Positions 1 to 64,000 of a stretch of 64,000 nucleotides of DNA are shown here, piece by piece; the stretch's first letter is position 1, and each line of letters begins with the position of its first letter. The notes beneath the pieces are model-generated. The model made no database searches. It was not told the DNA's origin and saw nothing but the letters and a program-made list of their open reading frames with translations. Origin of the DNA: Dehalococcoidia bacterium (GTDB lineage Bacteria > Chloroflexota > Dehalococcoidia > Tepidiformales > Tepidiformaceae); NCBI GenBank assembly GCA_020850615.1, contig JADZEI010000004.1, forward strand, positions 62,001 through 126,000, in the 5' to 3' direction. The translations under genes were made by a program, and so were the position numbers.

Positions 1-587
1 GCCTCACCCTCGGCATCGTCGCCGCTACGAACCACAACCGCTGGCCCGACTACGCCAGCGTCTTCATCGCCACCGTCGGCGCCGCCGTCCCGAACTTCGT
101 CGTCGGCGTCTTCCTGATCATCTTCTTCGCGCTCAAGCTCGGCTGGTTCGACGTCATCGGCTGGGAGTTCGGCAACCCGCGCACCATGGTCCTGCCCACG
201 GTCGCCCTCGGGCTCCTGCCCCTGGCCTTCATCGCCCGCATCACCCGCGCATCCATGCTCGAAGTCATGCGCCAGGACTACATCCGCACCGCCCGCTCCA
301 AGGGCGTCACCGAGCGCGTCGTCATCATGCAGCACGCCATCCGCAACGCCCTGATCCCCGTGCTCACCGTCGCCGGCCCCATCTTCGCCGGCCTCATCAC
401 CGGCTCCTTCGTTGTCGAACGCTTTTTCGCCGTCGGCGGCGTCGGAACCGCCTTCGTCGATGCCGTCTCCCTCCGCGATTACGGCATGATCATGGGCACC
501 ACCCTGCTCTATGCCATGGCCATCGCCGTCGTGAACCTCGTCGTCGACCTCGCCTACGGCTTCGCCGACCCGCGGATCAGGTACTGA
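1..587 (+). CDS. ABC transporter permease, DppB/OppB type (5' end outside window)
   Basis: C-terminal about 194 residues of an inner-membrane permease of the dipeptide/oligopeptide/nickel ABC family; reading frame is open from base 3 to the TGA at 585-587. The EAA-type cytoplasmic loop that docks the ATPase is visible (EVMRQDYIRTARSKGV, then a HAIRNALIPVL segment), followed by hydrophobic segments and the typical DPRIRY end. The N-terminal part lies before the window. The next permease starts one base after the stop, so the two form an operon and should be a heterodimeric channel. Substrate cannot be told without the binding protein. Confidence 0.93.
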   Translation, partial: LTLGIVAATNHNRWPDYASVFIATVGAAVPNFVVGVFLIIFFALKLGWFDVIGWEFGNPRTMVLPTVALGLLPLAFIARITRASMLEVMRQDYIRTARSKGVTERVVIMQHAIRNALIPVLTVAGPIFAGLITGSFVVERFFAVGGVGTAFVDAVSLRDYGMIMGTTLLYAMAIAVVNLVVDLAYGFADPRIRY

Positions 588-588
588 T

Positions 589-1554
589 ATGGCGACCACC
601 GCACCCGCCATCCCCCTCCCCGGCGACGACGCCATCCTCTCCGTGAAGCAGCGCGGCCTCTGGGCCCAGGCCTGGCAGCGCCTCGTCCGCAACCGCCTCG
701 CGGTCGTCGGCGGCGCCCTGCTCGCCGTCATCATGCTCATCGCCCTGCTCGCCACCGCCGTGCCCCTCGTCGAACGCTACGATCCCGGCGAAACCGCCCC
801 CCGCGAGTCCCTCCAGGGCCCCAGCCTCGATCACTTCCTCGGCACCGATAACCTCGGCCGCGACACGTGGGCGCGCACCTGGCAGGGCCTCCGCATCTCC
901 CTCCAGATCGGCGTCGGCACACAGATCATCGTCGTCACCATCGGCGTTCTCATCGGTGCCGCAGCTGCCCTCGGCGGCAAATGGACCGACTCGCTCCTCA
1001 TGCGCCTGGTCGACATCGCCTACGCCTTCCCCGACCTGCTCGCCATCATCATCCTCAAGGCCGTCCTCTCCGGGCGCGGCTGGCCCATCATCGGCGACGG
1101 CGACCCGCAGATACCCGGCCTCTCCGGCGAAGTCCTCCAGGTCATCCTCGCCATCTCCCTCGTCGGCTGGGTCACCGTCGCGCGCCTCGTCCGCGGCCAG
1201 ATGCTCTCGCTCAAGGAATCCGACTACGTGCTCGCCGCCCGCGCCATCGGCGCCTCCCAGCGGCGGATCGTCTTCACCCACATGCTGCCCAACACCATGG
1301 GCCCGATCATCGTCGCCGTGACCTTCGGCATCCCCACCGCCATCTATGCCGAGGCCGTCCTCGCCATCATCGGCTTTGGCCTCGAACCCCCCACCGCCAG
1401 CCTCGGCACCCTCGTCTACGACGGCTACATCTACTTCCGCGCGAACGAATGGCTGCTCACCGTGCCCGCCGCATCCATCGCCATCCTGATGCTCTGTTTC
1501 ACCTTCTTGGGCGACGGCCTGCGCGACGCACTGGACCCCCGCACCCGCCGCTGA
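589..1554 (+). CDS. ABC transporter permease, DppC/OppC type
   Basis: 321-residue partner permease of the dipeptide/oligopeptide/nickel ABC family. The N-terminal cytoplasmic stretch (LWAQAWQRLVRNRLAVVGG) leads into the first membrane helix, as in DppC. The conserved loop (SLKESDYVLAARAIGAS, then HMLPNTMGPIIV) contacts the ATPase. It ends with the usual GDGLRDALDPR signature. ATG at 589 follows the upstream TGA by one base, implying translational coupling. No ATPase genes follow: a tRNA and terminator come next, so they must lie upstream or elsewhere. Confidence 0.94.
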   Translation: MATTAPAIPLPGDDAILSVKQRGLWAQAWQRLVRNRLAVVGGALLAVIMLIALLATAVPLVERYDPGETAPRESLQGPSLDHFLGTDNLGRDTWARTWQGLRISLQIGVGTQIIVVTIGVLIGAAAALGGKWTDSLLMRLVDIAYAFPDLLAIIILKAVLSGRGWPIIGDGDPQIPGLSGEVLQVILAISLVGWVTVARLVRGQMLSLKESDYVLAARAIGASQRRIVFTHMLPNTMGPIIVAVTFGIPTAIYAEAVLAIIGFGLEPPTASLGTLVYDGYIYFRANEWLLTVPAASIAILMLCFTFLGDGLRDALDPRTRR

Positions 1555-1557
1555 GCG

Positions 1558-1585
1558 TTGCCGCTAGGGCCGCGGATGCTACGAT
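1558..1585 (+). promoter_or_regulatory. Promoter of tRNA-Ala
   Basis: TTGCCG (1558-1563) and TACGAT (1580-1585) are spaced 16 bases apart and lie 14 bases before the mature 5' end of the tRNA. The fit to sigma-70 consensus is moderate; the -35 overlaps the end of the permease operon. Confidence 0.55.
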
Positions 1586-1599
1586 AGTCAGGTTCGCGT

Positions 1600-1675
1600 G
1601 GGGACGTAGCTCAGCTGGGAGAGCACAACACTGGCAGTGTTGGGGTCAGGGGTTCGAATCCCCTCGTCTCCACCA
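1600..1675 (+). tRNA. tRNA-Ala (anticodon GGC)
   Basis: A 76-nt cloverleaf: acceptor GGGGACG/CGTCTCC, D arm, anticodon stem CAACA/TGTTG with loop CTGGCAG (anticodon GGC at 1633-1635), T arm with TTCGAAT, and an encoded CCA. The acceptor contains the G3:U70 wobble pair that identifies alanine tRNAs, which supports the assignment independently of the anticodon. Confidence 0.97.
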
Positions 1676-1689
1676 ACCGAACCACGCAC

Positions 1690-1726
1690 AAAGGCGGCGC
1701 CCGTTCGGGCGCCGCCTTCTTCTTTG
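1690..1726 (+). terminator. Rho-independent terminator after tRNA-Ala
   Basis: A 12-bp perfect GC-rich stem (AAGGCGGCGCCC paired with its complement, loop GTTC, 1691-1718) followed by a T-rich run (CTTCTTT). It sits 15 bases after the tRNA CCA end. Confidence 0.9.
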
Positions 1727-1896
1727 CCCCTGGCCATCCCACCGGTCGGAAGCGAGTTCCTCATCGGGGCCAGCACCAGCTGCCAGGGCAACCGGCCGGA
1801 CTCGGGGCGACCTTGCTTCGAATCTACGGCCCCGCCGGTGTCCGGCGTATCACGCCCCACCCGCCGCGCGTGCAGGCGTCGTAACACGCCGGCCGC

Positions 1897-2346
1897 CTAT
1901 CCCTCCCCGGTACCCTGCGCCAGCGGAGGCAGCCGGAACGGCCCCGCCAGCCGCGCGTAGAGCGTCCCGAACGACCCTGCGCCCACGAGCACCCCCGCCA
2001 GCGCCGCGACCGCGTACAGCTTCCCCTCGCCCACGTTCACCAGCACCGGCCCCGGGCACATCCCCGTGATCGCCCAGCCCACACCGAAGAGCACGCCGCC
2101 GTACAGGTTGCCGCGGTGCCCCGCCTTCCGCTCGATGACGAGCGGCTTGCCCGTGAGCGTCTTGCCATACCGCTTCAGCAGGAACAGCCCCGGCGCCGTC
2201 ACCGCCACCGCCGTCCCGATGATCCCGTAGAGCTGGAATTCCTCGAGCAGAAACATGCCCTGGATGTAGTTGTAGTCCGCCGCGCCCGAGCGGCTCAGGA
2301 TGAACCCGAAAATGGTCCCAAGCACCAGGTAGAACAGCTTTATCAT
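1897..2346 (-). CDS. YeeE/YedE-family membrane protein, C-terminal half of a split sulfur transporter
   Basis: 149-residue hydrophobic protein of the YeeE/YedE (PmpB-like) family, linked to import of thiosulfate or other sulfur compounds. The short motif GMCPGP near residues 95-100 carries the conserved cysteine of the second YeeE half. I chose ATG at 2346 because the upstream extension of the frame is not hydrophobic and overlaps the neighbouring gene. It begins 11 bases after the companion YeeE gene, so the two are an operon and likely form one two-part channel. No rhodanese or TusA gene is adjacent to define the substrate. Confidence 0.85.
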   Translation of the reverse strand: MIKLFYLVLGTIFGFILSRSGAADYNYIQGMFLLEEFQLYGIIGTAVAVTAPGLFLLKRYGKTLTGKPLVIERKAGHRGNLYGGVLFGVGWAITGMCPGPVLVNVGEGKLYAVAALAGVLVGAGSFGTLYARLAGPFRLPPLAQGTGEG

Positions 2347-2357
2347 CGCCCCGGCCC

Positions 2358-2861
2358 TCAGAGGATCATGCGGTAGAGCACGTTCGTCGTCACGATGCCC
2401 GCCGCCATGAACGCAACCGTCGAGACGATGCTCGGCAGCTCCAGGTTCGACATCCCGAAGATGCCGTGGCCGCTCGTGCAGCCGCCGGCCAGCCGCGTCC
2501 CGAAGCCGATCAACACGCCGCCCGCGAACATCCACACCACCTTGCCGCCGGCGCCCCACCCGATCTCCGCATCGAACATCCCGAGGTCCCAGGTCGGTTC
2601 CCAGCCCCCGCCAAAGATCGCCGACAGGAACCCGCCGATGAGCAGGCCGCCCAGCAGCGGCAGCCGCCAGTTGTTCGAATCCAGCAGGCTCGACCGCTGG
2701 AAATACGGCGCCTTCACCACCAGCGAACACACGCTCTCGAAGCCCGTCGATACGCCAAGCCGCTGGTTCCCCACCACGAGCAACGTCAGCGTGATCAGCG
2801 CGATCCCCGCCCCCGCGAGAGCCCAGTGCAGCGGCTCCTGGTCGTTCAGGATCAGGTTCAT
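2358..2861 (-). CDS. YeeE/YedE-family membrane protein, N-terminal half of a split sulfur transporter
   Basis: 167-residue membrane protein with the YeeE signature GCTSGHGIFG (about residues 127-136), whose cysteine passes sulfur substrate in characterised relatives. About four to five hydrophobic segments are visible. A strong ribosome site (GGAGGCG) precedes ATG 2861. It is the first gene of a two-gene operon with the shorter YeeE protein; two half-size proteins replacing one full-length YeeE is a known arrangement. Confidence 0.88.
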   Translation of the reverse strand: MNLILNDQEPLHWALAGAGIALITLTLLVVGNQRLGVSTGFESVCSLVVKAPYFQRSSLLDSNNWRLPLLGGLLIGGFLSAIFGGGWEPTWDLGMFDAEIGWGAGGKVVWMFAGGVLIGFGTRLAGGCTSGHGIFGMSNLELPSIVSTVAFMAAGIVTTNVLYRMIL

Positions 2862-2961
2862 CGGGGCGCCTCCAGGTTCGAATGTGGGCCCAGTCTGACG
2901 CGTCCTCCTGTCAGAAGACAGCCCGCCTGTCGAAGACCGGCCACCGGGGCCGACTGACCGC

Positions 2962-4281
2962 TCAGGCCAGCACGAGCGCGTCTTCGAGCACCCCCCGGAG
3001 CGAGAACGGCCCCGCGTGCTCGATTCGCACCGCGACCATCGAGCCGACCCGCGCCGGCGAATCGATGTGCACCAGCTTGCCCGTCCGCGTGCGCCCGAAC
3101 GGCTGCTCGCCGCGCACCCCTTCGACCAGCACTTCCTGGACCGTGCCTGCGTACCGGTCGTTGATCTCCTGCGAAATCCGCAGCTCGATCGCCTCCACCC
3201 GGTGCAGCCGTTCTGCCTTCACCGCCGCGGGCACGTCGTCTTCCATCTTCCGCCAGGCAATCGTCCCGGGCCGCGGCGAATACGCCGCCACGTGCACCTT
3301 GTCGAACCGCACCTCTTCGAGGATGGAGCACGTCTCTTCGAAGTCCGTCTCCGTCTCGCCCGGGTACCCAACGATGATGTCCGTGGTGATCCCGGCACCG
3401 GGCATCAGCGCCCGCACCTCGCGGATCTTCTCCAGGTACTCCGCTCGCGTGTACCCTCGCCGCATCGAATCCAGCACCGCGTCGCTCCCCGCCTGCACCG
3501 GCAGAGAGAAGCACTCCATCACCTTCGGCAGGTCCGCCACCGCCTCCAGGATCCGGTGCGTCATGTCCTTCGGATACGACGTCAGGAACCGGATCCGCTG
3601 CAGCCGCTCGATCTCCGAAAGCGCGCGCATCAGGTCGCCAAGGTCTGGCTGCTCCGGCAGGTCGTGCCCATACGCCTCGACCGTCTGCCCCAGCAGCGTC
3701 ACCTCGCGCACCCCGTGCACCGCCAGGTACGCCACCTCGCGAACGATCTCGTCGACCGTGCGGCTTTTCTCGCGCCCGCGCCGGTAAGGCACGATGCAGT
3801 ACGTACAGAACTTGTTGCACCCGTGCACGATCGGCACGTACGTCGCCGGGCCCTCCGGCACCGCGTAGGTCGTCGGCCAGAACTCCCCGCCCAGGTCCTC
3901 CGCCGGCCCTTCGACCAGCTCCATGATCCCGTCGAACTGCTGCGGCCGCGCGAACACGTCCACCTGCGGGAACCGCTTCTCCAGCTCGTCCGTCTTCAGG
4001 CCCACCATGCAGCCCATTAGCGCGACCTTCAGCCCCGGCTTCTGCTTCTTCAGGTCACGCACCCGGCCCAGCTTCGAATAGGCGCGGTCCTCCGCATGCT
4101 GCCGAACGCTGCACGTGTTCAACACCACGACATCCGCGCGCTCGATCCGGTCCACCGCCTTCATCCCGAGCCGCTCGAACCCCGCGGCCAGCTTCTCGCT
4201 GTCCGCCTTGTTCATCTGGCAGCCCACCGTCCAGAGGTAGTACCGGGAAGCTGTTGGCTTTTGGCTATCGGCTGTTGGCAT
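2962..4281 (-). CDS. miaB: tRNA-2-methylthio-N6-dimethylallyladenosine synthase (MiaB)
   Basis: Radical-SAM methylthiotransferase that adds the 2-methylthio group to N6-isopentenyl-adenosine at position 37 of tRNAs reading UNN codons. Three N-terminal cysteines (about C21, C57, C91) bind the auxiliary iron-sulfur cluster. The radical-SAM motif HGCNKFCTYC (C155, C159, C162) and a C-terminal TRAM domain are present; 439 residues from ATG 4281. The first 11 residues (MPTADSQKPTA) are the translation of a degenerate heptamer repeat, and no Shine-Dalgarno site precedes this ATG, so the exact start is uncertain. The conserved protein begins around SRYYLWTVGCQ. Confidence 0.93.
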   Translation of the reverse strand: MPTADSQKPTASRYYLWTVGCQMNKADSEKLAAGFERLGMKAVDRIERADVVVLNTCSVRQHAEDRAYSKLGRVRDLKKQKPGLKVALMGCMVGLKTDELEKRFPQVDVFARPQQFDGIMELVEGPAEDLGGEFWPTTYAVPEGPATYVPIVHGCNKFCTYCIVPYRRGREKSRTVDEIVREVAYLAVHGVREVTLLGQTVEAYGHDLPEQPDLGDLMRALSEIERLQRIRFLTSYPKDMTHRILEAVADLPKVMECFSLPVQAGSDAVLDSMRRGYTRAEYLEKIREVRALMPGAGITTDIIVGYPGETETDFEETCSILEEVRFDKVHVAAYSPRPGTIAWRKMEDDVPAAVKAERLHRVEAIELRISQEINDRYAGTVQEVLVEGVRGEQPFGRTRTGKLVHIDSPARVGSMVAVRIEHAGPFSLRGVLEDALVLA

Positions 4282-4363
4282 CAGGGGGAACCAGCGTGGC
4301 GTTTGGGGGTGCGCGCTGTCACTGCGCCGGCCGGCTAACAGCCAATAGCGAACAGCCAACAGC
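4250..4363. repeat. Inverted pair of degenerate heptamer repeats (empty element)
   Basis: Left arm 4250-4280 consists of GCTGTTGGC-type heptamers; right arm 4332-4363 is the inverted form (GGCTAACAGCCAATAGC and similar). The arms enclose about 50 bases with no gene. The same arms flank the four-helix-bundle gene at 20.4-20.8 kb, so this looks like an emptied or miniature version. The left arm encodes the first residues of miaB, and the right arm ends 6 bases from tRNA-Ser. Confidence 0.75.
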
Positions 4364-4368
4364 AAAGC

Positions 4369-4460
4369 TGGCGGAGAGGGAGGGATTCGAACCCTCGACC
4401 GACGTTACCGCCGGTAAGCGCTTAGCAGGCGCCCGCACTCGGCCACTATGCGACCTCTCC
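4369..4460 (-). tRNA. tRNA-Ser (anticodon GCT)
   Basis: A 92-nt class II tRNA on the minus strand: acceptor GGAGAGG/CCTCTCC, discriminator G73, anticodon loop CTGCTAA (GCT), a long variable arm, a T arm with GGTTCGAAT, and encoded CCA. The long variable arm and G73 are serine features. A plausible promoter lies just upstream (TAGAAT at 4472-4477 complement). Confidence 0.97.
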
Positions 4461-4471
4461 GCGGACTTCCC

Positions 4472-4499
4472 ATTCTACCCGCACCCCCCCGTTCGGTCA
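4472..4499 (-). promoter_or_regulatory. Promoter of tRNA-Ser
   Basis: Minus-strand TAGAAT (4472-4477) lies 11 bases before the tRNA 5' end, with ATGACC about 16 bases further upstream as a weak -35. Confidence 0.5.
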
Positions 4500-4524
4500 T
4501 CCCGCCGACCCGCCCCGAAAAGCA

Positions 4525-4572
4525 CCCTCACCCCCTAACCCCGCTGCGGGCGAGAGGGTCGGAGGGTGAGGG
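4525..4572. repeat. REP-like CCCTCACCCC...GGGTGAGGG palindrome
   Basis: An imperfect palindrome beginning CCCTCACCCCCTAACCCC and ending GGAGGGTGAGGG, directly after the heme oxygenase stop codon. Relatives lie at 10320-10356, 10433-10474 and 35785-35823, three of the four immediately downstream of a gene, so it may serve as a terminator or mRNA 3' stabiliser. Confidence 0.7.
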
Positions 4573-4578
4573 ACACCG

Positions 4579-5205
4579 CTACAGTGCCGCCAGCATCCGG
4601 GTGGTCAACTCGTACGCCAGCAGCACCTCGTCGATCACCCGCTGCTGCTCCGCCGTGTCCAGGGTCAGCCGGTCGAGCTGCTCCCGGTACTGCTCCTTGA
4701 ACGCGTCCGGGTCCGGGATCTGCGCGAAGTCGTAGAACCGTGTCCCGGCCGGGCCGCAGTGCCGCGCGATCATCTTCTTGATTTGCTGCCCGCCCGAAAG
4801 GTCACCCATGTACCGCACGTAGTGGTGCGCGATGAACCCGCCCGGCCACGTGAAGCACACCTCCCGCAGTCGGTCGCAGTACGCCTGCGTCGCCGCCAGC
4901 GGCGCGATCCCGGACGCCCAGGCTGCACCCAGCAGCTCCGCCAGGTCGGCCTCCAGCACCGCCCGCCGGTCCAGCTCCGGCCGCGCGAAGGGACCCGCCA
5001 CCGGGTGCCCGCGCAGCTCCGCCGCCGCCTTCTCCAGCACGTCGTACACGAAGTACTCCTGCGCCACCAGCTCCGCGAACCGCCCGCCCGCGAGCGTCCC
5101 GCCGAACAACGCCGCCATGAACGGCGAGTGCTGAGCCCGCCCGTGCGCCGCCCACGATGTGGCCCGGAGTTTCGCCGAAAAGGTCTGCGTTTCCTCGGTC
5201 GCCAT
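4579..5205 (-). CDS. Heme oxygenase (biliverdin-producing)
   Basis: 208-residue cytoplasmic heme oxygenase that opens heme to biliverdin, CO and Fe2+. The proximal heme-ligand histidine is probably H21 in TSWAAHGRAQHSPFM, and the distal-helix signature GDLSGGQ is at residues 134-140. ATG 5205 is preceded by an excellent ribosome site (AGGAGGAG), so the longer open frame upstream is rejected. It is divergent from a heme-uptake operon with about 170 bases between, which contains a possible iron-regulator box: import and breakdown of heme are likely co-controlled as an iron-scavenging unit. Confidence 0.95.
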   Translation of the reverse strand: MATEETQTFSAKLRATSWAAHGRAQHSPFMAALFGGTLAGGRFAELVAQEYFVYDVLEKAAAELRGHPVAGPFARPELDRRAVLEADLAELLGAAWASGIAPLAATQAYCDRLREVCFTWPGGFIAHHYVRYMGDLSGGQQIKKMIARHCGPAGTRFYDFAQIPDPDAFKEQYREQLDRLTLDTAEQQRVIDEVLLAYELTTRMLAAL

Positions 5206-5236
5206 GGTCACTTGTTGCTCCTCCTCTGCGCTGGCA

Positions 5237-5250
5237 TTAGGTATGCCTAT
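5237..5250. promoter_or_regulatory. Possible DtxR/IdeR-type iron box
   Basis: TTAGGTATGCCTAT contains the inverted half sites TAGG/CCTA with the 4-base spacing of the DtxR/IdeR core (TTAGGTTAGCCTAA). It lies 32 bases upstream of the heme oxygenase ATG and 124 bases upstream of the heme-uptake operon, where an iron-responsive repressor is expected. The outer half of the 19-bp consensus is poorly matched. Confidence 0.5.
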
Positions 5251-5373
5251 CTCGCAGAATGTAGCTCCCAACCGTTGTACTGTAAGTCGCACCACGCGGC
5301 GAGTGAGGTATTGGGAAAAATCTGCCAAACTGGGTCGAACCGGGTGTACCGTGATAGAATTGGAACCGTTCGC

Positions 5374-7677
5374 ATGACTTCGATGGCGCTGCCCGGCACC
5401 CGCGACAAGTTGTTGATTCTGCTATTCGCCTCGCTTCTCGCGGCGATGGCCCTCGTGTCCGCCCCGCCGGCGGCCGCCCAGGCACCCGGCAGCGCCGGCG
5501 ATGGCACCCGCTCGCTCTTCGTCTCGAAGGCCAGCGGCGTCGCCGTCGAAGGCGAAACCGTCACCGTCTCCGGCAGCGGCTACGACATCGAAAAGGGTGT
5601 CTACGTCGCCTTCTGCGTCGTCCCCCCCGCCGGCCAGCTCCCCTCGCCCTGCGGCGGCGGCGCCGATGCCAGTGGCGCCAGCGGCGTGAGCGTCTGGATC
5701 TCCTCGAACGCGCCCGACTACGCGGCAAGCCTCGCCCAGCCCTACGGCCCCGGCGGCACCTTCACCGTGACCCTCAACATCCGCGCCATGCTCAACGACT
5801 CCACGGACTGCCGCGCCGTCCGCTGCGCCGTCGTCACCCGCAACGACCACACCCGCGGCACCGACCGCTCCCAGGACGTGTTCGTCCCGATCACCTTCGG
5901 CGCCCCGGCCCCCACCCCAACCGCGACCGCGACGCCGCCCCCGGCCACCACCACCGCGACCGCCCCGCCCGCCACCGCCTCCGCCACCTCGCCGGCAACC
6001 GCATCGCCATCCGCCACCCCGACCCCATCGCCGACGGACACGGCGAGCCCCACCCCCACCGCGACAATCACCACCACGGCCACCTCGACGCGCCTCCCCT
6101 CGACGCTCTCCCAGGACGCCCGCACCGTCAGCGCGGGCGCCATGAGCCTCACCGCCTCGAAGACCACGTCCATCGCCCCGGGCGACACCGTCACCGTCAC
6201 CGGCCGCGGCTTCGACACCTCCACCGGCATCTTCGTCGCGCTCTGCAAGGTCCCCACCGACCGCGTGAACGCGCCCGCGCCCTGCGCCGGCGGCTCGACC
6301 ACAACGTCTGCCTGGGTCTCCTCGAACCCGCCCGACTACGGCAAGGACCGCGCGAAGCCCTTCGGCGACGGCGGCAGCTTCGAAGTCACCCTCGAGCTCG
6401 ACCCCGTCATCGACGCGAAGACCGACTGCCGCCAGGTCGCCTGCGCCATCACCACCCGCAGCGACGACACCGCCGCGAAGGTCCGCAACTCCGACATGGT
6501 GCTGCCCGTCAGCTTCGCCGCCGCCGGCGCCGCCACCCCGGACAACGGCGACACCGCCACCGACGACACCGCGACCACCAGCGACGACGGTGGCGGCAGC
6601 TCCGCCGCGGCTTGGCTGATCGCCGGCGCGGTGGTCGTGCTCATCGCCCTCGCCGGCGCTGCCTTCGCCCTCCTCCGCGGGCGTCGCCGGGGCACGATGG
6701 CCGCCTCGCTCCTCGCCCTCGCCGCCATCATCCTCACCGGCTGCTCCGATAGCAGCGGCGGCCACACCGGTGCCCCCAGCGAGCCCATCGTCGTCGGCGA
6801 CGAGAACGTCGTCTCCAGCCTCCCCGTCACCGTCACCTCCGCCGACGGCCGCGAAGTCACCATCACCGACACCAGCCGCATCGTCCCGCTCTGGGGCAAT
6901 ATCACCGAGGTCGTCTACGGGCTCGGGCTCGGCTCCCACGTCGTCGCCCGCGACGTCAGCGCCACCTTCCCGGAAGCCGCCGCGCTGCCCACAGTCACGC
7001 GCGGCCACGACATCTCGGCCGAGGGCGTCCTGTCGCTCAAGCCCACGCTCGTGCTCGCCTCCGCCGACAACAGCGGCCCATCGAGCGCCCTCGACCAGAT
7101 CCGCAGCGTCGGCATCCCCGTCGTCGTCTTCGAAGACCCCGCCAGCGTCGAGGACATCATCCCCCGCATCCGCGCCATCGCGCAGACGCTCGGCGTCCCG
7201 GATGCTGGCGAAGCCCTGGTCCAGCGCACCGAAGCCGAGCTCGCCACCGCCCGCGACGGCATCCCGGCCAACGCCGGCTCGCCGCGCGTCGCCTTCCTCT
7301 ACATGCGCGGCCAGGCCGGCGTCTACCTCATCGGCGGCCCCGGTTCCGGCGCCGACTCTATGATCCGCGCCGCCGGTGCCACCGACGCGGGCACCGCCAT
7401 GGGCCTCAATGACCCGTTCACGCCGATCACCAGCGAAGCGCTCGCAAAGGCCGCCCCGGACATCATCCTCATGACCTCAAGCGGGCTCGATTCCGTCGGG
7501 GGAGTGGACGGACTGGTGAAGATCCCTGGCATCGCCCAGACCCCCGCGGGCAAGGACCGCCGCATCGTCACGGTCGAAGACGGCCTGCTCTACAGCTTCG
7601 GCCCGCGCACGCCCGCCGCCCTCGAGACCCTCATCGAGCTGCTCTACCCGTCCCAGGCCACGGTCCGCACCCCATGA
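5374..7677 (+). CDS. Fusion: two neocarzinostatin-like surface domains plus heme ABC substrate-binding lipoprotein domain
   Basis: 767 residues in one uninterrupted frame. Residues 1-37 are a signal peptide. Two related beta domains follow (about 45-170 and 250-370), each with TVTVSGxGxD-type openings and paired cysteines, separated by a Pro/Thr-rich linker. A membrane helix (about 411-433) with a basic stop (RGRRRG) ends this part. Met442 then begins what looks like a second, lipoprotein signal (MAASLLALAAIILTGC, lipobox Cys457), followed by a class III periplasmic-binding domain like HmuT/FecB (about 475-765). ATGA overlap with the permease shows an operon. The protein could be a true fusion, or the second half may also be started from ATG 6697. 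Confidence 0.85.
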   Translation: MTSMALPGTRDKLLILLFASLLAAMALVSAPPAAAQAPGSAGDGTRSLFVSKASGVAVEGETVTVSGSGYDIEKGVYVAFCVVPPAGQLPSPCGGGADASGASGVSVWISSNAPDYAASLAQPYGPGGTFTVTLNIRAMLNDSTDCRAVRCAVVTRNDHTRGTDRSQDVFVPITFGAPAPTPTATATPPPATTTATAPPATASATSPATASPSATPTPSPTDTASPTPTATITTTATSTRLPSTLSQDARTVSAGAMSLTASKTTSIAPGDTVTVTGRGFDTSTGIFVALCKVPTDRVNAPAPCAGGSTTTSAWVSSNPPDYGKDRAKPFGDGGSFEVTLELDPVIDAKTDCRQVACAITTRSDDTAAKVRNSDMVLPVSFAAAGAATPDNGDTATDDTATTSDDGGGSSAAAWLIAGAVVVLIALAGAAFALLRGRRRGTMAASLLALAAIILTGCSDSSGGHTGAPSEPIVVGDENVVSSLPVTVTSADGREVTITDTSRIVPLWGNITEVVYGLGLGSHVVARDVSATFPEAAALPTVTRGHDISAEGVLSLKPTLVLASADNSGPSSALDQIRSVGIPVVVFEDPASVEDIIPRIRAIAQTLGVPDAGEALVQRTEAELATARDGIPANAGSPRVAFLYMRGQAGVYLIGGPGSGADSMIRAAGATDAGTAMGLNDPFTPITSEALAKAAPDIILMTSSGLDSVGGVDGLVKIPGIAQTPAGKDRRIVTVEDGLLYSFGPRTPAALETLIELLYPSQATVRTP

Positions 7678-8783
7678 CCGAAGCCACCCCGCCGCCGGCC
7701 GCTGCCGTGCCGGCCGAGCGCCCGGCGGCAGCCCGCGTCGCGCTGCGCGGCGGCTGGCTCCCGGCGCCGCTGGTCATCGGCGGCCTCCTCGCGGTGCTCG
7801 TCGTGGCCGCGCTCGCCGCCGCCGCCGTCGGCGCCTACCACATCGCCCCCGCCGAGGTCCTCGGCTCCGTCGCGCACAAGGCCGGCCTCCACGTCGGCCC
7901 CGTCCCCGATGCCCTCGGCGAAGACGTCCTCTGGGAGATCCGCTTCCCCCGCGTCGTTCTCGCCATCCTCGTCGGCGCCTCGCTCGGCCCCGCCGGCGCG
8001 CTCATGCAGGGCAGCTTTTCCAACCCGCTCGCCGATCCCGGCATCGTCGGCGTTTCCTCCGGCGCCATGCTCGGGGCCACCGCCCAGATCGCCCTCGGCA
8101 TCTCCTTCGCCGGCACATGGAGCGTCACCATCGCCGCCTTCGCCGGTGGGCTCGTGACCGTCATGGCGGTCTACCTTGCCGCCCGCGGCAACGGCCGCAC
8201 CGAAGTCGTGACGCTCGTCCTCACCGGCATCGCCATCAACTCGCTCGCCGGGGCCATCATCGGCCTCCTCACCTTTTACTCCGACGACGCCGAGCTCCGC
8301 TCCATCACCTTCTGGACGCTAGGCAGCATGGCCCAGGCCACCTGGTCGAAGGTCGCGATCGTGCTGCCCATCGCCGCAATCGGCCTCCTCGCCGCGAACG
8401 CCTACGCCTTCCGCCTGGACCTCCTCTCCCTCGGCGAACGGCCCGCCCGGCACCTCGGCGTCAACGTCGAGCAGCTCCGTATCCACACCCTCGCCCTGGT
8501 CGCACTGCTCACCGCCGCCGCGGTCGCCGTCTCCGGCATCCTCCAGTTCGTCGGCCTCGTCATCCCCCACGTCGTCCGCATGATCGGCGGCCCCGGCCAC
8601 CGCCTCCTCCTCCCCGCCTCCGCGCTCGCCGGCGCCAGCGTCGTCGTCATCGCAGACCTCGCAGCCCGCACCATCGCCGAACCCGCCGAGGTGCCGCTCG
8701 GCGTCCTCACCGCCCTCGTCGGCAGCCCCTTCTTCTTCTGGCAGCTCCGCAAGACCCGCACCCGCCAGGGAGGCTGGGCGTGA
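7674..8783 (+). CDS. Heme/iron-complex ABC transporter permease (HmuU/BtuC family)
   Basis: 369-residue FecCD/BtuC-type permease with about ten hydrophobic helices and the family motifs GASLGPAGALMQG and FVGLVIPHVVRMIGG. ATG 7674 overlaps the TGA of the binding-protein gene (ATGA), and its own TGA overlaps the GTG start of the ATPase gene (GTGA), so all three are translationally coupled. Together they make a complete importer; heme is the likely substrate because heme oxygenase is divergently transcribed next door, though an iron siderophore or cobalamin cannot be excluded by sequence alone. Confidence 0.93.
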   Translation: MTEATPPPAAAVPAERPAAARVALRGGWLPAPLVIGGLLAVLVVAALAAAAVGAYHIAPAEVLGSVAHKAGLHVGPVPDALGEDVLWEIRFPRVVLAILVGASLGPAGALMQGSFSNPLADPGIVGVSSGAMLGATAQIALGISFAGTWSVTIAAFAGGLVTVMAVYLAARGNGRTEVVTLVLTGIAINSLAGAIIGLLTFYSDDAELRSITFWTLGSMAQATWSKVAIVLPIAAIGLLAANAYAFRLDLLSLGERPARHLGVNVEQLRIHTLALVALLTAAAVAVSGILQFVGLVIPHVVRMIGGPGHRLLLPASALAGASVVVIADLAARTIAEPAEVPLGVLTALVGSPFFFWQLRKTRTRQGGWA

Positions 8784-9601
8784 GGTTCGCCCGCACCGCC
8801 AGGCCACCACACCGCATCGAACCCGGCGGCATCGTCGCCGAAGCCCGCGGCATCCGCGTCGAGCTCGGCGGCAACCTCATCCTCGATGGCGTCGACCTCG
8901 CCGCCCGCGCGGGCGAGCTCGTCGCGCTCGTCGGGCCCAACGGGGCCGGCAAGTCCACCCTATTCGCCGTCATCGCCGGCGACCTCCACCCCCAGGCTGG
9001 CTCCGTCCGCATCTGCGGCGAGCCCCTCACCAGCTGGACCGCCGTCGAGCTCGCCATGCGCCGCGCCGTCCTCCCCCAGCAGGTCAGCGTCAGCTTCCCC
9101 TTCCTCGTCCACGACGTCGTCCGCATGGGCTGCGCCCCGTGGGCCGGCACGCCGGAAGAGGACCGCGACGACGATGTGGTCGCCGGCGCCCTCCACGCCT
9201 CCGATGTCGCCCACCTCGCCATGCGGCACTTCACCTCGCTCTCTGGCGGCGAACGCGCCCGCGCCGCCTTCGCCCGCGTGCTCGCCCAGCGCAGCCAGCT
9301 CGTCCTCCTCGACGAACCCACCGCCGCCCTCGACATCCATCACCAGGAGATGGTCCTCCAGCTCGCCCGCTCCCGGGCCGAATCCGGCGATGCCGTCGTC
9401 GTCGTCCTCCATGACCTCGGAGCCGCCGCCGCCTACGCCGACCGGATCATCCTTCTCTCTCAGGGCACCGTCGTCGCCGATGGCGCCCCCGGCGACGTCC
9501 TCACAACGCCGCTCCTCAGCTCCGTCTACCACCACCGCGTCGAAGTCATCCCCCACCCCGAAACCGGCGAACCCCTCGTCCTCCCCGTCCGCACCCGCTA
9601 A
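8780..9601 (+). CDS. Heme ABC transporter ATP-binding protein (HmuV-like)
   Basis: 273-residue ATPase with Walker A GPNGAGKST (about 52-60), signature LSGGERARA (about 154-162) and Walker B LVLLDEPTAALD (about 174-185), plus the HmuV/FecE-style D-loop and H-switch (VLHD). GTG 8780 overlaps the permease stop by four bases and is in frame, so I prefer it over any later start. It energises the heme importer and ends the operon; an interspersed repeat cluster follows. Confidence 0.93.
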   Translation: MRFARTARPPHRIEPGGIVAEARGIRVELGGNLILDGVDLAARAGELVALVGPNGAGKSTLFAVIAGDLHPQAGSVRICGEPLTSWTAVELAMRRAVLPQQVSVSFPFLVHDVVRMGCAPWAGTPEEDRDDDVVAGALHASDVAHLAMRHFTSLSGGERARAAFARVLAQRSQLVLLDEPTAALDIHHQEMVLQLARSRAESGDAVVVVLHDLGAAAAYADRIILLSQGTVVADGAPGDVLTTPLLSSVYHHRVEVIPHPETGEPLVLPVRTR

Positions 9602-9689
9602 ACGCACCACGGCCCGGTGGTGGCACGCGACACCCATCGATCGCGCGCCGACGCCTGACCCCACACACGCCAACCACGACCACCGCGCC

Positions 9690-10280
9690 GAAGCCCGGGC
9701 CCACGAGGGGCCCTGAGCGGAAGCCCCACGGATGCCACATCGACAGGCCACCATCGCCCGGGGCCGCGAGGGCGGCAGCGCAGCACCCGCCCGGCTCGCC
9801 TGGAACACCCCCGCCCTCCCCACGCACATCAGTAGCGCGCGTGTCAGCGAGCGCCCGCGCGCCCCCCGGCACACCGCCCCGCGCAGCCCTCGACCCTTCC
9901 GCCCTCCCGCGTAGCCCGGGCCCCTCGTCGGCCCTGAGCGGAAGCCCACGGATGCCACATCGACAGGCCACCATCGCCCGGGGCTGCGAGGGCGGCAGCG
10001 CAGCACCCGCCCGGCTCGCTCGGAACACCTTCGCCCCGCCCCACGCAATATCAGTAGCGCGCGTGTCAGCGAGCGCCCGCGCCCCCGGCACACCGCCCCG
10101 CGCAGCCCTCGACGCTTCCGCCTCGGGTGTACCCCGGGCCCTTCGTGGGCCCTGAGCGGAAGCCCCACGGATGCCACATCGACAGGCCACCATCGCCCGG
10201 GGCCGCGAGGGCGGCAGCGCAGCACCCCGCCCGGCTCGCCCGGAATGCTGCCACCCTCTTGCACGCATTAGCTGCCTCCA
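9690..10280. repeat. Interspersed repeat cluster, three tandem copies (about 225-bp period)
   Basis: The 875-base gap between the heme ATPase and DUF4956 genes holds no convincing gene. Three near-identical units start around 9690, 9914 and 10132 (third one truncated), each with a GGGCCC...GGGCCC hairpin, GAGCGGAAGCC, a GATGCCACATCGACAGGCC block, and CAGTAGCGCGCGTGTCAGCG. Related blocks occur at 28.2, 35.0, 38.9 (inverted), 45.7 and 53.7 kb. Open frames crossing it are artefacts of composition. Confidence 0.85.
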
Positions 10281-10319
10281 CGCCCGCCGCCAGCCAGTCA
10301 CCGAAGCGGAAATGAGGTT

Positions 10320-10356
10320 CCCCTCTCCCTCCGGGAGAGGGGTTAGGGGTGAGGGC
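10320..10356. repeat. REP-like palindrome copy 2
   Basis: CCCCTCTCCCTCCGGGAGAG followed by GGGGTTAGGGGTGAGGGCG: the hairpin form of the same family seen at 4525 and 10433. Confidence 0.65.
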
Positions 10357-10432
10357 GGCCCGGCAGGACAGGATCCACCGGGCCATCGGAGGCAGCCGGG
10401 CCAGGATTCCACACGACAGAGGCAAAAGGAAA

Positions 10433-10474
10433 CCCCTCTCCCGCGTGCGGGAGAGGGGCCAGGGGTGAGGGCGC
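10433..10474. repeat. REP-like palindrome copy 3, likely terminator of the VTC/DUF4956 operon
   Basis: CCCCTCTCCC, loop GCGT, then GCGGGAGAGGGG and GGGGTGAGGG; a strong hairpin two bases beyond the DUF4956 stop codon. It lacks a clear U-run. Confidence 0.65.
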
Positions 10475-10476
10475 CC

Positions 10477-11130
10477 TTACGACTCCGCGTGCTGCGGCAC
10501 CACCGGGTTGTACTCCGTCGCCAGCCCCTGCCGCCGCTTCTGTGCCTTCGGCACCCGCGGGAGGTCGTAGTACACCGTCAGCTCCGCCACATCTCGCAGG
10601 AAGTCGATCCGCCCGATGTCGACCCGCGTCACCTCCAGCCCCGTCCGCGCCTTCAGGTCCGCCAGCAGCTCTTCCCGGCGCTCCGGCTTGATCAGGTCGA
10701 TCTTCTCGTACGTCACCCGCTTGTGGACTTCGAAGTGGAACCCCCACTCCCGCTCGAGGATGTAGAGCAGGACCATGATCGTCCCGTTCGCGACCAGCAC
10801 CTTCTCGACTTCGCCACCGTCGCCCAGGACCGAGTTCATCACCGGAAGCGCGATGATCACGAAGAGGTACGTCATCTCCCGGATCGGCATCTCCTCCGTC
10901 CGGTACCGGATCACGCTGAAGATGGCGAACAACCCGAACCCGGCGCCCACGCTCAGCTCGATGCTCGGCAGCAGGTCCATCACGAAGTAGATCGCCGTAT
11001 TGAACGCCAGGAACGTGAACACGTAGCTCCGGTTCTGCGTCCACGGGTAGTAGACGCCCCGCACAATGATTAGCGCGGAGACCAGGTTCAGCCCCGCCCC
11101 CAGCAGGAATTGGTTGAAATCAGGAGACAT
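10477..11130 (-). CDS. DUF4956 membrane protein
   Basis: 217-residue inner-membrane protein of the DUF4956 family. Three or four hydrophobic helices occupy the first half (for example YVFTFLAFNTAIYFVMDLL), and a soluble alpha/beta tail with EVTRVDIGRIDFLRDVAELTV follows. Its start overlaps the end of the upstream VTC-domain gene by 11 bases. DUF4956 and VTC genes are often neighbours, which suggests the pair works together at the membrane, possibly in polyphosphate synthesis or surface polymer export; biochemical role is unknown. Confidence 0.88.
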   Translation of the reverse strand: MSPDFNQFLLGAGLNLVSALIIVRGVYYPWTQNRSYVFTFLAFNTAIYFVMDLLPSIELSVGAGFGLFAIFSVIRYRTEEMPIREMTYLFVIIALPVMNSVLGDGGEVEKVLVANGTIMVLLYILEREWGFHFEVHKRVTYEKIDLIKPERREELLADLKARTGLEVTRVDIGRIDFLRDVAELTVYYDLPRVPKAQKRRQGLATEYNPVVPQHAES

Positions 11131-11905
11131 GGCGAAGTCCCTCCTGGAGCCGGCTCACCCGCCGGAGCTCCGGCTTGAACCGGTTGTGCTTGTTCCCCGG
11201 GTAGAGCAGCGCCACGCCGATGCAGTACTTGCTGAACGCCGTCGCGTGCTCGTGCGCCGCCCGCATCGCACTCACGAACACCGACTCCCGGCTCGCAACC
11301 GGCTGCTTCACCTCCGCGATCACGAGGCCCGGCAGCTCCAGCCGCCGGTCGCCCGCCACGAAGGTGAGCCCCGTGTCGATCGTCAGCCGCTCCGCGCCCG
11401 TGCGGCTCACCATCGTCACCCGGTAGAACGCGTTGTCCAGGCGCGGCTCCAGCCCCAGCAGCTCCCGGCCCGCCCGCTCCGTCACGAAGTCCGCCGCCTC
11501 CGCCGTCATCGCCCGCAGCATCCCTGGCGTCCGCACCCGGCTTTTCACCGTCCGGTCCTGCCCCGTCTTCCGCTTGATCTCGAAGAACGACAATCCCGAG
11601 TCGAGGTACTGCCGCGATCGCACCTTCAGGCGCTGCGGCTGCGACCGGTGGTGCGCCTGGTACAGGTCGAACCGGGGAGAGTCGAAGTACGTCGTCTCGT
11701 AGGCGTGGACCCGCGTCCCCGCCTCCTCGAGCACCCGGTACGAATCCGCCAGCGCCGGCAGCAGCCGCTCCAGCGTGTCCGTGTCGAAGACATACTTCGT
11801 GTCGCGCCGGTCCAGCAGCGCGACCGCGTCCATCTCCGCAAGCGTGATGGGGTCGAAGCCCGCCAGCAGTTCCGCAGCCGCGACGGGCGATGAGCTCCTA
11901 TTCAT
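11120..11905 (-). CDS. VTC-domain protein (polyphosphate polymerase-like)
   Basis: 261-residue protein with a VTC/CYTH-type tunnel fold. The RRDTKYVF motif (about 33-40), KVRSRQY, FFEIKRKT and a late EVKQP supply the basic and acidic residues that bind triphosphate and metal in eukaryotic Vtc4, where the domain makes polyphosphate from ATP. ATG 11905 has a clear ribosome site (GAGGAG), so the upstream 30 residues of open frame are dropped. It forms a two-gene operon with the overlapping DUF4956 membrane protein, the usual partner. Confidence 0.88.
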   Translation of the reverse strand: MNRSSSPVAAAELLAGFDPITLAEMDAVALLDRRDTKYVFDTDTLERLLPALADSYRVLEEAGTRVHAYETTYFDSPRFDLYQAHHRSQPQRLKVRSRQYLDSGLSFFEIKRKTGQDRTVKSRVRTPGMLRAMTAEAADFVTERAGRELLGLEPRLDNAFYRVTMVSRTGAERLTIDTGLTFVAGDRRLELPGLVIAEVKQPVASRESVFVSAMRAAHEHATAFSKYCIGVALLYPGNKHNRFKPELRRVSRLQEGLRHVS

Positions 11906-12039
11906 GGCCAGCTCCTCGTGGGAGTTCCAGCGGCGTCGCGTGTTAACGCGTCTACCACCGCACGCTCCCGAGACTACGCAGCCGCCATGTGCCAATCATT
12001 GGCGATTCCTGAGTATTTCCTGAGAATCGCCGCGCACGG

Positions 12040-12065
12040 AAAAGGGGCGCCAATGGCGCCCCTTC
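12040..12065 (-). terminator. Terminator of the small monooxygenase gene
   Basis: Perfect hairpin AAGGGGCGCC/GGCGCCCCTT (12042-12064, loop AAT or ATT) followed on the minus strand by TTTTCC. It lies 20 bases after the stop of the minus-strand gene. Confidence 0.8.
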
Positions 12066-12084
12066 GAGTCCAACCAGGCCCGGG

Positions 12085-12393
12085 TCAGGCGACCCCGGCC
12101 ACCTGCGTGTACCGCTCGATCACCGGCCGCCCGCCGAGCAGGCCGCCTTCCTTGAGCTTCTGGTTCATCGCGCCCATGTGGTCCGTCTTGCCGTGCGCGG
12201 CCAGCGCGTCCGCGTCCCGGTACTGCTCGTAGAAGAGGAACAGCCCCGGCTCCGTGTCCGACGTGTGGAGCGAGTACACCGGCACGGCGCCGGCCTCCGC
12301 CGTCTTCACCTGGCCGACCATCGCGGTAAGGGCCGCGCGGAGCTCGTCCTCCTTGCCCGGTGCGGCCTGGAGCTTTGCGAGGATAGTGATCAC
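12085..12393 (-). CDS. Antibiotic biosynthesis monooxygenase (ABM) domain protein
   Basis: 102-residue ferredoxin-like single-domain protein of the ABM/YgiN family: ITILAKLQAAPGKEDELRAA at the start, then VYSLHTSDTEPGLFLFYEQY and a conserved AHGKTDHMGAM helix. Such proteins dimerise and act as cofactor-free quinol monooxygenases or heme/aromatic-binding proteins. GTG 12393 is chosen because GAGG lies at ribosome-site distance and the family starts exactly at this strand; the longer frame upstream is not conserved-looking. Divergent from a methyltransferase gene; substrate unknown. Confidence 0.87.
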   Translation of the reverse strand: MITILAKLQAAPGKEDELRAALTAMVGQVKTAEAGAVPVYSLHTSDTEPGLFLFYEQYRDADALAAHGKTDHMGAMNQKLKEGGLLGGRPVIERYTQVAGVA

Positions 12394-12481
12394 GTTCGCC
12401 TCGTGGTAAGAGATGGTTGGCGATTCTACGCGACACCGCCGCCTCGCGTCCGCCGCAACCCGCCGGGAAGGGATTCCGCCG

Positions 12482-13129
12482 ATGCTTCCGATCAAACGGT
12501 TCAGCCCCCGCCGCAGGCTCCAGCTCCTCTACGGCGCCGCCGGCAGCGAGTTTGCCGTCGAAGGCGTCGAGTACCCCGAGTGGTACCTCCACCGCTGGCA
12601 CCTCCTCCCGGAGGGGTACCTCTCCCGCCGCAGCATCGCCGGTTACGAAGCCGTCATCACCCGCCTCTACAACAGCCTCCGCGAAGATCAGGTCCACCGC
12701 CTCGCCATCTCGGCCCTGCGGGATCCAGGCGACGTCCTCGATATCGGCTGCGGCAGCGGTCGCCTCCTGGCCCGCGTGGCCGAACGTTTCCCCGCCGCCC
12801 GCCTCACCGGCATCGACCTCTCGCCGTTCATGCTCGAACGGGCAGTTCAGCGCGTCCCGGGCGCCCGCCTCGTCCACGGCGACTCCCAGGCGCTCCCCTG
12901 GCCGGACGCCACCTTCGACGCCATCCTTGCGATGCACCACCTCGGCCACATGCCCCACGACGCCGCCGAACGCGTCGCCGCCGAAGCCGCCCGCGTGCTC
13001 CGCCCCGGCGGCCGTCTCGTCGTCGCCGACCACCGCTGGCACCCGCTCTTCGATGGCGGCCTCGAGCCCCGCGCCGAGCGATTCACCGCCGGCGGGCACA
13101 TCCGCGTCCGCGTGCTCGCGAAGCCCTGA
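12482..13129 (+). CDS. Class I SAM-dependent methyltransferase
   Basis: 215 residues with the Rossmann methyltransferase motif I VLDIGCGSGR (about 85-94), acidic loop LTGIDLSPFML, motif QALPWPDATFDAILAMHHLGH and post-III segment VLRPGGRLVVADH. The N-terminal 70 residues (PEWYLHRWHLLPEGYLSRR) are outside the core and may bind substrate. ATG 12482 follows AAGGGA; the longer frame upstream overlaps the divergent gene's promoter. UbiE/ArsM-like methyltransferase, substrate unknown. Confidence 0.88.
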   Translation: MLPIKRFSPRRRLQLLYGAAGSEFAVEGVEYPEWYLHRWHLLPEGYLSRRSIAGYEAVITRLYNSLREDQVHRLAISALRDPGDVLDIGCGSGRLLARVAERFPAARLTGIDLSPFMLERAVQRVPGARLVHGDSQALPWPDATFDAILAMHHLGHMPHDAAERVAAEAARVLRPGGRLVVADHRWHPLFDGGLEPRAERFTAGGHIRVRVLAKP

Positions 13130-13184
13130 GCAGCACGCGTCCCCTTCGGTTAGGATCAGTCGAACCGCACCACGAGGCCCCCGC

Positions 13185-13967
13185 ATGCGCGAACCCCGTC
13201 CCCTCCGCTTCGTCCACACCTCCGACGTCCACCTCGGCGCCTATTCCAGCCGCGGCGACGCGAAGTGGACCGAGCGGCGCAGCCTCATGGAGGAGACCTT
13301 CGCGCGCGTCATCGACCTCGCCAACGAATCCGACGCCGATGCCCTCATGATCGCCGGCGACTTCTTCGACAACGACAAGGTCGACGACGCCACCGTCCAC
13401 TTCGCGGGCGAACAGATCCGCCGGTTCAAGGGCCGCACCTTCCTTATCCCCGGCAACCACGACCCCATGGACGACGGCCGAATCTACTGGCGCTACGACC
13501 TCGAAGCCATGGCCCCGCGCCTCAAGATCCTCCGCGAACACCCCGGCGAGGTTGTCGTCTGCGACGAGCTCGACCTCCTCGTCTGGGGCCGCGCCTACAT
13601 CGACACCGACTGGCACTTCCGCCCGCTCGAAGGCCGCCCTCCCGAGCGTTTCGACGGCCGCTGGCACGTCGCCATGGCCCACGGCCACTTCGTCCCCGAC
13701 GGCCGCGAGGAGAACCGCTCGCTCCCGATCCGCGAGCACGAGATCGCCTCCGGCGCCGGACACTGGGATTATGTCGCGCTCGGCCACTGGGAACCCCACC
13801 GCGACGTCAGCTCCGGCGGCGCCACCGCCGTCTATTCCGGCGCCCCCATGGCCCTCAGCGATTCCAACCGCGCCGCCGGCTGGGCCATCGTCGTCGACAT
13901 GGACCACGACGGCACCCGCTGGACCAGGCACCGCGTCGACCCCCGCGGCGACCTCCCGCCCGTCTGA
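13185..13967 (+). CDS. Calcineurin-like metallophosphoesterase (SbcD/Mre11-like)
   Basis: 260-residue phosphoesterase with all five metal motifs: TSDVHLG (12-18), GDFFDND (58-64), GNHDP (90-94), AHGHF and LGHWEPH. The order and the DVHLG opening resemble the nuclease domain of SbcD/Mre11, but the protein is only the catalytic domain and no SbcC/Rad50 ATPase is adjacent, so it may be a general DNA-repair-type exonuclease or a phosphodiesterase. ATG 13185 has GAGG upstream. It converges with the next gene with one base between the stops. Confidence 0.88.
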   Translation: MREPRPLRFVHTSDVHLGAYSSRGDAKWTERRSLMEETFARVIDLANESDADALMIAGDFFDNDKVDDATVHFAGEQIRRFKGRTFLIPGNHDPMDDGRIYWRYDLEAMAPRLKILREHPGEVVVCDELDLLVWGRAYIDTDWHFRPLEGRPPERFDGRWHVAMAHGHFVPDGREENRSLPIREHEIASGAGHWDYVALGHWEPHRDVSSGGATAVYSGAPMALSDSNRAAGWAIVVDMDHDGTRWTRHRVDPRGDLPPV

Positions 13968-13968
13968 A

Positions 13969-15102
13969 TCAGGAGCGCGGCAGCCCCAGCCCTCGCCCGG
14001 CGATGATGTTCCGCTGCACCTCGCTCGTCCCCCCTGCGATCGTCCGCGACACGCTGTTCAGGAACGCCGTCCGCACCGTCTGCACCAGCCCGGCGTCGTT
14101 CGAAGCCATCGCCGGCAACCCCAGCGCCTTGAACGCCGTCCGCATCATCCGCTGCGACCACTCCGTGCCGAACACCTTCGCGACCGACGCCTCCGCGTTC
14201 GGCACGCGCCCGGCGCTCTGCATCCACGCCACCCGGTAGCACAGCAGCCGACCGATTTCGAGCTCGAGCGCCAGCTGCGCCAGCTCCGACCGCGTCGCCT
14301 CGTCGGAGACCTTCCGCGTCGTCCGCTGCCGCCACGCTGCCAGCGCCTCGTGGAAGATCCACTCCAGGTCGATCAGCCGCTCGATCCCCGAGCGCTCGAA
14401 GTCCAGGTGCTCCGCCAGGATGTACCAGCCGGCGTTCTCGTCGCCCACCCGCCGGTCCACCGGCACTCGCACGTCTTCGAAGAACACTTCGTTGAAGTGG
14501 TGCCCGCCCGTCATGTCGTGCAGCGGCCTGATCGTGATCCCCGGGCTCGCCAGGTCGACCATCAGGCAGCTGATACCCCGGTGCTTCGGCGCGTTCGGGT
14601 CCGTCCGCACCACCAGCCAGATGCAATCCGAAAGGTGCGCGTTCGACGTCCAGATCTTCTGCCCGTTGACGATGTACTCGTCGCCGTCCCGCGCCGCCCG
14701 CGTCGCCGCCGCCGCAAGGTCCGAGCCCGCGCCCGGCTCCGAAAGCCCAAGCGCGAAGCTCACATCCGCGTTCATGATCCGCGGGATCCACTCGCGCTTC
14801 TGCTGCTCCGTCCCATGCCGGATGAGCGACGGCCCCACCTGCCGCTCGGCCACGAAGTGGTACCCGCGCGGCGCGTTCGCGAGGATCATCTCCTCGTTGT
14901 AGATCATCTGCTCGACCGCGCCCCAGCCCTTGCCGCCGTACTCCTGCGGCCACGCCGTCCCGATCCAGCCGCGTTCCGCCACCTTCTTGCTGAACGCGCG
15001 GTCCGTTCCCCGGTTCACGTTCTCCGGCGAAACATGCTCCTTGAGGAACGACTGGAGGTCGGCGCGAAAGACATCCTGGTCGGGCGTAAAGCGAAATCGC
15101 AC
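13969..15102 (-). CDS. Acyl-CoA dehydrogenase family protein
   Basis: 377-residue FAD enzyme that introduces the alpha-beta double bond into acyl-CoAs. Visible: N-terminal helical domain from FRFTPDQDVFR, substrate-loop GLSEPGAGSDLA, YIVNGQKIWTSNAH, the middle beta domain with FFEDVRVPVDRRVGDEN, and a C-terminal helical domain ending in SRTIAGGTSEVQRNIIAGRG. Start codon is GTG at 15102 with a weak ribosome site. Substrate chain cannot be inferred; a second paralogue lies at 42.7 kb. Confidence 0.95.
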   Translation of the reverse strand: MRFRFTPDQDVFRADLQSFLKEHVSPENVNRGTDRAFSKKVAERGWIGTAWPQEYGGKGWGAVEQMIYNEEMILANAPRGYHFVAERQVGPSLIRHGTEQQKREWIPRIMNADVSFALGLSEPGAGSDLAAAATRAARDGDEYIVNGQKIWTSNAHLSDCIWLVVRTDPNAPKHRGISCLMVDLASPGITIRPLHDMTGGHHFNEVFFEDVRVPVDRRVGDENAGWYILAEHLDFERSGIERLIDLEWIFHEALAAWRQRTTRKVSDEATRSELAQLALELEIGRLLCYRVAWMQSAGRVPNAEASVAKVFGTEWSQRMMRTAFKALGLPAMASNDAGLVQTVRTAFLNSVSRTIAGGTSEVQRNIIAGRGLGLPRS

Positions 15103-15198
15103 AGTGGCACCCCTGGCATCGGTGTCCCCACCGCGTGCGGCGGGCGCGCTATCTTACCGCGCCCGCGTCCGCACGTGCCGTAAGAACCACTCGCCGCC

Positions 15199-15756
15199 CT
15201 ACGCGAAGATCGTTCCCACCGGCAGCTCGAAACCCGCTACCTCGAAGCCCGCATCCTCGCTCGTCAGCGTGTCGTCCGGCCCGTACGTGTGGCTGTCGCC
15301 GCCCGGGCGGTAGACCGTCACCGTCCGGTTCCGAAGCCGCACGAGCCACACCCGCTGGCTCCCCGCCGCAATGTACTCCAGCGCCTTCGCCCCCGAGTCC
15401 CGGTCCGGCGTCGATTCCGACACCACCTCCACCGCCAGCGTCGGCGACGCGTGTGGATAGGTCGTCGCCGACCGGCCCGCCGCGCGCCGCCACCAGACGT
15501 CCGGTGCAGCCACACGGTCTGGCGACTCCCTGATGACGAATCCCATCTCGAAACCTGCCTCGCCGAGTTCGTGTGACTCGGTGAACCGGTCAAGCGCTCG
15601 GAAAACGGCGCGGGCAGCAAGGCCGTGGTCTTCACCCGGTGGCGACATGTAGATGACCTCTCCGTCGTACAGCTCCATCTGCCGGCCGTCGGGGTCATCC
15701 GGGAGTTGTGCGAACTCCTCGGCAGTCATCAGGCGCGGAGGCGCAGGCGTGCTCAT
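15199..15756 (-). CDS. Uma2 family (DUF820) PD-(D/E)XK nuclease-like protein, copy A
   Basis: 185-residue Uma2 protein, a restriction-endonuclease-like fold common in cyanobacteria, Chloroflexota and actinobacteria, with no firm role. Likely active residues: D in AAPDVWW, E in LAVEVVSES and K in AKALEY. It is the downstream member of a tandem pair; the first 37 and last about 80 residues are almost identical to copy B while the centre (about 38-104) differs strongly. A TATGAT hexamer six bases before ATG predicts a leaderless mRNA of its own, despite only 29 bases to the upstream gene. Confidence 0.88.
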   Translation of the reverse strand: MSTPAPPRLMTAEEFAQLPDDPDGRQMELYDGEVIYMSPPGEDHGLAARAVFRALDRFTESHELGEAGFEMGFVIRESPDRVAAPDVWWRRAAGRSATTYPHASPTLAVEVVSESTPDRDSGAKALEYIAAGSQRVWLVRLRNRTVTVYRPGGDSHTYGPDDTLTSEDAGFEVAGFELPVGTIFA

Positions 15757-15762
15757 ACCGCC

Positions 15763-15768
15763 ATCATA
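15763..15768 (-). promoter_or_regulatory. -10 element, leaderless start of Uma2 copy A
   Basis: Minus-strand TATGAT ends six bases before ATG 15756, so transcription would begin at the start codon. No Shine-Dalgarno site is present. Confidence 0.65.
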
Positions 15769-15785
15769 CCGGACGGCCCGCCATC

Positions 15786-16352
15786 CTATGCGAAGATCTG
15801 CCCCACCGGCAGTTCGAACCCCGCCACCTCGAAGCCCGCATCCTCGCTCGTGAGTGTGTCGTCCGACTCATACGTGTGACTGTCGCCGCCCGGGCGGTAC
15901 ACCGTCACCGTCCGGTTCCGAAGCCGCACGAGCCACACCCGCTGGCTTCCCGCCGCGATGTACTCCAGCGCCTTCGAACCCGAGTCCCGGTCCGGCGTCG
16001 ATGCCGACACGACCTCCACAGCCAGCGTCGGCGACGCGACCGGGTACGTGCGGCCATCATCGTCGTTGAGCAAACCCGCAGCCGCGAACCACACATCGGG
16101 TGCAGCCACCCGGTCCGGTCCCTCTCGGAGCGCGAACCCCGACTCCACTCCCGCCTCGCCGAGCTGATGCTCCTCGATGAAGGGATACAGCTTCGCGACG
16201 ATTCGTCCTGCTGTTCGGCCGTGTGGCATTCCCGGTGGCGGCATGTAGATGACCTCTCCGTCGTACAGCTCCATCTGCCGGCCGTCGGGGTCATCCGGGA
16301 GTCGTGCGAACTCCTCGGCAGTCATCAGGCGCGGAGGCGCAGGCGTGCTCAT
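15786..16352 (-). CDS. Uma2 family (DUF820) PD-(D/E)XK nuclease-like protein, copy B
   Basis: 188 residues, tandem paralogue of the downstream Uma2 gene. Candidate catalytic residues: D in APDVWF, E in LAVEVVSAS, K in SKALEY. Both ends match copy A nearly base for base (the first 110 or so bases differ at about two positions), whereas the central third is divergent, a mosaic pattern expected from duplication followed by gene conversion of the flanks or diversification of the centre. It has the same leaderless -10 arrangement as copy A. A third, distant Uma2 gene lies at 61.6 kb. Confidence 0.88.
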   Translation of the reverse strand: MSTPAPPRLMTAEEFARLPDDPDGRQMELYDGEVIYMPPPGMPHGRTAGRIVAKLYPFIEEHQLGEAGVESGFALREGPDRVAAPDVWFAAAGLLNDDDGRTYPVASPTLAVEVVSASTPDRDSGSKALEYIAAGSQRVWLVRLRNRTVTVYRPGGDSHTYESDDTLTSEDAGFEVAGFELPVGQIFA

Positions 16353-16358
16353 GCCCCC

Positions 16359-16364
16359 ATCATA
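16359..16364 (-). promoter_or_regulatory. -10 element, leaderless start of Uma2 copy B
   Basis: Minus-strand TATGAT six bases before ATG 16352; identical geometry to copy A. Confidence 0.65.
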
Positions 16365-16370
16365 CCGGAG

Positions 16371-17633
16371 CTACACAGCCGCCAGTTGCACGTCCGTGAT
16401 CCCCGGCACCGGGAACTCCCGCGCGAACTCGGCCACCTCCTGCCGCACGCCTTCGCGCACACCGTCCCCATCCGGGTCCTTCACCACCCGCAGGATCCAC
16501 CCGGCCACACGCCGCATCTCCTCCGGCCCCATCCCGCGCGACGTCAGCGCCGGCGTCCCGATCCGCAGTCCGCTGCCCACGAACGGCGACCGCGTATCGT
16601 ACGGGATCGTATTCTTGTTCGTGATGATCCCCGCACCCTGGAGCGCGTTCTGTGCCTTGAGGCCGCTGATCCCCACCGAGTTGCAGTCCGCCAGGATCAG
16701 GTGGTTGTCCGTCCCGCCCGAAACGAGCCGGAAGCCGCCCGCCTGGAGCGCCTCCGCCAGCGCCGCCGCGTTCTCCACGATCTGGCGCGCATACCGCTTG
16801 AAGTCCGGCTGCAGCGCCTCCCCGAACGCCACCGCCTTGCCGCCGATGCTGTGCAGGTGCGGCCCCCCCTGCGTCCCCGGGAACACCGCCTTGTCGACCG
16901 CGTCCGCCAGCTCCGCGCGGCACAGGATCATCCCGCCCCGCGGCCCGCGCAGCGTCTTGTGTGTCGTCGAAGTCACCAGGTTCGCATGCGGCACCGGCGA
17001 CATGTGCTCGCCCGCCGCCACCAGCCCCGCGATGTGCGACATGTCGACCATCAGCAGCGCGCCCACTTCCTTCGCGACCTCCGCGAACGCCGCGAAATCG
17101 ATCTTGCGCGGGTAGGCCGTATACCCGGCCACGATCAGCTTCGGCTTCGAGTCGATGGCCAACTGCCGCACCGCCGCCATGTCGAGCATCTCGCTCTCGC
17201 GGTCCACCGTGTACGGCACGAAGTTGTAGAGCCGCCCCGAGAAGTTCACCGGCGACCCATGCGTCAGGTGGCCGCCCTGGTCCAGGCTCAGCCCCATGAT
17301 CGTCGCGCCCGGCTCGACCGTCGCGAAGTACGCGGCCATGTTCGCTTCGGCGCCGGAGGTGGGCTGCACGTTCGCGTGGTCCGCCCCGAACAGCTCCTTC
17401 GCCCGCTCGATCGCCACCGTCTCCAGGTCATCGCTGTGCTGGTTGCCGGCGTAGTACCGCTTGCCGGGGTAGCCCTCCGCGTACTTGTTCGTGAACACCG
17501 AACCGGTGACTTCCAGCACCGCGGCGGACGCGTAGTTCTCGCTCGCAATCATCTCCAGGGTTTCTACCTGGCGGACGCGCTCCGCTTCGACGATGCGGGC
17601 AATCTCGGGGTCGCGCTGGGAAAGGGCGCTCAT
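16371..17633 (-). CDS. glyA: Serine hydroxymethyltransferase
   Basis: 420-residue PLP enzyme that interconverts serine and glycine with tetrahydrofolate, the main one-carbon source. The PLP lysine is K226 in VTSTTHKTLRGPRGG; SENYAS, NKYAEGYPGKRYY and VDMSHIAGL are all canonical. ATG 17633 has a GGAGG ribosome site; the 24 residues of frame upstream are rejected. Single gene, with about 240 featureless bases upstream (17634-17872). Confidence 0.97.
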   Translation of the reverse strand: MSALSQRDPEIARIVEAERVRQVETLEMIASENYASAAVLEVTGSVFTNKYAEGYPGKRYYAGNQHSDDLETVAIERAKELFGADHANVQPTSGAEANMAAYFATVEPGATIMGLSLDQGGHLTHGSPVNFSGRLYNFVPYTVDRESEMLDMAAVRQLAIDSKPKLIVAGYTAYPRKIDFAAFAEVAKEVGALLMVDMSHIAGLVAAGEHMSPVPHANLVTSTTHKTLRGPRGGMILCRAELADAVDKAVFPGTQGGPHLHSIGGKAVAFGEALQPDFKRYARQIVENAAALAEALQAGGFRLVSGGTDNHLILADCNSVGISGLKAQNALQGAGIITNKNTIPYDTRSPFVGSGLRIGTPALTSRGMGPEEMRRVAGWILRVVKDPDGDGVREGVRQEVAEFAREFPVPGITDVQLAAV

Positions 17634-17872
17634 AACAGGCCTCCGGGGGGGACATGCGGGCGTTCGGAACCGGTAGCAGAGACGCGGTAAGCAGCTGTTC
17701 GCCACCTACCGCTAGATACCCTGGCGCCCTGTATTCACGTCCCTCTCCACCGGCGGGCCGGCCCTGCGCGTCGCGTTCGAATTCGCTCTCGCGCCCAGTG
17801 TACGGCCCCCTCGCCACTCGCGCAGCTTTACCACCGCCACGCCAACGGACAGCACCGTCCCTACCGCGCCGA

Positions 17873-20353
17873 CTACCCGCCGCGCAGTGCCGCCCCGACT
17901 TCCTTCTCCAGCCGCTTCAGCAGCCCGCCCTGCACCTTCTCCACGTCGCTGTCCGTCAGCGTCCGGTCCGCAGCCTGGTAGCGCAGCGACACCGCCAGCG
18001 ACTTCTTCCCCGCCGGCACGCCCGGGCCGCGGTAGTCATCGAAGATGTCCGCGTTCAGCCGCACGCTCCCGCTTTTGTGCGACCGCACGATCTCCAGCAC
18101 CCGCCCGGCCGGCGTCTCCGCGTCCACCAGCAGCGCCACGTCCAACCGCACCTCCGGGAACCGCGAGGGCGGCGTATACGCCGGCCGCTCCGGCAGCGTC
18201 CGCACCAGGTTCTCCACCCACAGCTCGCACAGGAACACCGGCTCGTCGATGTCGAACTGCGCCGCCGTGTCCGGGTGCACCTGCGCGACGATGCCCACCG
18301 GCTCCTTGCCCGCGTACACCTCGGCCGTGTGCCCCGGCAGCAGCCCGAACGAAGCCACCGGCTTGAACGTCGCTACGACCCCGAGCTGGTCCAGGATCGC
18401 CTCGACCGCGCCCTTCGCGTCGTAGAAGTCGAGCCGTTCGCCGGTCGCGCGAGCCCAGCGGCCCTCCCGCGTGCCGCCCAGCGCCGCGCACAGCACCACG
18501 CGCTCGTGCGGCAGGTCCGCCTCCACCGGCAGGTACTCGAACGCCACCTCGTACAGCCGAAGCGCGCCATCCACGTGCCGGCGGTTGTTCGCATACGTCT
18601 CGAGCACGCTCGCCCGCAGCGACGTCCGCAGGAACTGGTGCCGCGCCGCTACCGGGTTCATCACCCCCAGCGGGTTCCTCCGCCGGTTGTCCGCCGGGTC
18701 CACCACCCGCGCCAGCCGCGCCTCGTCCGTGAGCGTGTAGCTGATCGTCTCCTGGAACCCGAGCGCCGCGGCCAGGTCACGCACCCGCTCGCGCAGCTCC
18801 GGCACCGGCCGCGGCTCCACCGGCGGCAGGCTGCCGCGCAGCGTCGTCGCCGGCAGCTTGTCGTACCCGTAGATCCGCCCCAGGTCCTCCACCAGGTCGT
18901 CCGGCACCTCCACGTCCGGCCGCCAGTACGGCGGCTGCACCTCGAAGGAAGTGACATCGACGTCCGAATCCGAGTCCAGCCGGCTCCGTCGGAGGGATAG
19001 CTCGATCGCTGCCTTCTCGTCGTATCGAACGGTGAACCCGAGCGCCGCCAGGATGCTCCGCACCTCGTCCGCCGGGATCGCGATGCCGAGTACCTGCTCG
19101 ATCCGGCTCGCCGGCAGCGTGATCGTCCGCGGCGGCTGCTTGCCCGGATACACATCGACGATCCCCGCCCGGACCGTCCCCCCGGTGAGTTGCTCGAACA
19201 GGTGCAGTGCCCGGTGCTGCGCGAACTCCGCCATGTCCGGCCCGATGCCCTTCTCGAACCGCGCCGACGCCTCCGTCCGTAGCTTCAGCAGCGTCGACGT
19301 CCGCCGGATCGACCCCGGGTAGAAGTTCGCGACCTCCAGCAGCACGGTCTTCGTGTTCGCATTGACCTCGCTGTTGCCACCGCCCATCACGCCCGCGATC
19401 GCCACCGGGGTGTCGCCGTCGCAGATCACCAGCATGTCCGGATCCAGCGCGCGTTCCACGTCGTCGAGCGTGACCAGGTGCTCGCCGGGCCGCGCCCGCC
19501 GCGCGACCATCCGCTTCGCCTGCAACAGGTCGTAGTCGAACGCGTGCAGCGGCTGGCCCGTCTCCAGCATCACGTAGTTTGTGATGTCGACGACGTTGTT
19601 GATCGGCCGCATCCCGTGCCGCAGCAGCCGCTCCTGCATCCACGCCGGCGAGGGGCCAATCGTCACGTTCTCGATGACCGACGCCGTGAACCGCCGGCAC
19701 AGGTCCGCGTCCAGGATCTCAACCGCCACGCGCTCCTCGACCGGCCCACCGGCCTCGCCGTGCGACCGGTCCGGCTCGCGAAGCTCCTTGCCCGTCAGCG
19801 CCGCGACCTCTCGCGCCAACCCGAGCACGCCCAGCAGGTCCGCCCGGTTCGCCCACGTCGAAATGTCGAACAGCACGTCCCCGAGCTGCTCCACCAGCGG
19901 CCGCCCGATCGGCGCATCCTCCGGCAGGACCAGGATCCCCTCGTGGTTGTCGCTCAGCCCCAACTCTTTCTCGCTGAGCACCATCCCCGCCGAATCCACC
20001 CCGCGGATCGGCCGCAGCTTCAGCTTCGAACGCTCACCCGTGTGCCCATCGACCAGCTCCGCCCCTTCCGTCGCAAACGCGACCTTCTGCCCGACCTCGA
20101 GGTTGGGCGCCCCGCACACCACCTGTTGCCGCCCCGCCGCCGTCTCGACCGTCGCCAGCCGCAGCCGGTCCGCGTTCGGGTGCGGCTCCACCGCCACCAC
20201 CTGCGCCACCCGGATCCGCTCCGCGTCCCAGTCCGCGCCAATGGTCTCCCACCCCTCGACTTCAGCCGTCGCATCGATCACCCGCCGCGCCAGCTCGGGG
20301 ATGGGAAGGTCAACGTCAACGAACTCCCGCAGCCATGAGAGCAGTAGTTTCAT
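17873..20353 (-). CDS. pheT: Phenylalanine-tRNA ligase beta subunit
   Basis: 826 residues: N-terminal MKLLLSWLREFVDVD, OB-fold tRNA-binding insert (AQVVAVEPHPNADRLRLATV), B3/B4 editing region, B5 domain (ILAALGF), catalytic-like core, and a C-terminal ferredoxin-like anticodon-binding domain (PPSRFPEVRLDVALLVD). It pairs with PheS to form the alpha2-beta2 enzyme that charges tRNA-Phe. pheS normally runs directly into pheT; here about 470 bases holding a repeat-flanked four-helix-bundle gene separate them, which could weaken their co-translation. Confidence 0.97.
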   Translation of the reverse strand: MKLLLSWLREFVDVDLPIPELARRVIDATAEVEGWETIGADWDAERIRVAQVVAVEPHPNADRLRLATVETAAGRQQVVCGAPNLEVGQKVAFATEGAELVDGHTGERSKLKLRPIRGVDSAGMVLSEKELGLSDNHEGILVLPEDAPIGRPLVEQLGDVLFDISTWANRADLLGVLGLAREVAALTGKELREPDRSHGEAGGPVEERVAVEILDADLCRRFTASVIENVTIGPSPAWMQERLLRHGMRPINNVVDITNYVMLETGQPLHAFDYDLLQAKRMVARRARPGEHLVTLDDVERALDPDMLVICDGDTPVAIAGVMGGGNSEVNANTKTVLLEVANFYPGSIRRTSTLLKLRTEASARFEKGIGPDMAEFAQHRALHLFEQLTGGTVRAGIVDVYPGKQPPRTITLPASRIEQVLGIAIPADEVRSILAALGFTVRYDEKAAIELSLRRSRLDSDSDVDVTSFEVQPPYWRPDVEVPDDLVEDLGRIYGYDKLPATTLRGSLPPVEPRPVPELRERVRDLAAALGFQETISYTLTDEARLARVVDPADNRRRNPLGVMNPVAARHQFLRTSLRASVLETYANNRRHVDGALRLYEVAFEYLPVEADLPHERVVLCAALGGTREGRWARATGERLDFYDAKGAVEAILDQLGVVATFKPVASFGLLPGHTAEVYAGKEPVGIVAQVHPDTAAQFDIDEPVFLCELWVENLVRTLPERPAYTPPSRFPEVRLDVALLVDAETPAGRVLEIVRSHKSGSVRLNADIFDDYRGPGVPAGKKSLAVSLRYQAADRTLTDSDVEKVQGGLLKRLEKEVGAALRGG

Positions 20354-20363
20354 GCCGATGCTC

Positions 20364-20821
20364 TTGGCTGTTGGCTATTGGCTGTTGGCAGCGCAAATCC
20401 GGTCATTGTTCGACCCCTTCTTCCAGCCGTTTGATGAAGTTGACAAGCATGCGCTTCACCTCGGTAACCTTCATGTCGAGCTTGCCGTGTCTCGTCGTCG
20501 ATGTACTGGAGATCACGGCACAACAACAGCAGGTACTCCGTCTCCGCGGCCGACCCGAGCGCAATCCCGAGATAGTGTGCAAACGCGCGGTTCTTCCGGG
20601 TAGGGCCCTCGACGATATTCGTCGGAATCGACGAGACGGCCCTGCGCAGCTGGCTGGTGACGCCGTAGAGCTCGTGGCGGGGAAAGCCTCTCGTGGCCGC
20701 ATAGGTCTCGAGCGTCAGCTCATGCGCTGCCTGCCAGGCGCGGATGTCCCTGAACGGCCTCATAACAGCCACACCGCCCCATCGAAGGGCACCAACAGCC
20801 AACAGCTAACAGCCAACAGCC
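20364..20821. mobile_element. Four-helix-bundle element with inverted heptamer-repeat ends, inserted between pheS and pheT
   Basis: Left end 20364-20390 reads TTGGCTGTTGGCTATTGGC; right end about 20793-20821 is made of CCAACAGCCAACAGC units, the inverted form. The ends enclose one gene of the 23S-IVS/four-helix-bundle family. An empty pair of the same ends sits at 4250-4363. No transposase is present, so mobility, if any, would depend on an enzyme elsewhere. Confidence 0.6.
20403..20763 (-). pseudogene. Four-helix-bundle protein (23S rRNA IVS/Avd-like), frameshifted
   Basis: Starts at ATG 20763 with MRPFRDIRAWQAAHELTLE and keeps the family core (GVTSQLRRAVSSIPTNIVEG, then AETEYLLLLCRDLQYIDDET). 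Right after DDET the family pattern GKLD...VTEVKRMLVNFIKRLEE continues in another frame, ending at TGA 20403. In the starting frame translation instead runs into repeat-derived residues (ALPTANSQQPRA) to 20350. The break lies at about 20484-20490 (one extra or two missing bases). Either a real inactivating mutation or a base-calling error. Related proteins occur in 23S rRNA inserts and with diversity-generating retroelements. Confidence 0.8.
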
Positions 20822-20826
20822 GTACC

Positions 20827-21882
20827 TCAGAACTGGCTCAAAAACCGCACATCATTTGCGTAGAAATGGCGTATGTCCTCTATTCCCCAGCGCAAAAGCG
20901 CCACACGCTCGATCCCAATACCAAACGCGAACCCCGTGTACCGGTCCGACCCGTATCCGGCGTTGTCGATGATCTCCGGGTGCACCATCCCCGCGCCGAG
21001 GATCTCGATCCATCCCGTCCCGTGGCATGTCCCGCACCGCGCGTCGTTCCCGCGACAGATGAAGCAGTCCAGCGCCATCTCGATGCCCGGCTCCACGAAC
21101 GGGAAGTAGCTGTGGTGGAAGATGATCTTCCGCTCGCTCCCGAACATCGTCCGCGCGAACTCGTAGAGCACGCCCTTAAGGTCCGTCATCCGGATGCCCT
21201 CGTCGACCGCCAGCCCCTCGATCTGCGTGAGCATCCACTCATGCGTCGCGTCCGTCGCCTCCTGCCGGTAGCACTTCCCCGGCACAATCACCCGGATCGG
21301 CGGCTCCGACCGCTCCATCACCCGCACCTGGTTCGGCGACGTGTGCGTCCGCAGCAGCATCTGCCGACGGCCGTCCACCAGCGTGTTCACCCAGATCGTG
21401 TCCCACATGTCGCGCGCCGGGTGGTCCTGCGGGATCCGCACGCCGTCGAAGTTGTACCGCTCCCACTCCACCTCCGGCCCCTCCGCCACCCGGAAGCCCA
21501 TGTCGGCGAACGCCTTGATGCAGTCCCGCATCGTCTGCGTCACCGGGTGGAGCCGCCCCAGCGTCTGCGGCCGCCCCGGCAGCGTCACGTCGAGCGCCGA
21601 GGTCGTGCTCAGCGCCTCGATCGCGCTCCGGCGCAGCTCCTCCTGCCGCCCTTCGAACGCCGCCTCCAGCTCCTGCTTGAGCCGGTTCGCCGCCGCGCCG
21701 AAGGCCGCGCGCTCGTCCTGCGGCTGCTCGCGCACCGCCCGCAGCAGCTTCGTAATCCGGCCATCCTGCCGCCCAAGCCATTCCACGCGCCACTGCTCGA
21801 TCGCAGGCGCATCGGCGGCATTGCGCAGCCCGGCGAGCGCCTCGTTGAGGAGCTCGTCCATCGCAGTCCTCGTCTGGGTCAT
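20827..21882 (-). CDS. pheS: Phenylalanine-tRNA ligase alpha subunit
   Basis: 351-residue class II synthetase catalytic subunit. The N-terminal coiled coil (EQWRVEWLGRQDGRITKLL) binds tRNA; motif 2 region VPGKCYRQEATDATHEWML and motif 3 GFAFGIGIERVALLRWGI are intact. CFICRGNDARCGTCHGTGW is a likely zinc-binding insert seen in many PheS proteins. It heads the pheS-pheT locus, now interrupted by a repeat-flanked element. No T-box leader is evident in the 110 bases upstream. Confidence 0.97.
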   Translation of the reverse strand: MTQTRTAMDELLNEALAGLRNAADAPAIEQWRVEWLGRQDGRITKLLRAVREQPQDERAAFGAAANRLKQELEAAFEGRQEELRRSAIEALSTTSALDVTLPGRPQTLGRLHPVTQTMRDCIKAFADMGFRVAEGPEVEWERYNFDGVRIPQDHPARDMWDTIWVNTLVDGRRQMLLRTHTSPNQVRVMERSEPPIRVIVPGKCYRQEATDATHEWMLTQIEGLAVDEGIRMTDLKGVLYEFARTMFGSERKIIFHHSYFPFVEPGIEMALDCFICRGNDARCGTCHGTGWIEILGAGMVHPEIIDNAGYGSDRYTGFAFGIGIERVALLRWGIEDIRHFYANDVRFLSQF

Positions 21883-21982
21883 GATGCTTCGATTATAGGC
21901 GCCCCCCGCTTATCGTCCGGCCCGCACCAATGTCCGCCCGTAATGGATCGCATGGAGTAGGGACAGGCTGGCCCCCAGCCGG

Positions 21983-21988
21983 TAGCTT
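21983..21988 (+). promoter_or_regulatory. -10 element, leaderless start of the LuxR membrane protein
   Basis: TAGCTT ends six bases before ATG 21995 with no ribosome site. Confidence 0.5.
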
Positions 21989-21994
21989 GGCCAT

Positions 21995-23044
21995 ATGGCG
22001 CGAACAGCTCCCTCGCCCGGGCTCGACGAGCTCACCGCGAAACAACGCGAGGTCCTGCGCATGATCGCGGCCGGGCGCACGAACCCGGAGATAGCGACCG
22101 CGCTCGGCGTGACCATCGACGGCGCGAAGTGGCATGTCCGCGAGATCCTCTCGAAGCTCAGCGTCCCCACGCGCGAAGAGGCAGCCGCGATCTGGCGCGA
22201 GGAACACTCGGCCGGTGCCCGGCTCCAGCGCGCGGCCCGCGCAGCCACGAGCGGCGCCGTCGTCCGCTGGGCGCTCGCCGCCGGTGGCGCCGCGCTCGGC
22301 CTCGCTGCAATCGTGGCCCTGGTCCTCGCCATATCCGAGCGCGAGGACTCCACGCCGATCGCCGTCGATCCATCCTCGAGCCCGACGCCACCGGCCAGCA
22401 CCGCAACACCCGTACCGGACACCCCCGCTCCGGCCACCCCCACTCCCGCCACCGCCACCGCGACCCCGGTCCCTGCGGGCGGAAGGCGCCTCGTGTTCAC
22501 ACCAACCTCCGGCCCCTGCGACACGCCGTTCACGGCAACCGCCGAGGGGTTCGAACCCGGCGCCGAGGTGCACCTGTCGCTCGCGACGATGGGGGAGTCA
22601 CCCATCCGGCGGGTCGCTATCGCCGACTCCTCCGGCCAGGTGCATTTCGGCCAACTCGACGTGGCGGACGGCTGCTTCCCGGGCGCGCGGATCCGGTTCG
22701 TTGCCTTCGTCCCCGGCCTGGCGCCGCACGAAGGGTGGCCCCTGACCGAGTTCCTGGCCGACCAGGTCGGCACCTTCCGCGTGGTCCCCGCATCCGGCAC
22801 CTGTTCCTCACCGCTCACGGTGACCGGCGACGGCCTGCCGCCCGGCCTGGACCTGGAAATCAACTGGATGTCCGGAGATAACGGAGCGAACCTCGGTTTC
22901 GCTCAGACGGACGCCACGGGTTCGTTCGCAACGCAGGTACCGCTCCCGGGCTGCCCCGAAGGCACGCTCCTCATCACCGCCTTCGACCGCAACTACACCG
23001 TCGATGCCAGCTGGTGGGCGCTGTACGAATCCCGCGCGCCATGA
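21995..23044 (+). CDS. Membrane-tethered LuxR-type HTH protein with two extracytoplasmic beta domains
   Basis: 349 residues. Residues 10-65 form a GerE/LuxR helix-turn-helix (ELTAKQREVLRMIAAGRTNPE, then ALGVTIDGAKWHVREIL). One membrane helix lies at about 91-113, then a Pro/Thr-rich linker (119-160) and two similar beta domains beginning LVFTPTSGPCDTPFTATAEG and FRVVPASGTCSSPLTVTGDG, each with a cysteine at the same place. The topology puts the DNA-binding part inside and the beta domains outside. No receiver domain is present, so it would be a one-component membrane sensor. A second protein of this design is at 37.7 kb. Confidence 0.82.
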   Translation: MARTAPSPGLDELTAKQREVLRMIAAGRTNPEIATALGVTIDGAKWHVREILSKLSVPTREEAAAIWREEHSAGARLQRAARAATSGAVVRWALAAGGAALGLAAIVALVLAISEREDSTPIAVDPSSSPTPPASTATPVPDTPAPATPTPATATATPVPAGGRRLVFTPTSGPCDTPFTATAEGFEPGAEVHLSLATMGESPIRRVAIADSSGQVHFGQLDVADGCFPGARIRFVAFVPGLAPHEGWPLTEFLADQVGTFRVVPASGTCSSPLTVTGDGLPPGLDLEINWMSGDNGANLGFAQTDATGSFATQVPLPGCPEGTLLITAFDRNYTVDASWWALYESRAP

Positions 23045-23076
23045 CGCTCCGCTAACACCACGCCCGCCACGACCGG

Positions 23077-23082
23077 TATGCT
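23077..23082 (+). promoter_or_regulatory. -10 element, leaderless start of the phosphatase gene
   Basis: TATGCT ends six bases before ATG 23089; no Shine-Dalgarno site. Confidence 0.55.
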
Positions 23083-23088
23083 CCGCGC

Positions 23089-23844
23089 ATGACCGCACCC
23101 TCCCATCTCGAACTCGAAGGCGTCCACAACTTCCGCGCGCTCGGGCCCTACCACCTCGCCGGCGGAGGCCACATCCGGCCCGGCCTGGTCTACCGCTCCG
23201 GCGCCCTCGAACTCATGACCGGCGCCGACCTCGCCCTCCTCACCGGCGACATCCGCATCCACACCATCCTCGACCTCCGCCACCCCGACGAGCTCACCAT
23301 GACCGGCCGTGGCCACGGCCTCATGGACCTCGTCCATGCCTGCTCCATCTTCCCCGAAGAGCTCCGCCAGGAAGACCTCATCGCCGAGCTCAACGGCCTC
23401 TACGGCACCGGCCCCACCCCCGGCCGCTACCTCCACTACCTCGAAATGGGCGGCGACCGCTTCGCCCGCGCCTTCGAGGTCTTCGGCAACGCCGCCGCCT
23501 ACCCCGTCCTCGTCCACTGCACCGCCGGCAAGGACCGCACCGGCGTCCTCCTCGCCATGCTCATGGAGATCCTCGGCGCCTCCGACGACGACATCGCCGC
23601 CGAATACGGCCTGAGCGATGCCAGCATCGACCGCCTCATGGCCTATCTCCGCAGCAACGGCCGCGTCCTCGAAGGCACCGACGACGAGATCCGCGCCCGC
23701 CTGAGCACCCCGCCTGAGCGCATGTCCGGCTTCGTCACGATGATGCGCGAAAAGCACGGCGGCGCCGAACCCTACCTCCGCTCCCAGGGCGTCTCCGCCG
23801 AGACCATCGCCAACGTCCGCGAACTCCTCACCGAAAGGGGCTGA
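23089..23844 (+). CDS. Tyrosine-specific protein phosphatase family protein
   Basis: 251 residues with the cysteine-phosphatase loop HCTAGKDRTG (Cys144, Arg150) of the bacterial PTP family that also includes lipid phosphatases. The N-terminus NFRALGPYHLAGGGHIRPGLVYRSG is typical of this group, and LDLRHPDEL provides the general-acid region upstream of the loop. Cytoplasmic; substrate (phosphotyrosine protein or phosphoinositide) unknown. Single gene with its own leaderless promoter signal. Confidence 0.9.
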   Translation: MTAPSHLELEGVHNFRALGPYHLAGGGHIRPGLVYRSGALELMTGADLALLTGDIRIHTILDLRHPDELTMTGRGHGLMDLVHACSIFPEELRQEDLIAELNGLYGTGPTPGRYLHYLEMGGDRFARAFEVFGNAAAYPVLVHCTAGKDRTGVLLAMLMEILGASDDDIAAEYGLSDASIDRLMAYLRSNGRVLEGTDDEIRARLSTPPERMSGFVTMMREKHGGAEPYLRSQGVSAETIANVRELLTERG

Positions 23845-23911
23845 TCGGCCGCTCTCCGCCGACCGTCCCGCCCGTACTATCGGGTGCGAACCCGAATTGC
23901 CGGAGGCCCCC

Positions 23912-24385
23912 GTGAAGCTGCTCGTCGATGCCTTCCATTACAACGGCTGGGCCACCGCCCGCCTCGGCGAAGTCTGCCGCGGGCTCTCCCCGGCCGAGCT
24001 CGAAACGAAGCCCGGCGGCCTCCACGAGTCGCCCCTCGGCCTCCTCCAGCACCTGGTCGAAGTCGAGCTCGCCTACCTCGCCCTCACCGGAATCCACACC
24101 TCCGAGGTCCGCGGCGCCACCCTCGAACACCTCCTCGCCGACGCCGAAGCAGCCGCCGAGCGCTACACCGCCTTCGCCGCCGAGGCCACCGAAGAGCGCC
24201 TCGCCCACCGCTTCCACATGTCCCGCCTCAAGGCCGACTTCACCGTCCAGGACGCGCTCCTCCAGGTGCTCGCCCACTCCGCCTCCCACCGCGCCGAGCT
24301 CGGCGTCGCCCTCTCGCTCCTCGGTCGTGATGTACCCGGCACCGACTACGTCGTCTACCGCGCCGCGCACGAAGCCGCCGGGTAA
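23912..24385 (+). CDS. DinB-family putative metalloenzyme
   Basis: 157-residue four-helix protein of the DinB/YfiT superfamily. Candidate metal ligands are the histidines in GLLQHLVEVE (about 50) and LLQVLAHSASHRAEL, the usual spacing of three. GTG 23912 is preceded by GGAGG, so the TTG five codons upstream is not used. Family members are often thiol S-transferases or of unknown role. Another DinB-like gene is at 38.3 kb. Confidence 0.8.
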   Translation: MKLLVDAFHYNGWATARLGEVCRGLSPAELETKPGGLHESPLGLLQHLVEVELAYLALTGIHTSEVRGATLEHLLADAEAAAERYTAFAAEATEERLAHRFHMSRLKADFTVQDALLQVLAHSASHRAELGVALSLLGRDVPGTDYVVYRAAHEAAG

Positions 24386-24429
24386 GGGCGCCGTAACCCA
24401 CGCCCGGTAACGCTCCCGGGCGCGCGACA

Positions 24430-24435
24430 TACCAT
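24430..24435 (+). promoter_or_regulatory. -10 element, leaderless start of thioredoxin-NHL gene
   Basis: TACCAT ends exactly six bases before GTG 24442; no ribosome site. Confidence 0.55.
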
Positions 24436-24441
24436 AGGGCC

Positions 24442-26490
24442 GTGCTCACCCGGCCATTCGCACGCGCGCCCCGCACGGCGGCTATCATCGTCGTATGCGT
24501 CGCAATTCTCGCGCTCGCAGCCGGGGCCTTCTGGATGGCGTCTGATCGCCGCAGCGGCAGCTCCCCGGGCGCCCCGGACCCGGGCCAGTCCTGGGCCGGC
24601 ACCGACCCCGCGCCCGAATTCGCCGCCGGCCTCACCTGGTTCAACGTCGAACGCCCGCTCACCATGGCCGCCCTCCGCGGCAAGGTCGTCATCCTCGACT
24701 TCTGGACGCTCGGCTGCATCAACTGCCAGCACGTCATCCCCGACCTACATCAGCTCGAAGCCGAGTTCGGCGATGCCCTCGTCGTCGTCGGCGTCCATTC
24801 CGGCAAGTACGCTGCCGAGCACGATGACGAGAGCATCCGCGAGGCCATCGGCCGCTTCGGCCTCCACCATCCCGTCGTCAACGACCCCGACTTCAGCGTC
24901 TGGGAGACGTACGGCGTGCACGCCTGGCCGACCCTCTACATCATCGACCCCGCCGGCAACATCGTCGGCAGCCACGCCGGCGAAGGCGTCTACGAGCTCT
25001 TCGCGCCCATCGTCGGCTCGCTCGTCACCGAGTTCGAGGCGAAGGGCCTCGTGAGCCGCGACCCGCTGCCGCTGAACCTCGAAGCCGCCACCACCTCCGC
25101 CGTCCTCGCCTACCCCTCCGATGTCGCCGCCGACGCCGCCCGCGACCGCCTCTACATCGCCGACGCCGGCCACAACCGCATCCTCGTCGCCGACCTCTCC
25201 GGGCGGCTCCTCCAGGCCGTCGGCACCGGCGAAGAAGGCTTCGCCGACGGCCTCCCTGGCGAAGCGACCTTCCGCCAGCCCCAGGGCATCGCCCTCTCCA
25301 GCGACGGCGCCACCCTCTACGTCGCCGACACGCGAAACCACGCCGTCCGCGCCATCGACACCGCCACGGGCGAAGTCACCACCCTCGCCGGAACCGGCAA
25401 GCAGCTCGATCGCATGCCCGTGGGCGACGCTGCCGCCGCAAAGACCGCCCTCGCCTCGCCCTGGGACGTCCTCGCCGCCGGCGATTCGCTCTTCGTCTCC
25501 ATGGCCGGCATCCACCAGCTCTGGCGCATCGACCTCCCCGCGAAGACCATCAGCGTCTTCGCCGGCACCAGCCGCGAGGGTATCCAGGACGGCCCCCGGC
25601 TCGCCATGGCCACCCTCGCCCAGCCCGCCGGCCTCGCCAGCGACGGCGACTACCTCTACTGGGTCGACCCCGAGTCCAGCAGCCTCCGCCGCGTGCCCAT
25701 CGCCGGCCCCGAAGGTGGCGTCGAGACCATCGTCGGCACCGGCCTGTTCGACTACGGCGACGAAGACGGCCCCTTCCCGTCCGCAAAGCTGCAGCACCCC
25801 CAGGGCCTCGCCGTCGAAAACGGCATGCTCTTCGTCGGCGACACCTACAACCACAAGGTCCGCGCCATCGACCTCGCCCAGCGCAGCGTGTTCACCGCCG
25901 CCGGCGCCGGCACCCGCGGCTGGGACGACGGCGCCGCGAACCTCGCCCGCTTCGATGAGCCAGCCGGCCTTACTGCCGCCAACGGCCGCATCTACATCGC
26001 CGACCAGAACAACCACCTCGTCCGCGTCCTCGATACCGCCACCGGCGCCGTCTCCACGCTGCTCCTGTCGAACCTCGGCGTGGCGACCGCCAGCGCACCC
26101 GGCCGCACACTCACCGAGTCGTTCGAGCTCCAGTCCGTCGCGCCCGGCGCAGGCCTCATGGCCGTGATCATCGAATCCCCCGCCGGCTACCACCTGAACA
26201 GCTCCGCGCCCTCGTCGCTCACCCTCCGGTCGTCGAACCCGGCCGTCTTCGAGCCCGGCGAATCTGAGCTCACCTGGGCCAGCGACGAGTCGTCCGTGCG
26301 CTTCCCCGTGCCTGTCATCGCCACCCCCGGCGAAGCCACCCTGACCGCCACCGCCTCCGTCTACTACTGCCGCGAAGGCGAAGAAGCCCTCTGCTTTATC
26401 CAGCGCATCGAAGCCACCCTGCCCGTCCGCGTCGCCGCTGGCGAATCCGGCGAGGTCCGCCTCCAGCTCGTCCTCCCCGAGACCCCCTGA
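24442..26490 (+). CDS. Membrane-anchored thioredoxin-like protein with NHL-repeat propeller
   Basis: 682 residues. A signal anchor (about 12-33) is followed by a thioredoxin/TlpA-like domain with the redox pair CINC (Cys92, Cys95) in LDFWTLGCINCQHVIPDL. A six-bladed NHL propeller follows (about 215-545; repeats such as LYIADAGHNRILV, LYVADTRNHAVRAID, LFVGDTYNHKVRAID), then a C-terminal beta domain with a Cys pair (YYCREGEEALCF). The order matches the NHLRC2 family. It probably acts outside the membrane in thiol chemistry. GTG start with a leaderless promoter signal. Confidence 0.9.
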   Translation: MLTRPFARAPRTAAIIVVCVAILALAAGAFWMASDRRSGSSPGAPDPGQSWAGTDPAPEFAAGLTWFNVERPLTMAALRGKVVILDFWTLGCINCQHVIPDLHQLEAEFGDALVVVGVHSGKYAAEHDDESIREAIGRFGLHHPVVNDPDFSVWETYGVHAWPTLYIIDPAGNIVGSHAGEGVYELFAPIVGSLVTEFEAKGLVSRDPLPLNLEAATTSAVLAYPSDVAADAARDRLYIADAGHNRILVADLSGRLLQAVGTGEEGFADGLPGEATFRQPQGIALSSDGATLYVADTRNHAVRAIDTATGEVTTLAGTGKQLDRMPVGDAAAAKTALASPWDVLAAGDSLFVSMAGIHQLWRIDLPAKTISVFAGTSREGIQDGPRLAMATLAQPAGLASDGDYLYWVDPESSSLRRVPIAGPEGGVETIVGTGLFDYGDEDGPFPSAKLQHPQGLAVENGMLFVGDTYNHKVRAIDLAQRSVFTAAGAGTRGWDDGAANLARFDEPAGLTAANGRIYIADQNNHLVRVLDTATGAVSTLLLSNLGVATASAPGRTLTESFELQSVAPGAGLMAVIIESPAGYHLNSSAPSSLTLRSSNPAVFEPGESELTWASDESSVRFPVPVIATPGEATLTATASVYYCREGEEALCFIQRIEATLPVRVAAGESGEVRLQLVLPETP

Positions 26491-26564
26491 CCCAGCGCCG
26501 GTTTGTTGACACCCCGTCGCGGCGCCGCCGATGATGCCTCGAAGTAAATACCGGGGGTGCCTCC

Positions 26565-26816
26565 ATGGCTGTTCGCGGCTATGTCCTGATCGAAACCGAC
26601 GTTGGTAAGGCCAAGGCCGTGGGCGGCGCCATCCAGGAGTTCACCTTCCCCGGCGCACGCGTCGTCGTCGTCGACACCGTCACCGGCCCCTACGACGTCA
26701 TCGTCCAGCTCGAAGCCGACGACCTCGACACCCTCGGCAACGCCATCACCGAGGCCGTCCAGAAAGTCTCCGGCGTCCAGCGGACTACGACCTGCCTGGC
26801 GGTCCGGCTCGCCTGA
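26565..26816 (+). CDS. Lrp/AsnC ligand-binding (RAM) domain protein, stand-alone
   Basis: 83 residues consisting only of the effector-binding alpha-beta domain of Lrp/AsnC regulators (YVLIETDVGKAKAVGGAI, then GPYDVIVQLEADDLDTLG). The DNA-binding helix-turn-helix is absent. Such SraA-like proteins bind amino acids or join full-length Lrp proteins to tune them. It has a GGGGGTG-type ribosome site before ATG 26565 and sits 55 bases before moeA. Confidence 0.85.
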   Translation: MAVRGYVLIETDVGKAKAVGGAIQEFTFPGARVVVVDTVTGPYDVIVQLEADDLDTLGNAITEAVQKVSGVQRTTTCLAVRLA

Positions 26817-26822
26817 ACGCGC

Positions 26823-26867
26823 GGCCCCGGTTCGCTAAGCTGAGCGCAACATCTCGCAGCCGGGGCC
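26823..26867 (+). promoter_or_regulatory. Inverted repeat covering the moeA translation start region
   Basis: GGCCCCGG (26823-26830) and CCGGGGCC (26860-26867) can form an 8-bp stem whose 3' arm ends four bases before the moeA ATG. It could mask translation or act as an operator; there is no match to a Moco riboswitch that I can see. Confidence 0.35.
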
Positions 26868-26871
26868 AACC

Positions 26872-28158
26872 ATGACCTTGCCGTTTTCCGACATGATCCC
26901 CGTCGAAGAGGCGCGGGACCGGATCCTCTCGTTCTTCCACCGGCTCGAACCCGTCCGCGTGCCCGTCCTCGACTCGCTCGGGCAGGTGCTCGCCGCCGAC
27001 GTCATCGCCCCCTTCGACATCCCGCCGCTCGACAACACCGCCATGGACGGCTACGCCGTGCGCGCCGCCGATACCACCGGCGCCACCGAAGCGGACCCGC
27101 GCGAGCTCGCCGTCATCGCCGACCTCGCCGCCGGCTACGTCCTCGACACGCCCGTCGGCCCCGGCGAAGCCGTCCGCATCATGACCGGCGCCCCCATGCC
27201 CCCCGGCGCCGACTCCGTCGTCCCCTTCGAAGAGACCGACGAGACCCTGCGCGAAGTCGGCGAGGCCCCCACGAAGGGCGACCGCGTCCGCGTCTTCAAG
27301 GCCGCGAACCCGGCCGCGAACATCCGCTTCCGCGGCGAAGACGTGAAAGCCGGCCAGGTTGTCATCGCCGCCGGCCGCGTCGTCCGCCCGAGCGAAGTCG
27401 GCGTCCTCGCGAGCCTGGGCATCACCGAGGTCGTCGTCTATCGCCGCCCCGTCGTCGCCATCCTCTCCACCGGCGACGAGATCACCGAGCCCGGCCAGCC
27501 GCTCCTCCCCGGCCGCATCTACGACGCCAACGCCTACAGCCTCGCCGCCATGGTCAAGAAGTTCGGCGGCGAGCCCATGCTCCTCGGCATCGCCCACGAC
27601 ACCGTCGAAGACCTCACCGCGAAGCTCCGCCAGGGCTTCGCCGCCGACATGATCGTCACCAGCGCCGGCGTTTCCCGCGGCGACTTCGACGTCGTCAAAG
27701 ACGTCCTCGCCCGCGAAGGCGCCATCGACTTCTGGACCGTGCGCATGCGGCCCGGCAAGCCCCTCGCCTTCGGCGCCTTCAACGCCGGCGACGGCCGCCG
27801 CGTGCCCCACCTAGGCCTCCCCGGCAACCCCGTCAGCTCCATGGTCTCGTTTGAGCTCTTCGGCCGCGCCGCCATCTTCACCATGCTCGGCCGCCACGAC
27901 TGGGAGCGCCCCATGGTCCGCGCCATCACCCGCGACCGCGTGCGCAACCCCGACCCCCGCCGCTTCTACGCCCGCTGCATCGTCACGAAGGGCGAGGACG
28001 GCGCCTGGTACGCGAACCTCACCGGCCCCCAGGGCAGCGGCATCCTCACCAGCATGAGCGCCGCCAATGCCCTCGCCGTCATCCCCGAAGACACCACCCT
28101 CGCCGAACCCAACACCGAAATCGACGTCCTCATGCTCGACTGGGACCACGCCCCGTAG
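26872..28158 (+). CDS. moeA: Molybdopterin molybdenumtransferase (MoeA)
   Basis: 428-residue enzyme that inserts molybdate into adenylylated molybdopterin, the last common step of molybdenum cofactor synthesis. Conserved pieces: PPLDNTAMDGYAVRA, MTGAPMPPGADSVVPFEET, LSTGDEI, IYDANAYSL, SAGVSRGDFDVVKDVL and GLPGNPVSSMV, ending in the beta-barrel domain IV. No MogA or other Moco gene is adjacent. A likely user, the sulfite-oxidase-like protein, lies at 34.4 kb. Confidence 0.96.
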   Translation: MTLPFSDMIPVEEARDRILSFFHRLEPVRVPVLDSLGQVLAADVIAPFDIPPLDNTAMDGYAVRAADTTGATEADPRELAVIADLAAGYVLDTPVGPGEAVRIMTGAPMPPGADSVVPFEETDETLREVGEAPTKGDRVRVFKAANPAANIRFRGEDVKAGQVVIAAGRVVRPSEVGVLASLGITEVVVYRRPVVAILSTGDEITEPGQPLLPGRIYDANAYSLAAMVKKFGGEPMLLGIAHDTVEDLTAKLRQGFAADMIVTSAGVSRGDFDVVKDVLAREGAIDFWTVRMRPGKPLAFGAFNAGDGRRVPHLGLPGNPVSSMVSFELFGRAAIFTMLGRHDWERPMVRAITRDRVRNPDPRRFYARCIVTKGEDGAWYANLTGPQGSGILTSMSAANALAVIPEDTTLAEPNTEIDVLMLDWDHAP

Positions 28159-28164
28159 CACGCC

Positions 28165-28720
28165 CTCAGTGGGGCGCTATCAGTAGCGCACTATCACTAG
28201 CGCGCCATCAGTAGCGCGCGCGTAAGCAAGCGCCCGGCCGCGCACGAGCACCCACGCCCCGCGCCAGCGCGCGACACACCATCAGTGGCGCGACCAACAG
28301 GGAGCGCTCCGCCGCACCCCTGCATCCCCCGCCCGGAGCCAGCACGAACCGCCCCGCAGGGCCACCACGACCCCGGCGGGGGGCGACCCCGCCGCGCAGC
28401 GGTAGTCCCGCCGAGCCCAGCCTCGGCGGCGCGCCAGCCCAACCCATGCCCCGCGGCAGCCCTCCACCACCGCCACACCCCCGAGCTCGGCAGCGCCGCG
28501 CCCGCTCGGCTCGCCCGCCACTCCCCACGCCCCCGGGCCCCCCTCGACCGGCCGCCCCACCACGGTATACGCCCCGAACAGGTGAGCCGGTGCCCCTCGT
28601 GGGCACGGGCGTCAGCCCAACCCATGCCCCGTGGCAGCCAGCCACGCGAGGGCAGCAGCGAAGCGCCCGCCCGGCTCGCGTCCCCCACTCCCCCCGCCCC
28701 CGGCGCCCCGCGCGCGTCCA
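28165..28720. repeat. Interspersed repeat cluster, C-rich, no gene
   Basis: About 670 bases between moeA and the next gene hold diverged copies of the window's repeat family: several CAGTAGCGCGC units (28180-28225), a block near 28401-28465 (GCCGAGCCCAGCCTCGGCGG followed by CCCAACCCATGCC) nearly identical to 35053-35114, and another copy at 28600-28680. Open frames across it are compositional. Confidence 0.8.
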
Positions 28721-28827
28721 ATCGCACCGTCGGATGTACTCTCTACGAAACGGCCCGCTTCTCCGGAACGCCGTTCGCGGTCCACAGTTCCAGCAACTCA
28801 GCAGGGCTAACCGCCGGGATTCTCGCC

Positions 28828-29112
28828 ATGATTCAAATCGATCGCGTCACCGACCGCCAGATAGCCACCGCTGTACGGCGGACGCTCCGGTCCGGGCTGC
28901 ACGCCGACATTCTGCGCGACTTCCTGGCCGGGATCGACTGGTCGACCCGCGCCACCGCCCGCCCCGGCACCATCGCCACGCTCAGCAACCTCGAAGGCTG
29001 GACAACCGCCTTCGACGAAGGCGACCTTCCCGAGTCGCAGTTCGTATCCCGCCTCTCCGCCCTCCTTCAGTTTCCCAAAACGCGACAACACCTGTCGCAA
29101 GTTTCTCAGTAG
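28828..29112 (+). CDS. Hypothetical protein, 94 residues
   Basis: Small, soluble, mostly helical-looking protein (MIQIDRVTDRQIATAVRRTL...) that I do not recognise. ATG 28828 is chosen because upstream residues in this frame come from the repeat cluster. There is no good ribosome site. Codon use is less GC-extreme than in neighbours, as in the zinc-finger gene 34 bases downstream with which it may be co-transcribed. Confidence 0.55.
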   Translation: MIQIDRVTDRQIATAVRRTLRSGLHADILRDFLAGIDWSTRATARPGTIATLSNLEGWTTAFDEGDLPESQFVSRLSALLQFPKTRQHLSQVSQ

Positions 29113-29145
29113 AATCCGGCCCAACACTAGATTGCGGAGTGTTGA

Positions 29146-29952
29146 ATGGAGCGCTTTTTCAGGACGACGCCCGACGGGTTCATGATCGACTTCGAGGATC
29201 GCCCCCCGCCTCTCCCGTTCCTTGTAACTTGCGCCGAGTGCGGCGGGCGTATGGACTACGGCCTACTGGCCAGCCACAAGCAGCGGATGCACCCGCAGGC
29301 GCAGTCGCCGGTTATCCCCGGTACGACAGGTCGTCACGAGCCCGTACGCTCTGAATCGGACTCCCCGTCGAGCACTTCAGTCGGTTCAGGCCCGTCGATC
29401 AATGCCTATTTCGGCGTTCGGACGCCGCGACGGCACGATCCCACTCCGTGCCCGTTCTGTTCGCTCAAGTTCGTCCGGGACCTGACGGCGCACCTCTCGG
29501 CTGCGCATCCGGAACGAGTCAAGAAGACCGTCCCTGCTAGCCCATCTCGGCACCCGCTGCCTGCAAACAACAGAGCACAGCTTCGCCGCGCGGGATGGAC
29601 CACCTGTCCCAAATGCAAGTGCGAACTGCGGTCAGAGCGGCTGGACCGACATGTCCAGCGAGTCCATTCAGCAACACCGGCCGCAGGCCGAACACCGACG
29701 CAGTCCGGTGGCCAAAAGGAGCGATCTCGTCCAGCCCCGAAGGGCTCTAGGTCGCCCTGGAGTGGCCGTCGAGATACGGAACCACGTAAAGGTGCCCCCC
29801 AATCGGCCCAAGAACGCGCCCAGGGCAACGCGCTGCTTCCGTTCATCGCCCGCGAGAACGGCCGCTTCGGCTCACACCCGGTCCACGACGACTACAGCGA
29901 GGAATCCTGGGATTTCAACGACAACGACCGGTGGGACAGCAGCAGCGAGTAA
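29146..29952 (+). CDS. Protein with three C2H2-type zinc-finger motifs
   Basis: 268 residues. Three classical fingers are visible: C29/C32/H44/H49 (CAECGGRMDYGLLASHKQRM), C102/C105/H116/H121 (CPFCSLKFVRDLTAHLSAAH) and C154/C157/H169/H174 (CPKCKCELRSERLDRHVQRV). They are joined by Ser/Pro-rich disordered linkers, and the tail is acidic (NDNDRWDSSSE). Bacterial C2H2 fingers are usually single (Ros/MucR); three spaced fingers are unusual. GGAG precedes the ATG. Less GC-biased codons and the position next to the ssrA 3' end suggest acquired DNA. Function unknown; nucleic-acid binding is plausible. Confidence 0.75.
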   Translation: MERFFRTTPDGFMIDFEDRPPPLPFLVTCAECGGRMDYGLLASHKQRMHPQAQSPVIPGTTGRHEPVRSESDSPSSTSVGSGPSINAYFGVRTPRRHDPTPCPFCSLKFVRDLTAHLSAAHPERVKKTVPASPSRHPLPANNRAQLRRAGWTTCPKCKCELRSERLDRHVQRVHSATPAAGRTPTQSGGQKERSRPAPKGSRSPWSGRRDTEPRKGAPQSAQERAQGNALLPFIARENGRFGSHPVHDDYSEESWDFNDNDRWDSSSE

Positions 29953-29993
29953 CCAATCAACGTCGCTTCGCCCAAACACACCACCACACGCAA

Positions 29994-30023
29994 AAACGGG
30001 GCCTCGCGGCCCCGTTTCTTCTC
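29994..30023. terminator. Bidirectional terminator between zinc-finger gene and tmRNA
   Basis: A 10-bp perfect stem AAACGGGGCC/GGCCCCGTTT with loop TCGC (29994-30017), followed by CTTCTC on the plus strand and by TTTTGCG on the minus strand. It serves both converging transcripts. Confidence 0.85.
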
Positions 30024-30029
30024 TGGGTT

Positions 30030-30389
30030 TGGTGGAGACGCGGGAGAGTTGAACTCCCGGTCCAGCAAGGTTTGGCTCCGAATTATCCTACAGGCTTTCC
30101 CACCAATTAGGGTCTCGTCAGCTGCCTTCGGAGGTGGTCCACGCGTCAGCTAACCAGCCGATGAGTCTTTTGTGGAGGCTATCGGCGTCCTTCCACAGCA
30201 TCCCGGCATTGCGACGTCCATTCCCAACCCCACCGGGCCGAGAGTCGAGATGGACGGCCTCACTTAAGCAGCGAGAGCGAGTTGGCGATTATTGCCAGTT
30301 GTTTTTCGGCCGCCTGATTTACGAGGGTGACAGCCAACCTCGGCCTGCTATCCGGCTACCACAGCCCCCTGTCGATTCCCATCGTCCCC
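30030..30389 (-). ncRNA. ssrA: tmRNA (SsrA)
   Basis: 360-nt transfer-messenger RNA on the minus strand. The 5' end GGGGACG pairs with CGTCTCC before A and an encoded CCA (30030-30032 complement); the T arm GGGAG..GTTCAA..CTCCC is clear. The tag frame ends at TAA (30264-30266 complement) and the ten codons before it (30267-30296) read GNNRQLALAA, a typical ANN...LALAA-type degradation tag; whether resume begins at GGC or further upstream is uncertain. It rescues stalled ribosomes with SmpB. Confidence 0.95.
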
Positions 30390-30420
30390 ACGAGATTCAC
30401 CGGTCGCCCGGCGTGCACCC

Positions 30421-30449
30421 ATCATAGCACATCCGTTCGCACCCCGGAA
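30421..30449 (-). promoter_or_regulatory. Promoter of ssrA
   Basis: Minus-strand TATGAT (30421-30426) with a TG-containing extended -10 and a weak TTCCGG 17 bases upstream. Transcription would start about 25 bases before the mature 5' end, leaving a leader for RNase P. Confidence 0.6.
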
Positions 30450-30469
30450 CCCCCGTTATGACGCCCACT

Positions 30470-31933
30470 TCAGTCCAGGTGCGCCCGTGCCGTCCGCAGC
30501 CGTTGCAACGCCCGCTGCCGCCCCAGCAGCGCCATCGAATCGAACAGCGGCAGCCCCTGCGCCTTCCCCTGCTCCGCCACGTACAACACCGGGATGAACT
30601 TCCGCAGCTTGAGCCCCAGCTCCCCCTCCAGCCCCCGGATCGCCGCCTCGATCGCGTCCCGCGTCCAGCCGTCCTCAGAAAGCCCGTCCAGCGTCACCAG
30701 CGCAGCATCCAGGATCCGCACCGCCTCCGCCTCCCCGCCCGCCCGCTCCACCAGCACCGCCGGCGCATACTCCGGCGCTTCGTACCCGAACAGGAACGCC
30801 ACCGTGTCCGCGATGTCTGAGAGCTTCGCCGTGCGCTCCTGCAGCAACGGCGCCGCCGCCGCGATGACCTCCGCGTTCACCGGTCGCGCCACCGTGTCCG
30901 GCAGCCCCCGCTCGCACCACTCCGCCACCGTCGCCCGCCACGTCTCCGGCGCCATCTCCCGGATGTAGTGCCCGTTCAGGTAGTCCAGCCGCTGGATGTC
31001 GAACACCGCCGGGTTCGAAACCACCCGCTCGATCGAAAAGCTCCGCAGCAACTCCTCCGGCGGGATGATGCTCGTCTTGTCGTCCAGCGACCACCCCAGC
31101 ATCGCCAGGAAGCTCAGCATCGCCTCCGGCAGGTACCCGTTCTCCCGGTAGTCCAGCAGCGCCGTGTCGCCCGTCCGCTTGCTCAGCTTCTTCCCGTCCG
31201 GACCCAGGATCAGCGGCAGGTGCGCGAACAGCGTCGGCGTGTGGCCCAGCGCCTCGTACAGCTGCAGGTGCTTTGGCGCGCTCGGAAGCCACTCCTCGCC
31301 GCGCAGCACGTGCGTGATCCGCATGTCCACGTCGTCCACGATCAGCGCCAGGTGATACGTCGGGAACCCGTCCGACTTCAACGCCACGAAGTCGTCTTGC
31401 AGCCGGTTCTCGAACACCACCTCGCCCCGGACCAGGTCGTTCAGCGCCGTCTGGCCCTCCTTGCGCATCGCGAACCGGACCACATGCTTCTCCGCCCGGC
31501 CCCGCGCCTCCGATTCGGCCGCCGTGATGCCCCGGCAGAGCCCGTCGTACCCCGGCGGCTGCTTCTGCGCCGCCTGCTCCGCCCGCATCGCGTCCAGCCG
31601 CTCCGGCGTGCAGAAGCACCGGTACGCCCGCCTCGCCGCGATGAGCTGGTCCGCCGCCGCCCGGTACAGGTGCAGCCGCTCCGACTGCACGTACGGCGCG
31701 TGCGGCCCGCCCACGTCCGGCCCCTCGTCCCACTCGATCCCCAGCCAGCGCAGGCTCTCCATAATCCGGCCAACGGATCCCGGCACGAGCCGGTTCTGGT
31801 CCGTGTCCTCCACCCTGACCAGGAACTGGCCGCCGTTCGCGCGGGCCAGCGCCCACGCGAAGATCGCGGTACGGATGTTGCCAACGTGCGGGTCCCCGGT
31901 CGGACTCGGGGCATAACGGGTTCGGACAGTCAT
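30470..31933 (-). CDS. gltX: Glutamate-tRNA ligase
   Basis: 487-residue class I synthetase. The HIGH-type motif is PSPTGDPHVGNIRTA (residues 10-24) and the KMSKS-type motif is KKLSKRTGD. Also present are the VEDTDQNR and RGEEWLPSAPKHLQLYEALG segments, and a C-terminal helical anticodon-binding domain. ATG 31933 begins directly at TVRTRYAPSPTG; upstream frame is rejected. It is downstream of lspA and rluD on the same strand, 52 bases from rluD, so probably co-transcribed. Confidence 0.96.
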   Translation of the reverse strand: MTVRTRYAPSPTGDPHVGNIRTAIFAWALARANGGQFLVRVEDTDQNRLVPGSVGRIMESLRWLGIEWDEGPDVGGPHAPYVQSERLHLYRAAADQLIAARRAYRCFCTPERLDAMRAEQAAQKQPPGYDGLCRGITAAESEARGRAEKHVVRFAMRKEGQTALNDLVRGEVVFENRLQDDFVALKSDGFPTYHLALIVDDVDMRITHVLRGEEWLPSAPKHLQLYEALGHTPTLFAHLPLILGPDGKKLSKRTGDTALLDYRENGYLPEAMLSFLAMLGWSLDDKTSIIPPEELLRSFSIERVVSNPAVFDIQRLDYLNGHYIREMAPETWRATVAEWCERGLPDTVARPVNAEVIAAAAPLLQERTAKLSDIADTVAFLFGYEAPEYAPAVLVERAGGEAEAVRILDAALVTLDGLSEDGWTRDAIEAAIRGLEGELGLKLRKFIPVLYVAEQGKAQGLPLFDSMALLGRQRALQRLRTARAHLD

Positions 31934-31985
31934 CCGCCGATTGTCGATTGGCCACCGGGCAATGTCGATCCGGCGGCTCCCCGCG

Positions 31986-32942
31986 TCACTCCGCCGCGGC
32001 CAGCTCCGGCGCGCACGGCTCCGCGTACCGCGCCGCCGCATCTGTGAGCTCGAGCTCCGCCGCCGTCGCCACCATGTCCCCGGGCAGCGCCGCCGTAACC
32101 GTCAGCGTCCCGCCCGCCGGGTGCGGGACCGAAAGCCGCCACGCATGGAGCTGCTGCCGCCCCGGGCCGCCCTTCCCGTACACCCGGTCGAACCGCACCG
32201 CACACTCGATCGCCGCGAGGTGTACGCGCACCTGGTGCGTCCGGCCCGTCTCGAGGTCTACCTCCAGCAGCGCATGCCCCCGCTCCGCGCCCACCACTTC
32301 GTACCGCGTCCGAGACATCCGCCCACCCTTGCCGATCATCATCCGCGTCCGGTCCGCCGGGTGCCGTGCGATCGGCGCCTCGATGACCGCCTTCGCCTTG
32401 TGCGGCACCCCGTCCGTAATCGCCACGTACGTCTTGCTCGCCGCCCGCTCCGCGAACGCCGCGCTCAGCGCCATCTGCGCCGCCGGCGTCTTCGCCAGCA
32501 CCAGCACGCCGCTCGTATCCTTGTCCAGCCGGTGCACGATGCCCGGCCGCTCGGCATCGAACGCCCGCGCCAGCTCCGGGTACCGCGCCAGGAACCACGT
32601 CGCCACCGATGGCCCGAGGTCGCCCGGCGCCCCGTGCGTCGCCAGCCCCGCCGGCTTGTCGATCGCCAGCAGCTCGCCGTCCTCGTACAGCACGGGCACA
32701 TCGACGCTCACCGTGGGCGCGTCATGGTCCGTCTCCGGCACGACGACGACCACCAGGTCCCCGGCCGCCACCTGCCCCGACTTCCGCACCGCCGTGCCGT
32801 TTACCGAGACCTGCCCGCCTTCGATCAGCCGCTGCACCCGCGCCCGGCTGAGGTCGCTGTACGCAGCAGCGACCACCGCATCGACACGGCCCGGCGCGGG
32901 AGCTACGAGTTCTCGCCGTCCGGTTCCGTTTTCGTTTCCCAC
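31986..32942 (-). CDS. RluA/RluD-family pseudouridine synthase
   Basis: 318 residues: N-terminal S4 RNA-binding domain (VDAVVAAAYSDLSRARVQRLIEGG) and the catalytic domain with GIVHRLDKDTSGVLVLAKT, where Asp of RLDKDTSG attacks the uridine. It makes pseudouridines in 23S rRNA or tRNA. The GTG chosen at 32942 overlaps the end of lspA by about 40 bases; no ATG fits, so the start is tentative. lspA-rluD order is widely conserved and supports the call. Confidence 0.9.
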   Translation of the reverse strand: MGNENGTGRRELVAPAPGRVDAVVAAAYSDLSRARVQRLIEGGQVSVNGTAVRKSGQVAAGDLVVVVVPETDHDAPTVSVDVPVLYEDGELLAIDKPAGLATHGAPGDLGPSVATWFLARYPELARAFDAERPGIVHRLDKDTSGVLVLAKTPAAQMALSAAFAERAASKTYVAITDGVPHKAKAVIEAPIARHPADRTRMMIGKGGRMSRTRYEVVGAERGHALLEVDLETGRTHQVRVHLAAIECAVRFDRVYGKGGPGRQQLHAWRLSVPHPAGGTLTVTAALPGDMVATAAELELTDAAARYAEPCAPELAAAE

Positions 32943-33475
32943 AACAATGCCCACATCAGGATGATCACGCCGACCGTGATGCACGAATCGGCCACGTTGA
33001 ACGCCGGGAAGTTCGGCACCTTCACGAAGTCGACCACTTCGCCGTTGCGTACGCGGTCGATCAGGTTGCCGATCGCGCCCCCGAGCATCAGCGCCAGCCC
33101 GATCCGCATGATCGGGTTCGCGAACCCCGGCGCGAACAGGTACACCAGGATCGCGGCCATGCCGACGATGCTCGTTATGGCGAGCAGCGGCCCCGCGCCC
33201 TGCAGCATCCCGAACGCCGCCCCGCTGTTTGTGATGTGCACGATCCGGATCAGCCCCTCCTCCGGGACCGAGTCGCCCCGGTCGAGCCAGGCCACGATCA
33301 TCGCCTTGGTCAGCTGGTCCAGCGCCACCGCCACCGCCGCGAGCACGAGGAACCACGCATCGCGGGGACGAAGCTGCGCGCGGCCGCCGGGCCGGGTCGG
33401 TTCGCGGGCCGAAGCGTCTTCCACCGGTCTGATTGTCGAGTCTCGCGCGCCGCTTGTCGATCCGCGTCCGGTCAC
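32903..33475 (-). CDS. lspA: Lipoprotein signal peptidase (signal peptidase II)
   Basis: Membrane aspartyl peptidase that cleaves prolipoproteins before the lipid-modified cysteine. Family motifs: DQLTKAMI, NSGAAFG, GNLIDRVRNGEVVDF (first catalytic Asp) and FNVADS (second Asp); four membrane helices. GTG 33475 overlaps the stop of the upstream lipoprotein gene (GTGA); a second GTG at 33424 would give 173 residues, closer to usual family length. Either way it lies between a lipoprotein gene and rluD in one operon. Confidence 0.94.
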   Translation of the reverse strand: MTGRGSTSGARDSTIRPVEDASAREPTRPGGRAQLRPRDAWFLVLAAVAVALDQLTKAMIVAWLDRGDSVPEEGLIRIVHITNSGAAFGMLQGAGPLLAITSIVGMAAILVYLFAPGFANPIMRIGLALMLGGAIGNLIDRVRNGEVVDFVKVPNFPAFNVADSCITVGVIILMWALLWETKTEPDGENS

Positions 33476-34221
33476 ACCTGCAGTACGAACGTGTACCGCC
33501 CCGCCTTGCCGCCCCCATCGTCGCGGAAGTCCTCCAGCTCCAGCGCCGCGTTGTAGATGCCGTCGCGGCCGTTCCCCGGCTCCCCCGGGAAGTACAGCTG
33601 CGTCGTGAGCACCGGCCTCCCCGGCGCCTGCACCTTCAGGTGGATGTGCCGCGTCCGCCCCGGGTACACCCCCGGGAGGATCGTCTCCAGCGCGTACCGC
33701 CCCGTGTCGTCGGCGAACTGGTGACCCCGCAGCCGGTAGCCGTCGTTGTCGTAGACGCCCGCGTCGTCGCACTGCCAGAAATCCAGCATCGCCTTCGCCA
33801 CCGGCTGGCAGTCCGTCCCCACCACGAACCCGGAGACCACCAGCTTCGTGCCCGTCACCCCCGCTTCGATCAGCGAAGCCCGCTCCGGCGAGTTCGGCGT
33901 GAAGTACGGGCCCTCCGTCTGCGCCAGCGTCGCGTCGTCGTCGTCATCGTCCCCGCAGGCCGGCGTCGGTTCGAGCGGCGCCACGCTCGTCGCCGGAGAG
34001 CTCGCTGTCGCCGTCGCGCTTGCCGTCGAACCACCGCCCGCCGTCGCCACCGATGTTCCCGTCGCGGGCCCCTGCGGCGGCGTCGCGCTGCCCGTCGTGG
34101 GCGAAGCACTCGGCGCCTCGTCCTTGTCGTCACAGGCGCCCAACAGGAACGGGATCGGCAGCGCGCCGCCAATCCAGAGGATGCGGCGGCGGCTCAACAG
34201 CCGGGGGACGCGGATCGTCAC
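33472..34221 (-). CDS. Lipoprotein intradiol ring-cleavage dioxygenase-like protein
   Basis: 249 residues. The N-terminal signal with lipobox LLGAC (Cys about 29) predicts lipid anchoring outside the membrane, followed by a Ser/Thr/Ala-rich linker and then an intradiol dioxygenase fold. Ligands of the non-heme Fe(III) are recognisable: Tyr in AGVYDNDG, Tyr in LPGVYPG, and two His in TRHIHLK. The substrate is likely a catechol or protocatechuate-type aromatic, acting extracytoplasmically, which is unusual. GTG 34221 has a GAGG site. It heads the operon with lspA. Confidence 0.88.
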   Translation of the reverse strand: MTIRVPRLLSRRRILWIGGALPIPFLLGACDDKDEAPSASPTTGSATPPQGPATGTSVATAGGGSTASATATASSPATSVAPLEPTPACGDDDDDDATLAQTEGPYFTPNSPERASLIEAGVTGTKLVVSGFVVGTDCQPVAKAMLDFWQCDDAGVYDNDGYRLRGHQFADDTGRYALETILPGVYPGRTRHIHLKVQAPGRPVLTTQLYFPGEPGNGRDGIYNAALELEDFRDDGGGKAGRYTFVLQV

Positions 34222-34370
34222 AGCTCTACCTCGAACGCACACCTGGTGCGGCCGCGCTACCGTTGCACCCGCAACGTAAATGGCCCGTAAGCCCCCGCCC
34301 GCGTGGCAGGATGTAACGCCACCCGGTACCCTGAGACAACACGCTGAGTCCAGGCACAAGGAGCGCGCAC

Positions 34371-34964
34371 ATGGCGATGCAGGCAACCAAAGAGATGCGC
34401 CCCGACGGCAAGGTCCGCCTTCCCCCCGGCCAACACCTCACCACCGGCTGGCCCGTCCTCCACTATGGCAGCGTCCCCCGCGTCGACCTCGCGACCTGGA
34501 AGCTCCATGTCTGGGGCCTCGTCGAAGAAGAGAAATCCTTCACCTGGGACGAGTTCAGCGCCCTCGGGCAGACCACCGAGGTCAGCGACATCCACTGCGT
34601 GACCACCTGGAGCAAGTACGACAACACCTGGGAAGGCGTACCCTTCTCCGCGTTCCTCGACGCCATCCAGCTCAAGCCCGAAGCCAAATACGCCATGCTC
34701 CACAGCTATGGCGGCTACACCACCAACGTCCCGCTCGCAGACCTCAAGCGCGAAGGCGTCCTCTTCGCCACGAAGCACGACGGCGAAGAGCTGACGAAAG
34801 AGCACGGCTGGCCCCTCCGCCTCGTCATCCCCCACCTCTACTTCTGGAAGAGCGCCAAGTGGATCGGCGGCATCCAGTTCCTCGACCGTGACCGCCCCGG
34901 CTTCTGGGAAACCTACGGCTACCACATCTACGGCGACCCCTGGCGCGAAGAACGCTACTCCTAG
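34371..34964 (+). CDS. Sulfite-oxidase-like molybdopterin protein (YedY/SorT fold)
   Basis: 197 residues comprising only the oxidoreductase molybdopterin-binding domain. The molybdenum-ligand cysteine is Cys76 in EVSDIHCVTTWSKYD; WEGVPFSAFLD, LHSYGGYTTNVPLADL, HGWPLRLVIPHLYFWKSAKWIGGI are all family features. No signal peptide is visible, so it appears cytoplasmic. A perfect AAGGAG precedes ATG 34371. It needs molybdenum cofactor, for which moeA lies in this window. Electron acceptor and substrate unknown. Confidence 0.92.
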   Translation: MAMQATKEMRPDGKVRLPPGQHLTTGWPVLHYGSVPRVDLATWKLHVWGLVEEEKSFTWDEFSALGQTTEVSDIHCVTTWSKYDNTWEGVPFSAFLDAIQLKPEAKYAMLHSYGGYTTNVPLADLKREGVLFATKHDGEELTKEHGWPLRLVIPHLYFWKSAKWIGGIQFLDRDRPGFWETYGYHIYGDPWREERYS

Positions 34965-35240
34965 GGGCCCCACGCGCCACGCCGCCCCCCGCGACGCGGA
35001 CGTAACTCCACGCCCCCGCGACAGCGGGGTAACCTGCGCCCCGCGAAAGCGGGGTAGTCCGCCGAGCCCAGCCTCGGCGGAGCGTCTAAGCCCAACCCCT
35101 GCCCCGCGGCAGCCTCGCCCCAGCGCGCGACGCCGCAGCGCCCGCCCGCCTCGCCCGCGACCACCTCCCACCACGCACAGCGCCCGTCCCCACCCCGAGT
35201 CCGGAGACGCGGCGCTCCGCTCTCGCGCAGCCATCCGGTC
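34965..35240. repeat. Interspersed repeat block, left boundary of a reversed-skew segment
   Basis: No gene in the 350 bases after the sulfite-oxidase-like gene. It carries the repeat family's GCCGAGCCCAGCCTCGGCGG block and a 24-bp core at 35091-35114 (starting CCCAACCCCTGCCCCG), which recurs exactly but inverted at 38943-38966. Confidence 0.8.
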
Positions 35241-35317
35241 CCGCGGTGCGCCCGATCGCCCCCGTTGAGCGCGACACCGGCGGTGCGTCGCGCCCCGCGC
35301 CGCCGGGTAGTCCGCCT

Positions 35318-35707
35318 CTACAGAGTGCGCGTGTCGTCGGGAGGTGGGGGTTCTTCGTTGTCGACGAGGGGTGGTTCGGGGCGGAGGTCGTCGTCCATGG
35401 CGGCGACGTCCGGCTCGTCGGTAGGTGGTGGCGGTTCGTGGCGGAAGGAATCGCGGAGCGGGGGCTCGTCGAAGATGACGTCGACCTCGTCGCCGTCGGT
35501 GCGGCGCATTTCGATGCGGTAGCCGAGGACGACCGCGACCACGACGCCGAGGGCCACGAGCAGCGAGGCGAAGAGGGCGACGAAGAGCACGACGACGAGC
35601 GGGAGGTCGAGGAGGGTGCGCTCGTCGTTGCGGACGACGACGTGGCGGACGAGGCCTTCGTGCCATGCGGATTTCATGGTGTCGCGGAAGGAGAGCCGGT
35701 CTGGCAT
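35318..35707 (-). CDS. DUF4342-like membrane-associated protein
   Basis: 129 residues. HEGLVRHVVVRNDERTLLDLP followed by a hydrophobic hairpin (about 35-65, VVVLFVALFASLLVALGVVV) resembles the DUF4342 domain, in which a short beta unit precedes a membrane helix. The C-terminal half is acidic and Pro-rich (EPPPPTDEPD) and probably disordered. ATG 35707 has a GGGAGAC ribosome site. Function unknown. Confidence 0.65.
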   Translation of the reverse strand: MPDRLSFRDTMKSAWHEGLVRHVVVRNDERTLLDLPLVVVLFVALFASLLVALGVVVAVVLGYRIEMRRTDGDEVDVIFDEPPLRDSFRHEPPPPTDEPDVAAMDDDLRPEPPLVDNEEPPPPDDTRTL

Positions 35708-35784
35708 TCGAGTGTCTCCCTGGGTGGGCTGGATGAGGGGTGATGGGGGGCGCCTGGGGCCCCTCATGGGCGGGTGGGGCCTAT

Positions 35785-35823
35785 CACCCTGCCCCTCTCA
35801 CGCTGCGGCGGGCGAGAGGGGAG
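35785..35823. repeat. REP-like palindrome copy 4
   Basis: CACCCTGCCCCTCTCACGC...GCGAGAGGGGAGA, just after the stop of the LLM oxidoreductase gene; same family as 4525, 10320 and 10433. Confidence 0.6.
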
Positions 35824-35834
35824 AGCGGTCGTTG

Positions 35835-36749
35835 CTATAGGCCGTTCTTGGCGATGTGGGCGAGGAAGGTGCGGGTGCGTTCGCGGGCTTCGGGGTCCCC
35901 GGTGACGGGGAAGACGGAGGCGTTGATGTCGGTGACGCCGGCTTCGGCGAGCTGGCGGAGCTGGGCGCGGAGGGAGGTCTCGTCGCCGGCGAGGGCGATC
36001 TGGGCGGGGCCTTCGGCGCCTTCGATGTCCATGACGGCGCGGTAGGAGGGGATGTTCGTGTAGACCTGGAAGACCTTCGCGGCGGTTTCGCGGGCGGACT
36101 CGACGGAGCTGGTGAGGGCGATAGGGAAGCCGGACACGATGCGCGGCTCGGGGCGGCCGGCCTCGGCGGCGGCGGCGCGGATGGTCGGGACGGCGGTCTG
36201 GCCCAGGTATTTCGGGCCGCCCATCCAGGTGGCGGTGCCGTCGGCGAGGCGGCCGGCGACGCGGAGCATCTGCGGGCCGAGGGCGGCGATGAGGGTGGTC
36301 GGCGGCTTCGCGGGGATGGAGATGGCGCCGTTCACGCGGTACTCCTCGCCGGTGAAGGCGACCTGCTCGCCGCGCATGAGCGGCATGAGCACGGAGAGGT
36401 ATTCGCGCATGTGGCGGACGGGCTTCGAGAAGTCGAGGCCGAACATGCCTTCGATGATCATCTTGTGGCTGAGGCCGATGCCGAGGGTGAAGCGGCCATC
36501 GGCGGCAGCGGAAGCGGTGAGCGCCGACTGCGCGAGGGCCAGCGGGTGGCGGGGATAGGTGGGGACGACGAAGGTGCCGAGCTCGATGGTGCTGGTCTCG
36601 CGGCCGGCGAGCGCCATCATCATGATGCCGTCGTAGCTGAAGATGTTCGGGACCCAGGCGGAGGCGAAGCCGTCGGCCTCGGCCTGCTTGATGTGACCGA
36701 TGAGCTTTTCGACGGGGCCGTTGCCGTCGATGAAGATGCCGATGCGCAT
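35835..36749 (-). CDS. LLM class (F420- or FMN-dependent) oxidoreductase
   Basis: 304-residue luciferase-like TIM-barrel protein: MRIGIFIDGNGPVEKLIGHIKQ..., ASAWVPNIF, TYPRHPLALAQSA, LGIGLSHKMIIEGMFG, REYLSVL. Such enzymes use F420 or reduced flavin to oxidise or reduce small molecules; the motif set is closest to the methylene-H4MPT-reductase-like F420 group. ATG 36749 begins the first beta strand. Wobble bases are C-rich, unlike minus-strand genes outside this block. Two further LLM genes are at 39.3 and 45.8 kb; substrate unknown. Confidence 0.9.
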   Translation of the reverse strand: MRIGIFIDGNGPVEKLIGHIKQAEADGFASAWVPNIFSYDGIMMMALAGRETSTIELGTFVVPTYPRHPLALAQSALTASAAADGRFTLGIGLSHKMIIEGMFGLDFSKPVRHMREYLSVLMPLMRGEQVAFTGEEYRVNGAISIPAKPPTTLIAALGPQMLRVAGRLADGTATWMGGPKYLGQTAVPTIRAAAAEAGRPEPRIVSGFPIALTSSVESARETAAKVFQVYTNIPSYRAVMDIEGAEGPAQIALAGDETSLRAQLRQLAEAGVTDINASVFPVTGDPEARERTRTFLAHIAKNGL

Positions 36750-36842
36750 GGTTGTGTCCCCCGGGCGAAGTGAGGCCACTGTACGCAATCACGGGCCGGG
36801 CCGGAACCGTGGGGCCGGGCTGCGGTGGTGCGGCGGGGCCGG

Positions 36843-36848
36843 TAGACT
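36843..36848 (+). promoter_or_regulatory. -10 element, leaderless start of alpha/beta hydrolase
   Basis: TAGACT ends six bases before ATG 36855; no ribosome site. Confidence 0.55.
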
Positions 36849-36854
36849 CGCCGC

Positions 36855-37661
36855 ATGCCGTATGTGCGCGTCAACGCGGGCCGTTTCTACTACGAGCAGC
36901 ATGGTTCGGGGCCGGACCTGCTGTTCCTCCACGGGGCGGGTGGGAACCACCTCTCGTGGTGGCAGCAGGTGCCGGTGTTCGCCGAGCGGTACCGGGTGAC
37001 GGTGTACGACGCGCGCGGCTGGGGCCTTTCGAAGGGCGATACCGCGGCGGCGGGCCGGTGGGTGCTCGGCACGGACGCGGCGGGGATCATGGCGGAGCTC
37101 GGGATCGAGCGGGCGCACATCGTGGCGCAGTCGATGGGTGGGCGGGCGGTGGCGGGGATCGCGCGGATGGCGCCGGGGCGGATCCGGTCGTTGGTGTTGT
37201 GCGGGACGACGGCCGGGGCGACGAATGACCGCATCCGGGAGCTGCAGGACGTGCTCGCGGGAGAGCGTGGCGACGGCGGGCTGCGCGAGCACGCGCTTTC
37301 GAAGCCATTCGAAGCGGCAAACGCGGCGCTGGCCCTGCTCTACCGGCAGATCAACGCGCTCAACCCGCCGCGGCCGCGGGGGCTGTTGGGGCGGCCGCCG
37401 GCGGGCTACCGGGGGAGCATGCACCCGGTGCTGACGGCGCTCGGCGTGCCGGTGCTGTTCGTCGTCGGCGAGTACGACCTGATCACCTCGCCGGAGATGA
37501 TCCGGGAGGCGAGCGAGCTGGTGCCGGGCTCGCGGGTGCACGAGATCGCGGGCGCGGGCCACTCGGCGTACTTCGAGCGGGCGGGGGAGTTCAACGCGGT
37601 GGTGGGGGAGTTCCTCGCGCGGGCGGACGGGGCTGCCGGCTCGGCGGCGGCCGGGGGGTAG
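36855..37661 (+). CDS. Alpha/beta hydrolase
   Basis: 268 residues. Oxyanion-hole motif LFLHGAGGNHLSWW (about 24-37), nucleophile elbow AQSMGGRA (Ser about 94), acid in VVGEYDLITSP and catalytic His in AGAGHSAYFE. It could be an esterase, lactonase or C-C hydrolase; nothing in the context decides. Codons end predominantly in G, opposite to plus-strand genes on either side of the 35.1-39.0 kb block, consistent with the block being inverted. Confidence 0.9.
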   Translation: MPYVRVNAGRFYYEQHGSGPDLLFLHGAGGNHLSWWQQVPVFAERYRVTVYDARGWGLSKGDTAAAGRWVLGTDAAGIMAELGIERAHIVAQSMGGRAVAGIARMAPGRIRSLVLCGTTAGATNDRIRELQDVLAGERGDGGLREHALSKPFEAANAALALLYRQINALNPPRPRGLLGRPPAGYRGSMHPVLTALGVPVLFVVGEYDLITSPEMIREASELVPGSRVHEIAGAGHSAYFERAGEFNAVVGEFLARADGAAGSAAAGG

Positions 37662-37717
37662 CGACGGCGGCAGGGCGGGCGGGATAGGGTGGGGCCACCA
37701 CGCGCGGGAGGGTGGCC

Positions 37718-38287
37718 ATGGACGACCGGCCGGAGGAGCTGACACGGCGGGAGCAGGATGTGCTCGACCTGGCGTCGGCGGGGCTGACGAACGACGAGAT
37801 CGCCGCGCGGCTGGGCCTGACGCACAACGCGGTGCGGTTCCACCTCAAGCGGGTGCACGCGAAGCTCGATACGGGCGGGGACCGGCGGTCACTGAGCGGG
37901 TGGCGGCGGTGGGTGCCGGGGCTGGGCCTCGGGCTGGGGATGGGGAAGGCGGCGGTCGTGCCGGTTGTTGCGATTGGGGGCCTGGGGGTGGCGCTCGCAG
38001 GGGCCGCGGCCGTGTACTTCCCGTCCGGGGGCGGGGGAGCGGCGCCTGCGGTGACACCGGGCGCGGATGGCCGGTACCCGAACGGCTGCCCGGCTTCGTT
38101 CACGGCGCAGCCGGACATCCCGACGCTGGCGGATTACGCGGCAGCGTTCGGGGTGCCGTACGAGGAGCTGGTTGCGCTCAACCCGGAGCTCCCGGCGAGC
38201 GGTGTGCTGCCACTGGGGGCGAATGTGCGGGTGCCATACCGGGAGGATTCGGGGTGTGGGGAGCTGGTGGCGACGCCGACACCGTGA
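37718..38287 (+). CDS. Membrane-tethered LuxR-type HTH protein with extracytoplasmic LysM domain
   Basis: 189 residues. Residues 5-52 are a LuxR/GerE helix-turn-helix (ELTRREQDVLDLASAGLTND, then GLTHNAVRFHLKRVHAKL). One membrane helix lies at about 79-101, then a short linker and a LysM-like domain at about 132-174 (PTLADYAAAFGVPYEELVAL, then LPLGANVRVP) flanked by two cysteines. The DNA-binding part is inside and the putative glycan-binding part outside, so it could report cell-wall state directly to DNA. GGGAGGG precedes ATG 37718. Confidence 0.82.
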   Translation: MDDRPEELTRREQDVLDLASAGLTNDEIAARLGLTHNAVRFHLKRVHAKLDTGGDRRSLSGWRRWVPGLGLGLGMGKAAVVPVVAIGGLGVALAGAAAVYFPSGGGGAAPAVTPGADGRYPNGCPASFTAQPDIPTLADYAAAFGVPYEELVALNPELPASGVLPLGANVRVPYREDSGCGELVATPTP

Positions 38288-38296
38288 TGGCGCGGG

Positions 38297-38812
38297 CTAG
38301 AACGGGAGGCCCTTCGCGCCGTGGACGCCCTTGAGGGCGGCGATTTCGCCGGTGTGCGCGGAGAGGTGCACGAGGCCGAGGGCACCGATGGACTGTGCGA
38401 GTGAGACGGTGCCGCCCGTGATACCCGGGACCTGGCGGTCCAAGTCGGTGTCGGGCGCGGCGGCGAGGTAGTCGAAGAGGGACTGGAACACGTCCGTGGC
38501 GTAGTCCCGGAGGCCGACGAGCTGGTAGGGCGCGTCCGACCAGCCCGGCACCTGCATCAGGCTCGGCGACGGGATGCCGGTGCGCTGCTGCCAGCCGGGG
38601 TCGGCCGCGAGGGGTTCGAGGCCCTGCGCCGTCTGCCGGGCGAGGAGATCGAGGCCCACGAGGATGTGCGCATAGATGGGCAGGATGGCGCCGATCGTGG
38701 CGCCAGGGACGCGCTTCGTCGCGAGGTCGTCCGTGAGGTCGCCGGTGGCGGCGTCGAAGACGAGCTTCGCCATTTGGAATTGGGTGGTCAGCATCTCGGC
38801 GCGGGTGGTCAT
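38297..38812 (-). CDS. DinB-superfamily protein
   Basis: 171-residue helical protein. Histidines in LPIYAHILVGLDLLARQ and LGLVHLSAHTGEIAALKG sit at the positions of the DinB metal ligands. ATG 38812 follows a strong AGGAGG. No neighbour hints at a role; related proteins include mycothiol-dependent enzymes and uncharacterised stress proteins. Its stop is nine bases from the converging LuxR-LysM gene. Confidence 0.75.
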   Translation of the reverse strand: MTTRAEMLTTQFQMAKLVFDAATGDLTDDLATKRVPGATIGAILPIYAHILVGLDLLARQTAQGLEPLAADPGWQQRTGIPSPSLMQVPGWSDAPYQLVGLRDYATDVFQSLFDYLAAAPDTDLDRQVPGITGGTVSLAQSIGALGLVHLSAHTGEIAALKGVHGAKGLPF

Positions 38813-38899
38813 GGGGGGAACCTCCTGGTGCGGGCATTGTGCGCCGTTGTGGGAGGAGTGCGAAGCGGGGTGGCACTGCGGCGTGAGGGGAGGTGTGGG

Positions 38900-39185
38900 C
38901 TTGCGCGGTCGTACTGAGGGGCCGGGCGCTGCCGGATTGGGGGGCTGCCGCGGGGCAGGGGTTGGGTGTAGACCGGTCTCTGGTCCGCCACCGCTGCCGG
39001 GATCGTAGACGACCCGGCCCGTTCGAAGTTACAACGGTCGACGCGACCAGGCCGATCGTCGTCCCGCCCGCCGCTCTCTCATTCGCTATCACCGTGGACC
39101 GCCATCCCGCATCCCCTGCGTCGCCCGCGCCGGACAACGGACAACGGACAACCCGCTGATAACTGATGACCGATAACTGATAACC
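38900..39185. repeat. Inverted copy of the interspersed repeat, then short oligomer repeats
   Basis: The 463-base gap has no gene. Positions 38943-38966 hold the exact reverse complement of the 24-bp core at 35091-35114. At about 39133-39185 there are short direct repeats: GGACAAC units three times, then GATAACTGATGACCGATAAC, a different oligomer family from the CAACAGC type at 4.3 and 20.4 kb. Confidence 0.75.
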
Positions 39186-39275
39186 CGCCCCATCCCGCCC
39201 TCGCCCCCGCCGTGCCTCCGCGCCATCGGCCCGGTATCGTGCGCACCACAACCTTCCACCTCCGAGGTACCAGCT

Positions 39276-40154
39276 GTGCGCTACGGCGTTGCCATCCCAC
39301 AGGCCAACATCTTCGCTACCCCCGATGCCATCCGCGGCGTTGCCCGCGCCGTCGAGGAGCTCGGCTTCGACTCCCTCTGGGTCAGCGACCACATCATCGT
39401 CCCCGAGAACTCCGGCTACATCCCCGAGCTGATGGACGAACCCCTCGCCGTCCTCGCCTACCTCGCCGCCGAGACCCGCTACATCACCCTCGGCACCTCC
39501 GTCCTCATCGTCCCCTACCGCGACCCCGTCTTCACCGCCAAGTTCCTCAGCACTGTCGACTACCTCAGCAACGGCCGCCTCGTCGTCGGCGTCGGCGCCG
39601 GCTGGCTCGAACAGGAGTTCGACGCCCTCAGCGTCCCCTTCGCCGAGCGCGGCCCACGCACCGACGAGTACCTCCGCGTCTACCGCAACCTCTGGGAGAC
39701 CGAGACCTCCAGCTTCGAAGGCACCTACAAGCGCTACACCAACATGCGCATGTTCCCGAAGGCCGCCCCGAGCCGCCGCGGCACCATCCCCATCTGGGTC
39801 GGCGGCAACGGCGAGCCCAGCATCCGCCGCGCCGCAGAGCTCGGCGACGGCTGGCACCCGATTAACCTCGCCCCTGCCGAGCTCGCGACCCTGAACGCCC
39901 GCTACCGCGAGCGCTGCGCCGAGTTCGGCCGCCAGCCCGGCCCGATCTGCCTCCGCCACATGCCCGGCGGCCGCACCCGCCCCGGCGGCGACCGCCCGCC
40001 CCTTTCCGGCACGCCCGCCGAGCAGGCCGCCGACATCCGCGCCTACGCCGAGGCCGGCCTCGACGAGCTCATGCTCTCCCTAGCGGCCCGCACCCCGGCC
40101 GAGCTCCTCCACACCCTCCGCACCTTCATGCGCGAAGTCGCCCCGCGCGTCTGA
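39276..40154 (+). CDS. LLM class F420-dependent oxidoreductase
   Basis: 292-residue luciferase-like protein of the TIGR03619/F420 type: MRYGVAIPQANIFATPDAI, LWVSDHIIVPENSGYIPE, TLGTSVLIVPYRDPVFTAK, LVVGVGAGWLEQEFDAL, PIWVGGNGEPSIRRAAELGDGW. The SDHI segment and WVGGN are typical of F420 binders. GTG 39276 has a GAGG ribosome site. Substrate unknown; likely redox step on a small hydrophobic compound. Confidence 0.92.
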   Translation: MRYGVAIPQANIFATPDAIRGVARAVEELGFDSLWVSDHIIVPENSGYIPELMDEPLAVLAYLAAETRYITLGTSVLIVPYRDPVFTAKFLSTVDYLSNGRLVVGVGAGWLEQEFDALSVPFAERGPRTDEYLRVYRNLWETETSSFEGTYKRYTNMRMFPKAAPSRRGTIPIWVGGNGEPSIRRAAELGDGWHPINLAPAELATLNARYRERCAEFGRQPGPICLRHMPGGRTRPGGDRPPLSGTPAEQAADIRAYAEAGLDELMLSLAARTPAELLHTLRTFMREVAPRV

Positions 40155-40173
40155 GCGTTCCCCGGCGCTCGGC

Positions 40174-40179
40174 TACACT
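40174..40179 (+). promoter_or_regulatory. -10 element, leaderless start of Nudix-like gene
   Basis: TACACT ends six bases before GTG 40186; no ribosome site. Confidence 0.55.
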
Positions 40180-40185
40180 GCCCCT

Positions 40186-40815
40186 GTGGCCGCCGCCGTT
40201 GTCGTCGTGATCTTCACCATCACACCCGATGGGCAGCTCTCCGTGCTGCTCATCGAGCGCGCCGCCGCGCCGGAGCAGGGCCGCTGGGCCCTGCCCGGCG
40301 GCGCCCTCCTCGACGGCGAGTCCCTCGACGGCGCCGCCGTCCGCAAGCTCCGCGACGAGACCGGCGTGGCTGACGTCTACCTCGAGCAGCTCTTCACCTT
40401 CGACCGCCTCGGCGGCGGCCTCGCCGATGTCGTGGTCACCTACTTCGCGCTCGTGGACCACGCCCGCACCCGCCTTCGCCCCGACCTGGAGTGGCGCCCC
40501 CAGTGGCACGCCGTCCGCGGCCTGCCCCCCGTCGCCTTCGAAAACGAGCGCGTCGTCGAATACGCCGAACGCCGCCTCCGCAACAAGCTCGAGTACACGA
40601 ACGTCGTCTACAGCCTGCTCCCCTCGCGCTTCACCCTCACAGAGATGCAGCGCGTCTACGAAGCGATCCTCGGCGAAGAGATGGACAAGCGGAACTTCCG
40701 CCGCCGCGTCGTCGGGCTCGGCATCGTCCGCGAAACGGGCGCCACCCGGAAGCAGGGCGCCCATCGCCCCGCGATGCTGTACGAGTTCAGCGTCCGCGAG
40801 CCCATGAGCGTCTGA
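40186..40815 (+). CDS. NrtR-like Nudix-domain regulator with winged helix
   Basis: 209 residues. A Nudix domain occupies 1-140 with a degenerate box (GALLDGESLDGAAVRKLRDE): the catalytic RE is RK and EE is DE, so hydrolysis is probably lost. Residues 145-205 (YSLLPSRFTLTEMQRVYEAI, DKRNFRRRVVGLGIV) match the winged-helix of NrtR, which represses NAD-synthesis genes and binds ADP-ribose. No NAD gene is adjacent; the ABC ATPase gene follows four bases after the stop and may be in its operon. Confidence 0.82.
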   Translation: MAAAVVVVIFTITPDGQLSVLLIERAAAPEQGRWALPGGALLDGESLDGAAVRKLRDETGVADVYLEQLFTFDRLGGGLADVVVTYFALVDHARTRLRPDLEWRPQWHAVRGLPPVAFENERVVEYAERRLRNKLEYTNVVYSLLPSRFTLTEMQRVYEAILGEEMDKRNFRRRVVGLGIVRETGATRKQGAHRPAMLYEFSVREPMSV

Positions 40816-40819
40816 TGCC

Positions 40820-41929
40820 ATGACGCTCGAATTCGACGCCCGCATCACCCTCGGCCCGTTCACCTACGAGGCGGCCTTCGCGGCGTCGAACGAGATCGTT
40901 GTCCTCTTCGGCCACTCCGGCGCCGGCAAGAGCGTCTCCCTCCAGGCGATCGCCGGCCTCCGGCGCCCGCGTTCCGGCCGCATCGCCGTCGGCGGCCGCG
41001 TCGTCTTCGATAGCGCCGCCGGCATCGACCTCCCCCCGCAGGAGCGCCGCGTCGGCTACGTCGTTCAGGACCTCGCGCTCTTCCCGCACCTCACCGTCGC
41101 CCAGAACATCGCCTTCGGCATGGAGCCCGGCCACCGCCGCCGCGAGCGCATCGCCGAGCTCCTCGCGCTCCTCGGCCTCGATGGCTTCGAAGCCCGGCGG
41201 CCCGCCACCCTCAGCGGCGGCCAGCAGCAGCGCGTCGCCCTCGCCCGCGCCCTCGCCCGCGATGCCCACCTGCTCCTCCTCGACGAGCCGTTCAGCGCCC
41301 TCGACGAATCGCTCCGCTCCGGGCTCCGCCGCGAGCTCCTCCGCCTCCGCCGCGAGCTCGGCCTCACCATCGTCTTCGTCACCCACGACCTCCGCGAGGC
41401 CCACCTCCTCGCCGACCGCCTCGCCGTGTTCGATAACGGCCGCATCCTCCAGTTCGACGCCCGCGAGACCGTCTTCCGGCGGCCCGTTTCGCGCCGCGTG
41501 GCCTCGCTCACCGGCGTCGCGAACATCCTCCGCGGCACCGTGGTCGACGCCACCGCCGGCGGCGTGCTCGTCGATGTCGACGGCGCGCGCCTGCTCTGCG
41601 AAGGCGCCACCGCGCCCCGCGGCGCCACCGTCGACGTCGCCATCCGCGCCGAGCGCGTCAACCTCCGCCGCGGCGAGGGCGCCGGCCCCAACCAGTTCCC
41701 CGTCCGCATCATCGAGGAGTTCGCCTTCGGCTCGTCGCACACGCTCCGCCTCGCCCCCGCCGGCCCCGGCCCCGAGCTCGAGACCGAGCTCGCCGCCCGC
41801 CCCTACGAGGTCCTCGGCGTCGCCCAGCGCCGCGACTTCATCGCCGAGCTCCCCCCCGCCGACCTCCACGTCATGCCCGTCGCGCCGGGCGAAGCTCAGT
41901 ACGACAGCCGGCCCGCCACCACCGCATAG
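40820..41929 (+). CDS. ModC-like ABC transporter ATP-binding protein
   Basis: 369 residues: Walker A GHSGAGKS (about 31-38), signature LSGGQQQRVALARALA, Walker B LLLDEPFSALDE, and a C-terminal TOBE/MOP-like domain (VANILRGTVVDATAGGVLVDV). The subgroup resembles molybdate (ModC) and related oxyanion importers. There is no permease or binding protein gene nearby, so the assignment to molybdate is tentative. It starts four bases after the NrtR-like gene. Confidence 0.8.
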   Translation: MTLEFDARITLGPFTYEAAFAASNEIVVLFGHSGAGKSVSLQAIAGLRRPRSGRIAVGGRVVFDSAAGIDLPPQERRVGYVVQDLALFPHLTVAQNIAFGMEPGHRRRERIAELLALLGLDGFEARRPATLSGGQQQRVALARALARDAHLLLLDEPFSALDESLRSGLRRELLRLRRELGLTIVFVTHDLREAHLLADRLAVFDNGRILQFDARETVFRRPVSRRVASLTGVANILRGTVVDATAGGVLVDVDGARLLCEGATAPRGATVDVAIRAERVNLRRGEGAGPNQFPVRIIEEFAFGSSHTLRLAPAGPGPELETELAARPYEVLGVAQRRDFIAELPPADLHVMPVAPGEAQYDSRPATTA

Positions 41930-42528
41930 ACCGGGTCGCTCACGCCCGGGTCCGGGCTCAGGTCGTACACCTCCGACGGCCCGAACCGCTTCGAAAGCCG
42001 AAAGTACATCCGGACCAGCTCCGCGTGCCCGGCATCGTCCAGCATCTGCCACGCCGCGACCGCCTTCGTCGGAAAGCACCGGTTCGAGAACGTCACCGCG
42101 AACGGCGCACGCGCTCGCAGCACCCGCCCAACCTCCGCGAACACCTCGACCGGCCGCGTCAGGTACTGCACCGAGACCGTCACCACCGCCCCGCCGAACG
42201 CGCCGTCGTCGAACGGCAGCTCCGCCTCGCGGTTCAGGTCCTGCACCACCCAGTGGGCAAGCTGCGCGTTCGCAGCCAGCTCCTCCGCGTTCATCCCCAG
42301 GCCCGTCACGCTCGCGTACCGTCCATCGTCCGGCAGATGCGAGACCCAGCTCGACATCAGGTCCAGGATGCACTCGCCCCGCGGCAACAGGTCGCCGTAG
42401 AACCGCCGCACCGCCTCGATCGCCGCATCATCGATGTGCGTCACCATCCGCGGCACACGGTAGAACTCCGCATCGTCCGCCTCGTCGTACCGTCGGAAGT
42501 GCTGCGGCTGCAGCGGCGATTCGGCCAT
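41896..42528 (-). CDS. SAM-dependent methyltransferase-like protein
   Basis: 210 residues with RVPRMVTHIDDAAIEAVRRF, then a methyltransferase-like fold: CILDLMSSWVSHLP replaces the usual glycine-rich motif I, VTGLGMNAEELAANA is the acidic-loop region, and LPFDDGAFGGAVVTVSVQYLT is motif IV. The atypical motif I is seen in a group of plant/bacterial methyltransferase-like proteins. ATG 42528 is used; the frame upstream runs antisense to the next gene. Its 3' end overlaps the converging ATPase gene by 34 bases. Confidence 0.8.
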   Translation of the reverse strand: MAESPLQPQHFRRYDEADDAEFYRVPRMVTHIDDAAIEAVRRFYGDLLPRGECILDLMSSWVSHLPDDGRYASVTGLGMNAEELAANAQLAHWVVQDLNREAELPFDDGAFGGAVVTVSVQYLTRPVEVFAEVGRVLRARAPFAVTFSNRCFPTKAVAAWQMLDDAGHAELVRMYFRLSKRFGPSEVYDLSPDPGVSDPVYAVVAGRLSY

Positions 42529-42667
42529 CGTCGCCGCATCCTGCCCCGCGCGACGACCGCACGCAACGCCAGCCCCCTCGCTTGCCGCCCTCCCGCCCTT
42601 CGCGGACAATGCCGAAGCACATTCGCCTCCTTCCACGGCGGCGCGACCACGAAAGGGACTCCACCCC

Positions 42668-43831
42668 ATGGCCATCAACCTCGGTGACGACGCGAACGAA
42701 GCAGCCTGGCGCAAGGAAGTGCGCGCGTTCATTGACGCCGAAGCCCCGCCCGAGCTCTTCAAGGCCGCGTCCGAGGAAGGCGGCCTCTTCGCCCGCATGG
42801 GCGCCCTCAAGGACTGGCGCGAGCGTGTCGCCAGGAAGGGCTGGGTCGCCCCCGCCTGGCCGAAGAAGTACGGCGGCGCCGACATGTCCACCGTCGAGCA
42901 ATTCATCCTCAACGAGGAGTTCGCTGAGGCCGGCGTCCCCGCCAACGTCGGCGGTTTCGGCGTCATGATGATCGGCCCTACCATCATCGAGCACGGCACC
43001 GAAGAGCAGAAGGAAACCCACCTCGGCGGCATCCTTCGCGGCGAAGTCATCTGGTGCCAGGGCTATAGCGAACCCGGCGCCGGCTCCGACCTCGCCGCCC
43101 TCCAGACCCGCGCCATCCGCGACGGCGACGACTACGTCATCAACGGCCAGAAGATCTGGACCACCGGCGCTCAGTTCTCCGACTGGATGTATATGCTCGT
43201 CCGCACCGACCCGGACGCGCCCAAGCATCGCGGCATCACCTACCTCCTCGTCGACATGCACGCCCCGGGCGTCACCGTCCGCCCGCTGACCACGCTCGCC
43301 GGCACCCAGACCTTCAACGAAGTCTTCTTCGAAGATGTCCGCGTCCCCGTGCGCAACCGCATCGGCGAAGAGAACCGCGGCTGGTACGTCGGCACCACCA
43401 CCCTCGACTTCGAGCGCAGCTCCATCGGCAGCGCAATCGGCACCCGCAAGCAGCTCGAAGGCCTGATGCGCCAGGCCAAGAGCGCCGACCGCCCCGAGGC
43501 CTCCTTCGATCGCAACCCCAAGGTGAAGCACGAGTTCGCCGACCGCTGGATCGAGTGCGAAGTCGCCAAGATGCTGAGCTACCGCGTCGTCAGCATGCAG
43601 GCGAACAACCTCATCCCGAACTACGAAGCCAGCATGTGCAAGATGTACTCGAGCGAGATGCAGCAGCGCATCGCCGCCCTCTCCATGCACCTCTACGGCA
43701 TGCACGGCAACGTCCGCAACCGCAGCTCCATGGGCTACATGTCGGCCGTCTCCTCCACCATCGCCGGCGGCACCACCGAGATCCAGAAGGGCATTATCGC
43801 CACCCGCGGCCTCGGCCTCCCGCGCGGCTAA
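42668..43831 (+). CDS. Acyl-CoA dehydrogenase family protein
   Basis: 387 residues: CQGYSEPGAGSDLAALQTRA and YVINGQKIWTTGAQ (flavin/substrate loops), FFEDVRVPVRNRIGEENRGW, and the C-terminal SSTIAGGTTEIQKGIIATRG. It oxidises an acyl-CoA and passes electrons to ETF. The large-type length and RFPN-like insert (ASFDRNPKVKHEFADRWIEC) resemble bile-acid/steroid side-chain or cyclic acyl-CoA dehydrogenases, but no partner defines the substrate. AAAGGGA precedes the ATG. Confidence 0.95.
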   Translation: MAINLGDDANEAAWRKEVRAFIDAEAPPELFKAASEEGGLFARMGALKDWRERVARKGWVAPAWPKKYGGADMSTVEQFILNEEFAEAGVPANVGGFGVMMIGPTIIEHGTEEQKETHLGGILRGEVIWCQGYSEPGAGSDLAALQTRAIRDGDDYVINGQKIWTTGAQFSDWMYMLVRTDPDAPKHRGITYLLVDMHAPGVTVRPLTTLAGTQTFNEVFFEDVRVPVRNRIGEENRGWYVGTTTLDFERSSIGSAIGTRKQLEGLMRQAKSADRPEASFDRNPKVKHEFADRWIECEVAKMLSYRVVSMQANNLIPNYEASMCKMYSSEMQQRIAALSMHLYGMHGNVRNRSSMGYMSAVSSTIAGGTTEIQKGIIATRGLGLPRG

Positions 43832-43869
43832 ACCCAAGTCCACCGCCACCCGCGGCCGCCTGCCCGGCG

Positions 43870-43875
43870 TATACT
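43870..43875 (+). promoter_or_regulatory. -10 element, leaderless start of aspartyl-protease-like gene
   Basis: TATACT ends six bases before ATG 43882; no ribosome site. Confidence 0.6.
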
Positions 43876-43881
43876 GGGGTC

Positions 43882-44355
43882 ATGACCCAGGTACACGAGC
43901 AGGCGGCCGTTCTGCTTCCGGTAGCGGGGAAGCCACGCATGGGCAAGGTCCACACCAGCGTCACCATCACCAACAACCGGGACGAGATCCTCGCTCAGCA
44001 TGGCCTGCTGCCAGCTGCGGAGGTCCGGACGATCACGCTGGAGCGCATCCTCATCGACACCGGCGCGGACACCCTCTGTCTCCCGCAGAGCCTGGTCGAC
44101 CAGCTCGGGCTGGGGGTGCGCGACCGGCTCGTCGTCTCGACCGCCAACGGCATCACCGAGATGAACATCCACAGCGACGCCCACATCGCCATCCTCGGCC
44201 GCGACTCCGTCTTCGATTGCATCGCCCTCCCGGATGGCTCGGACCCGCTCCTCGGCGTCATCCCCATGGAATGGCTCGGCCTCGAACCCGACCTCGCCAA
44301 CCAGGTCCTCCGCGTCCTCCCCCGCACGAAGACGTCCACCCACCTGCACGCCTGA
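43882..44355 (+). CDS. Retropepsin-like aspartyl protease domain protein
   Basis: 157 residues. One aspartyl-protease motif ILIDTGADTLCLP (about 54-66) is followed by TEMNIHSDAHIAILG and a LLGVIPMEWLGL flap-like and LLG segment, the pattern of clan AA (retropepsin/DUF) proteins that act as dimers. No signal peptide, so cytoplasmic. Function unknown; families like this are often stress or toxin-antitoxin linked, with no such partner here. A leaderless promoter signal is present. Confidence 0.82.
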   Translation: MTQVHEQAAVLLPVAGKPRMGKVHTSVTITNNRDEILAQHGLLPAAEVRTITLERILIDTGADTLCLPQSLVDQLGLGVRDRLVVSTANGITEMNIHSDAHIAILGRDSVFDCIALPDGSDPLLGVIPMEWLGLEPDLANQVLRVLPRTKTSTHLHA

Positions 44356-44455
44356 CCTACAGCACGCGCGTCACTTTGACGCGCCACACCGGCGCTCCTA
44401 TGGTTGCGAATCGCCGGCGCCTGCCGCCGCGCGAATCCAGCACCGGATGGGACGA

Positions 44456-45664
44456 ATGGCTGCACCCCTGGACGGGATCAAAGTCCTCGAAGTCGCGAAC
44501 TGGCTCGCCGGCCCCAGCTGCGCCGCCCTCCTCGCCGACCTTGGCGCCGACGTGGTCAAGGTCGAACCGCCACAGGGCGACGCCTACCGCCACCTCCTCA
44601 TGCTCGCCGCCGGCTACCAGTACGACTTCGAGGCCTGCTACGGCTTCGAGCTCGACAACCGCGGCAAACGCTCCGTCACCCTCGACCTCGACCGCCCGGA
44701 CGCCCAGGACGTGCTGCTCCGCCTCGCCGGCTGGGCCGACATCGTCATCACGAACCTCGTCCCCGAACGCCGCGCGAAGTACGGGTTCTCGGTCGACGCC
44801 GTCCACGCCGCTAACCCGCGCGCGATCTACGCCTCCGTCACCGGCTACGGCTCCACCGGCGACGACCAGGACCGCCCCGGCTGGGACATCACCAGCTTCT
44901 GGGCCCGCTCCGGCATCATGAGCGTCATCGGCGAACCCGACGCACCGCCCCCGACCTGTCGCGGCGGCCAGGGCGACCACACCACCGGCCTGAACCTGCT
45001 CGCCGCCATCCTCGTCGCGCTCCGCGTCCGCGACCAGACCGGCGAAGGCCAGTTCGTCGACGTCACCCTTCAGCGCACCGGGCTCTGGACCATCGGCCTC
45101 GATGTGCAGTCCTCGATCATCTCGCACGAACAGCCCCGCCGGAAGAGCCGCAAGCAGCCCACCAGCCCCATCACCAACACCTATCTCTGCAGCGACGGGC
45201 GCTGGATCTTCATCATGATGCCCACCCCCGAGTACTGGCCCCGCTTCTGCACCCTCCTCGGCCGCGACGACTGGCTCGCCGACGAGCGCTTCGCCACGCC
45301 CTACGGCCGCCGCGACCACTCGGCCGAGCTCACCGCCGCCGTCAGCGAAGCCTTCGCGTCGAAGCCCTACGCCGAGTGGGCGCGCATCCTCGACGAAGCC
45401 CGCATGATCTTCGCCCCCGTGCAGAACATCACCGACGCCATCGAAGATCCGCAGCTCCGCGCCATCGGCGCCTTCACGAAGATCGAGCACCCCCAACTCG
45501 GCACCTTCGAAACCCTCGACACGCCCTTCACCGTCCGCGGCGCCGACATCGGAGCCCGCGGCCCCGCCCCCGCCATCGGCGAACACACCTTCACCGTCCT
45601 CGAAGACATCGGCCTCACCCCCGACGAAATCGCCACCCACGCCGCCAACGGCGCCTTCGGCTAA
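44456..45664 (+). CDS. CaiB/BaiF family (class III) CoA transferase
   Basis: 402 residues from ATG 44456: PLDGIKVLEVANWLAGPSCA, LADLGADVVKVEPPQGD, DNRGKRSVTLDLDRP, and catalytic Asp in GGQGDHTTGLNLLAA, which forms the acyl anhydride intermediate. It moves CoA between carboxylic acids (carnitine, bile acid, oxalate or aromatic acids in relatives). An in-frame ATG nine bases earlier is an alternative start. The acyl-CoA dehydrogenase two genes upstream is a plausible pathway partner. Confidence 0.93.
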   Translation: MAAPLDGIKVLEVANWLAGPSCAALLADLGADVVKVEPPQGDAYRHLLMLAAGYQYDFEACYGFELDNRGKRSVTLDLDRPDAQDVLLRLAGWADIVITNLVPERRAKYGFSVDAVHAANPRAIYASVTGYGSTGDDQDRPGWDITSFWARSGIMSVIGEPDAPPPTCRGGQGDHTTGLNLLAAILVALRVRDQTGEGQFVDVTLQRTGLWTIGLDVQSSIISHEQPRRKSRKQPTSPITNTYLCSDGRWIFIMMPTPEYWPRFCTLLGRDDWLADERFATPYGRRDHSAELTAAVSEAFASKPYAEWARILDEARMIFAPVQNITDAIEDPQLRAIGAFTKIEHPQLGTFETLDTPFTVRGADIGARGPAPAIGEHTFTVLEDIGLTPDEIATHAANGAFG

Positions 45665-45755
45665 CCACGCGCCGGGACCCGTGGCGAAGCCGTAGTCGCG
45701 GAGCATCGGCTCCGCGGCCCCCAGTACCATGCCTCGCGGTAGCCCGCCACCACGT
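45665..45755. repeat. Diverged fragment of the interspersed repeat
   Basis: Short block between the CoA transferase and LLM genes with GCATCGGCTCCGCGGCCCCC and ATGCCTCGCGGTAGCCCGCC, resembling the ATGCCCCGCGGCAGCC part of the repeat family. Only partial similarity. Confidence 0.45.
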
Positions 45756-45772
45756 CCCACAGGAGGCACCCC

Positions 45773-46762
45773 ATGCGCTTCGGACTCGTCTACGACTTCC
45801 GCAACCCCGCCGCCTGGCGGAAGCCCTGGCCCGAGGTCTACCAAGGCCTGCTCCAGCAGGTCACCTACGCCGAGGAGCTCGGCTACGACTCCATCTGGCT
45901 CACCGAACACCACTTCGTCGAAGACGGCTACACCCCCTCGCCCGTCCCGATCATGGCTGCCATCGCCGCCCGCACACGGCGCGTCGAGATCAGCACCGAC
46001 ATCCTTATCCTGCCGCTCTACCACCCCGTGAAGCTCGCCGAAGACATCGCCACCATCGACATCATCTCGAACGGCCGCGTCATGCTCGGCGTCGGCTCCG
46101 GCTACCGCGACGAAGAGTTCGCCGCCTTCGGCACCAGCCGCAAGGAGCGCGGCTCCCGCATGGAAGAAGGCGTCGCCGTCCTGCGCGGCTGCTGGGGCGA
46201 TGCGCCGTTCTCCTTCTCCGGCCGGCACTACCAGCTCGACAGCATCGATGTGGTCCCGAAGCCCGTGCAGCGTCCCCACCCGCCGCTCTGGATGGCCGCG
46301 ACCGCCGAGCCCGCAGCCCGCCGCGCCGCCCGCCTCGGGCTCCACCTGCTCCCCCAGGCCGACCGCGCCGGCGGCTACGATGCCTGGCTCGACGAGCTCG
46401 CAAAGCACGGCCGCGACCCCCGCGACTACCGCATCGGCATGATCAAGGCCTGGTTCGTGAGCGCCCAGGGCCGCGACGACGCCGTCTGGCACGAAGCCCG
46501 CGAACGCGAACGCTACCGCGCCGGCACCCACGCCCCCTGGCTCCGCGCCGGCTACATCCAGCCCGGCCCCGGCATCGTGCCCATCGACCAGAGCTACATG
46601 GTCGGCACCCCCGCCGAGGTGATCCGGCTCATCGACGCCCAGGCGAAGGAGCTCCCACTCACCGACATCATCGGCTGGGCCACCCCACCGGGCATGGACC
46701 CCCAGACCATGAATCCCTACCTCGAACGCTTCGCCCGCGAGGTCATGCCCCACTTCCGGTAG
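45773..46762 (+). CDS. LLM class flavin-dependent oxidoreductase
   Basis: 329-residue bacterial-luciferase-family monooxygenase: MRFGLVYDFRNP, SIWLTEHHFVEDGYTPSPV, LILPLYHPVKLAEDIATID, LGVGSGYRDEEFAAFG, PPLWMAATAEPAARRAARLG. The TEHHF motif is typical of flavin-type luciferase homologues rather than the F420 group. AGGAGG precedes the ATG. Possibly an oxygenase in the neighbouring acyl-CoA/aromatic pathway; substrate unknown. Confidence 0.93.
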   Translation: MRFGLVYDFRNPAAWRKPWPEVYQGLLQQVTYAEELGYDSIWLTEHHFVEDGYTPSPVPIMAAIAARTRRVEISTDILILPLYHPVKLAEDIATIDIISNGRVMLGVGSGYRDEEFAAFGTSRKERGSRMEEGVAVLRGCWGDAPFSFSGRHYQLDSIDVVPKPVQRPHPPLWMAATAEPAARRAARLGLHLLPQADRAGGYDAWLDELAKHGRDPRDYRIGMIKAWFVSAQGRDDAVWHEARERERYRAGTHAPWLRAGYIQPGPGIVPIDQSYMVGTPAEVIRLIDAQAKELPLTDIIGWATPPGMDPQTMNPYLERFAREVMPHFR

Positions 46763-46803
46763 GACCGGTTGCCGCAGATACCCCGCCCGGCCTGCACGCC
46801 CAA

Positions 46804-46832
46804 CTCCCCGCTCGCCGCGTGCGAGCGGGGAG
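46804..46832. terminator. Hairpin between converging LLM and MaoC genes
   Basis: 11-bp perfect stem CTCCCCGCTCG/CGAGCGGGGAG with a 7-base loop. No U-run, so efficiency is uncertain; it sits where both transcripts must end. Confidence 0.55.
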
Positions 46833-46847
46833 CTCCGCGCGACACTC

Positions 46848-47270
46848 TCACCCGCGGGACGGCAGGCTCACCTGCACCGACCCCCGCACCGATGGCCCAT
46901 CCGGCGCGACCGTCGCAACTTCGACCTCAACCACGTTCTGGCCGTCTTCCTGGCGCTTGTCCACCACGGTGCCGGTCAGCACCAGCCCGACGCCCGCCGG
47001 GTCCGGCCGCTTGTACGCCACCCGGATCGTCCGGAACGTCGCCTCCGGCCCGGCCCAGTCGGTCACGAACTGCTGCAGCCACGCCACCTTCAGCAACCCC
47101 GGCACGATGATCCCCGAGAAGCCCGCGCTCGCCACCGGGATGCGCTCCGGCGTGGGCGGCGGCTCGCCTTCCCGCGTGAAGAACGCCGTCGCGACCTCCT
47201 CGCTCGGCATCCGCTCCACCCCCGGCAGCTCGTCGCCGACATTCACGTCTTCGAAGTATCGCGTGCTCAT
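46848..47270 (-). CDS. MaoC-like hotdog dehydratase/hydratase
   Basis: 140-residue hotdog protein: YFEDVNVGDELPGVERMPS, AGFSGIIVPGLLKVAWLQQF (substrate helix) and ATFRTIRVAYKRPDPAGVGL. It overlaps the upstream FAS1-like gene by four bases; together they look like the two halves of a MaoC-type (3R)-hydroxyacyl-CoA dehydratase, as in mycobacterial HadAB pairs. The catalytic Asp/His dyad of the R-hydratase is not obvious in this half. Confidence 0.85.
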   Translation of the reverse strand: MSTRYFEDVNVGDELPGVERMPSEEVATAFFTREGEPPPTPERIPVASAGFSGIIVPGLLKVAWLQQFVTDWAGPEATFRTIRVAYKRPDPAGVGLVLTGTVVDKRQEDGQNVVEVEVATVAPDGPSVRGSVQVSLPSRG

Positions 47271-47737
47271 GATGCCGCCTCCGCACCCTTCGGGTCGTAC
47301 TGCGTCACGGTATGCGACGTCTCCGCGACGAGCTCGCCCGCCGCGTCCCGGTATTCCGTGCGCACCAGCACCAGGATCGTGCGCCCGAATCGGCCCCCGA
47401 GCCGCTCTCGCAGGTCCGCCACCGAATGCGTCGCTGTCAGCTCCTCGCCGACTTTGAACGGCCGGTGCACCGTCCACTCGCTCTGCGTGAGCACCCCCGT
47501 CGGGAGCACCCGCGGCACAGCGCCGTCCGGCAGCCCCACCGTCGGTCGCGGTTCGAGGATCGCCAGCGCCCACGGGCCTGCCTGCCCGCTCTCCTCCGAC
47601 CACTTCGGGTCCGTGTCGTGCAGCGCTTCGCGCACCTGGCGCACGTCCGAAGCCTTGAGCACGTGCACCACCGGCACCGACTTCACACCGATCAGCGACC
47701 GGTGCTCCTCGGTAATCAGGCTCTGTTCCGGGTCCAT
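47267..47737 (-). CDS. FAS1-like (MaoC N-terminal) dehydratase subunit
   Basis: 156-residue hotdog protein of the FAS1_DH_region family: HRSLIGVKSVPVVHVLKASDVRQ at the start, then QSEWTVHRPFKVGEELTATHSV and ILVLVRTEYRDAAGELVAETSHTVTQ. GGAGGC precedes ATG 47737 and its TGA overlaps the MaoC start, implying a heterodimer. Likely acts on hydroxyacyl or enoyl-CoA, fitting the acyl-CoA genes nearby. Confidence 0.85.
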   Translation of the reverse strand: MDPEQSLITEEHRSLIGVKSVPVVHVLKASDVRQVREALHDTDPKWSEESGQAGPWALAILEPRPTVGLPDGAVPRVLPTGVLTQSEWTVHRPFKVGEELTATHSVADLRERLGGRFGRTILVLVRTEYRDAAGELVAETSHTVTQYDPKGAEAAS

Positions 47738-47984
47738 TCGCGCCTCCGACCTCCCGCATCTCGCGCGTGCCGCCGGCCGCGCGGACCAACCTGCGCGTAG
47801 TATGGCCGCGCCCGCCCCAGCACGCGACCTTACAAACGCCCCGCCTTTCTGCGGAACCCAATCCCCGGCGTCGAATGCAAATACAGATTAGGCCCATCCG
47901 GCGTAGGGTGAGCGGGTCACACGGCGCTGCCCGCGGGAACGACACCAGCGGATAGTGTCCGATGACAGGTGCGGGAGGTACGTC

Positions 47985-50900
47985 ATGGCGGGGAACAGGG
48001 GCGAGCGTCGGCCGGGCGGGTTTCGAGCGAGCCTCCAGGCCCAGCACTGGTTCGTCAAGACCATCCTCTTCGTAGTTGTCTTTGTCGTTGCCTCCCCCCT
48101 GCTCGTCGCCTTCTCCGTCGCGCTGTTCGACCCGTTCGGACCGTTCGGCCCCCTGCTGGTCTTCGGCGGCGCCATCATGCTCGGCATCTGGTTCCTCTCC
48201 AGCAGCGATAGCGGCGATAGCGACGCCGAAACCCCCGGCGTCGGGCTTCCCCCGCCGCCGGGCCGCGAACGCCCGGCCCGCCCCCCGCGGTACTGCACCG
48301 CGTGCGGAGCCGCGTTCGACGCCGGGCGCCAGCTCTGCCCGGCCTGCGGCGAAGCCTGGGAACGGCAGCCCGTCACCGTCGCCTACCTCGCCGACGTCCT
48401 GAACGACCTCGCCTGGTTCCGCCACTCCCGGCTCATCAACGAAGATGAGTACGAGCGCCTCCGCGCCCATTACGAAGCCCGCCTCAACGCCATCCGCCCC
48501 GAACCCACACGCGCACCCGAACCAGAACCGGCCCGCGCCCCCGAACCCGAGCCGGAGCCCACGCCGGTACCCCAACCCGCGCCCGCACGCCCAACTCCGC
48601 CACCGCCCCCCTGGCACGCCACGCCACCGCCACCACCACCCACGTCCCCACCCGTGGCAGGCATGCCGCCACCACCGCCCGCGTCCCCGCCCGTCGCGGG
48701 CATGCCGCCGCCACCCCAGCCCACCTCCCATCCCCTCCCGCGGCCACCCGAGCTGCGGCACGCGCCCGTCGCGCCCATCGCCCGCCCCGAAATCCCGCCC
48801 TCTCCGCCCGGCCCCACCATCGGCGACATGGGCCGCACCGTCATCGGCTGGGCCGCCGAACGCCAGGCCGACATCCTCCTCTACGTCGGCGCCTTCCTCC
48901 TCTCTGTCGCCGCGATCATCTTCGTCGCCTACCAGGGCGGCGCCGTCAGCGGCGAAGTCCGCTTCGCCATCCTCACCGCCTACGCGGGCGGCTTCCTCTC
49001 CTTCGGCCTGCTCCTCCACCGCTGGGAGCGCGTGAAAGAAGCCGGCCCCGTCTTCCTCGCCCTCGGTGCCATCCTCGTCCCCGTCGACTTCATCGCACTC
49101 CGCACCCAGGTCCTCTCCGAAGACCAGCTCCCGCTCGATGTCCTCTGGCTCACCGGCTCCGCCGCCACCTCCGCCCTCTACTTCGTGCTCGCCCTCCGCG
49201 GCTACGGCCGCTGGTACGCCGCCCCTGGCGTCCCCGCCGCCATCGTCGCCTGGGGCTCGCTCGGCTCCGTCCTCGGCCTGCCCATCGAGTGGTTCGACCC
49301 CTGGTTCGCCGCGCTCGCATCAGCGCTTTATGTCGCGGCACTCGCCCTCCAGCCCCGCTGGCCCATCCTCCGCCTCGTCCTGCCGCTCGCCCTCGTGATG
49401 GGCCTCGCCGCCATCGCCTTCACCCACGTCGCGATGCTCGCCGGCGATGCCGGCAACTTCGCGCTGCCCACCGCCTACGCCCTTGCGACCGCCGGCATGG
49501 CAGCTGGCCTGCGCTGGGCCAGGCCCGTGCCTGCGCTCGCGTCCGTCCCCGCGCTCGCCGGACTCACCGCCGCCACCACCGCCTGGGCCATCGCCGACCC
49601 CGCCCCCGAGTGGATGCCGCTCTTCGCCGGCGCCACCGGCCTCGGCTACCTCGTCCTCGCCCACCTCGACCGCCCGGACCGCGCACGCGCCTGGGCCACG
49701 CTGCCGCTCGGCCTCCTGGCCGGCGCCGTCATCGTCACCCACGCCCTCGTCCTCGAAGAGGGCGCCGCCCGCGGGCCGCTTCCCGCCGCCTACGGGCTCG
49801 CGCTCGTCGGCGCCGCCGCGGCCTACGCGCGCTGGCGCTGGGCCGAGGCCGCCGCCGTCCTGCCACCCCTCACCGCCGTGGCCGCCCTCACCGCCTCCTG
49901 GGCCATCGCCGACCCCGGCGTGAGCTGGTACGGCGCCTTCGCCGCCATCGCGGTCGCCGGCTACCTCGCCCTCGCCCTCTTCGACCTCCCGGAGCGCCGC
50001 ATCGACTGGCGCGCGCCCGCCATCGCATCCGCGCTCGTTGTGCCCGCCGCCGCCCACGCCGGTCAGGCCGCGCCGGACGCCACCCGCCTCGCCCTCCCGG
50101 CCAGCTACGCCCTCGTCGCCGCGCTCTCGGCGCTCGCCTTCGCCCGCTGGCGCTGGCAGTGGCGCGTCCCGCCCGCGGGGCTTCCCGCCATGGCCGGGGC
50201 CACCGCCCTCACCGCCGCCTGGGCCCAATGGGAGACGCCCGTCGAGTGGTACGGCGCCTTCGCCGCCGGCACCGGCCTCGGCTACCTTCTGCTCGCCCAC
50301 TTCGAACCCGGGCCGTACACGCGCGCCTGGGCCGCCGCGGCCCTCGCCTTCGCCGCAGCCGGCCTCGCTGCGGCCCACGCCACCGCGTTCGAACCCGGCG
50401 TGATGCGCGCCGCCCTCCCCGCGACCTACGGCGTCGCCACCATCGGCATCGCCGCCGTCTTCGCCCGCTGGCGCTGGCAGTTGGTCGAACCGCCCGCGCT
50501 CCTCCCCGCCACCGTCGCGACCGGCGCCATCGCCACCACCTGGGCCGCCTGGGACCTCGCCCCCGAGTGGTGGAGCTCCTTCGCCGCTGCGGCGGCCCTC
50601 GGCTACCTCGCCATTGCCCACTTCGACCCCATCCGGCCGCCCCGCAGCTGGGCCGCCGCCGCGCTCGTGGCCGGGTTTGGCGCCGTCCTCGCCACCCACG
50701 CCCTCATCGCCCGCGAAGACGCCACCCGCGCAGCCCTCCCGGCCGTCTACGCCGTCGCCACCGTGGGCATCGCCGCCGCCTTCGCCCGCTGGCGCTGGCA
50801 GTGGGTCGAGCCGCCCGCGCTCCTGCCGGCCACCGTCGCGACCGGCGCCATCGCCACTGGCTGGGCCGCCTGGGACCTCGCCCCCGAGTGGTGGGGCTGC

Positions 50901-53669
50901 TTCGCCGCAGCCGCCGGCCTCGGCTACCTCGCCATCGCCCTCTTCGACCCGCAACCTCGCACCCGGGCCTGGGGCGCCGCCGCGCTCACCGCCGGCGCAG
51001 GCGCCCTCGCCGCCACCCACGCCCTCGTCCTCGCCGACGGTGCCGCGCGCGAAGCCCTGCCCATCGCCTACGCGCTTGTGACCATCGGCGCATCCGGCGC
51101 ATACGGCCGCTGGCGCTGGGTCGAAGCGGGCGCGCTCATGCCGGTGACCAGCTCACTCGCGGGGCTCACAGCCGCCTGGGCATCCGGCGGCATCGCCTTC
51201 GAGTGGTACGGCGCCTTCGCTGCCGCCGCCGCCCTCGGCTATCTCGCGCTCGCCCGGTTCGACCGCCCCGCCCGCAGTCGCGGCTGGCGGTCCGCCGCCT
51301 TCGGTTGCGCCAAGCTCGCCCTCGGGCTCGCCCACGGCACCGCCCTGGGCAGCGCCGACATCAACCGCGCCGCCGTGCCCGTCACCGACGCCATGGTCCT
51401 CGCCGGTGCCTCGTTCGCCGCCGCGCGCTGGCCCTTCTCCTGGCGCCTCGAACCGGCGATGATCCCGCTCCTCGCGCCGCTCACCGCCGCCTCCGCCGCC
51501 TGGGCTACCTGGGACATCGACCCCGCCTGGTACGGCGCCTTCGTGGTCGCGGCCGCCGCCGGCTACCTCATCCTCGCCGAGCTCGACACCGCCGCCTGGC
51601 GCCGGAACTGGCTCTCCGCGGGCCTGCTCGCCGCCGTCGCCGGTGTCGCCGCCGCCCACGCCGGCCAGCTCGGCGAGGACGCCCCGCGCTACGCCCTGGC
51701 GCTCGCCTACGCCGAAGCCGCGGCCGCCACCGCCTTCATGGCTCTGCGCTGGCGCTGGGTCTTCCGCGCAGGCGTCGTCGTCGCGCCGATCCTGGCCTCC
51801 GGCGCGGCCGCCTCCCTCGGCTGGGCCGGCTGGGACATGCGGCTCGACTGGCTGCCCGCCTTCGCCGCCGCAGCAGCCGCCGCCTACCTGCTCCCCGCCG
51901 CCTTCGACACCGCCCAGCGCAACGGGTGGCGCGCCGCCATGTACACCGGCTTCGTCATCGCCGCAGCCGCCGCCCACGCGGTCGCGACCGGCGAGGCCGT
52001 CGCGCGCTGGGAGCTCCCGGTCACCTGGGCGATCGCCCTCGCCGCCTCCACCTGGGATGCCTACCGTGCGCGCGGCCAGGCGCTCCTCGTCCCGCCCGCC
52101 GCCGCCTCTATGCTCGGCGGCACCGCGCTCTGGGCCGCCGGCGTTGCGCCCGAGTACTGGGGCTACCCGGCACTGGGGGTCGCCGCCACCATGGTCGCGA
52201 CCCACCGCTTCTGGGGCCGCGACCCCCAAGCCGCCAGCATCGGCTGGGGCTACGCCCTCACGCTCGCCGCCGGCAGCACCTTCGCCTTCCTCCCGGTCGA
52301 CTTCGGGCACCCTGCCCACGGCGTCGCGATGCAGGCCGCCACCGCGGTCCTCGTCGCCTGCGCCGCGCTCCTGGCGAACGGCGCGCTCTCCCGGCTCTTC
52401 GCCCCCGACCCCGCCCCGCTCTATCCCGTGCTCGAACGCGCGGTCCTCTGGCAGGTGTCCTGTGCCTTCCTCTTCGGCGCCGCCGCCTCGCTCAACAGCG
52501 CCCTCGAGCTCGCCGGCGCCGAACGCGCCTGGCTGTTCGTCGGCCTCGGCGCGGCCGCCTGGCTGCCCGCCGCCGCCCTCGGACGCAAGGGCGAGTGGTT
52601 CTGGACCTTCGCCCCCGTCGGGCTCATCGGCACCACCGCCGGCGCCGCCCTCGCCGCACCCTCCGATGCCGCGCTCACCGCAGCCCTGGGTGTCGCCACC
52701 GTCGCGCCACTCGTCGTCTTCGCCGGTGCGCGACGCTGGATGCTGCTCGGCATCGCCAACTCGTTCCTGCTGCTCGCGCTCTGGGCGGCGTGGCGCTGGC
52801 AGGACGTGGAGCTTGCCTACCTCCCGCTCGCGATCGCCGCCCTCGCCATGCTCGAATGGGCCGCCCTCTACCCGCTCCGCCGCTACGTCCGCACCTTCGG
52901 CGAAACCGACGCCATCGTCGCCTACATCTCCTGGGGGCCGTGGCTCGTCTCCGGCGCCGTCTCCGCGCTCGTGCTCGCGGACGAAGGCGGCTCGCTCGAA
53001 CAGGGCGAGAAGCTCGTCACCACCGAGGCCTGGTCGCTCACCGCCGCCGTCCTCGCCATGGCCACTGCCGCGATCGTCGCCGAGGGCTTCCGCCTGCGCG
53101 AACGCTGGGTCTGGCTACCGGCCACCGTCGGCCTGCTCGGCGCCACGCTCATGGCCATCGCCACCCGCGAACCCACGAACATCCAGGCCTACACCGCGCC
53201 CATCGGCGTCTACCTCGTCGCCGCCGCCCTCACCTATCGCGCGACCCCGTTCGTCTTCGCGCGCCACATGCAGGTCCACGAAGCGGTGATGCTCGCCGGC
53301 GTGCTCTTCCTCGTCCTCCCGCCCGCCGAACAGAGCTTCGACCCCGACGGCGGCAAGTTCGGGCTCGAGCTCATCGGCATCGGCATCGTCCTCCTGCTCG
53401 TCGGGCTCGTCCTGCACGCGCGCTGGCTCGTCCCCGCCGCCATCGCCACCCTCACCGCCGTCTCCCTCCGCCTCGTCACCGGCGGCATGGTCTCCGTGCC
53501 CTACTGGCTCATCCTCGGCGTCGCCGGCACCGTCCTCATCGCCTTCGGCTTCCTCGTCCTCCTCGAACGCGAACGCTGGGACCAGTTCCGCCTAGCCGTC
53601 GTCCGCTGGTGGGGCGAAGCCGTCAAACCCCCTCCCGGCGCCCGCCCCCCCACTCCCACCAGCCGCTAA
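47985..53669 (+). CDS. Giant repetitive polytopic membrane protein with zinc ribbon
   Basis: 1,894 residues from ATG 47985 (GGGAGGT ribosome site; the GTG ten codons earlier is rejected). N-terminal two-helix segment, a zinc ribbon (CTACGAAFDAGRQLCPACG, about 102-120), a short SHOCT-like helix (LAWFRHSRLINEDEYERLRA), a long Pro-rich linker with PPVAGMPPPP repeats, then about 1,550 hydrophobic residues. The core has about nine tandem units of roughly 107 residues, each starting LPxxYAL and containing ARWRW, EWYGAFAA and GYLxLAxFD. Similar SCO7613-type giant membrane proteins exist in actinobacteria; function unknown. Confidence 0.88.
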   Translation: MAGNRGERRPGGFRASLQAQHWFVKTILFVVVFVVASPLLVAFSVALFDPFGPFGPLLVFGGAIMLGIWFLSSSDSGDSDAETPGVGLPPPPGRERPARPPRYCTACGAAFDAGRQLCPACGEAWERQPVTVAYLADVLNDLAWFRHSRLINEDEYERLRAHYEARLNAIRPEPTRAPEPEPARAPEPEPEPTPVPQPAPARPTPPPPPWHATPPPPPPTSPPVAGMPPPPPASPPVAGMPPPPQPTSHPLPRPPELRHAPVAPIARPEIPPSPPGPTIGDMGRTVIGWAAERQADILLYVGAFLLSVAAIIFVAYQGGAVSGEVRFAILTAYAGGFLSFGLLLHRWERVKEAGPVFLALGAILVPVDFIALRTQVLSEDQLPLDVLWLTGSAATSALYFVLALRGYGRWYAAPGVPAAIVAWGSLGSVLGLPIEWFDPWFAALASALYVAALALQPRWPILRLVLPLALVMGLAAIAFTHVAMLAGDAGNFALPTAYALATAGMAAGLRWARPVPALASVPALAGLTAATTAWAIADPAPEWMPLFAGATGLGYLVLAHLDRPDRARAWATLPLGLLAGAVIVTHALVLEEGAARGPLPAAYGLALVGAAAAYARWRWAEAAAVLPPLTAVAALTASWAIADPGVSWYGAFAAIAVAGYLALALFDLPERRIDWRAPAIASALVVPAAAHAGQAAPDATRLALPASYALVAALSALAFARWRWQWRVPPAGLPAMAGATALTAAWAQWETPVEWYGAFAAGTGLGYLLLAHFEPGPYTRAWAAAALAFAAAGLAAAHATAFEPGVMRAALPATYGVATIGIAAVFARWRWQLVEPPALLPATVATGAIATTWAAWDLAPEWWSSFAAAAALGYLAIAHFDPIRPPRSWAAAALVAGFGAVLATHALIAREDATRAALPAVYAVATVGIAAAFARWRWQWVEPPALLPATVATGAIATGWAAWDLAPEWWGCFAAAAGLGYLAIALFDPQPRTRAWGAAALTAGAGALAATHALVLADGAAREALPIAYALVTIGASGAYGRWRWVEAGALMPVTSSLAGLTAAWASGGIAFEWYGAFAAAAALGYLALARFDRPARSRGWRSAAFGCAKLALGLAHGTALGSADINRAAVPVTDAMVLAGASFAAARWPFSWRLEPAMIPLLAPLTAASAAWATWDIDPAWYGAFVVAAAAGYLILAELDTAAWRRNWLSAGLLAAVAGVAAAHAGQLGEDAPRYALALAYAEAAAATAFMALRWRWVFRAGVVVAPILASGAAASLGWAGWDMRLDWLPAFAAAAAAAYLLPAAFDTAQRNGWRAAMYTGFVIAAAAAHAVATGEAVARWELPVTWAIALAASTWDAYRARGQALLVPPAAASMLGGTALWAAGVAPEYWGYPALGVAATMVATHRFWGRDPQAASIGWGYALTLAAGSTFAFLPVDFGHPAHGVAMQAATAVLVACAALLANGALSRLFAPDPAPLYPVLERAVLWQVSCAFLFGAAASLNSALELAGAERAWLFVGLGAAAWLPAAALGRKGEWFWTFAPVGLIGTTAGAALAAPSDAALTAALGVATVAPLVVFAGARRWMLLGIANSFLLLALWAAWRWQDVELAYLPLAIAALAMLEWAALYPLRRYVRTFGETDAIVAYISWGPWLVSGAVSALVLADEGGSLEQGEKLVTTEAWSLTAAVLAMATAAIVAEGFRLRERWVWLPATVGLLGATLMAIATREPTNIQAYTAPIGVYLVAAALTYRATPFVFARHMQVHEAVMLAGVLFLVLPPAEQSFDPDGGKFGLELIGIGIVLLLVGLVLHARWLVPAAIATLTAVSLRLVTGGMVSVPYWLILGVAGTVLIAFGFLVLLERERWDQFRLAVVRWWGEAVKPPPGARPPTPTSR

Positions 53670-53700
53670 CACCCACCGAACACGTCCGCCCGCCCCGCAA

Positions 53701-54050
53701 CGCCCGTCCCCCACGTGTAGCCGGGGCCCCTTGTGGGCCCGAGCGCCAGCCCAACGAATGCCCCACCGAAGGCACCGCCCCAACCCGGCCACCCCCGTCC
53801 CGCGCCAGCCCTCAACGCCCGTCCCCCACGTTGTAGCCCGGGCCCCTCGTGGGCCCTTGCGTCAGCCCAACGAATGCCCCATCGAAGGCACCGCCCCAAC
53901 CCGCCACCTCCGCCCCGCGCCAGCCCTCAACACCAGTCCCCCACGTTGTAGCCCGGGCCCCTCGTGGGCCCTTGCGTCAGCCCAATGAATGCCCCATCGA
54001 AGGCACCGCCCCAACCCGCCACCTCCGCCCCGCGCCAGCGCTCGACACCC
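53701..54050. repeat. Interspersed repeat cluster, three tandem copies (about 115-bp period)
   Basis: Three head-to-tail units beginning near 53701, 53818 and 53932, each with CCCCCACG, GTAGCCCGGGCCCCTCGTGG, GCCAGCCCAACGAATGCCCC and GAAGGCACCGCCCCAACCC. They share the GGGCCC hairpin and the CAGCCCAAC-ATGCCCC core with the clusters at 9.7, 28.2 and 35.0 kb. From 54050 to 54379 the plus strand is C-rich and G-poor with no recognisable gene. Confidence 0.85.
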
Positions 54051-54379
54051 CTCACGCACCTCCGCCCCCGCCGCTGCCACCCACCCCTCCGCGCTCCACC
54101 CCGCCCTCACCAACCCTCTCTTCCATGCCACACCAGGCCCCACCAGCTCCCCACACCAGCCCCACCCGCCTGCCACACCTCACCGACACCAGGGCCTCTG
54201 TTCGCGCCTCCTCCGCCGCGGCCGCGACACCCCCACGCCACGCGGCCGCCCGCCTCACGCGCACCCGTGTGCGAACGCGACCCACCTCACGCCGTGGCCA
54301 TGTGGACACCACACCAATATTCCGCCGCTCTCCGCTCGACCAGCTCTCCCTACCCCGCTCCCCCGTTGCCGCCGGCGCG

Positions 54380-55036
54380 CTACGCCCGCGCGCCGGCCAC
54401 CCGCGTCGAGGTCGCGCCCTCCGCGATCAACCGCGCCGCCAGCTCCGGCGAGATCCGGTCCGTGCTGATGCACACGTCGTACAGCCCCGGCGACAGCCAG
54501 TCCGTGTCGTAGAACCGCCGGAAGTAGTCGCGCCGCTCGTCGTCGGCGCGCTCCACCGTCTCCCGGGCCGTCTTCTCGTCGACGTGCATGCTCGCCGCGA
54601 TCTCCCGCGTCCGGGCCTCCTTCGAACCCGTGACCAGCACCCGCAGCACGTCCGGCCGCTGCCGCAGGATCACGTTCGCGGCATGGCCCACGATCAGGCA
54701 CTCGCCCCGCTCCGCCATGTCGCGGACCACGTCTTCGACCACCCGGCGGTAGTCCGTCGATGTATAGATCGGGTTCATCGCCAGCGGCACCGGGTCCGCG
54801 CCGACCGTGCTCGGCAGCGCCGGCATCCGCGCCAGCGATTCCAGCAGGCGCGTCAGCAGCGACGGGCTCTGCTCCGCCTCCGTGATCGCCTCCGCCGAGA
54901 CGCCCGCTTCGCTCGCGGCGGCCTGGATCACCTGGTAGTCGATCAGCCGCAACCCGAGCAGCCGCGCCAGCAGCTCGGCCACTTCCTCACCCCGTGCGCC
55001 GATCTGGCGCGTCACCGTCACGACCCGGACATCCAT
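54380..55036 (-). CDS. Cytidylate-kinase-like family protein
   Basis: 218-residue P-loop-like nucleotide kinase of the cytidylate_kin2 group. VVTVTRQIGARGEEVAELLA replaces the classical GxxGxGK loop, as is usual in this group; MAERGECLIVGHAANVILRQ, LRVLVTGSKEARTREIAASM and DEKTARETVERADDERRDYF are the lid and base-binding regions. GGAGGAAG precedes ATG 55036. It may phosphorylate a nucleotide or a non-nucleotide substrate; CMP kinase activity should not be assumed. Confidence 0.88.
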   Translation of the reverse strand: MDVRVVTVTRQIGARGEEVAELLARLLGLRLIDYQVIQAAASEAGVSAEAITEAEQSPSLLTRLLESLARMPALPSTVGADPVPLAMNPIYTSTDYRRVVEDVVRDMAERGECLIVGHAANVILRQRPDVLRVLVTGSKEARTREIAASMHVDEKTARETVERADDERRDYFRRFYDTDWLSPGLYDVCISTDRISPELAARLIAEGATSTRVAGARA

Positions 55037-55141
55037 CGCCTTCCTCCACGAACTGTACCCGGCGGAAGCATACTGCCTCCAACGTCATATGGGGCGGCAC
55101 ATCCCGGCGCCACATCTTCGTCACAGATGCATTGCGCACCC

Positions 55142-55969
55142 TCAGGAAGTGCCCGTCCCCCAGGCGATCCCGTTCCGCAGCAACGCCTGGAACGCGGGCC
55201 CCTCCCACGTCACCCGCAGCGTCGGCGGCGTCTTCCCCTCCGGGTCCACGCTCGTGTCGACGAACGGCTGCACGTTGGTCGCGGGCGTGTGCGCGTGCCC
55301 CAGCGCGATGTACGTCACCCCGCCTTTGCCCACGTCGCGGGTGTAGCCGAGCACCCGGGTCTTGCCGTCCGGCTGCAGCGCCGTGTCCCGGTCGTACACG
55401 AACCCGAACCCCGGCGGCGACGTGTCCGGCCCGAGCTCCGCCGTCAACAGGATGCGCGTCGAAGCCGGGTCCAGCACTTCGATCATGTACGGCTCGTCGA
55501 TCACCTCGAAGCTCGCCGGCAACCCGTCGGTCAGCGCGTCCCCGGCCGCGTGCACGTCCACCTGGAAGCGGCGCACCGGCGGATGGTTGATGAAGAACCC
55601 GCCCAGCGTCTCGTGGTGCTCGGTCTTCACCATCTTCCGCGCGTGCGGCCGGTCCGGGACGCGCGCCGCCTTTCCGCCGCTCGTGCCATGCAGCCCCAGC
55701 CAGCGTCCGCCCGCTTCGATCCAGCGGCGGATCGCACGGTCCTGCTCGGGCCCCGGGATCGGCCCGGCCACGTACGTGATCAGCAGCTGGCTCAGCGGCA
55801 GCCACTTCTCGACGTCCTCGAAGTCGTTCCCAACCGACGCCTGCACGTCCTGCTCGGCCAGGTACTCCAGGATGCGCAGCCGCGCGAAGTCGTGGTCGTG
55901 GCCCGCGTGGGCCCCGGGCGGGAAGCCGCCGGCTATCACATGCGCGCGCGGTGGTCGGGGTACGGGCAT
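55142..55969 (-). CDS. ThuA domain protein (trehalose utilisation-like)
   Basis: 275 residues with a class I glutamine-amidotransferase-like ThuA fold: VIAGGFPPGAHAGHDHDFARLR, LLITYVAGPIPGPEQ, GGRWLGLHGTSGG, and a late ALGHAH segment. ThuA proteins are linked to disaccharide metabolism (3-keto-sugar pathways). ATG 55969 has a perfect AGGAGG site, so the 67 residues of frame upstream are rejected. No sugar genes are adjacent. Confidence 0.87.
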   Translation of the reverse strand: MPVPRPPRAHVIAGGFPPGAHAGHDHDFARLRILEYLAEQDVQASVGNDFEDVEKWLPLSQLLITYVAGPIPGPEQDRAIRRWIEAGGRWLGLHGTSGGKAARVPDRPHARKMVKTEHHETLGGFFINHPPVRRFQVDVHAAGDALTDGLPASFEVIDEPYMIEVLDPASTRILLTAELGPDTSPPGFGFVYDRDTALQPDGKTRVLGYTRDVGKGGVTYIALGHAHTPATNVQPFVDTSVDPEGKTPPTLRVTWEGPAFQALLRNGIAWGTGTS

Positions 55970-56081
55970 CGCTGGCCTCCTGCTGTCCGCCGGGAGCCTA
56001 GCGCCCCGCGCACCCGCTGTGAAGCCATCGACGGCAGCGCCCAACCTGTCTACGCTGCCCCGCATCACGCCGGAGGCCGCC

Positions 56082-56531
56082 ATGATTCGCCGGATCGACC
56101 ACATCGGACTCGTCGCCGCATCCTGGGAGGAAGCCCGCGCCGTCTTCTTCGAGAAGATGGGCTTCGACATCGCCGGGTGGAAGGGCGTCGGCGAAAAGGG
56201 CGTCTACTTCCCGCCCGAACGCACGGTCAACTACTTCATCCAGGTCGGCGAAGGGGACACCGTGGTGGAGATCATCGTCCCTCAGGACGACACCAGTGGC
56301 GCGGCACGCTTCCTCGCGAAGCGCGGCCCCGGGCTGCACCACATCGGCTATGCGGTCGACAGTGTCGCCGACGAAGCGGCCCGGCTCCGTGGCAACGGCC
56401 TGCGCCAGGTGGACCTTGGCGAGCACGCCGCCGCCGCCTTCTTCTACCCGAAGGAAGCAGCTGGCGTGCTCACCGAGCTCGTCCCCTACCAGGACCCCAG
56501 CGCCCGCATCCACACCGCCCGGCAGGCCTGA
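56082..56531 (+). CDS. VOC-family protein (methylmalonyl-CoA epimerase/glyoxalase-like)
   Basis: 149 residues with two beta-alpha-beta units. Metal-ligand positions include His in RRIDHIGLVA, Glu in TVVEIIVPQ, His in LHHIGYAV and Glu in LTELVPYQ, the arrangement of methylmalonyl-CoA epimerase. GGAGG precedes the ATG. Epimerase activity would suit the acyl-CoA setting, but glyoxalase or dioxygenase roles share this fold and cannot be excluded. Confidence 0.87.
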   Translation: MIRRIDHIGLVAASWEEARAVFFEKMGFDIAGWKGVGEKGVYFPPERTVNYFIQVGEGDTVVEIIVPQDDTSGAARFLAKRGPGLHHIGYAVDSVADEAARLRGNGLRQVDLGEHAAAAFFYPKEAAGVLTELVPYQDPSARIHTARQA

Positions 56532-56587
56532 GCACCTGCCACAGGCGCGAACGTGGCCCCGGACCCGGCGGCGCGAACCCCGCCGGG

Positions 56588-57430
56588 TCAACGCGGACGG
56601 TAGAGGGCGATTTCCCGCCGCTTCGTGATCGTCCCGGAGAGCTTGCGCCAGGGGCGGCCTGCGAGCAGCCCACCGTCGATCACGAGCGACTCGCCGGTGA
56701 TCCACGCCGCGTCGTCGCTGGCGAGGAAGAGCACCGCGTTCGCGACATCCTCCGCCTCACCCGCTCGCGGGATCGGTTGCATGTCGGCGAACCGGCCGCG
56801 CACGCGCTCGATCCCGGCTTCGACCTCCTCCGCGTCGTACTCCCCGCGCGGCCGCGAAGCCGGCAGCGAGGTAGCCACATAGCCCGGACACACCGCATTC
56901 ACCCGGATGCCGTGCTCCGCCAGCTCGATCGCCGCGGCCTGGGTCATCATCACAACCCCCGCCTTCGCGACGGAGTAGAGCTGGTTCCCGACCCCGGCTT
57001 CGAACGAGCACACGCTCGCCGTATTCACGATCGCGCCACCGCCGCGCGCCCGGAGGTGCGGCGCCGCGTACTTCGTGCCCAGGAACACGCTCTTGAGGAG
57101 CACGTCCATCGTCATGTCGTACTCCTCGACCGTCGTCTCCTCGATCGGGCCGGACGCGCCGCCGAACCCCGCGTTGTTGAACATGATGTCCAGCCCGCCC
57201 CACCGGCTTACGGCGGCCTCCACAGCCGCCCGCACGTCGTCCTCGCGGGCCACGTTGCAGCGGACCGCCGCGGCGTCCGGCAGCGTCGCCGCGAGCTGCT
57301 CCGCCACCTCGTGCTGCAGGTCCGCAATCAGGACCCGCGCACCCTCTGCCGCGAACAGCCGCGCGGTCGCCGCCCCGATCCCGCTCGCCCCGCCCGTGAT
57401 GACGGCGACTTTGCCGTCGAGCTTTCCCAT
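56588..57430 (-). CDS. Short-chain dehydrogenase/reductase
   Basis: 280-residue Rossmann oxidoreductase: GGASGIGAATA (cofactor loop), NNAGFGGASGP, SVCSFEAG with catalytic Ser, and YSVAKAGV (Tyr and Lys of YxxxK), then PGYVATSLP. Asp in LIADLQ suggests NAD preference. GGAGGAAG precedes ATG 57430. Probably oxidises or reduces an alcohol/ketone in lipid or steroid-like metabolism. Confidence 0.93.
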   Translation of the reverse strand: MGKLDGKVAVITGGASGIGAATARLFAAEGARVLIADLQHEVAEQLAATLPDAAAVRCNVAREDDVRAAVEAAVSRWGGLDIMFNNAGFGGASGPIEETTVEEYDMTMDVLLKSVFLGTKYAAPHLRARGGGAIVNTASVCSFEAGVGNQLYSVAKAGVVMMTQAAAIELAEHGIRVNAVCPGYVATSLPASRPRGEYDAEEVEAGIERVRGRFADMQPIPRAGEAEDVANAVLFLASDDAAWITGESLVIDGGLLAGRPWRKLSGTITKRREIALYRPR

Positions 57431-57545
57431 GCTTCCTCCGGCGGGCCAGCCGGGCCCGCCGGGCCATACTCGCGGCGCCACTACGTGACGGCAACCCGCC
57501 TTCGCCGTTCCGTAGACTGCGCCAAACACCAGCTGGAGGGTCCCC

Positions 57546-57770
57546 GTGTTCGCTGCCTGGACTGCCGAAGCGCGCGACGGCCAGTCGCTCGAACGGCTCA
57601 TCGAAGCCCACCTGAACGAGTTCGCCGAGACCGTCGTCAGCGTCTCCTATCACGTCAGCGAGTCCGGCGTGCACCGAGCACTCGCCGTCTACATCGAGAT
57701 CGAGGCGGAACTGGACGACGACTTCGTGGCGGCAGCGGAGCTGGCCATACTGCAGGAGTCGCCGCGTTAG
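57546..57770 (+). CDS. Hypothetical protein, 74 residues
   Basis: Small acidic alpha/beta protein (LIEAHLNEFAETVVSVSYHV, then HRALAVYIEIEAELDDDFVA) with GTG start preceded by GGAGGG. I do not recognise the family. It ends just before a strong hairpin and converges on the secreted protein gene. Confidence 0.6.
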   Translation: MFAAWTAEARDGQSLERLIEAHLNEFAETVVSVSYHVSESGVHRALAVYIEIEAELDDDFVAAAELAILQESPR

Positions 57771-57772
57771 CC

Positions 57773-57800
57773 GGGTGCCGCTGCCGCTTCAGCGGCACCC
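57773..57800. terminator. Perfect 11-bp hairpin between converging genes
   Basis: GGGTGCCGCTG, loop CCGCTT, CAGCGGCACCC. It lies two bases after the small gene's stop and 15 bases from the stop of the opposing gene; no U-run. Confidence 0.65.
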
Positions 57801-57814
57801 ACGTGCGCCGGCTG

Positions 57815-59542
57815 CTACCGCACGCTGAAGGTCGCCGCGGCGTTGTTCCAGTGCAGCACCGAGCCCCAGCCCGCGGTGAACACGCCGACCTTGACGGTGT
57901 AGTTCCCCGTTCGAGCGCTCAGGGGCACGCGCCAGCTCGCCTGGAACGTCCGGGATTGGCCCGCGGTGAACGACTGGCCGTCGTAGTACCGCTGGTAGAC
58001 CTTTCGCCCGGAAGAGTCGTACACCTCGATGTCGACCAGAACGGTGCCGGCCGCCGGGGCACGGACGGCGGCGCTGATCGCGACCGTCCCACCACGCCGG
58101 ACCGAAGTGGTACCGGCGGTCGCGGAGCTGGACCACGCCGCTGGGACGGTCACCGTAGGTGGCGGGGTACTCGTTGCCGTGCCGGTGGGCGTTGGCGTGG
58201 CGGTGGCGGTCCGGGTTGGCGTGGGGGTCGAGACCGTCGGGGTCGGCGTTGGCACCGAACCACCGCCACCGACCGGCATCGCCCCGGCGCTGTAGTACGC
58301 CTTCGCCCTCGCCTTGAAGTAGCCGCCATCGTCGTCGGCGTTGAGCGAGACCGCGGTGTTGCCGTTGATCGCCGCCGGGTTGGTCACGCCGTCGCCCATC
58401 GCGTCGCACGCACAGGTCGTACCGGAGGCGCCGCCGCCGAAGAGGAACGCGTCCACCCCGGCATCGGCGTAGGCCCGCAGGTTCGCACGGCCGGGGTCGT
58501 CGAGGAGCCACTCGACGCGATTGTCCTGGTAGTGGCCCCAGGTGTTGTTCTGGGCGCGCATCTTCGTGTTGCCCAGCGGGATCTGCCACATGACGATGGG
58601 CCGCGCCGTCTGCGAGCTGAACACCGACAGGTAGCGGACGTTCCGGGCGAAGTCAGCAGCATCCCACCACCGGGAGCCATCGCCGTAAACGTGCTGGTAG
58701 AAGCCGGCGTCGCGGTCGGCGAACTCGGCGAACGTGACATCGAAGCCTGCGCCAAGCGAGGCATAGAACGCCGCCGAGCGGCGGGCGAGGGCGTCGATCG
58801 TCTCGTTCGACGGGTTCGAAGCAGCCGGGTCAACACCCGTGCCCCATGTGCTCAGGCCGTACCCGATCGCGACGTTCGGGGCGTACCGGTCGCGGAGCCT
58901 GACGACTGCCTGGGCCACGCCCGCCAGGTTGTTCGGCAGCCCGGCGAGCTCCGGGAGCCCGCTGCTGCCGACCACGGCGGGGACGGTCGCGGCGTTGTCG
59001 CCGCTGGCCCGCTGCTGCCCGAAGCCCCACAGGTCGGGCTCGACATGGAGCACGACCAGTTGGGACGGGAACGCCGCCGCCTTCTGGAAGAAGAGCCGCA
59101 GGTCGCTGTAGTACGAGGCCATCGTGCCGGCGTTCTGCAGGTTCCCGAGGACACCGTCGACTTCGCCCTGGTTGTTCCCGGGCGCGGACTGCCGGATCTG
59201 ATAGTAAGTGAACACGGGGACGATCCCGTTCGCGACCGAGTCCTCGATGTAATAGCGGACGAACTCGCCACCGGTGTTCCAGGTCGCCCATCCGCTGCCT
59301 GTGTTCACACCGCCGGCGAGATACTGGTAGCGGAACCCGGCACCTGTAGCCGCCTTCAGCGCCGCGGCACCGCCTGGACTATCGGACACGCCCAGCTGGA
59401 CGGTCGTGGGCCAGCGGGCCGGCAGGGGCGGGGTCGCGGCGCCGGCTGTCCGGGCAGCGTCGATGCCCATACCGCCGACGACTACCGCACCCAGAAGTGC
59501 AGCGGCCGCAAGCCCGCCCGCCAAAAACCTCGGAAAACGCAT
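57815..59542 (-). CDS. Secreted protein with TIM-barrel-like domain, PT linker and C-terminal beta domain
   Basis: 575 residues. Signal peptide 1-36 (FLAGGLAAAALLGAVVVGG, AGAA). Residues about 45-390 look like a glycoside-hydrolase-type barrel: VFTYYQIRQSAPGN, LVVLHVEPDLWGFGQQ and VMWQIPLGNTKMRAQNNTWG contain candidate Glu/Asp acids at strand ends. A Pro/Thr-rich linker (about 430-470) leads to a beta domain (VRRGGTVAISAAVRAPAAGT, ending LHWNNAAATFSVR) that may bind carbohydrate. I cannot name a GH family. GGAG precedes the ATG. Confidence 0.8.
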   Translation of the reverse strand: MRFPRFLAGGLAAAALLGAVVVGGMGIDAARTAGAATPPLPARWPTTVQLGVSDSPGGAAALKAATGAGFRYQYLAGGVNTGSGWATWNTGGEFVRYYIEDSVANGIVPVFTYYQIRQSAPGNNQGEVDGVLGNLQNAGTMASYYSDLRLFFQKAAAFPSQLVVLHVEPDLWGFGQQRASGDNAATVPAVVGSSGLPELAGLPNNLAGVAQAVVRLRDRYAPNVAIGYGLSTWGTGVDPAASNPSNETIDALARRSAAFYASLGAGFDVTFAEFADRDAGFYQHVYGDGSRWWDAADFARNVRYLSVFSSQTARPIVMWQIPLGNTKMRAQNNTWGHYQDNRVEWLLDDPGRANLRAYADAGVDAFLFGGGASGTTCACDAMGDGVTNPAAINGNTAVSLNADDDGGYFKARAKAYYSAGAMPVGGGGSVPTPTPTVSTPTPTRTATATPTPTGTATSTPPPTVTVPAAWSSSATAGTTSVRRGGTVAISAAVRAPAAGTVLVDIEVYDSSGRKVYQRYYDGQSFTAGQSRTFQASWRVPLSARTGNYTVKVGVFTAGWGSVLHWNNAAATFSVR

Positions 59543-59704
59543 GAAAACTCCGCGGGTCGGGGGGCGAACGCCCGCGTCATCAGGCTGAGGGTTGAGCCGT
59601 TGCGAACCGAAACGCGCCGTAACGCCTGCGCAAAATCGTTGGCCAAACAGCAGATGCAGGGCGGGACGAGTGTTTACCGTGCCGCCTGTAGTCCGAACCC
59701 GCGG

Positions 59705-60580
59705 TCACCCGGTCGAAGTCAGCACCGCAAGCGAGGTCAGCATCTTCGCGCACAGCTGGCCGTCTTCGCCGGTGACCGCGACGTCGACCACGAACGCCCG
59801 ATGGTCGCGCTCGACGACCCGGCCCTCCGCGCGGATGGCCGTGCCCGACCACACTTGCCGGAGGAAGTTGATCTTGTACTCGAGCGTCGTGAAGTTCTCG
59901 TCTTCCGCCTTGATCGACATGCAGGCGGGCACGGCAACCGAGTCCGCGACGGCCGCGATGAAGGCAGGGTGCAGGTCACCCTCGTGGCCCGCGAAGGCCG
60001 CGTCGTACGCGGAATCGACGATCCCCAGGCCGTCGCCCTGTGTCACAACGCGCACGCCGAATGTCGTGAAGGACGGCGACTGCTCGTAAATGTACGTGGG
60101 CGCCCGGAGCTCACGATGCTCGAGAGCCGCGATGGGCGCGAGCCCGGGCGGCGGCTCCGGGACCACCGCGAGCGTGCTCGTGAACAGCGCGCACAGCCGG
60201 CCCTCCCCGTTCAGCACATCGACCGTGACCGAAAGGTACCGGCGCCCGCGGTGCACCACCCGCGCATCGCAGACAACGAGTCCGCCAACCACCAGTGGCC
60301 GGAAGATCTGGGCGCGGTACTCGACGAAGGACGGCCAGAGGCCGTCGCCGAGCACCGTCGCAGCTGCCATCTCTGCCGCACAGGCAGCGAACGCGCCATA
60401 CGTCCCGCCGTGGATGCCGCCGCCGCGATTACTGAACCTACCGTCGCACGTCCCGGAGAGACGCGTGGTGCCCTCACCCACAGCGTCGACGGTGAGCCCG
60501 GTGGCCCGGAACAGGGCATGGTCGCCGCGCCAACTGCCAGGACGGATTGCCGAGCTCAGAGTGCCTCCCCGGGGCGGCAT
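59705..60580 (-). CDS. Tandem hotdog thioesterase (PaaI/4HBT-like)
   Basis: 291 residues forming two fused hotdog domains. The first has GGGIHGGTYGAFAACAAEM and FVEYRAQIFRPLVVGG; the second has GDLHPAFIAAVADSVAVPA and LEYKINFLRQVWSGT. GGxHGG and HPAF mark the substrate helix of PaaI-type acyl-CoA thioesterases. The start at ATG 60580 lacks a good ribosome site and could be slightly downstream. It may release acids from acyl-CoA made by the nearby SDR and dehydrogenase enzymes. Confidence 0.87.
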   Translation of the reverse strand: MPPRGGTLSSAIRPGSWRGDHALFRATGLTVDAVGEGTTRLSGTCDGRFSNRGGGIHGGTYGAFAACAAEMAAATVLGDGLWPSFVEYRAQIFRPLVVGGLVVCDARVVHRGRRYLSVTVDVLNGEGRLCALFTSTLAVVPEPPPGLAPIAALEHRELRAPTYIYEQSPSFTTFGVRVVTQGDGLGIVDSAYDAAFAGHEGDLHPAFIAAVADSVAVPACMSIKAEDENFTTLEYKINFLRQVWSGTAIRAEGRVVERDHRAFVVDVAVTGEDGQLCAKMLTSLAVLTSTG

Positions 60581-60779
60581 TACGCCGGTTGCCGATCCTC
60601 CCTACCGGCGGCCACTCGGTCAAATGCAGGCCAGCCCGCCGCTGGCGGGCACGGCGTCGCGACGAAGCCAGCCAGATGCGCAAACGCATCGCTTCGTGGC
60701 CGCGACCGGCGAGCAACTGGCTGCAGCCGCCGCACTGTCCGGCCTGGCAGCGTCCAAAGCCGAGCAGGCAGTCGCAGCG

Positions 60780-61580
60780 TCAGTAGTGGATGGCGCGGCC
60801 AACACCGCCGCCGACGGCGATGGCATCCCCGTTGATGCTCCCGGCCTTCGGCGACGCGAGAAAGGCCACCACCCAGGCCACTTCCTGCGCGTCGATGATT
60901 CGCTGGACGGTGTTGCCCGCGGCCATATCGCGTTCGATATCTTCCGGCGAGCGACCGGTGTGCTGGGCGCGCGCAGCGACGACGCCATCTGTCTTCTCAG
61001 TGCGAGTCAGGCCCGGGTGCACGACCGTCACCGTGATGCCCGCGGGGCCGAGCTCGTCCGCGAGGTTCTTGGCCATCGCTGCGACCGCGACGTTGCGGAT
61101 GCTGCCGATGGTGGAGCCGGTCTGGCGCGCCGCGAGCCCGCTGATGTTGATGATGCGCCCCCACCCGTTCGCGGCCATGTGCGGCGCGACGGCCTGGGCG
61201 CAGCGCAGATAGCCCATGACCTTCACGTTGACGTCATCCCAGAAGAGGTCGTCGGTGATGTCGCCGAGCTTCGGAACCGGCCCCTGGCCACCGGGCTTCG
61301 CAGCGTTGTTCACGAGGATGTCGATGCCGCCGAGTGCCGCGACGGCCTCGTCGACCATGCGCTGTACGTCCGTGGTGACGCCGGTATCGGCCGCCACGGC
61401 GACCACGGTGCGGCCGGTGGCTGCGGCGATCTCATCGCGAGCTGCCGCGAGGGCGGCCGCGTCCCGCCCGGCGATGGCGACATCGCACCCTTCGCGCGCC
61501 AGTTCGAGCGCGATCGCCTTGCCGATACCGCGGGAGCCGCCGGTGATGAGTGCGCGTTTGCCGGTGAGTTGGAGGTCCAT
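60780..61580 (-). CDS. SDR-family protein lacking the catalytic YxxxK
   Basis: 266 residues with a normal cofactor loop GGSRGIGKAIA and NNAAKPG, and a Ser in NISGLAARQTG. Where YSxxK is expected it reads GSIRN (before VAVAAMAKNLADEL), so the usual Tyr and Lys are missing. The rest (VVHPGLTRTE, INGDAIAVGGGVG) is intact. Proteins of this variant recur in actinobacteria and Chloroflexota. It may bind NAD(P) without classical catalysis. Leaderless promoter signal; divergent from the Uma2 gene. Confidence 0.88.
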   Translation of the reverse strand: MDLQLTGKRALITGGSRGIGKAIALELAREGCDVAIAGRDAAALAAARDEIAAATGRTVVAVAADTGVTTDVQRMVDEAVAALGGIDILVNNAAKPGGQGPVPKLGDITDDLFWDDVNVKVMGYLRCAQAVAPHMAANGWGRIINISGLAARQTGSTIGSIRNVAVAAMAKNLADELGPAGITVTVVHPGLTRTEKTDGVVAARAQHTGRSPEDIERDMAAGNTVQRIIDAQEVAWVVAFLASPKAGSINGDAIAVGGGVGRAIHY

Positions 61581-61587
61581 GCGCGGG

Positions 61588-61593
61588 AGTGTA
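61588..61593 (-). promoter_or_regulatory. -10 element of SDR gene (leaderless)
   Basis: Minus-strand TACACT ends seven bases before ATG 61580. Confidence 0.5.
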
Positions 61594-61631
61594 GCGGCGG
61601 CACGGGGCCGCACAACCATGGCCGCCTCCGC

Positions 61632-61637
61632 TACACT
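61632..61637 (+). promoter_or_regulatory. -10 element of Uma2 gene (leaderless)
   Basis: TACACT ends seven bases before ATG 61645; it mirrors the divergent TACACT at 61588-61593, so the two promoters sit back to back in 64 bases. Confidence 0.5.
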
Positions 61638-61644
61638 GACCCGG

Positions 61645-62211
61645 ATGAGCGCCGAACCGACCCTGGATCCCGTCCTGCGCATGACCGAGGAGGATTTCGT
61701 CGCGAAGTACGTGGACCTCAAACCGGCGTACGAATACGTCAACGGCGAGGTCACACAGAAACCGATGCCCAAACGCCCTCACACGTATGTCGCTGAGGAA
61801 CTGGTGTTCCAGCTCGGACTCTATCGCCGCGGCCCGGCGGGCGGGAAATCCGGGCCCGAACCGACCGTGAACCTCAGCAGAGGCGCCGACCGGCGCTATC
61901 GCGCTCCGGACGTTGGCTACTGGGGCCCGGACCGTGCGGACGCGCAGCCCGACAACATCTTCCTCGCGCCAACGCTCGCCATCGAGATCCAGTCGCCGGG
62001 GCAGACCCTCACGCACCTGCGCGCGAAGTGCCGCGAATACCGGGAGCGCGGAACGGCGGTCGCCTGGCTCGTTCGACCGTCGTCGCGGACCGTCGAGGTC
62101 TGGGACGAGGCACACGAGGGCGCAGAGCTGCGGGAAGGCGACGAGTTGACCTCCGCGCACCTCCCGGGGCTCGTGCTCCCGGTCCGCCAGGTCTTCGCCG
62201 CGCTCGACTGA
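61645..62211 (+). CDS. Uma2 family (DUF820) PD-(D/E)XK nuclease-like protein
   Basis: 188 residues. MTEEDFVAKYVDLKPAYEYV is the N-terminal helix; probable active residues are D in APDVGYWG, E in LAIEIQSPG and K in AKCREYRE. It is distant in sequence from the tandem pair at 15.2-16.4 kb. Divergent from the SDR gene with only 64 bases between start codons. Confidence 0.87.
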   Translation: MSAEPTLDPVLRMTEEDFVAKYVDLKPAYEYVNGEVTQKPMPKRPHTYVAEELVFQLGLYRRGPAGGKSGPEPTVNLSRGADRRYRAPDVGYWGPDRADAQPDNIFLAPTLAIEIQSPGQTLTHLRAKCREYRERGTAVAWLVRPSSRTVEVWDEAHEGAELREGDELTSAHLPGLVLPVRQVFAALD

Positions 62212-62219
62212 GGGCGACA

Positions 62220-62256
62220 CGGCCACACGAGAAGTCATGTGCTTCCCGTGCGGCCG
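62220..62256. terminator. Imperfect hairpin between converging Uma2 and ribonucleotide reductase genes
   Basis: CGGCC-CACG-GAAG on the left pairs with CTTC-CGTG-GGCCG on the right with two single mismatches and loop TCATGTG. No U-run. It is the only candidate terminator for the two converging genes. Confidence 0.55.
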
Positions 62257-62278
62257 GCACGTTGCTCGCTCCCCTAGC

Positions 62279-64000
62279 TCACCCGCATTTGTTGTAGCCG
62301 CAGTTGCGGCAGATGAGGCAGCCTTCGCCGTAGAAGAGGACGGCGCCGCAGTCGGGGCAGCCGACGCCGCTGACGACCGCGTCGTCGTGCTTCGAGGCGT
62401 AGGTGTCGACGCCGGTGCTGGCGACCATCTCCTCGGGCGCGATGAGAGTCGGCTGGACGTAGGCCCGGGCACCGTCGAACTTCAGCTCGAGCCAGCGGAA
62501 GACGTAGTCCACGATGCTGGTGGTGATCGGGATCTGCTTGTTGCTGGTCGGGCCGCTGGGCTCGAAGCGGGTGTTCTTCAGCTTGCTCGCCAGCTCGGAG
62601 AGCGGCACTCCGTACTGCAGGGCATAGCTCGTGAGCATCGCGACCGTGTCCATAAGACCCGAGACCGTGGAGCCCTGCTTGTTGACGTTGATGAACACTT
62701 CGCCGGGCGTGCCGTCATCGAACAGGCCGACGGTCATGTAGCCTTCCTGCTCGCCGACGCGGAACTTGTGCGTGATGGCGCTGCGCTCGTCGGGGAGCTT
62801 GCGGCGGATGGGGCCGGACACCTGCTGGATGAGCGCCTGGGCGGCTTCGACCGCCTTTTCCTCTTCGGTCTTCGTGGCGTGCTTCAGGACCTGGAGGTCG
62901 CGAGAACCGTCGCGGTAGATCGTGATGCCCTTGCAGCCGGTCCGGTAGGCCAACTCGTACGCGAGCCGGACGTCGTCCACGGTCGCCAGGTTGGGGAAGT
63001 TGATCGTCTTCGAGACGGCGTTGTCCGTGCCCTCCTGGAAGGCGGCCTGCATGCGGACGTGCCACTCGGGTGCGATTTCGTGCGCGGTGACGAACACGTC
63101 CTTCACCCACTGCGGCACTTCCGGCCGCTCGGAAAGATGGCCGCCCTCGGCGAGGAAGCGCATGAGCTCCTCGCTGTAGAAGCCCTCCTCCTTCGCCACA
63201 CGCTCGAACTGCTCGTTCGCCTCGGCGAGCTCGGTGCGCTTGGTCGGGTCATTCTTGTCGAGGTAATGCGAGCGGATGAAGGCCAGCGCGAAGACGGGCT
63301 CGATGCCGCCCGAGCAGTCCGCGATGATGCTGAGGGTGCCGGTGGGCGCGATCGTGGTGCGCGTCGAATTGCGCATCGGGCGGGGGCCTTCGGCGCCGCG
63401 CGGGCCGTACATCGAATCGGACCAGTCCGGGAAGTTGCCGCGGACGAGCGCGAGCTGCTGCGAGGCGGCGTCGGCTTCGCGCTGGATGAACGTCATCACG
63501 TCGCGGGCGGCCTGGAGCGCCTGCTCGGAGCTGTAGGGGATGCGCAGCTCGATGAGCATATCCGCCCAGCCCATGACCCCGAGGCCGATGCGCCGGATCG
63601 CGTTCGAGGTCTCCTCGATCTCCTTGATCGGGTAGTTGTTCATCTCGATGACGTTGTCGAGGAGATGGACCGCACGGCGGACGACCTTACCGAGCCGCTC
63701 GTAGTCCACCTGCTTCGCACCCGCGGCACCGGTCGTGAAGTGCCCGAGGTTGATCGAGCCGAGGTTGCAGGAGTCGAACGGATAGAGCGGCTGCTCGCCG
63801 CACGGGTTCGTCGATTCCACCGGTCCACGCTTCGGGACGGGGTTCGCCCGGCCAGCATTGATCCGGTCGATGAAGATGACGCCCGGATCGCCGTTCTTCC
63901 AAGCGTTGTTGAGCATCGTCTCCCAGACTTCGCGGGCGTTGCGCTGCGCGATGACCTCGCCGGTCGAGGGATGGACGAGGTCGTAGTCGGTGCCGGATTC
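62279..64000 (-). CDS. nrdJ: Adenosylcobalamin-dependent ribonucleotide reductase (NrdJ), C-terminal part
   Basis: C-terminal 573 residues of a class II ribonucleotide reductase; the frame is open to the window edge, so the N-terminus lies beyond base 64000. NPCGEQPLYPFDSCNLGSIN contains the active-site Cys and Glu; MRNSTRTTIAPTGTLSIIAD and the later RTGCKGITIYRDGSR are typical of the B12 class. The tail ends in a zinc/redox cysteine cluster (CPDCGAVLFYGEGCLICRNC, then GYNKC). It makes dNTPs with or without oxygen and depends on vitamin B12 supply. Confidence 0.96.
   Translation of the reverse strand, partial: ESGTDYDLVHPSTGEVIAQRNAREVWETMLNNAWKNGDPGVIFIDRINAGRANPVPKRGPVESTNPCGEQPLYPFDSCNLGSINLGHFTTGAAGAKQVDYERLGKVVRRAVHLLDNVIEMNNYPIKEIEETSNAIRRIGLGVMGWADMLIELRIPYSSEQALQAARDVMTFIQREADAASQQLALVRGNFPDWSDSMYGPRGAEGPRPMRNSTRTTIAPTGTLSIIADCSGGIEPVFALAFIRSHYLDKNDPTKRTELAEANEQFERVAKEEGFYSEELMRFLAEGGHLSERPEVPQWVKDVFVTAHEIAPEWHVRMQAAFQEGTDNAVSKTINFPNLATVDDVRLAYELAYRTGCKGITIYRDGSRDLQVLKHATKTEEEKAVEAAQALIQQVSGPIRRKLPDERSAITHKFRVGEQEGYMTVGLFDDGTPGEVFINVNKQGSTVSGLMDTVAMLTSYALQYGVPLSELASKLKNTRFEPSGPTSNKQIPITTSIVDYVFRWLELKFDGARAYVQPTLIAPEEMVASTGVDTYASKHDDAVVSGVGCPDCGAVLFYGEGCLICRNCGYNKCG

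Follow-up and report, generated by a model that had tools for sequence, protein, structure and literature searches.

Gene inversions have been inferred from reversed GC skew (Merrikh and Merrikh 2018, PMC6220195), and such skew-based inversions have been criticized for the use of whole genes and the lack of a phylogeny (Liu and Zhang 2022, PMC9098844). As in the former study, a local reversal of strand composition was taken here as the record of an inversion. PMC9098844 asks for evidence from third codon positions and from gene orientation in relatives; the present reversal was also seen at third codon positions. In contrast to PMC6220195, the reversal here covered five adjacent genes on both strands along with the intergenic DNA and had sharp edges, a pattern that selection acting gene by gene cannot produce. 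The locus also resembles REP/BIME-type repeats in having more than 100 hairpin-bearing units, often in tandem, with a break that probably fell at a unit, but its sequence family is private to the lineage. With invertons it shares inverted repeats near both ends; unlike them, it has no recombinase, its breaks do not lie at these repeats, and there is no evidence of switching. Reading an inversion from skew is already known, flips of such small blocks are ordinary, and the block is a good example of a familiar type of event.

Reversed composition of a five-gene block

The window, i.e., the whole stretch of 64,000 nucleotides analysed, comprises bases 62001-126000 of a 348-kb contig (C4) in a draft genome of 4.17 Mb (95 contigs, 95% complete). 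GC skew on its plus strand was about -0.20 over 57 kb and about +0.23 in one block. In 1-kb steps from 1 to 57 kb, the skew ranged from -0.08 to -0.38, with the exception of 35.0-39.0 kb, where it was +0.11 to +0.25. A two-state likelihood segmentation of G and C supported a block at 35322-38971 by 265 nats, as against 12 nats for the runner-up segment in the rest of 1-57 kb, and gave 95% intervals of 35255-35341 for the left break and 38963-39057 for the right one. The block, delimited by the G/C segmentation and a truncated stub ending at 35316, and its genes are as follows:

35317-38972, no strand: inverted block with putative breaks
35318-35767, minus strand: DUF4342 protein gene (PF14242, E=4.5e-11), its stop codon adjoining the left break
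35835-36752, minus strand: LLM1, luciferase-like monooxygenase gene (PF00296, E=8.2e-55)
36855-37661, plus strand: abh, alpha/beta hydrolase gene (PF00561, E=1.3e-27), divergent partner of LLM1
37712-38287, plus strand: LuxR-type HTH gene (PF00196, E=3.1e-12), with, both by eye, a transmembrane stretch and a LysM-like C-terminus
38297-38812, minus strand: small DinB-like gene, assigned by eye, with no Pfam match

Both breaks are intergenic, no gene is cut, and the Pfam matches in the block include no mobile-element genes.

A preliminary description of this DNA had proposed that plus-strand genes favour C-ending codons and minus-strand genes G-ending codons outside the block, with the reverse in the five block genes, and had named third-position GC skew beforehand as the check. 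When computed, this skew changed sign at the block as proposed. Read on the plus strand, it was negative in all 35 flanking called genes (18 plus, 17 minus, to 57.6 kb; 0/35 reversed) and positive in 5/5 block genes, at +0.30 to +0.57. On the coding strand, the flanking plus-strand genes had a mean of -0.55 and the minus-strand genes of +0.25, while the block genes, set back into the pre-inversion strand frame, had values of -0.49 and +0.37. Since the composition of the block showed no sign of decay, the inversion is recent on the scale of synonymous change, and the earlier view of a recent event with unadjusted composition was supported. With its sharp-edged reversal, in which the genes of both strands behaved alike, the block is very probably a recently flipped piece of the chromosome of about 3.65 kb whose composition is still that of the opposite strand. 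It was the only embedded block of contrary skew in the 1.638 Mb surveyed (39% of the genome), of which about 0.9 Mb was skewed strongly enough according to a count of 10-kb values.

Another change of skew was seen at 57500-58000, where the value rises from about -0.2 to near 0, before reaching +0.13 over the next 80 kb of the contig, like an origin or the joint of a large rearrangement. The dnaA gene is absent from contig C4 and sits on another contig (C70).

Among relatives, the divergent LLM1-abh pair was kept in several family genomes, with identities of 60-67% for LLM1 and 69-76% for abh. The pair is therefore native to the family, which argues that the block is not foreign. No clear orthologue of the DUF4342, LuxR-type and DinB-like genes was found in 38 family genomes, and the flanking genes lay beside the block genes in no relative checked. 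Gene order was not conserved in 40 relatives and 11 named contigs, none of them from the same genus. The strand of abh relative to the skew was mixed among the relatives, so that these give no polarity.

Hairpin repeats at the two ends of the block

The preliminary description had the block bounded by an exact 24-bp inverted repeat of an interspersed family. The repeat is indeed exact at 35091-35114 and 38943-38966 (31 nt at 94% when extended), such an inverted repeat was expected 0 times in shuffles, and the family has 36 copies in the 1.64 Mb of genome surveyed when up to 3 mismatches are allowed. The arms do not bound the block, however: the left composition break is about 200 bp inward of the left arm, and the right arm lies just inside the right break, where the arm and its tail are flipped.

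On the C-rich strand, the full repeat unit reads approximately GCGCAGCGGGGTAGTCCGCCGAGCCCAGCCTCGGCGGCGCGTCTAAGCCCAACCCATGCCCCGCGGCAGCC and consists of a hairpin module followed by the core. A second type of hairpin (GCGCCCCTCGTGGGCGC) was likewise found ahead of the core. The first hairpin module had 102 instances in this genome, 2 in one other family genome and 0 in the other 36. The hairpin repeat family is thus private to the lineage, with interchangeable hairpin modules before one core, and it is REP-like in that many short palindromic units (36 cores, 102 hairpin modules) occur in one genome. Tandem units 110-250 bp apart are common; the spacing of tandem pairs was 178 bp at 28.4 kb in the window and 208-253 bp elsewhere. 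Hairpin repeats in the window were observed at about 28431-28645, 35048-35114 and 38943-38973. Within skewed regions, the orientation of the repeat matched the local GC skew in 22/27 copies, as if insertion or retention of the repeat depended on the direction of replication. The right copy fits this rule only if it was flipped with the block, which supports the flip.

The repeat-related features at the two ends are:

35048-35114, plus strand: complete repeat unit 1, outside the block, consisting of the GGGTAGTCC module with a 9-bp-stem hairpin, GTCTAAG and the core, and holding the left arm (35091-35114)
35115-35316, no strand: tail behind unit 1, 202 bp, not flipped, with 61 G and 103 C
35297-35316, plus strand: stub GCGCCGCCGGGTAGTCCGCC, 18/20 identical to the 5' module of the repeat, ending before the hairpin and within the left break interval
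35317-35322, plus strand: TCTACA, inverted partner of 38967-38972 and possible 6-bp microhomology
38943-38973, minus strand: repeat core 2, which starts at GTCTA, lacks a clear 5' module, lies within the block at the right end and holds the right arm (38943-38966)
38967-38972, plus strand: TGTAGA, partner of 35317-35322

The composition of the block is flipped and that of the tail is not, the unflipped state of 35115-35316 being favoured by 19 nats. The tails of other repeat copies had a mean skew of +0.06 (sd 0.13) in neutral surroundings and tracked the local skew elsewhere. These tails are not C-rich by nature, so that the C-richness of 35115-35316 is no property of the repeat. The truncated stub GCGCCGCCGGGTAGTCCGCC, which was spotted only after the left break had been placed, adjoins the end of the DUF4342 gene instead of a hairpin, and no other instance of the 5' module without a hairpin occurs in 3.28 million strand-bases. 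Core 2, at the right end, is alone among the 36 copies (up to 3 mismatches, 1.64 Mb) in having no hairpin module in front, as counted from the table.

Probable origin of the inversion

We consider it probable that one local inversion, spanning about 3.66 kb (35317-38972), took place, in which the left break split the second unit of a tandem repeat, and that crossover between the 24-bp arms was not the route. The stretch between the molybdopterin oxidoreductase gene and the block would originally have held two tandem units on one strand, spaced by about 232 bp, and the un-inverted gene order, which no relative checked was found to have, would have been sulfox+ DinB+ LuxR- abh- LLM1+ DUF4342+ LLM2+. 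Within the second unit, the left break may have come after the GGTAGTCCGCC stem arm, with the other break between the DUF4342 and LLM2 genes. The flip would thereby have moved the core of the second unit to the opposite end of the block and left it there as an inverted copy of unit 1, while the stub and core 2 would be parts of one former unit whose intervening hairpin was presumably lost at the break. Most likely there was a double break, one of the two at a presumably break-prone hairpin repeat, and the block was rejoined in reverse, presumably through illegitimate or microhomology-aided repair to which the 6-bp TCTACA/TGTAGA pair may have contributed. Provided that the leading strand is the G-rich one, the flip would have made the head-on genes DUF4342, LLM1 and DinB co-directional and the co-directional genes abh and LuxR head-on; no selective benefit is claimed for this reorientation of the genes.

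When 35317-38972 was un-inverted in silico, the stub came to lie directly before core 2, in the direction of unit 1 and 232 bp from it, a spacing that fits the other tandem pairs and thus supports a split unit. The rejoined stub and core 2 had a repeat-profile score of 6.4 bits, equal to the control median, a poor result that is due to the missing hairpin. Right of core 2, the present DNA weakly resembles a degenerate module, with 13.1 bits, a score reached by about 0.5% of controls, while pairwise alignment of the DNA beyond core 2 to the module gave nothing (p = 0.34). A genuine module there would shift the right break some tens of bases to the right, and the stub could then not be the missing half of core 2. 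The weak module is the main doubt on the exact right break, not on the inversion. About two pairs such as TCTACA/TGTAGA are expected by chance within both break intervals, by estimate; the pair is consistent with the proposed rejoining and not significant by itself. A 10-bp perfect palindrome, AGACCGGTCT, was also observed at the right break (38970-38979).

The preliminary description attributed the inversion to recombination between repeat copies, and the association with the repeat stands. Homologous recombination between the 24-31-bp inverted copies would require that the C-rich tail and the stub, then in the right-hand element, already ran against the local skew. Its attraction is that the exact 24-bp arms share a variant (CCCCTGCC for CCCATGCC) absent from all other copies, that both cores are near the breaks and that a weak module remnant precedes the right core. 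We nevertheless regard it as unlikely, since the same 19 nats speak for an unflipped tail at 35115-35316 and C-richness is not inherent in such tails; it also leaves the truncated stub at the break unexplained. The breaks were not found within the repeat arms, the left break at 35255-35341 lying beyond the arm end at 35114, and a crossover between the arms would not have left one copy outside the block and one inside it. Furthermore, 24 bp is short for RecA-type exchange. A little less likely again is that the block was moved rather than flipped in place, as an insert from the other replichore or in the other orientation. Skew alone cannot separate a flip from a move, and the block genes were never beside the flanking genes in the relatives examined, but the pieces of repeat at the two ends are compatible with a single split unit, the GC content and the strength of the skew, once reversed, equal those of the flanks, and there are neither mobile-element genes inside nor an integrase or resolvase on the contig.

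An assembly error, by which the block would be inverted in the contig only, is very improbable even in a draft genome of 95 contigs, because the joins are not at long identical repeats and the region has no runs of N. Arms of 24-31 nt are also shorter than the usual assembly words. A phase-variable inversion, which the preliminary description named as something to look for in long reads, would agree with the inverted repeats close to each end of a multi-gene segment that includes a regulator, but it found no support and is the least credible of these readings: tyrosine and serine recombinases (PF00589, PF00239) had no match on the 348-kb contig C4, so that none is in or near the block, and the arms are not at the break points. 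Moreover, the composition indicates a long-standing orientation followed by one flip, whereas frequent switching would tend to average the skew.

Implications and other features of the window

The block is a clean example of a small inversion that can be read from one genome alone, which is possible because the strand bias is unusually strong (GC3 skew of about 0.5 in plus-strand genes). It also illustrates that inverted repeats paired near the two ends of a block are not necessarily what caused its inversion. Inverting a block that holds one of two tandem repeats creates an inverted pair, which calls for caution when repeat-mediated inversion is deduced from sequence only. A more far-reaching idea, that the lineage's tandem hairpin repeats act as hot spots for breaks and repeatedly flip small multi-gene blocks, is improbable. 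If it were true, the flips would switch which genes face the replication fork, and the repeat family and the strand composition would together record a running history of inversions.

Several other features were observed in the window. Rfam matches were limited to tRNAs and a tmRNA gene at 30030-30389 on the minus strand (RF00023, 141 bits), the latter not reported by ARAGORN. A 1904-aa frame (47955-53669) encodes a protein with repeated domains and contains, at 49554-51758, about seven tandem copies of a unit of about 320 bp that are 60-73% alike. Finally, the region 15192-16369 holds two adjacent near-duplicate genes (15199-15756 and 15786-16352), which are 90-97% alike at the DNA level in parts and thus point to a recent tandem duplication.
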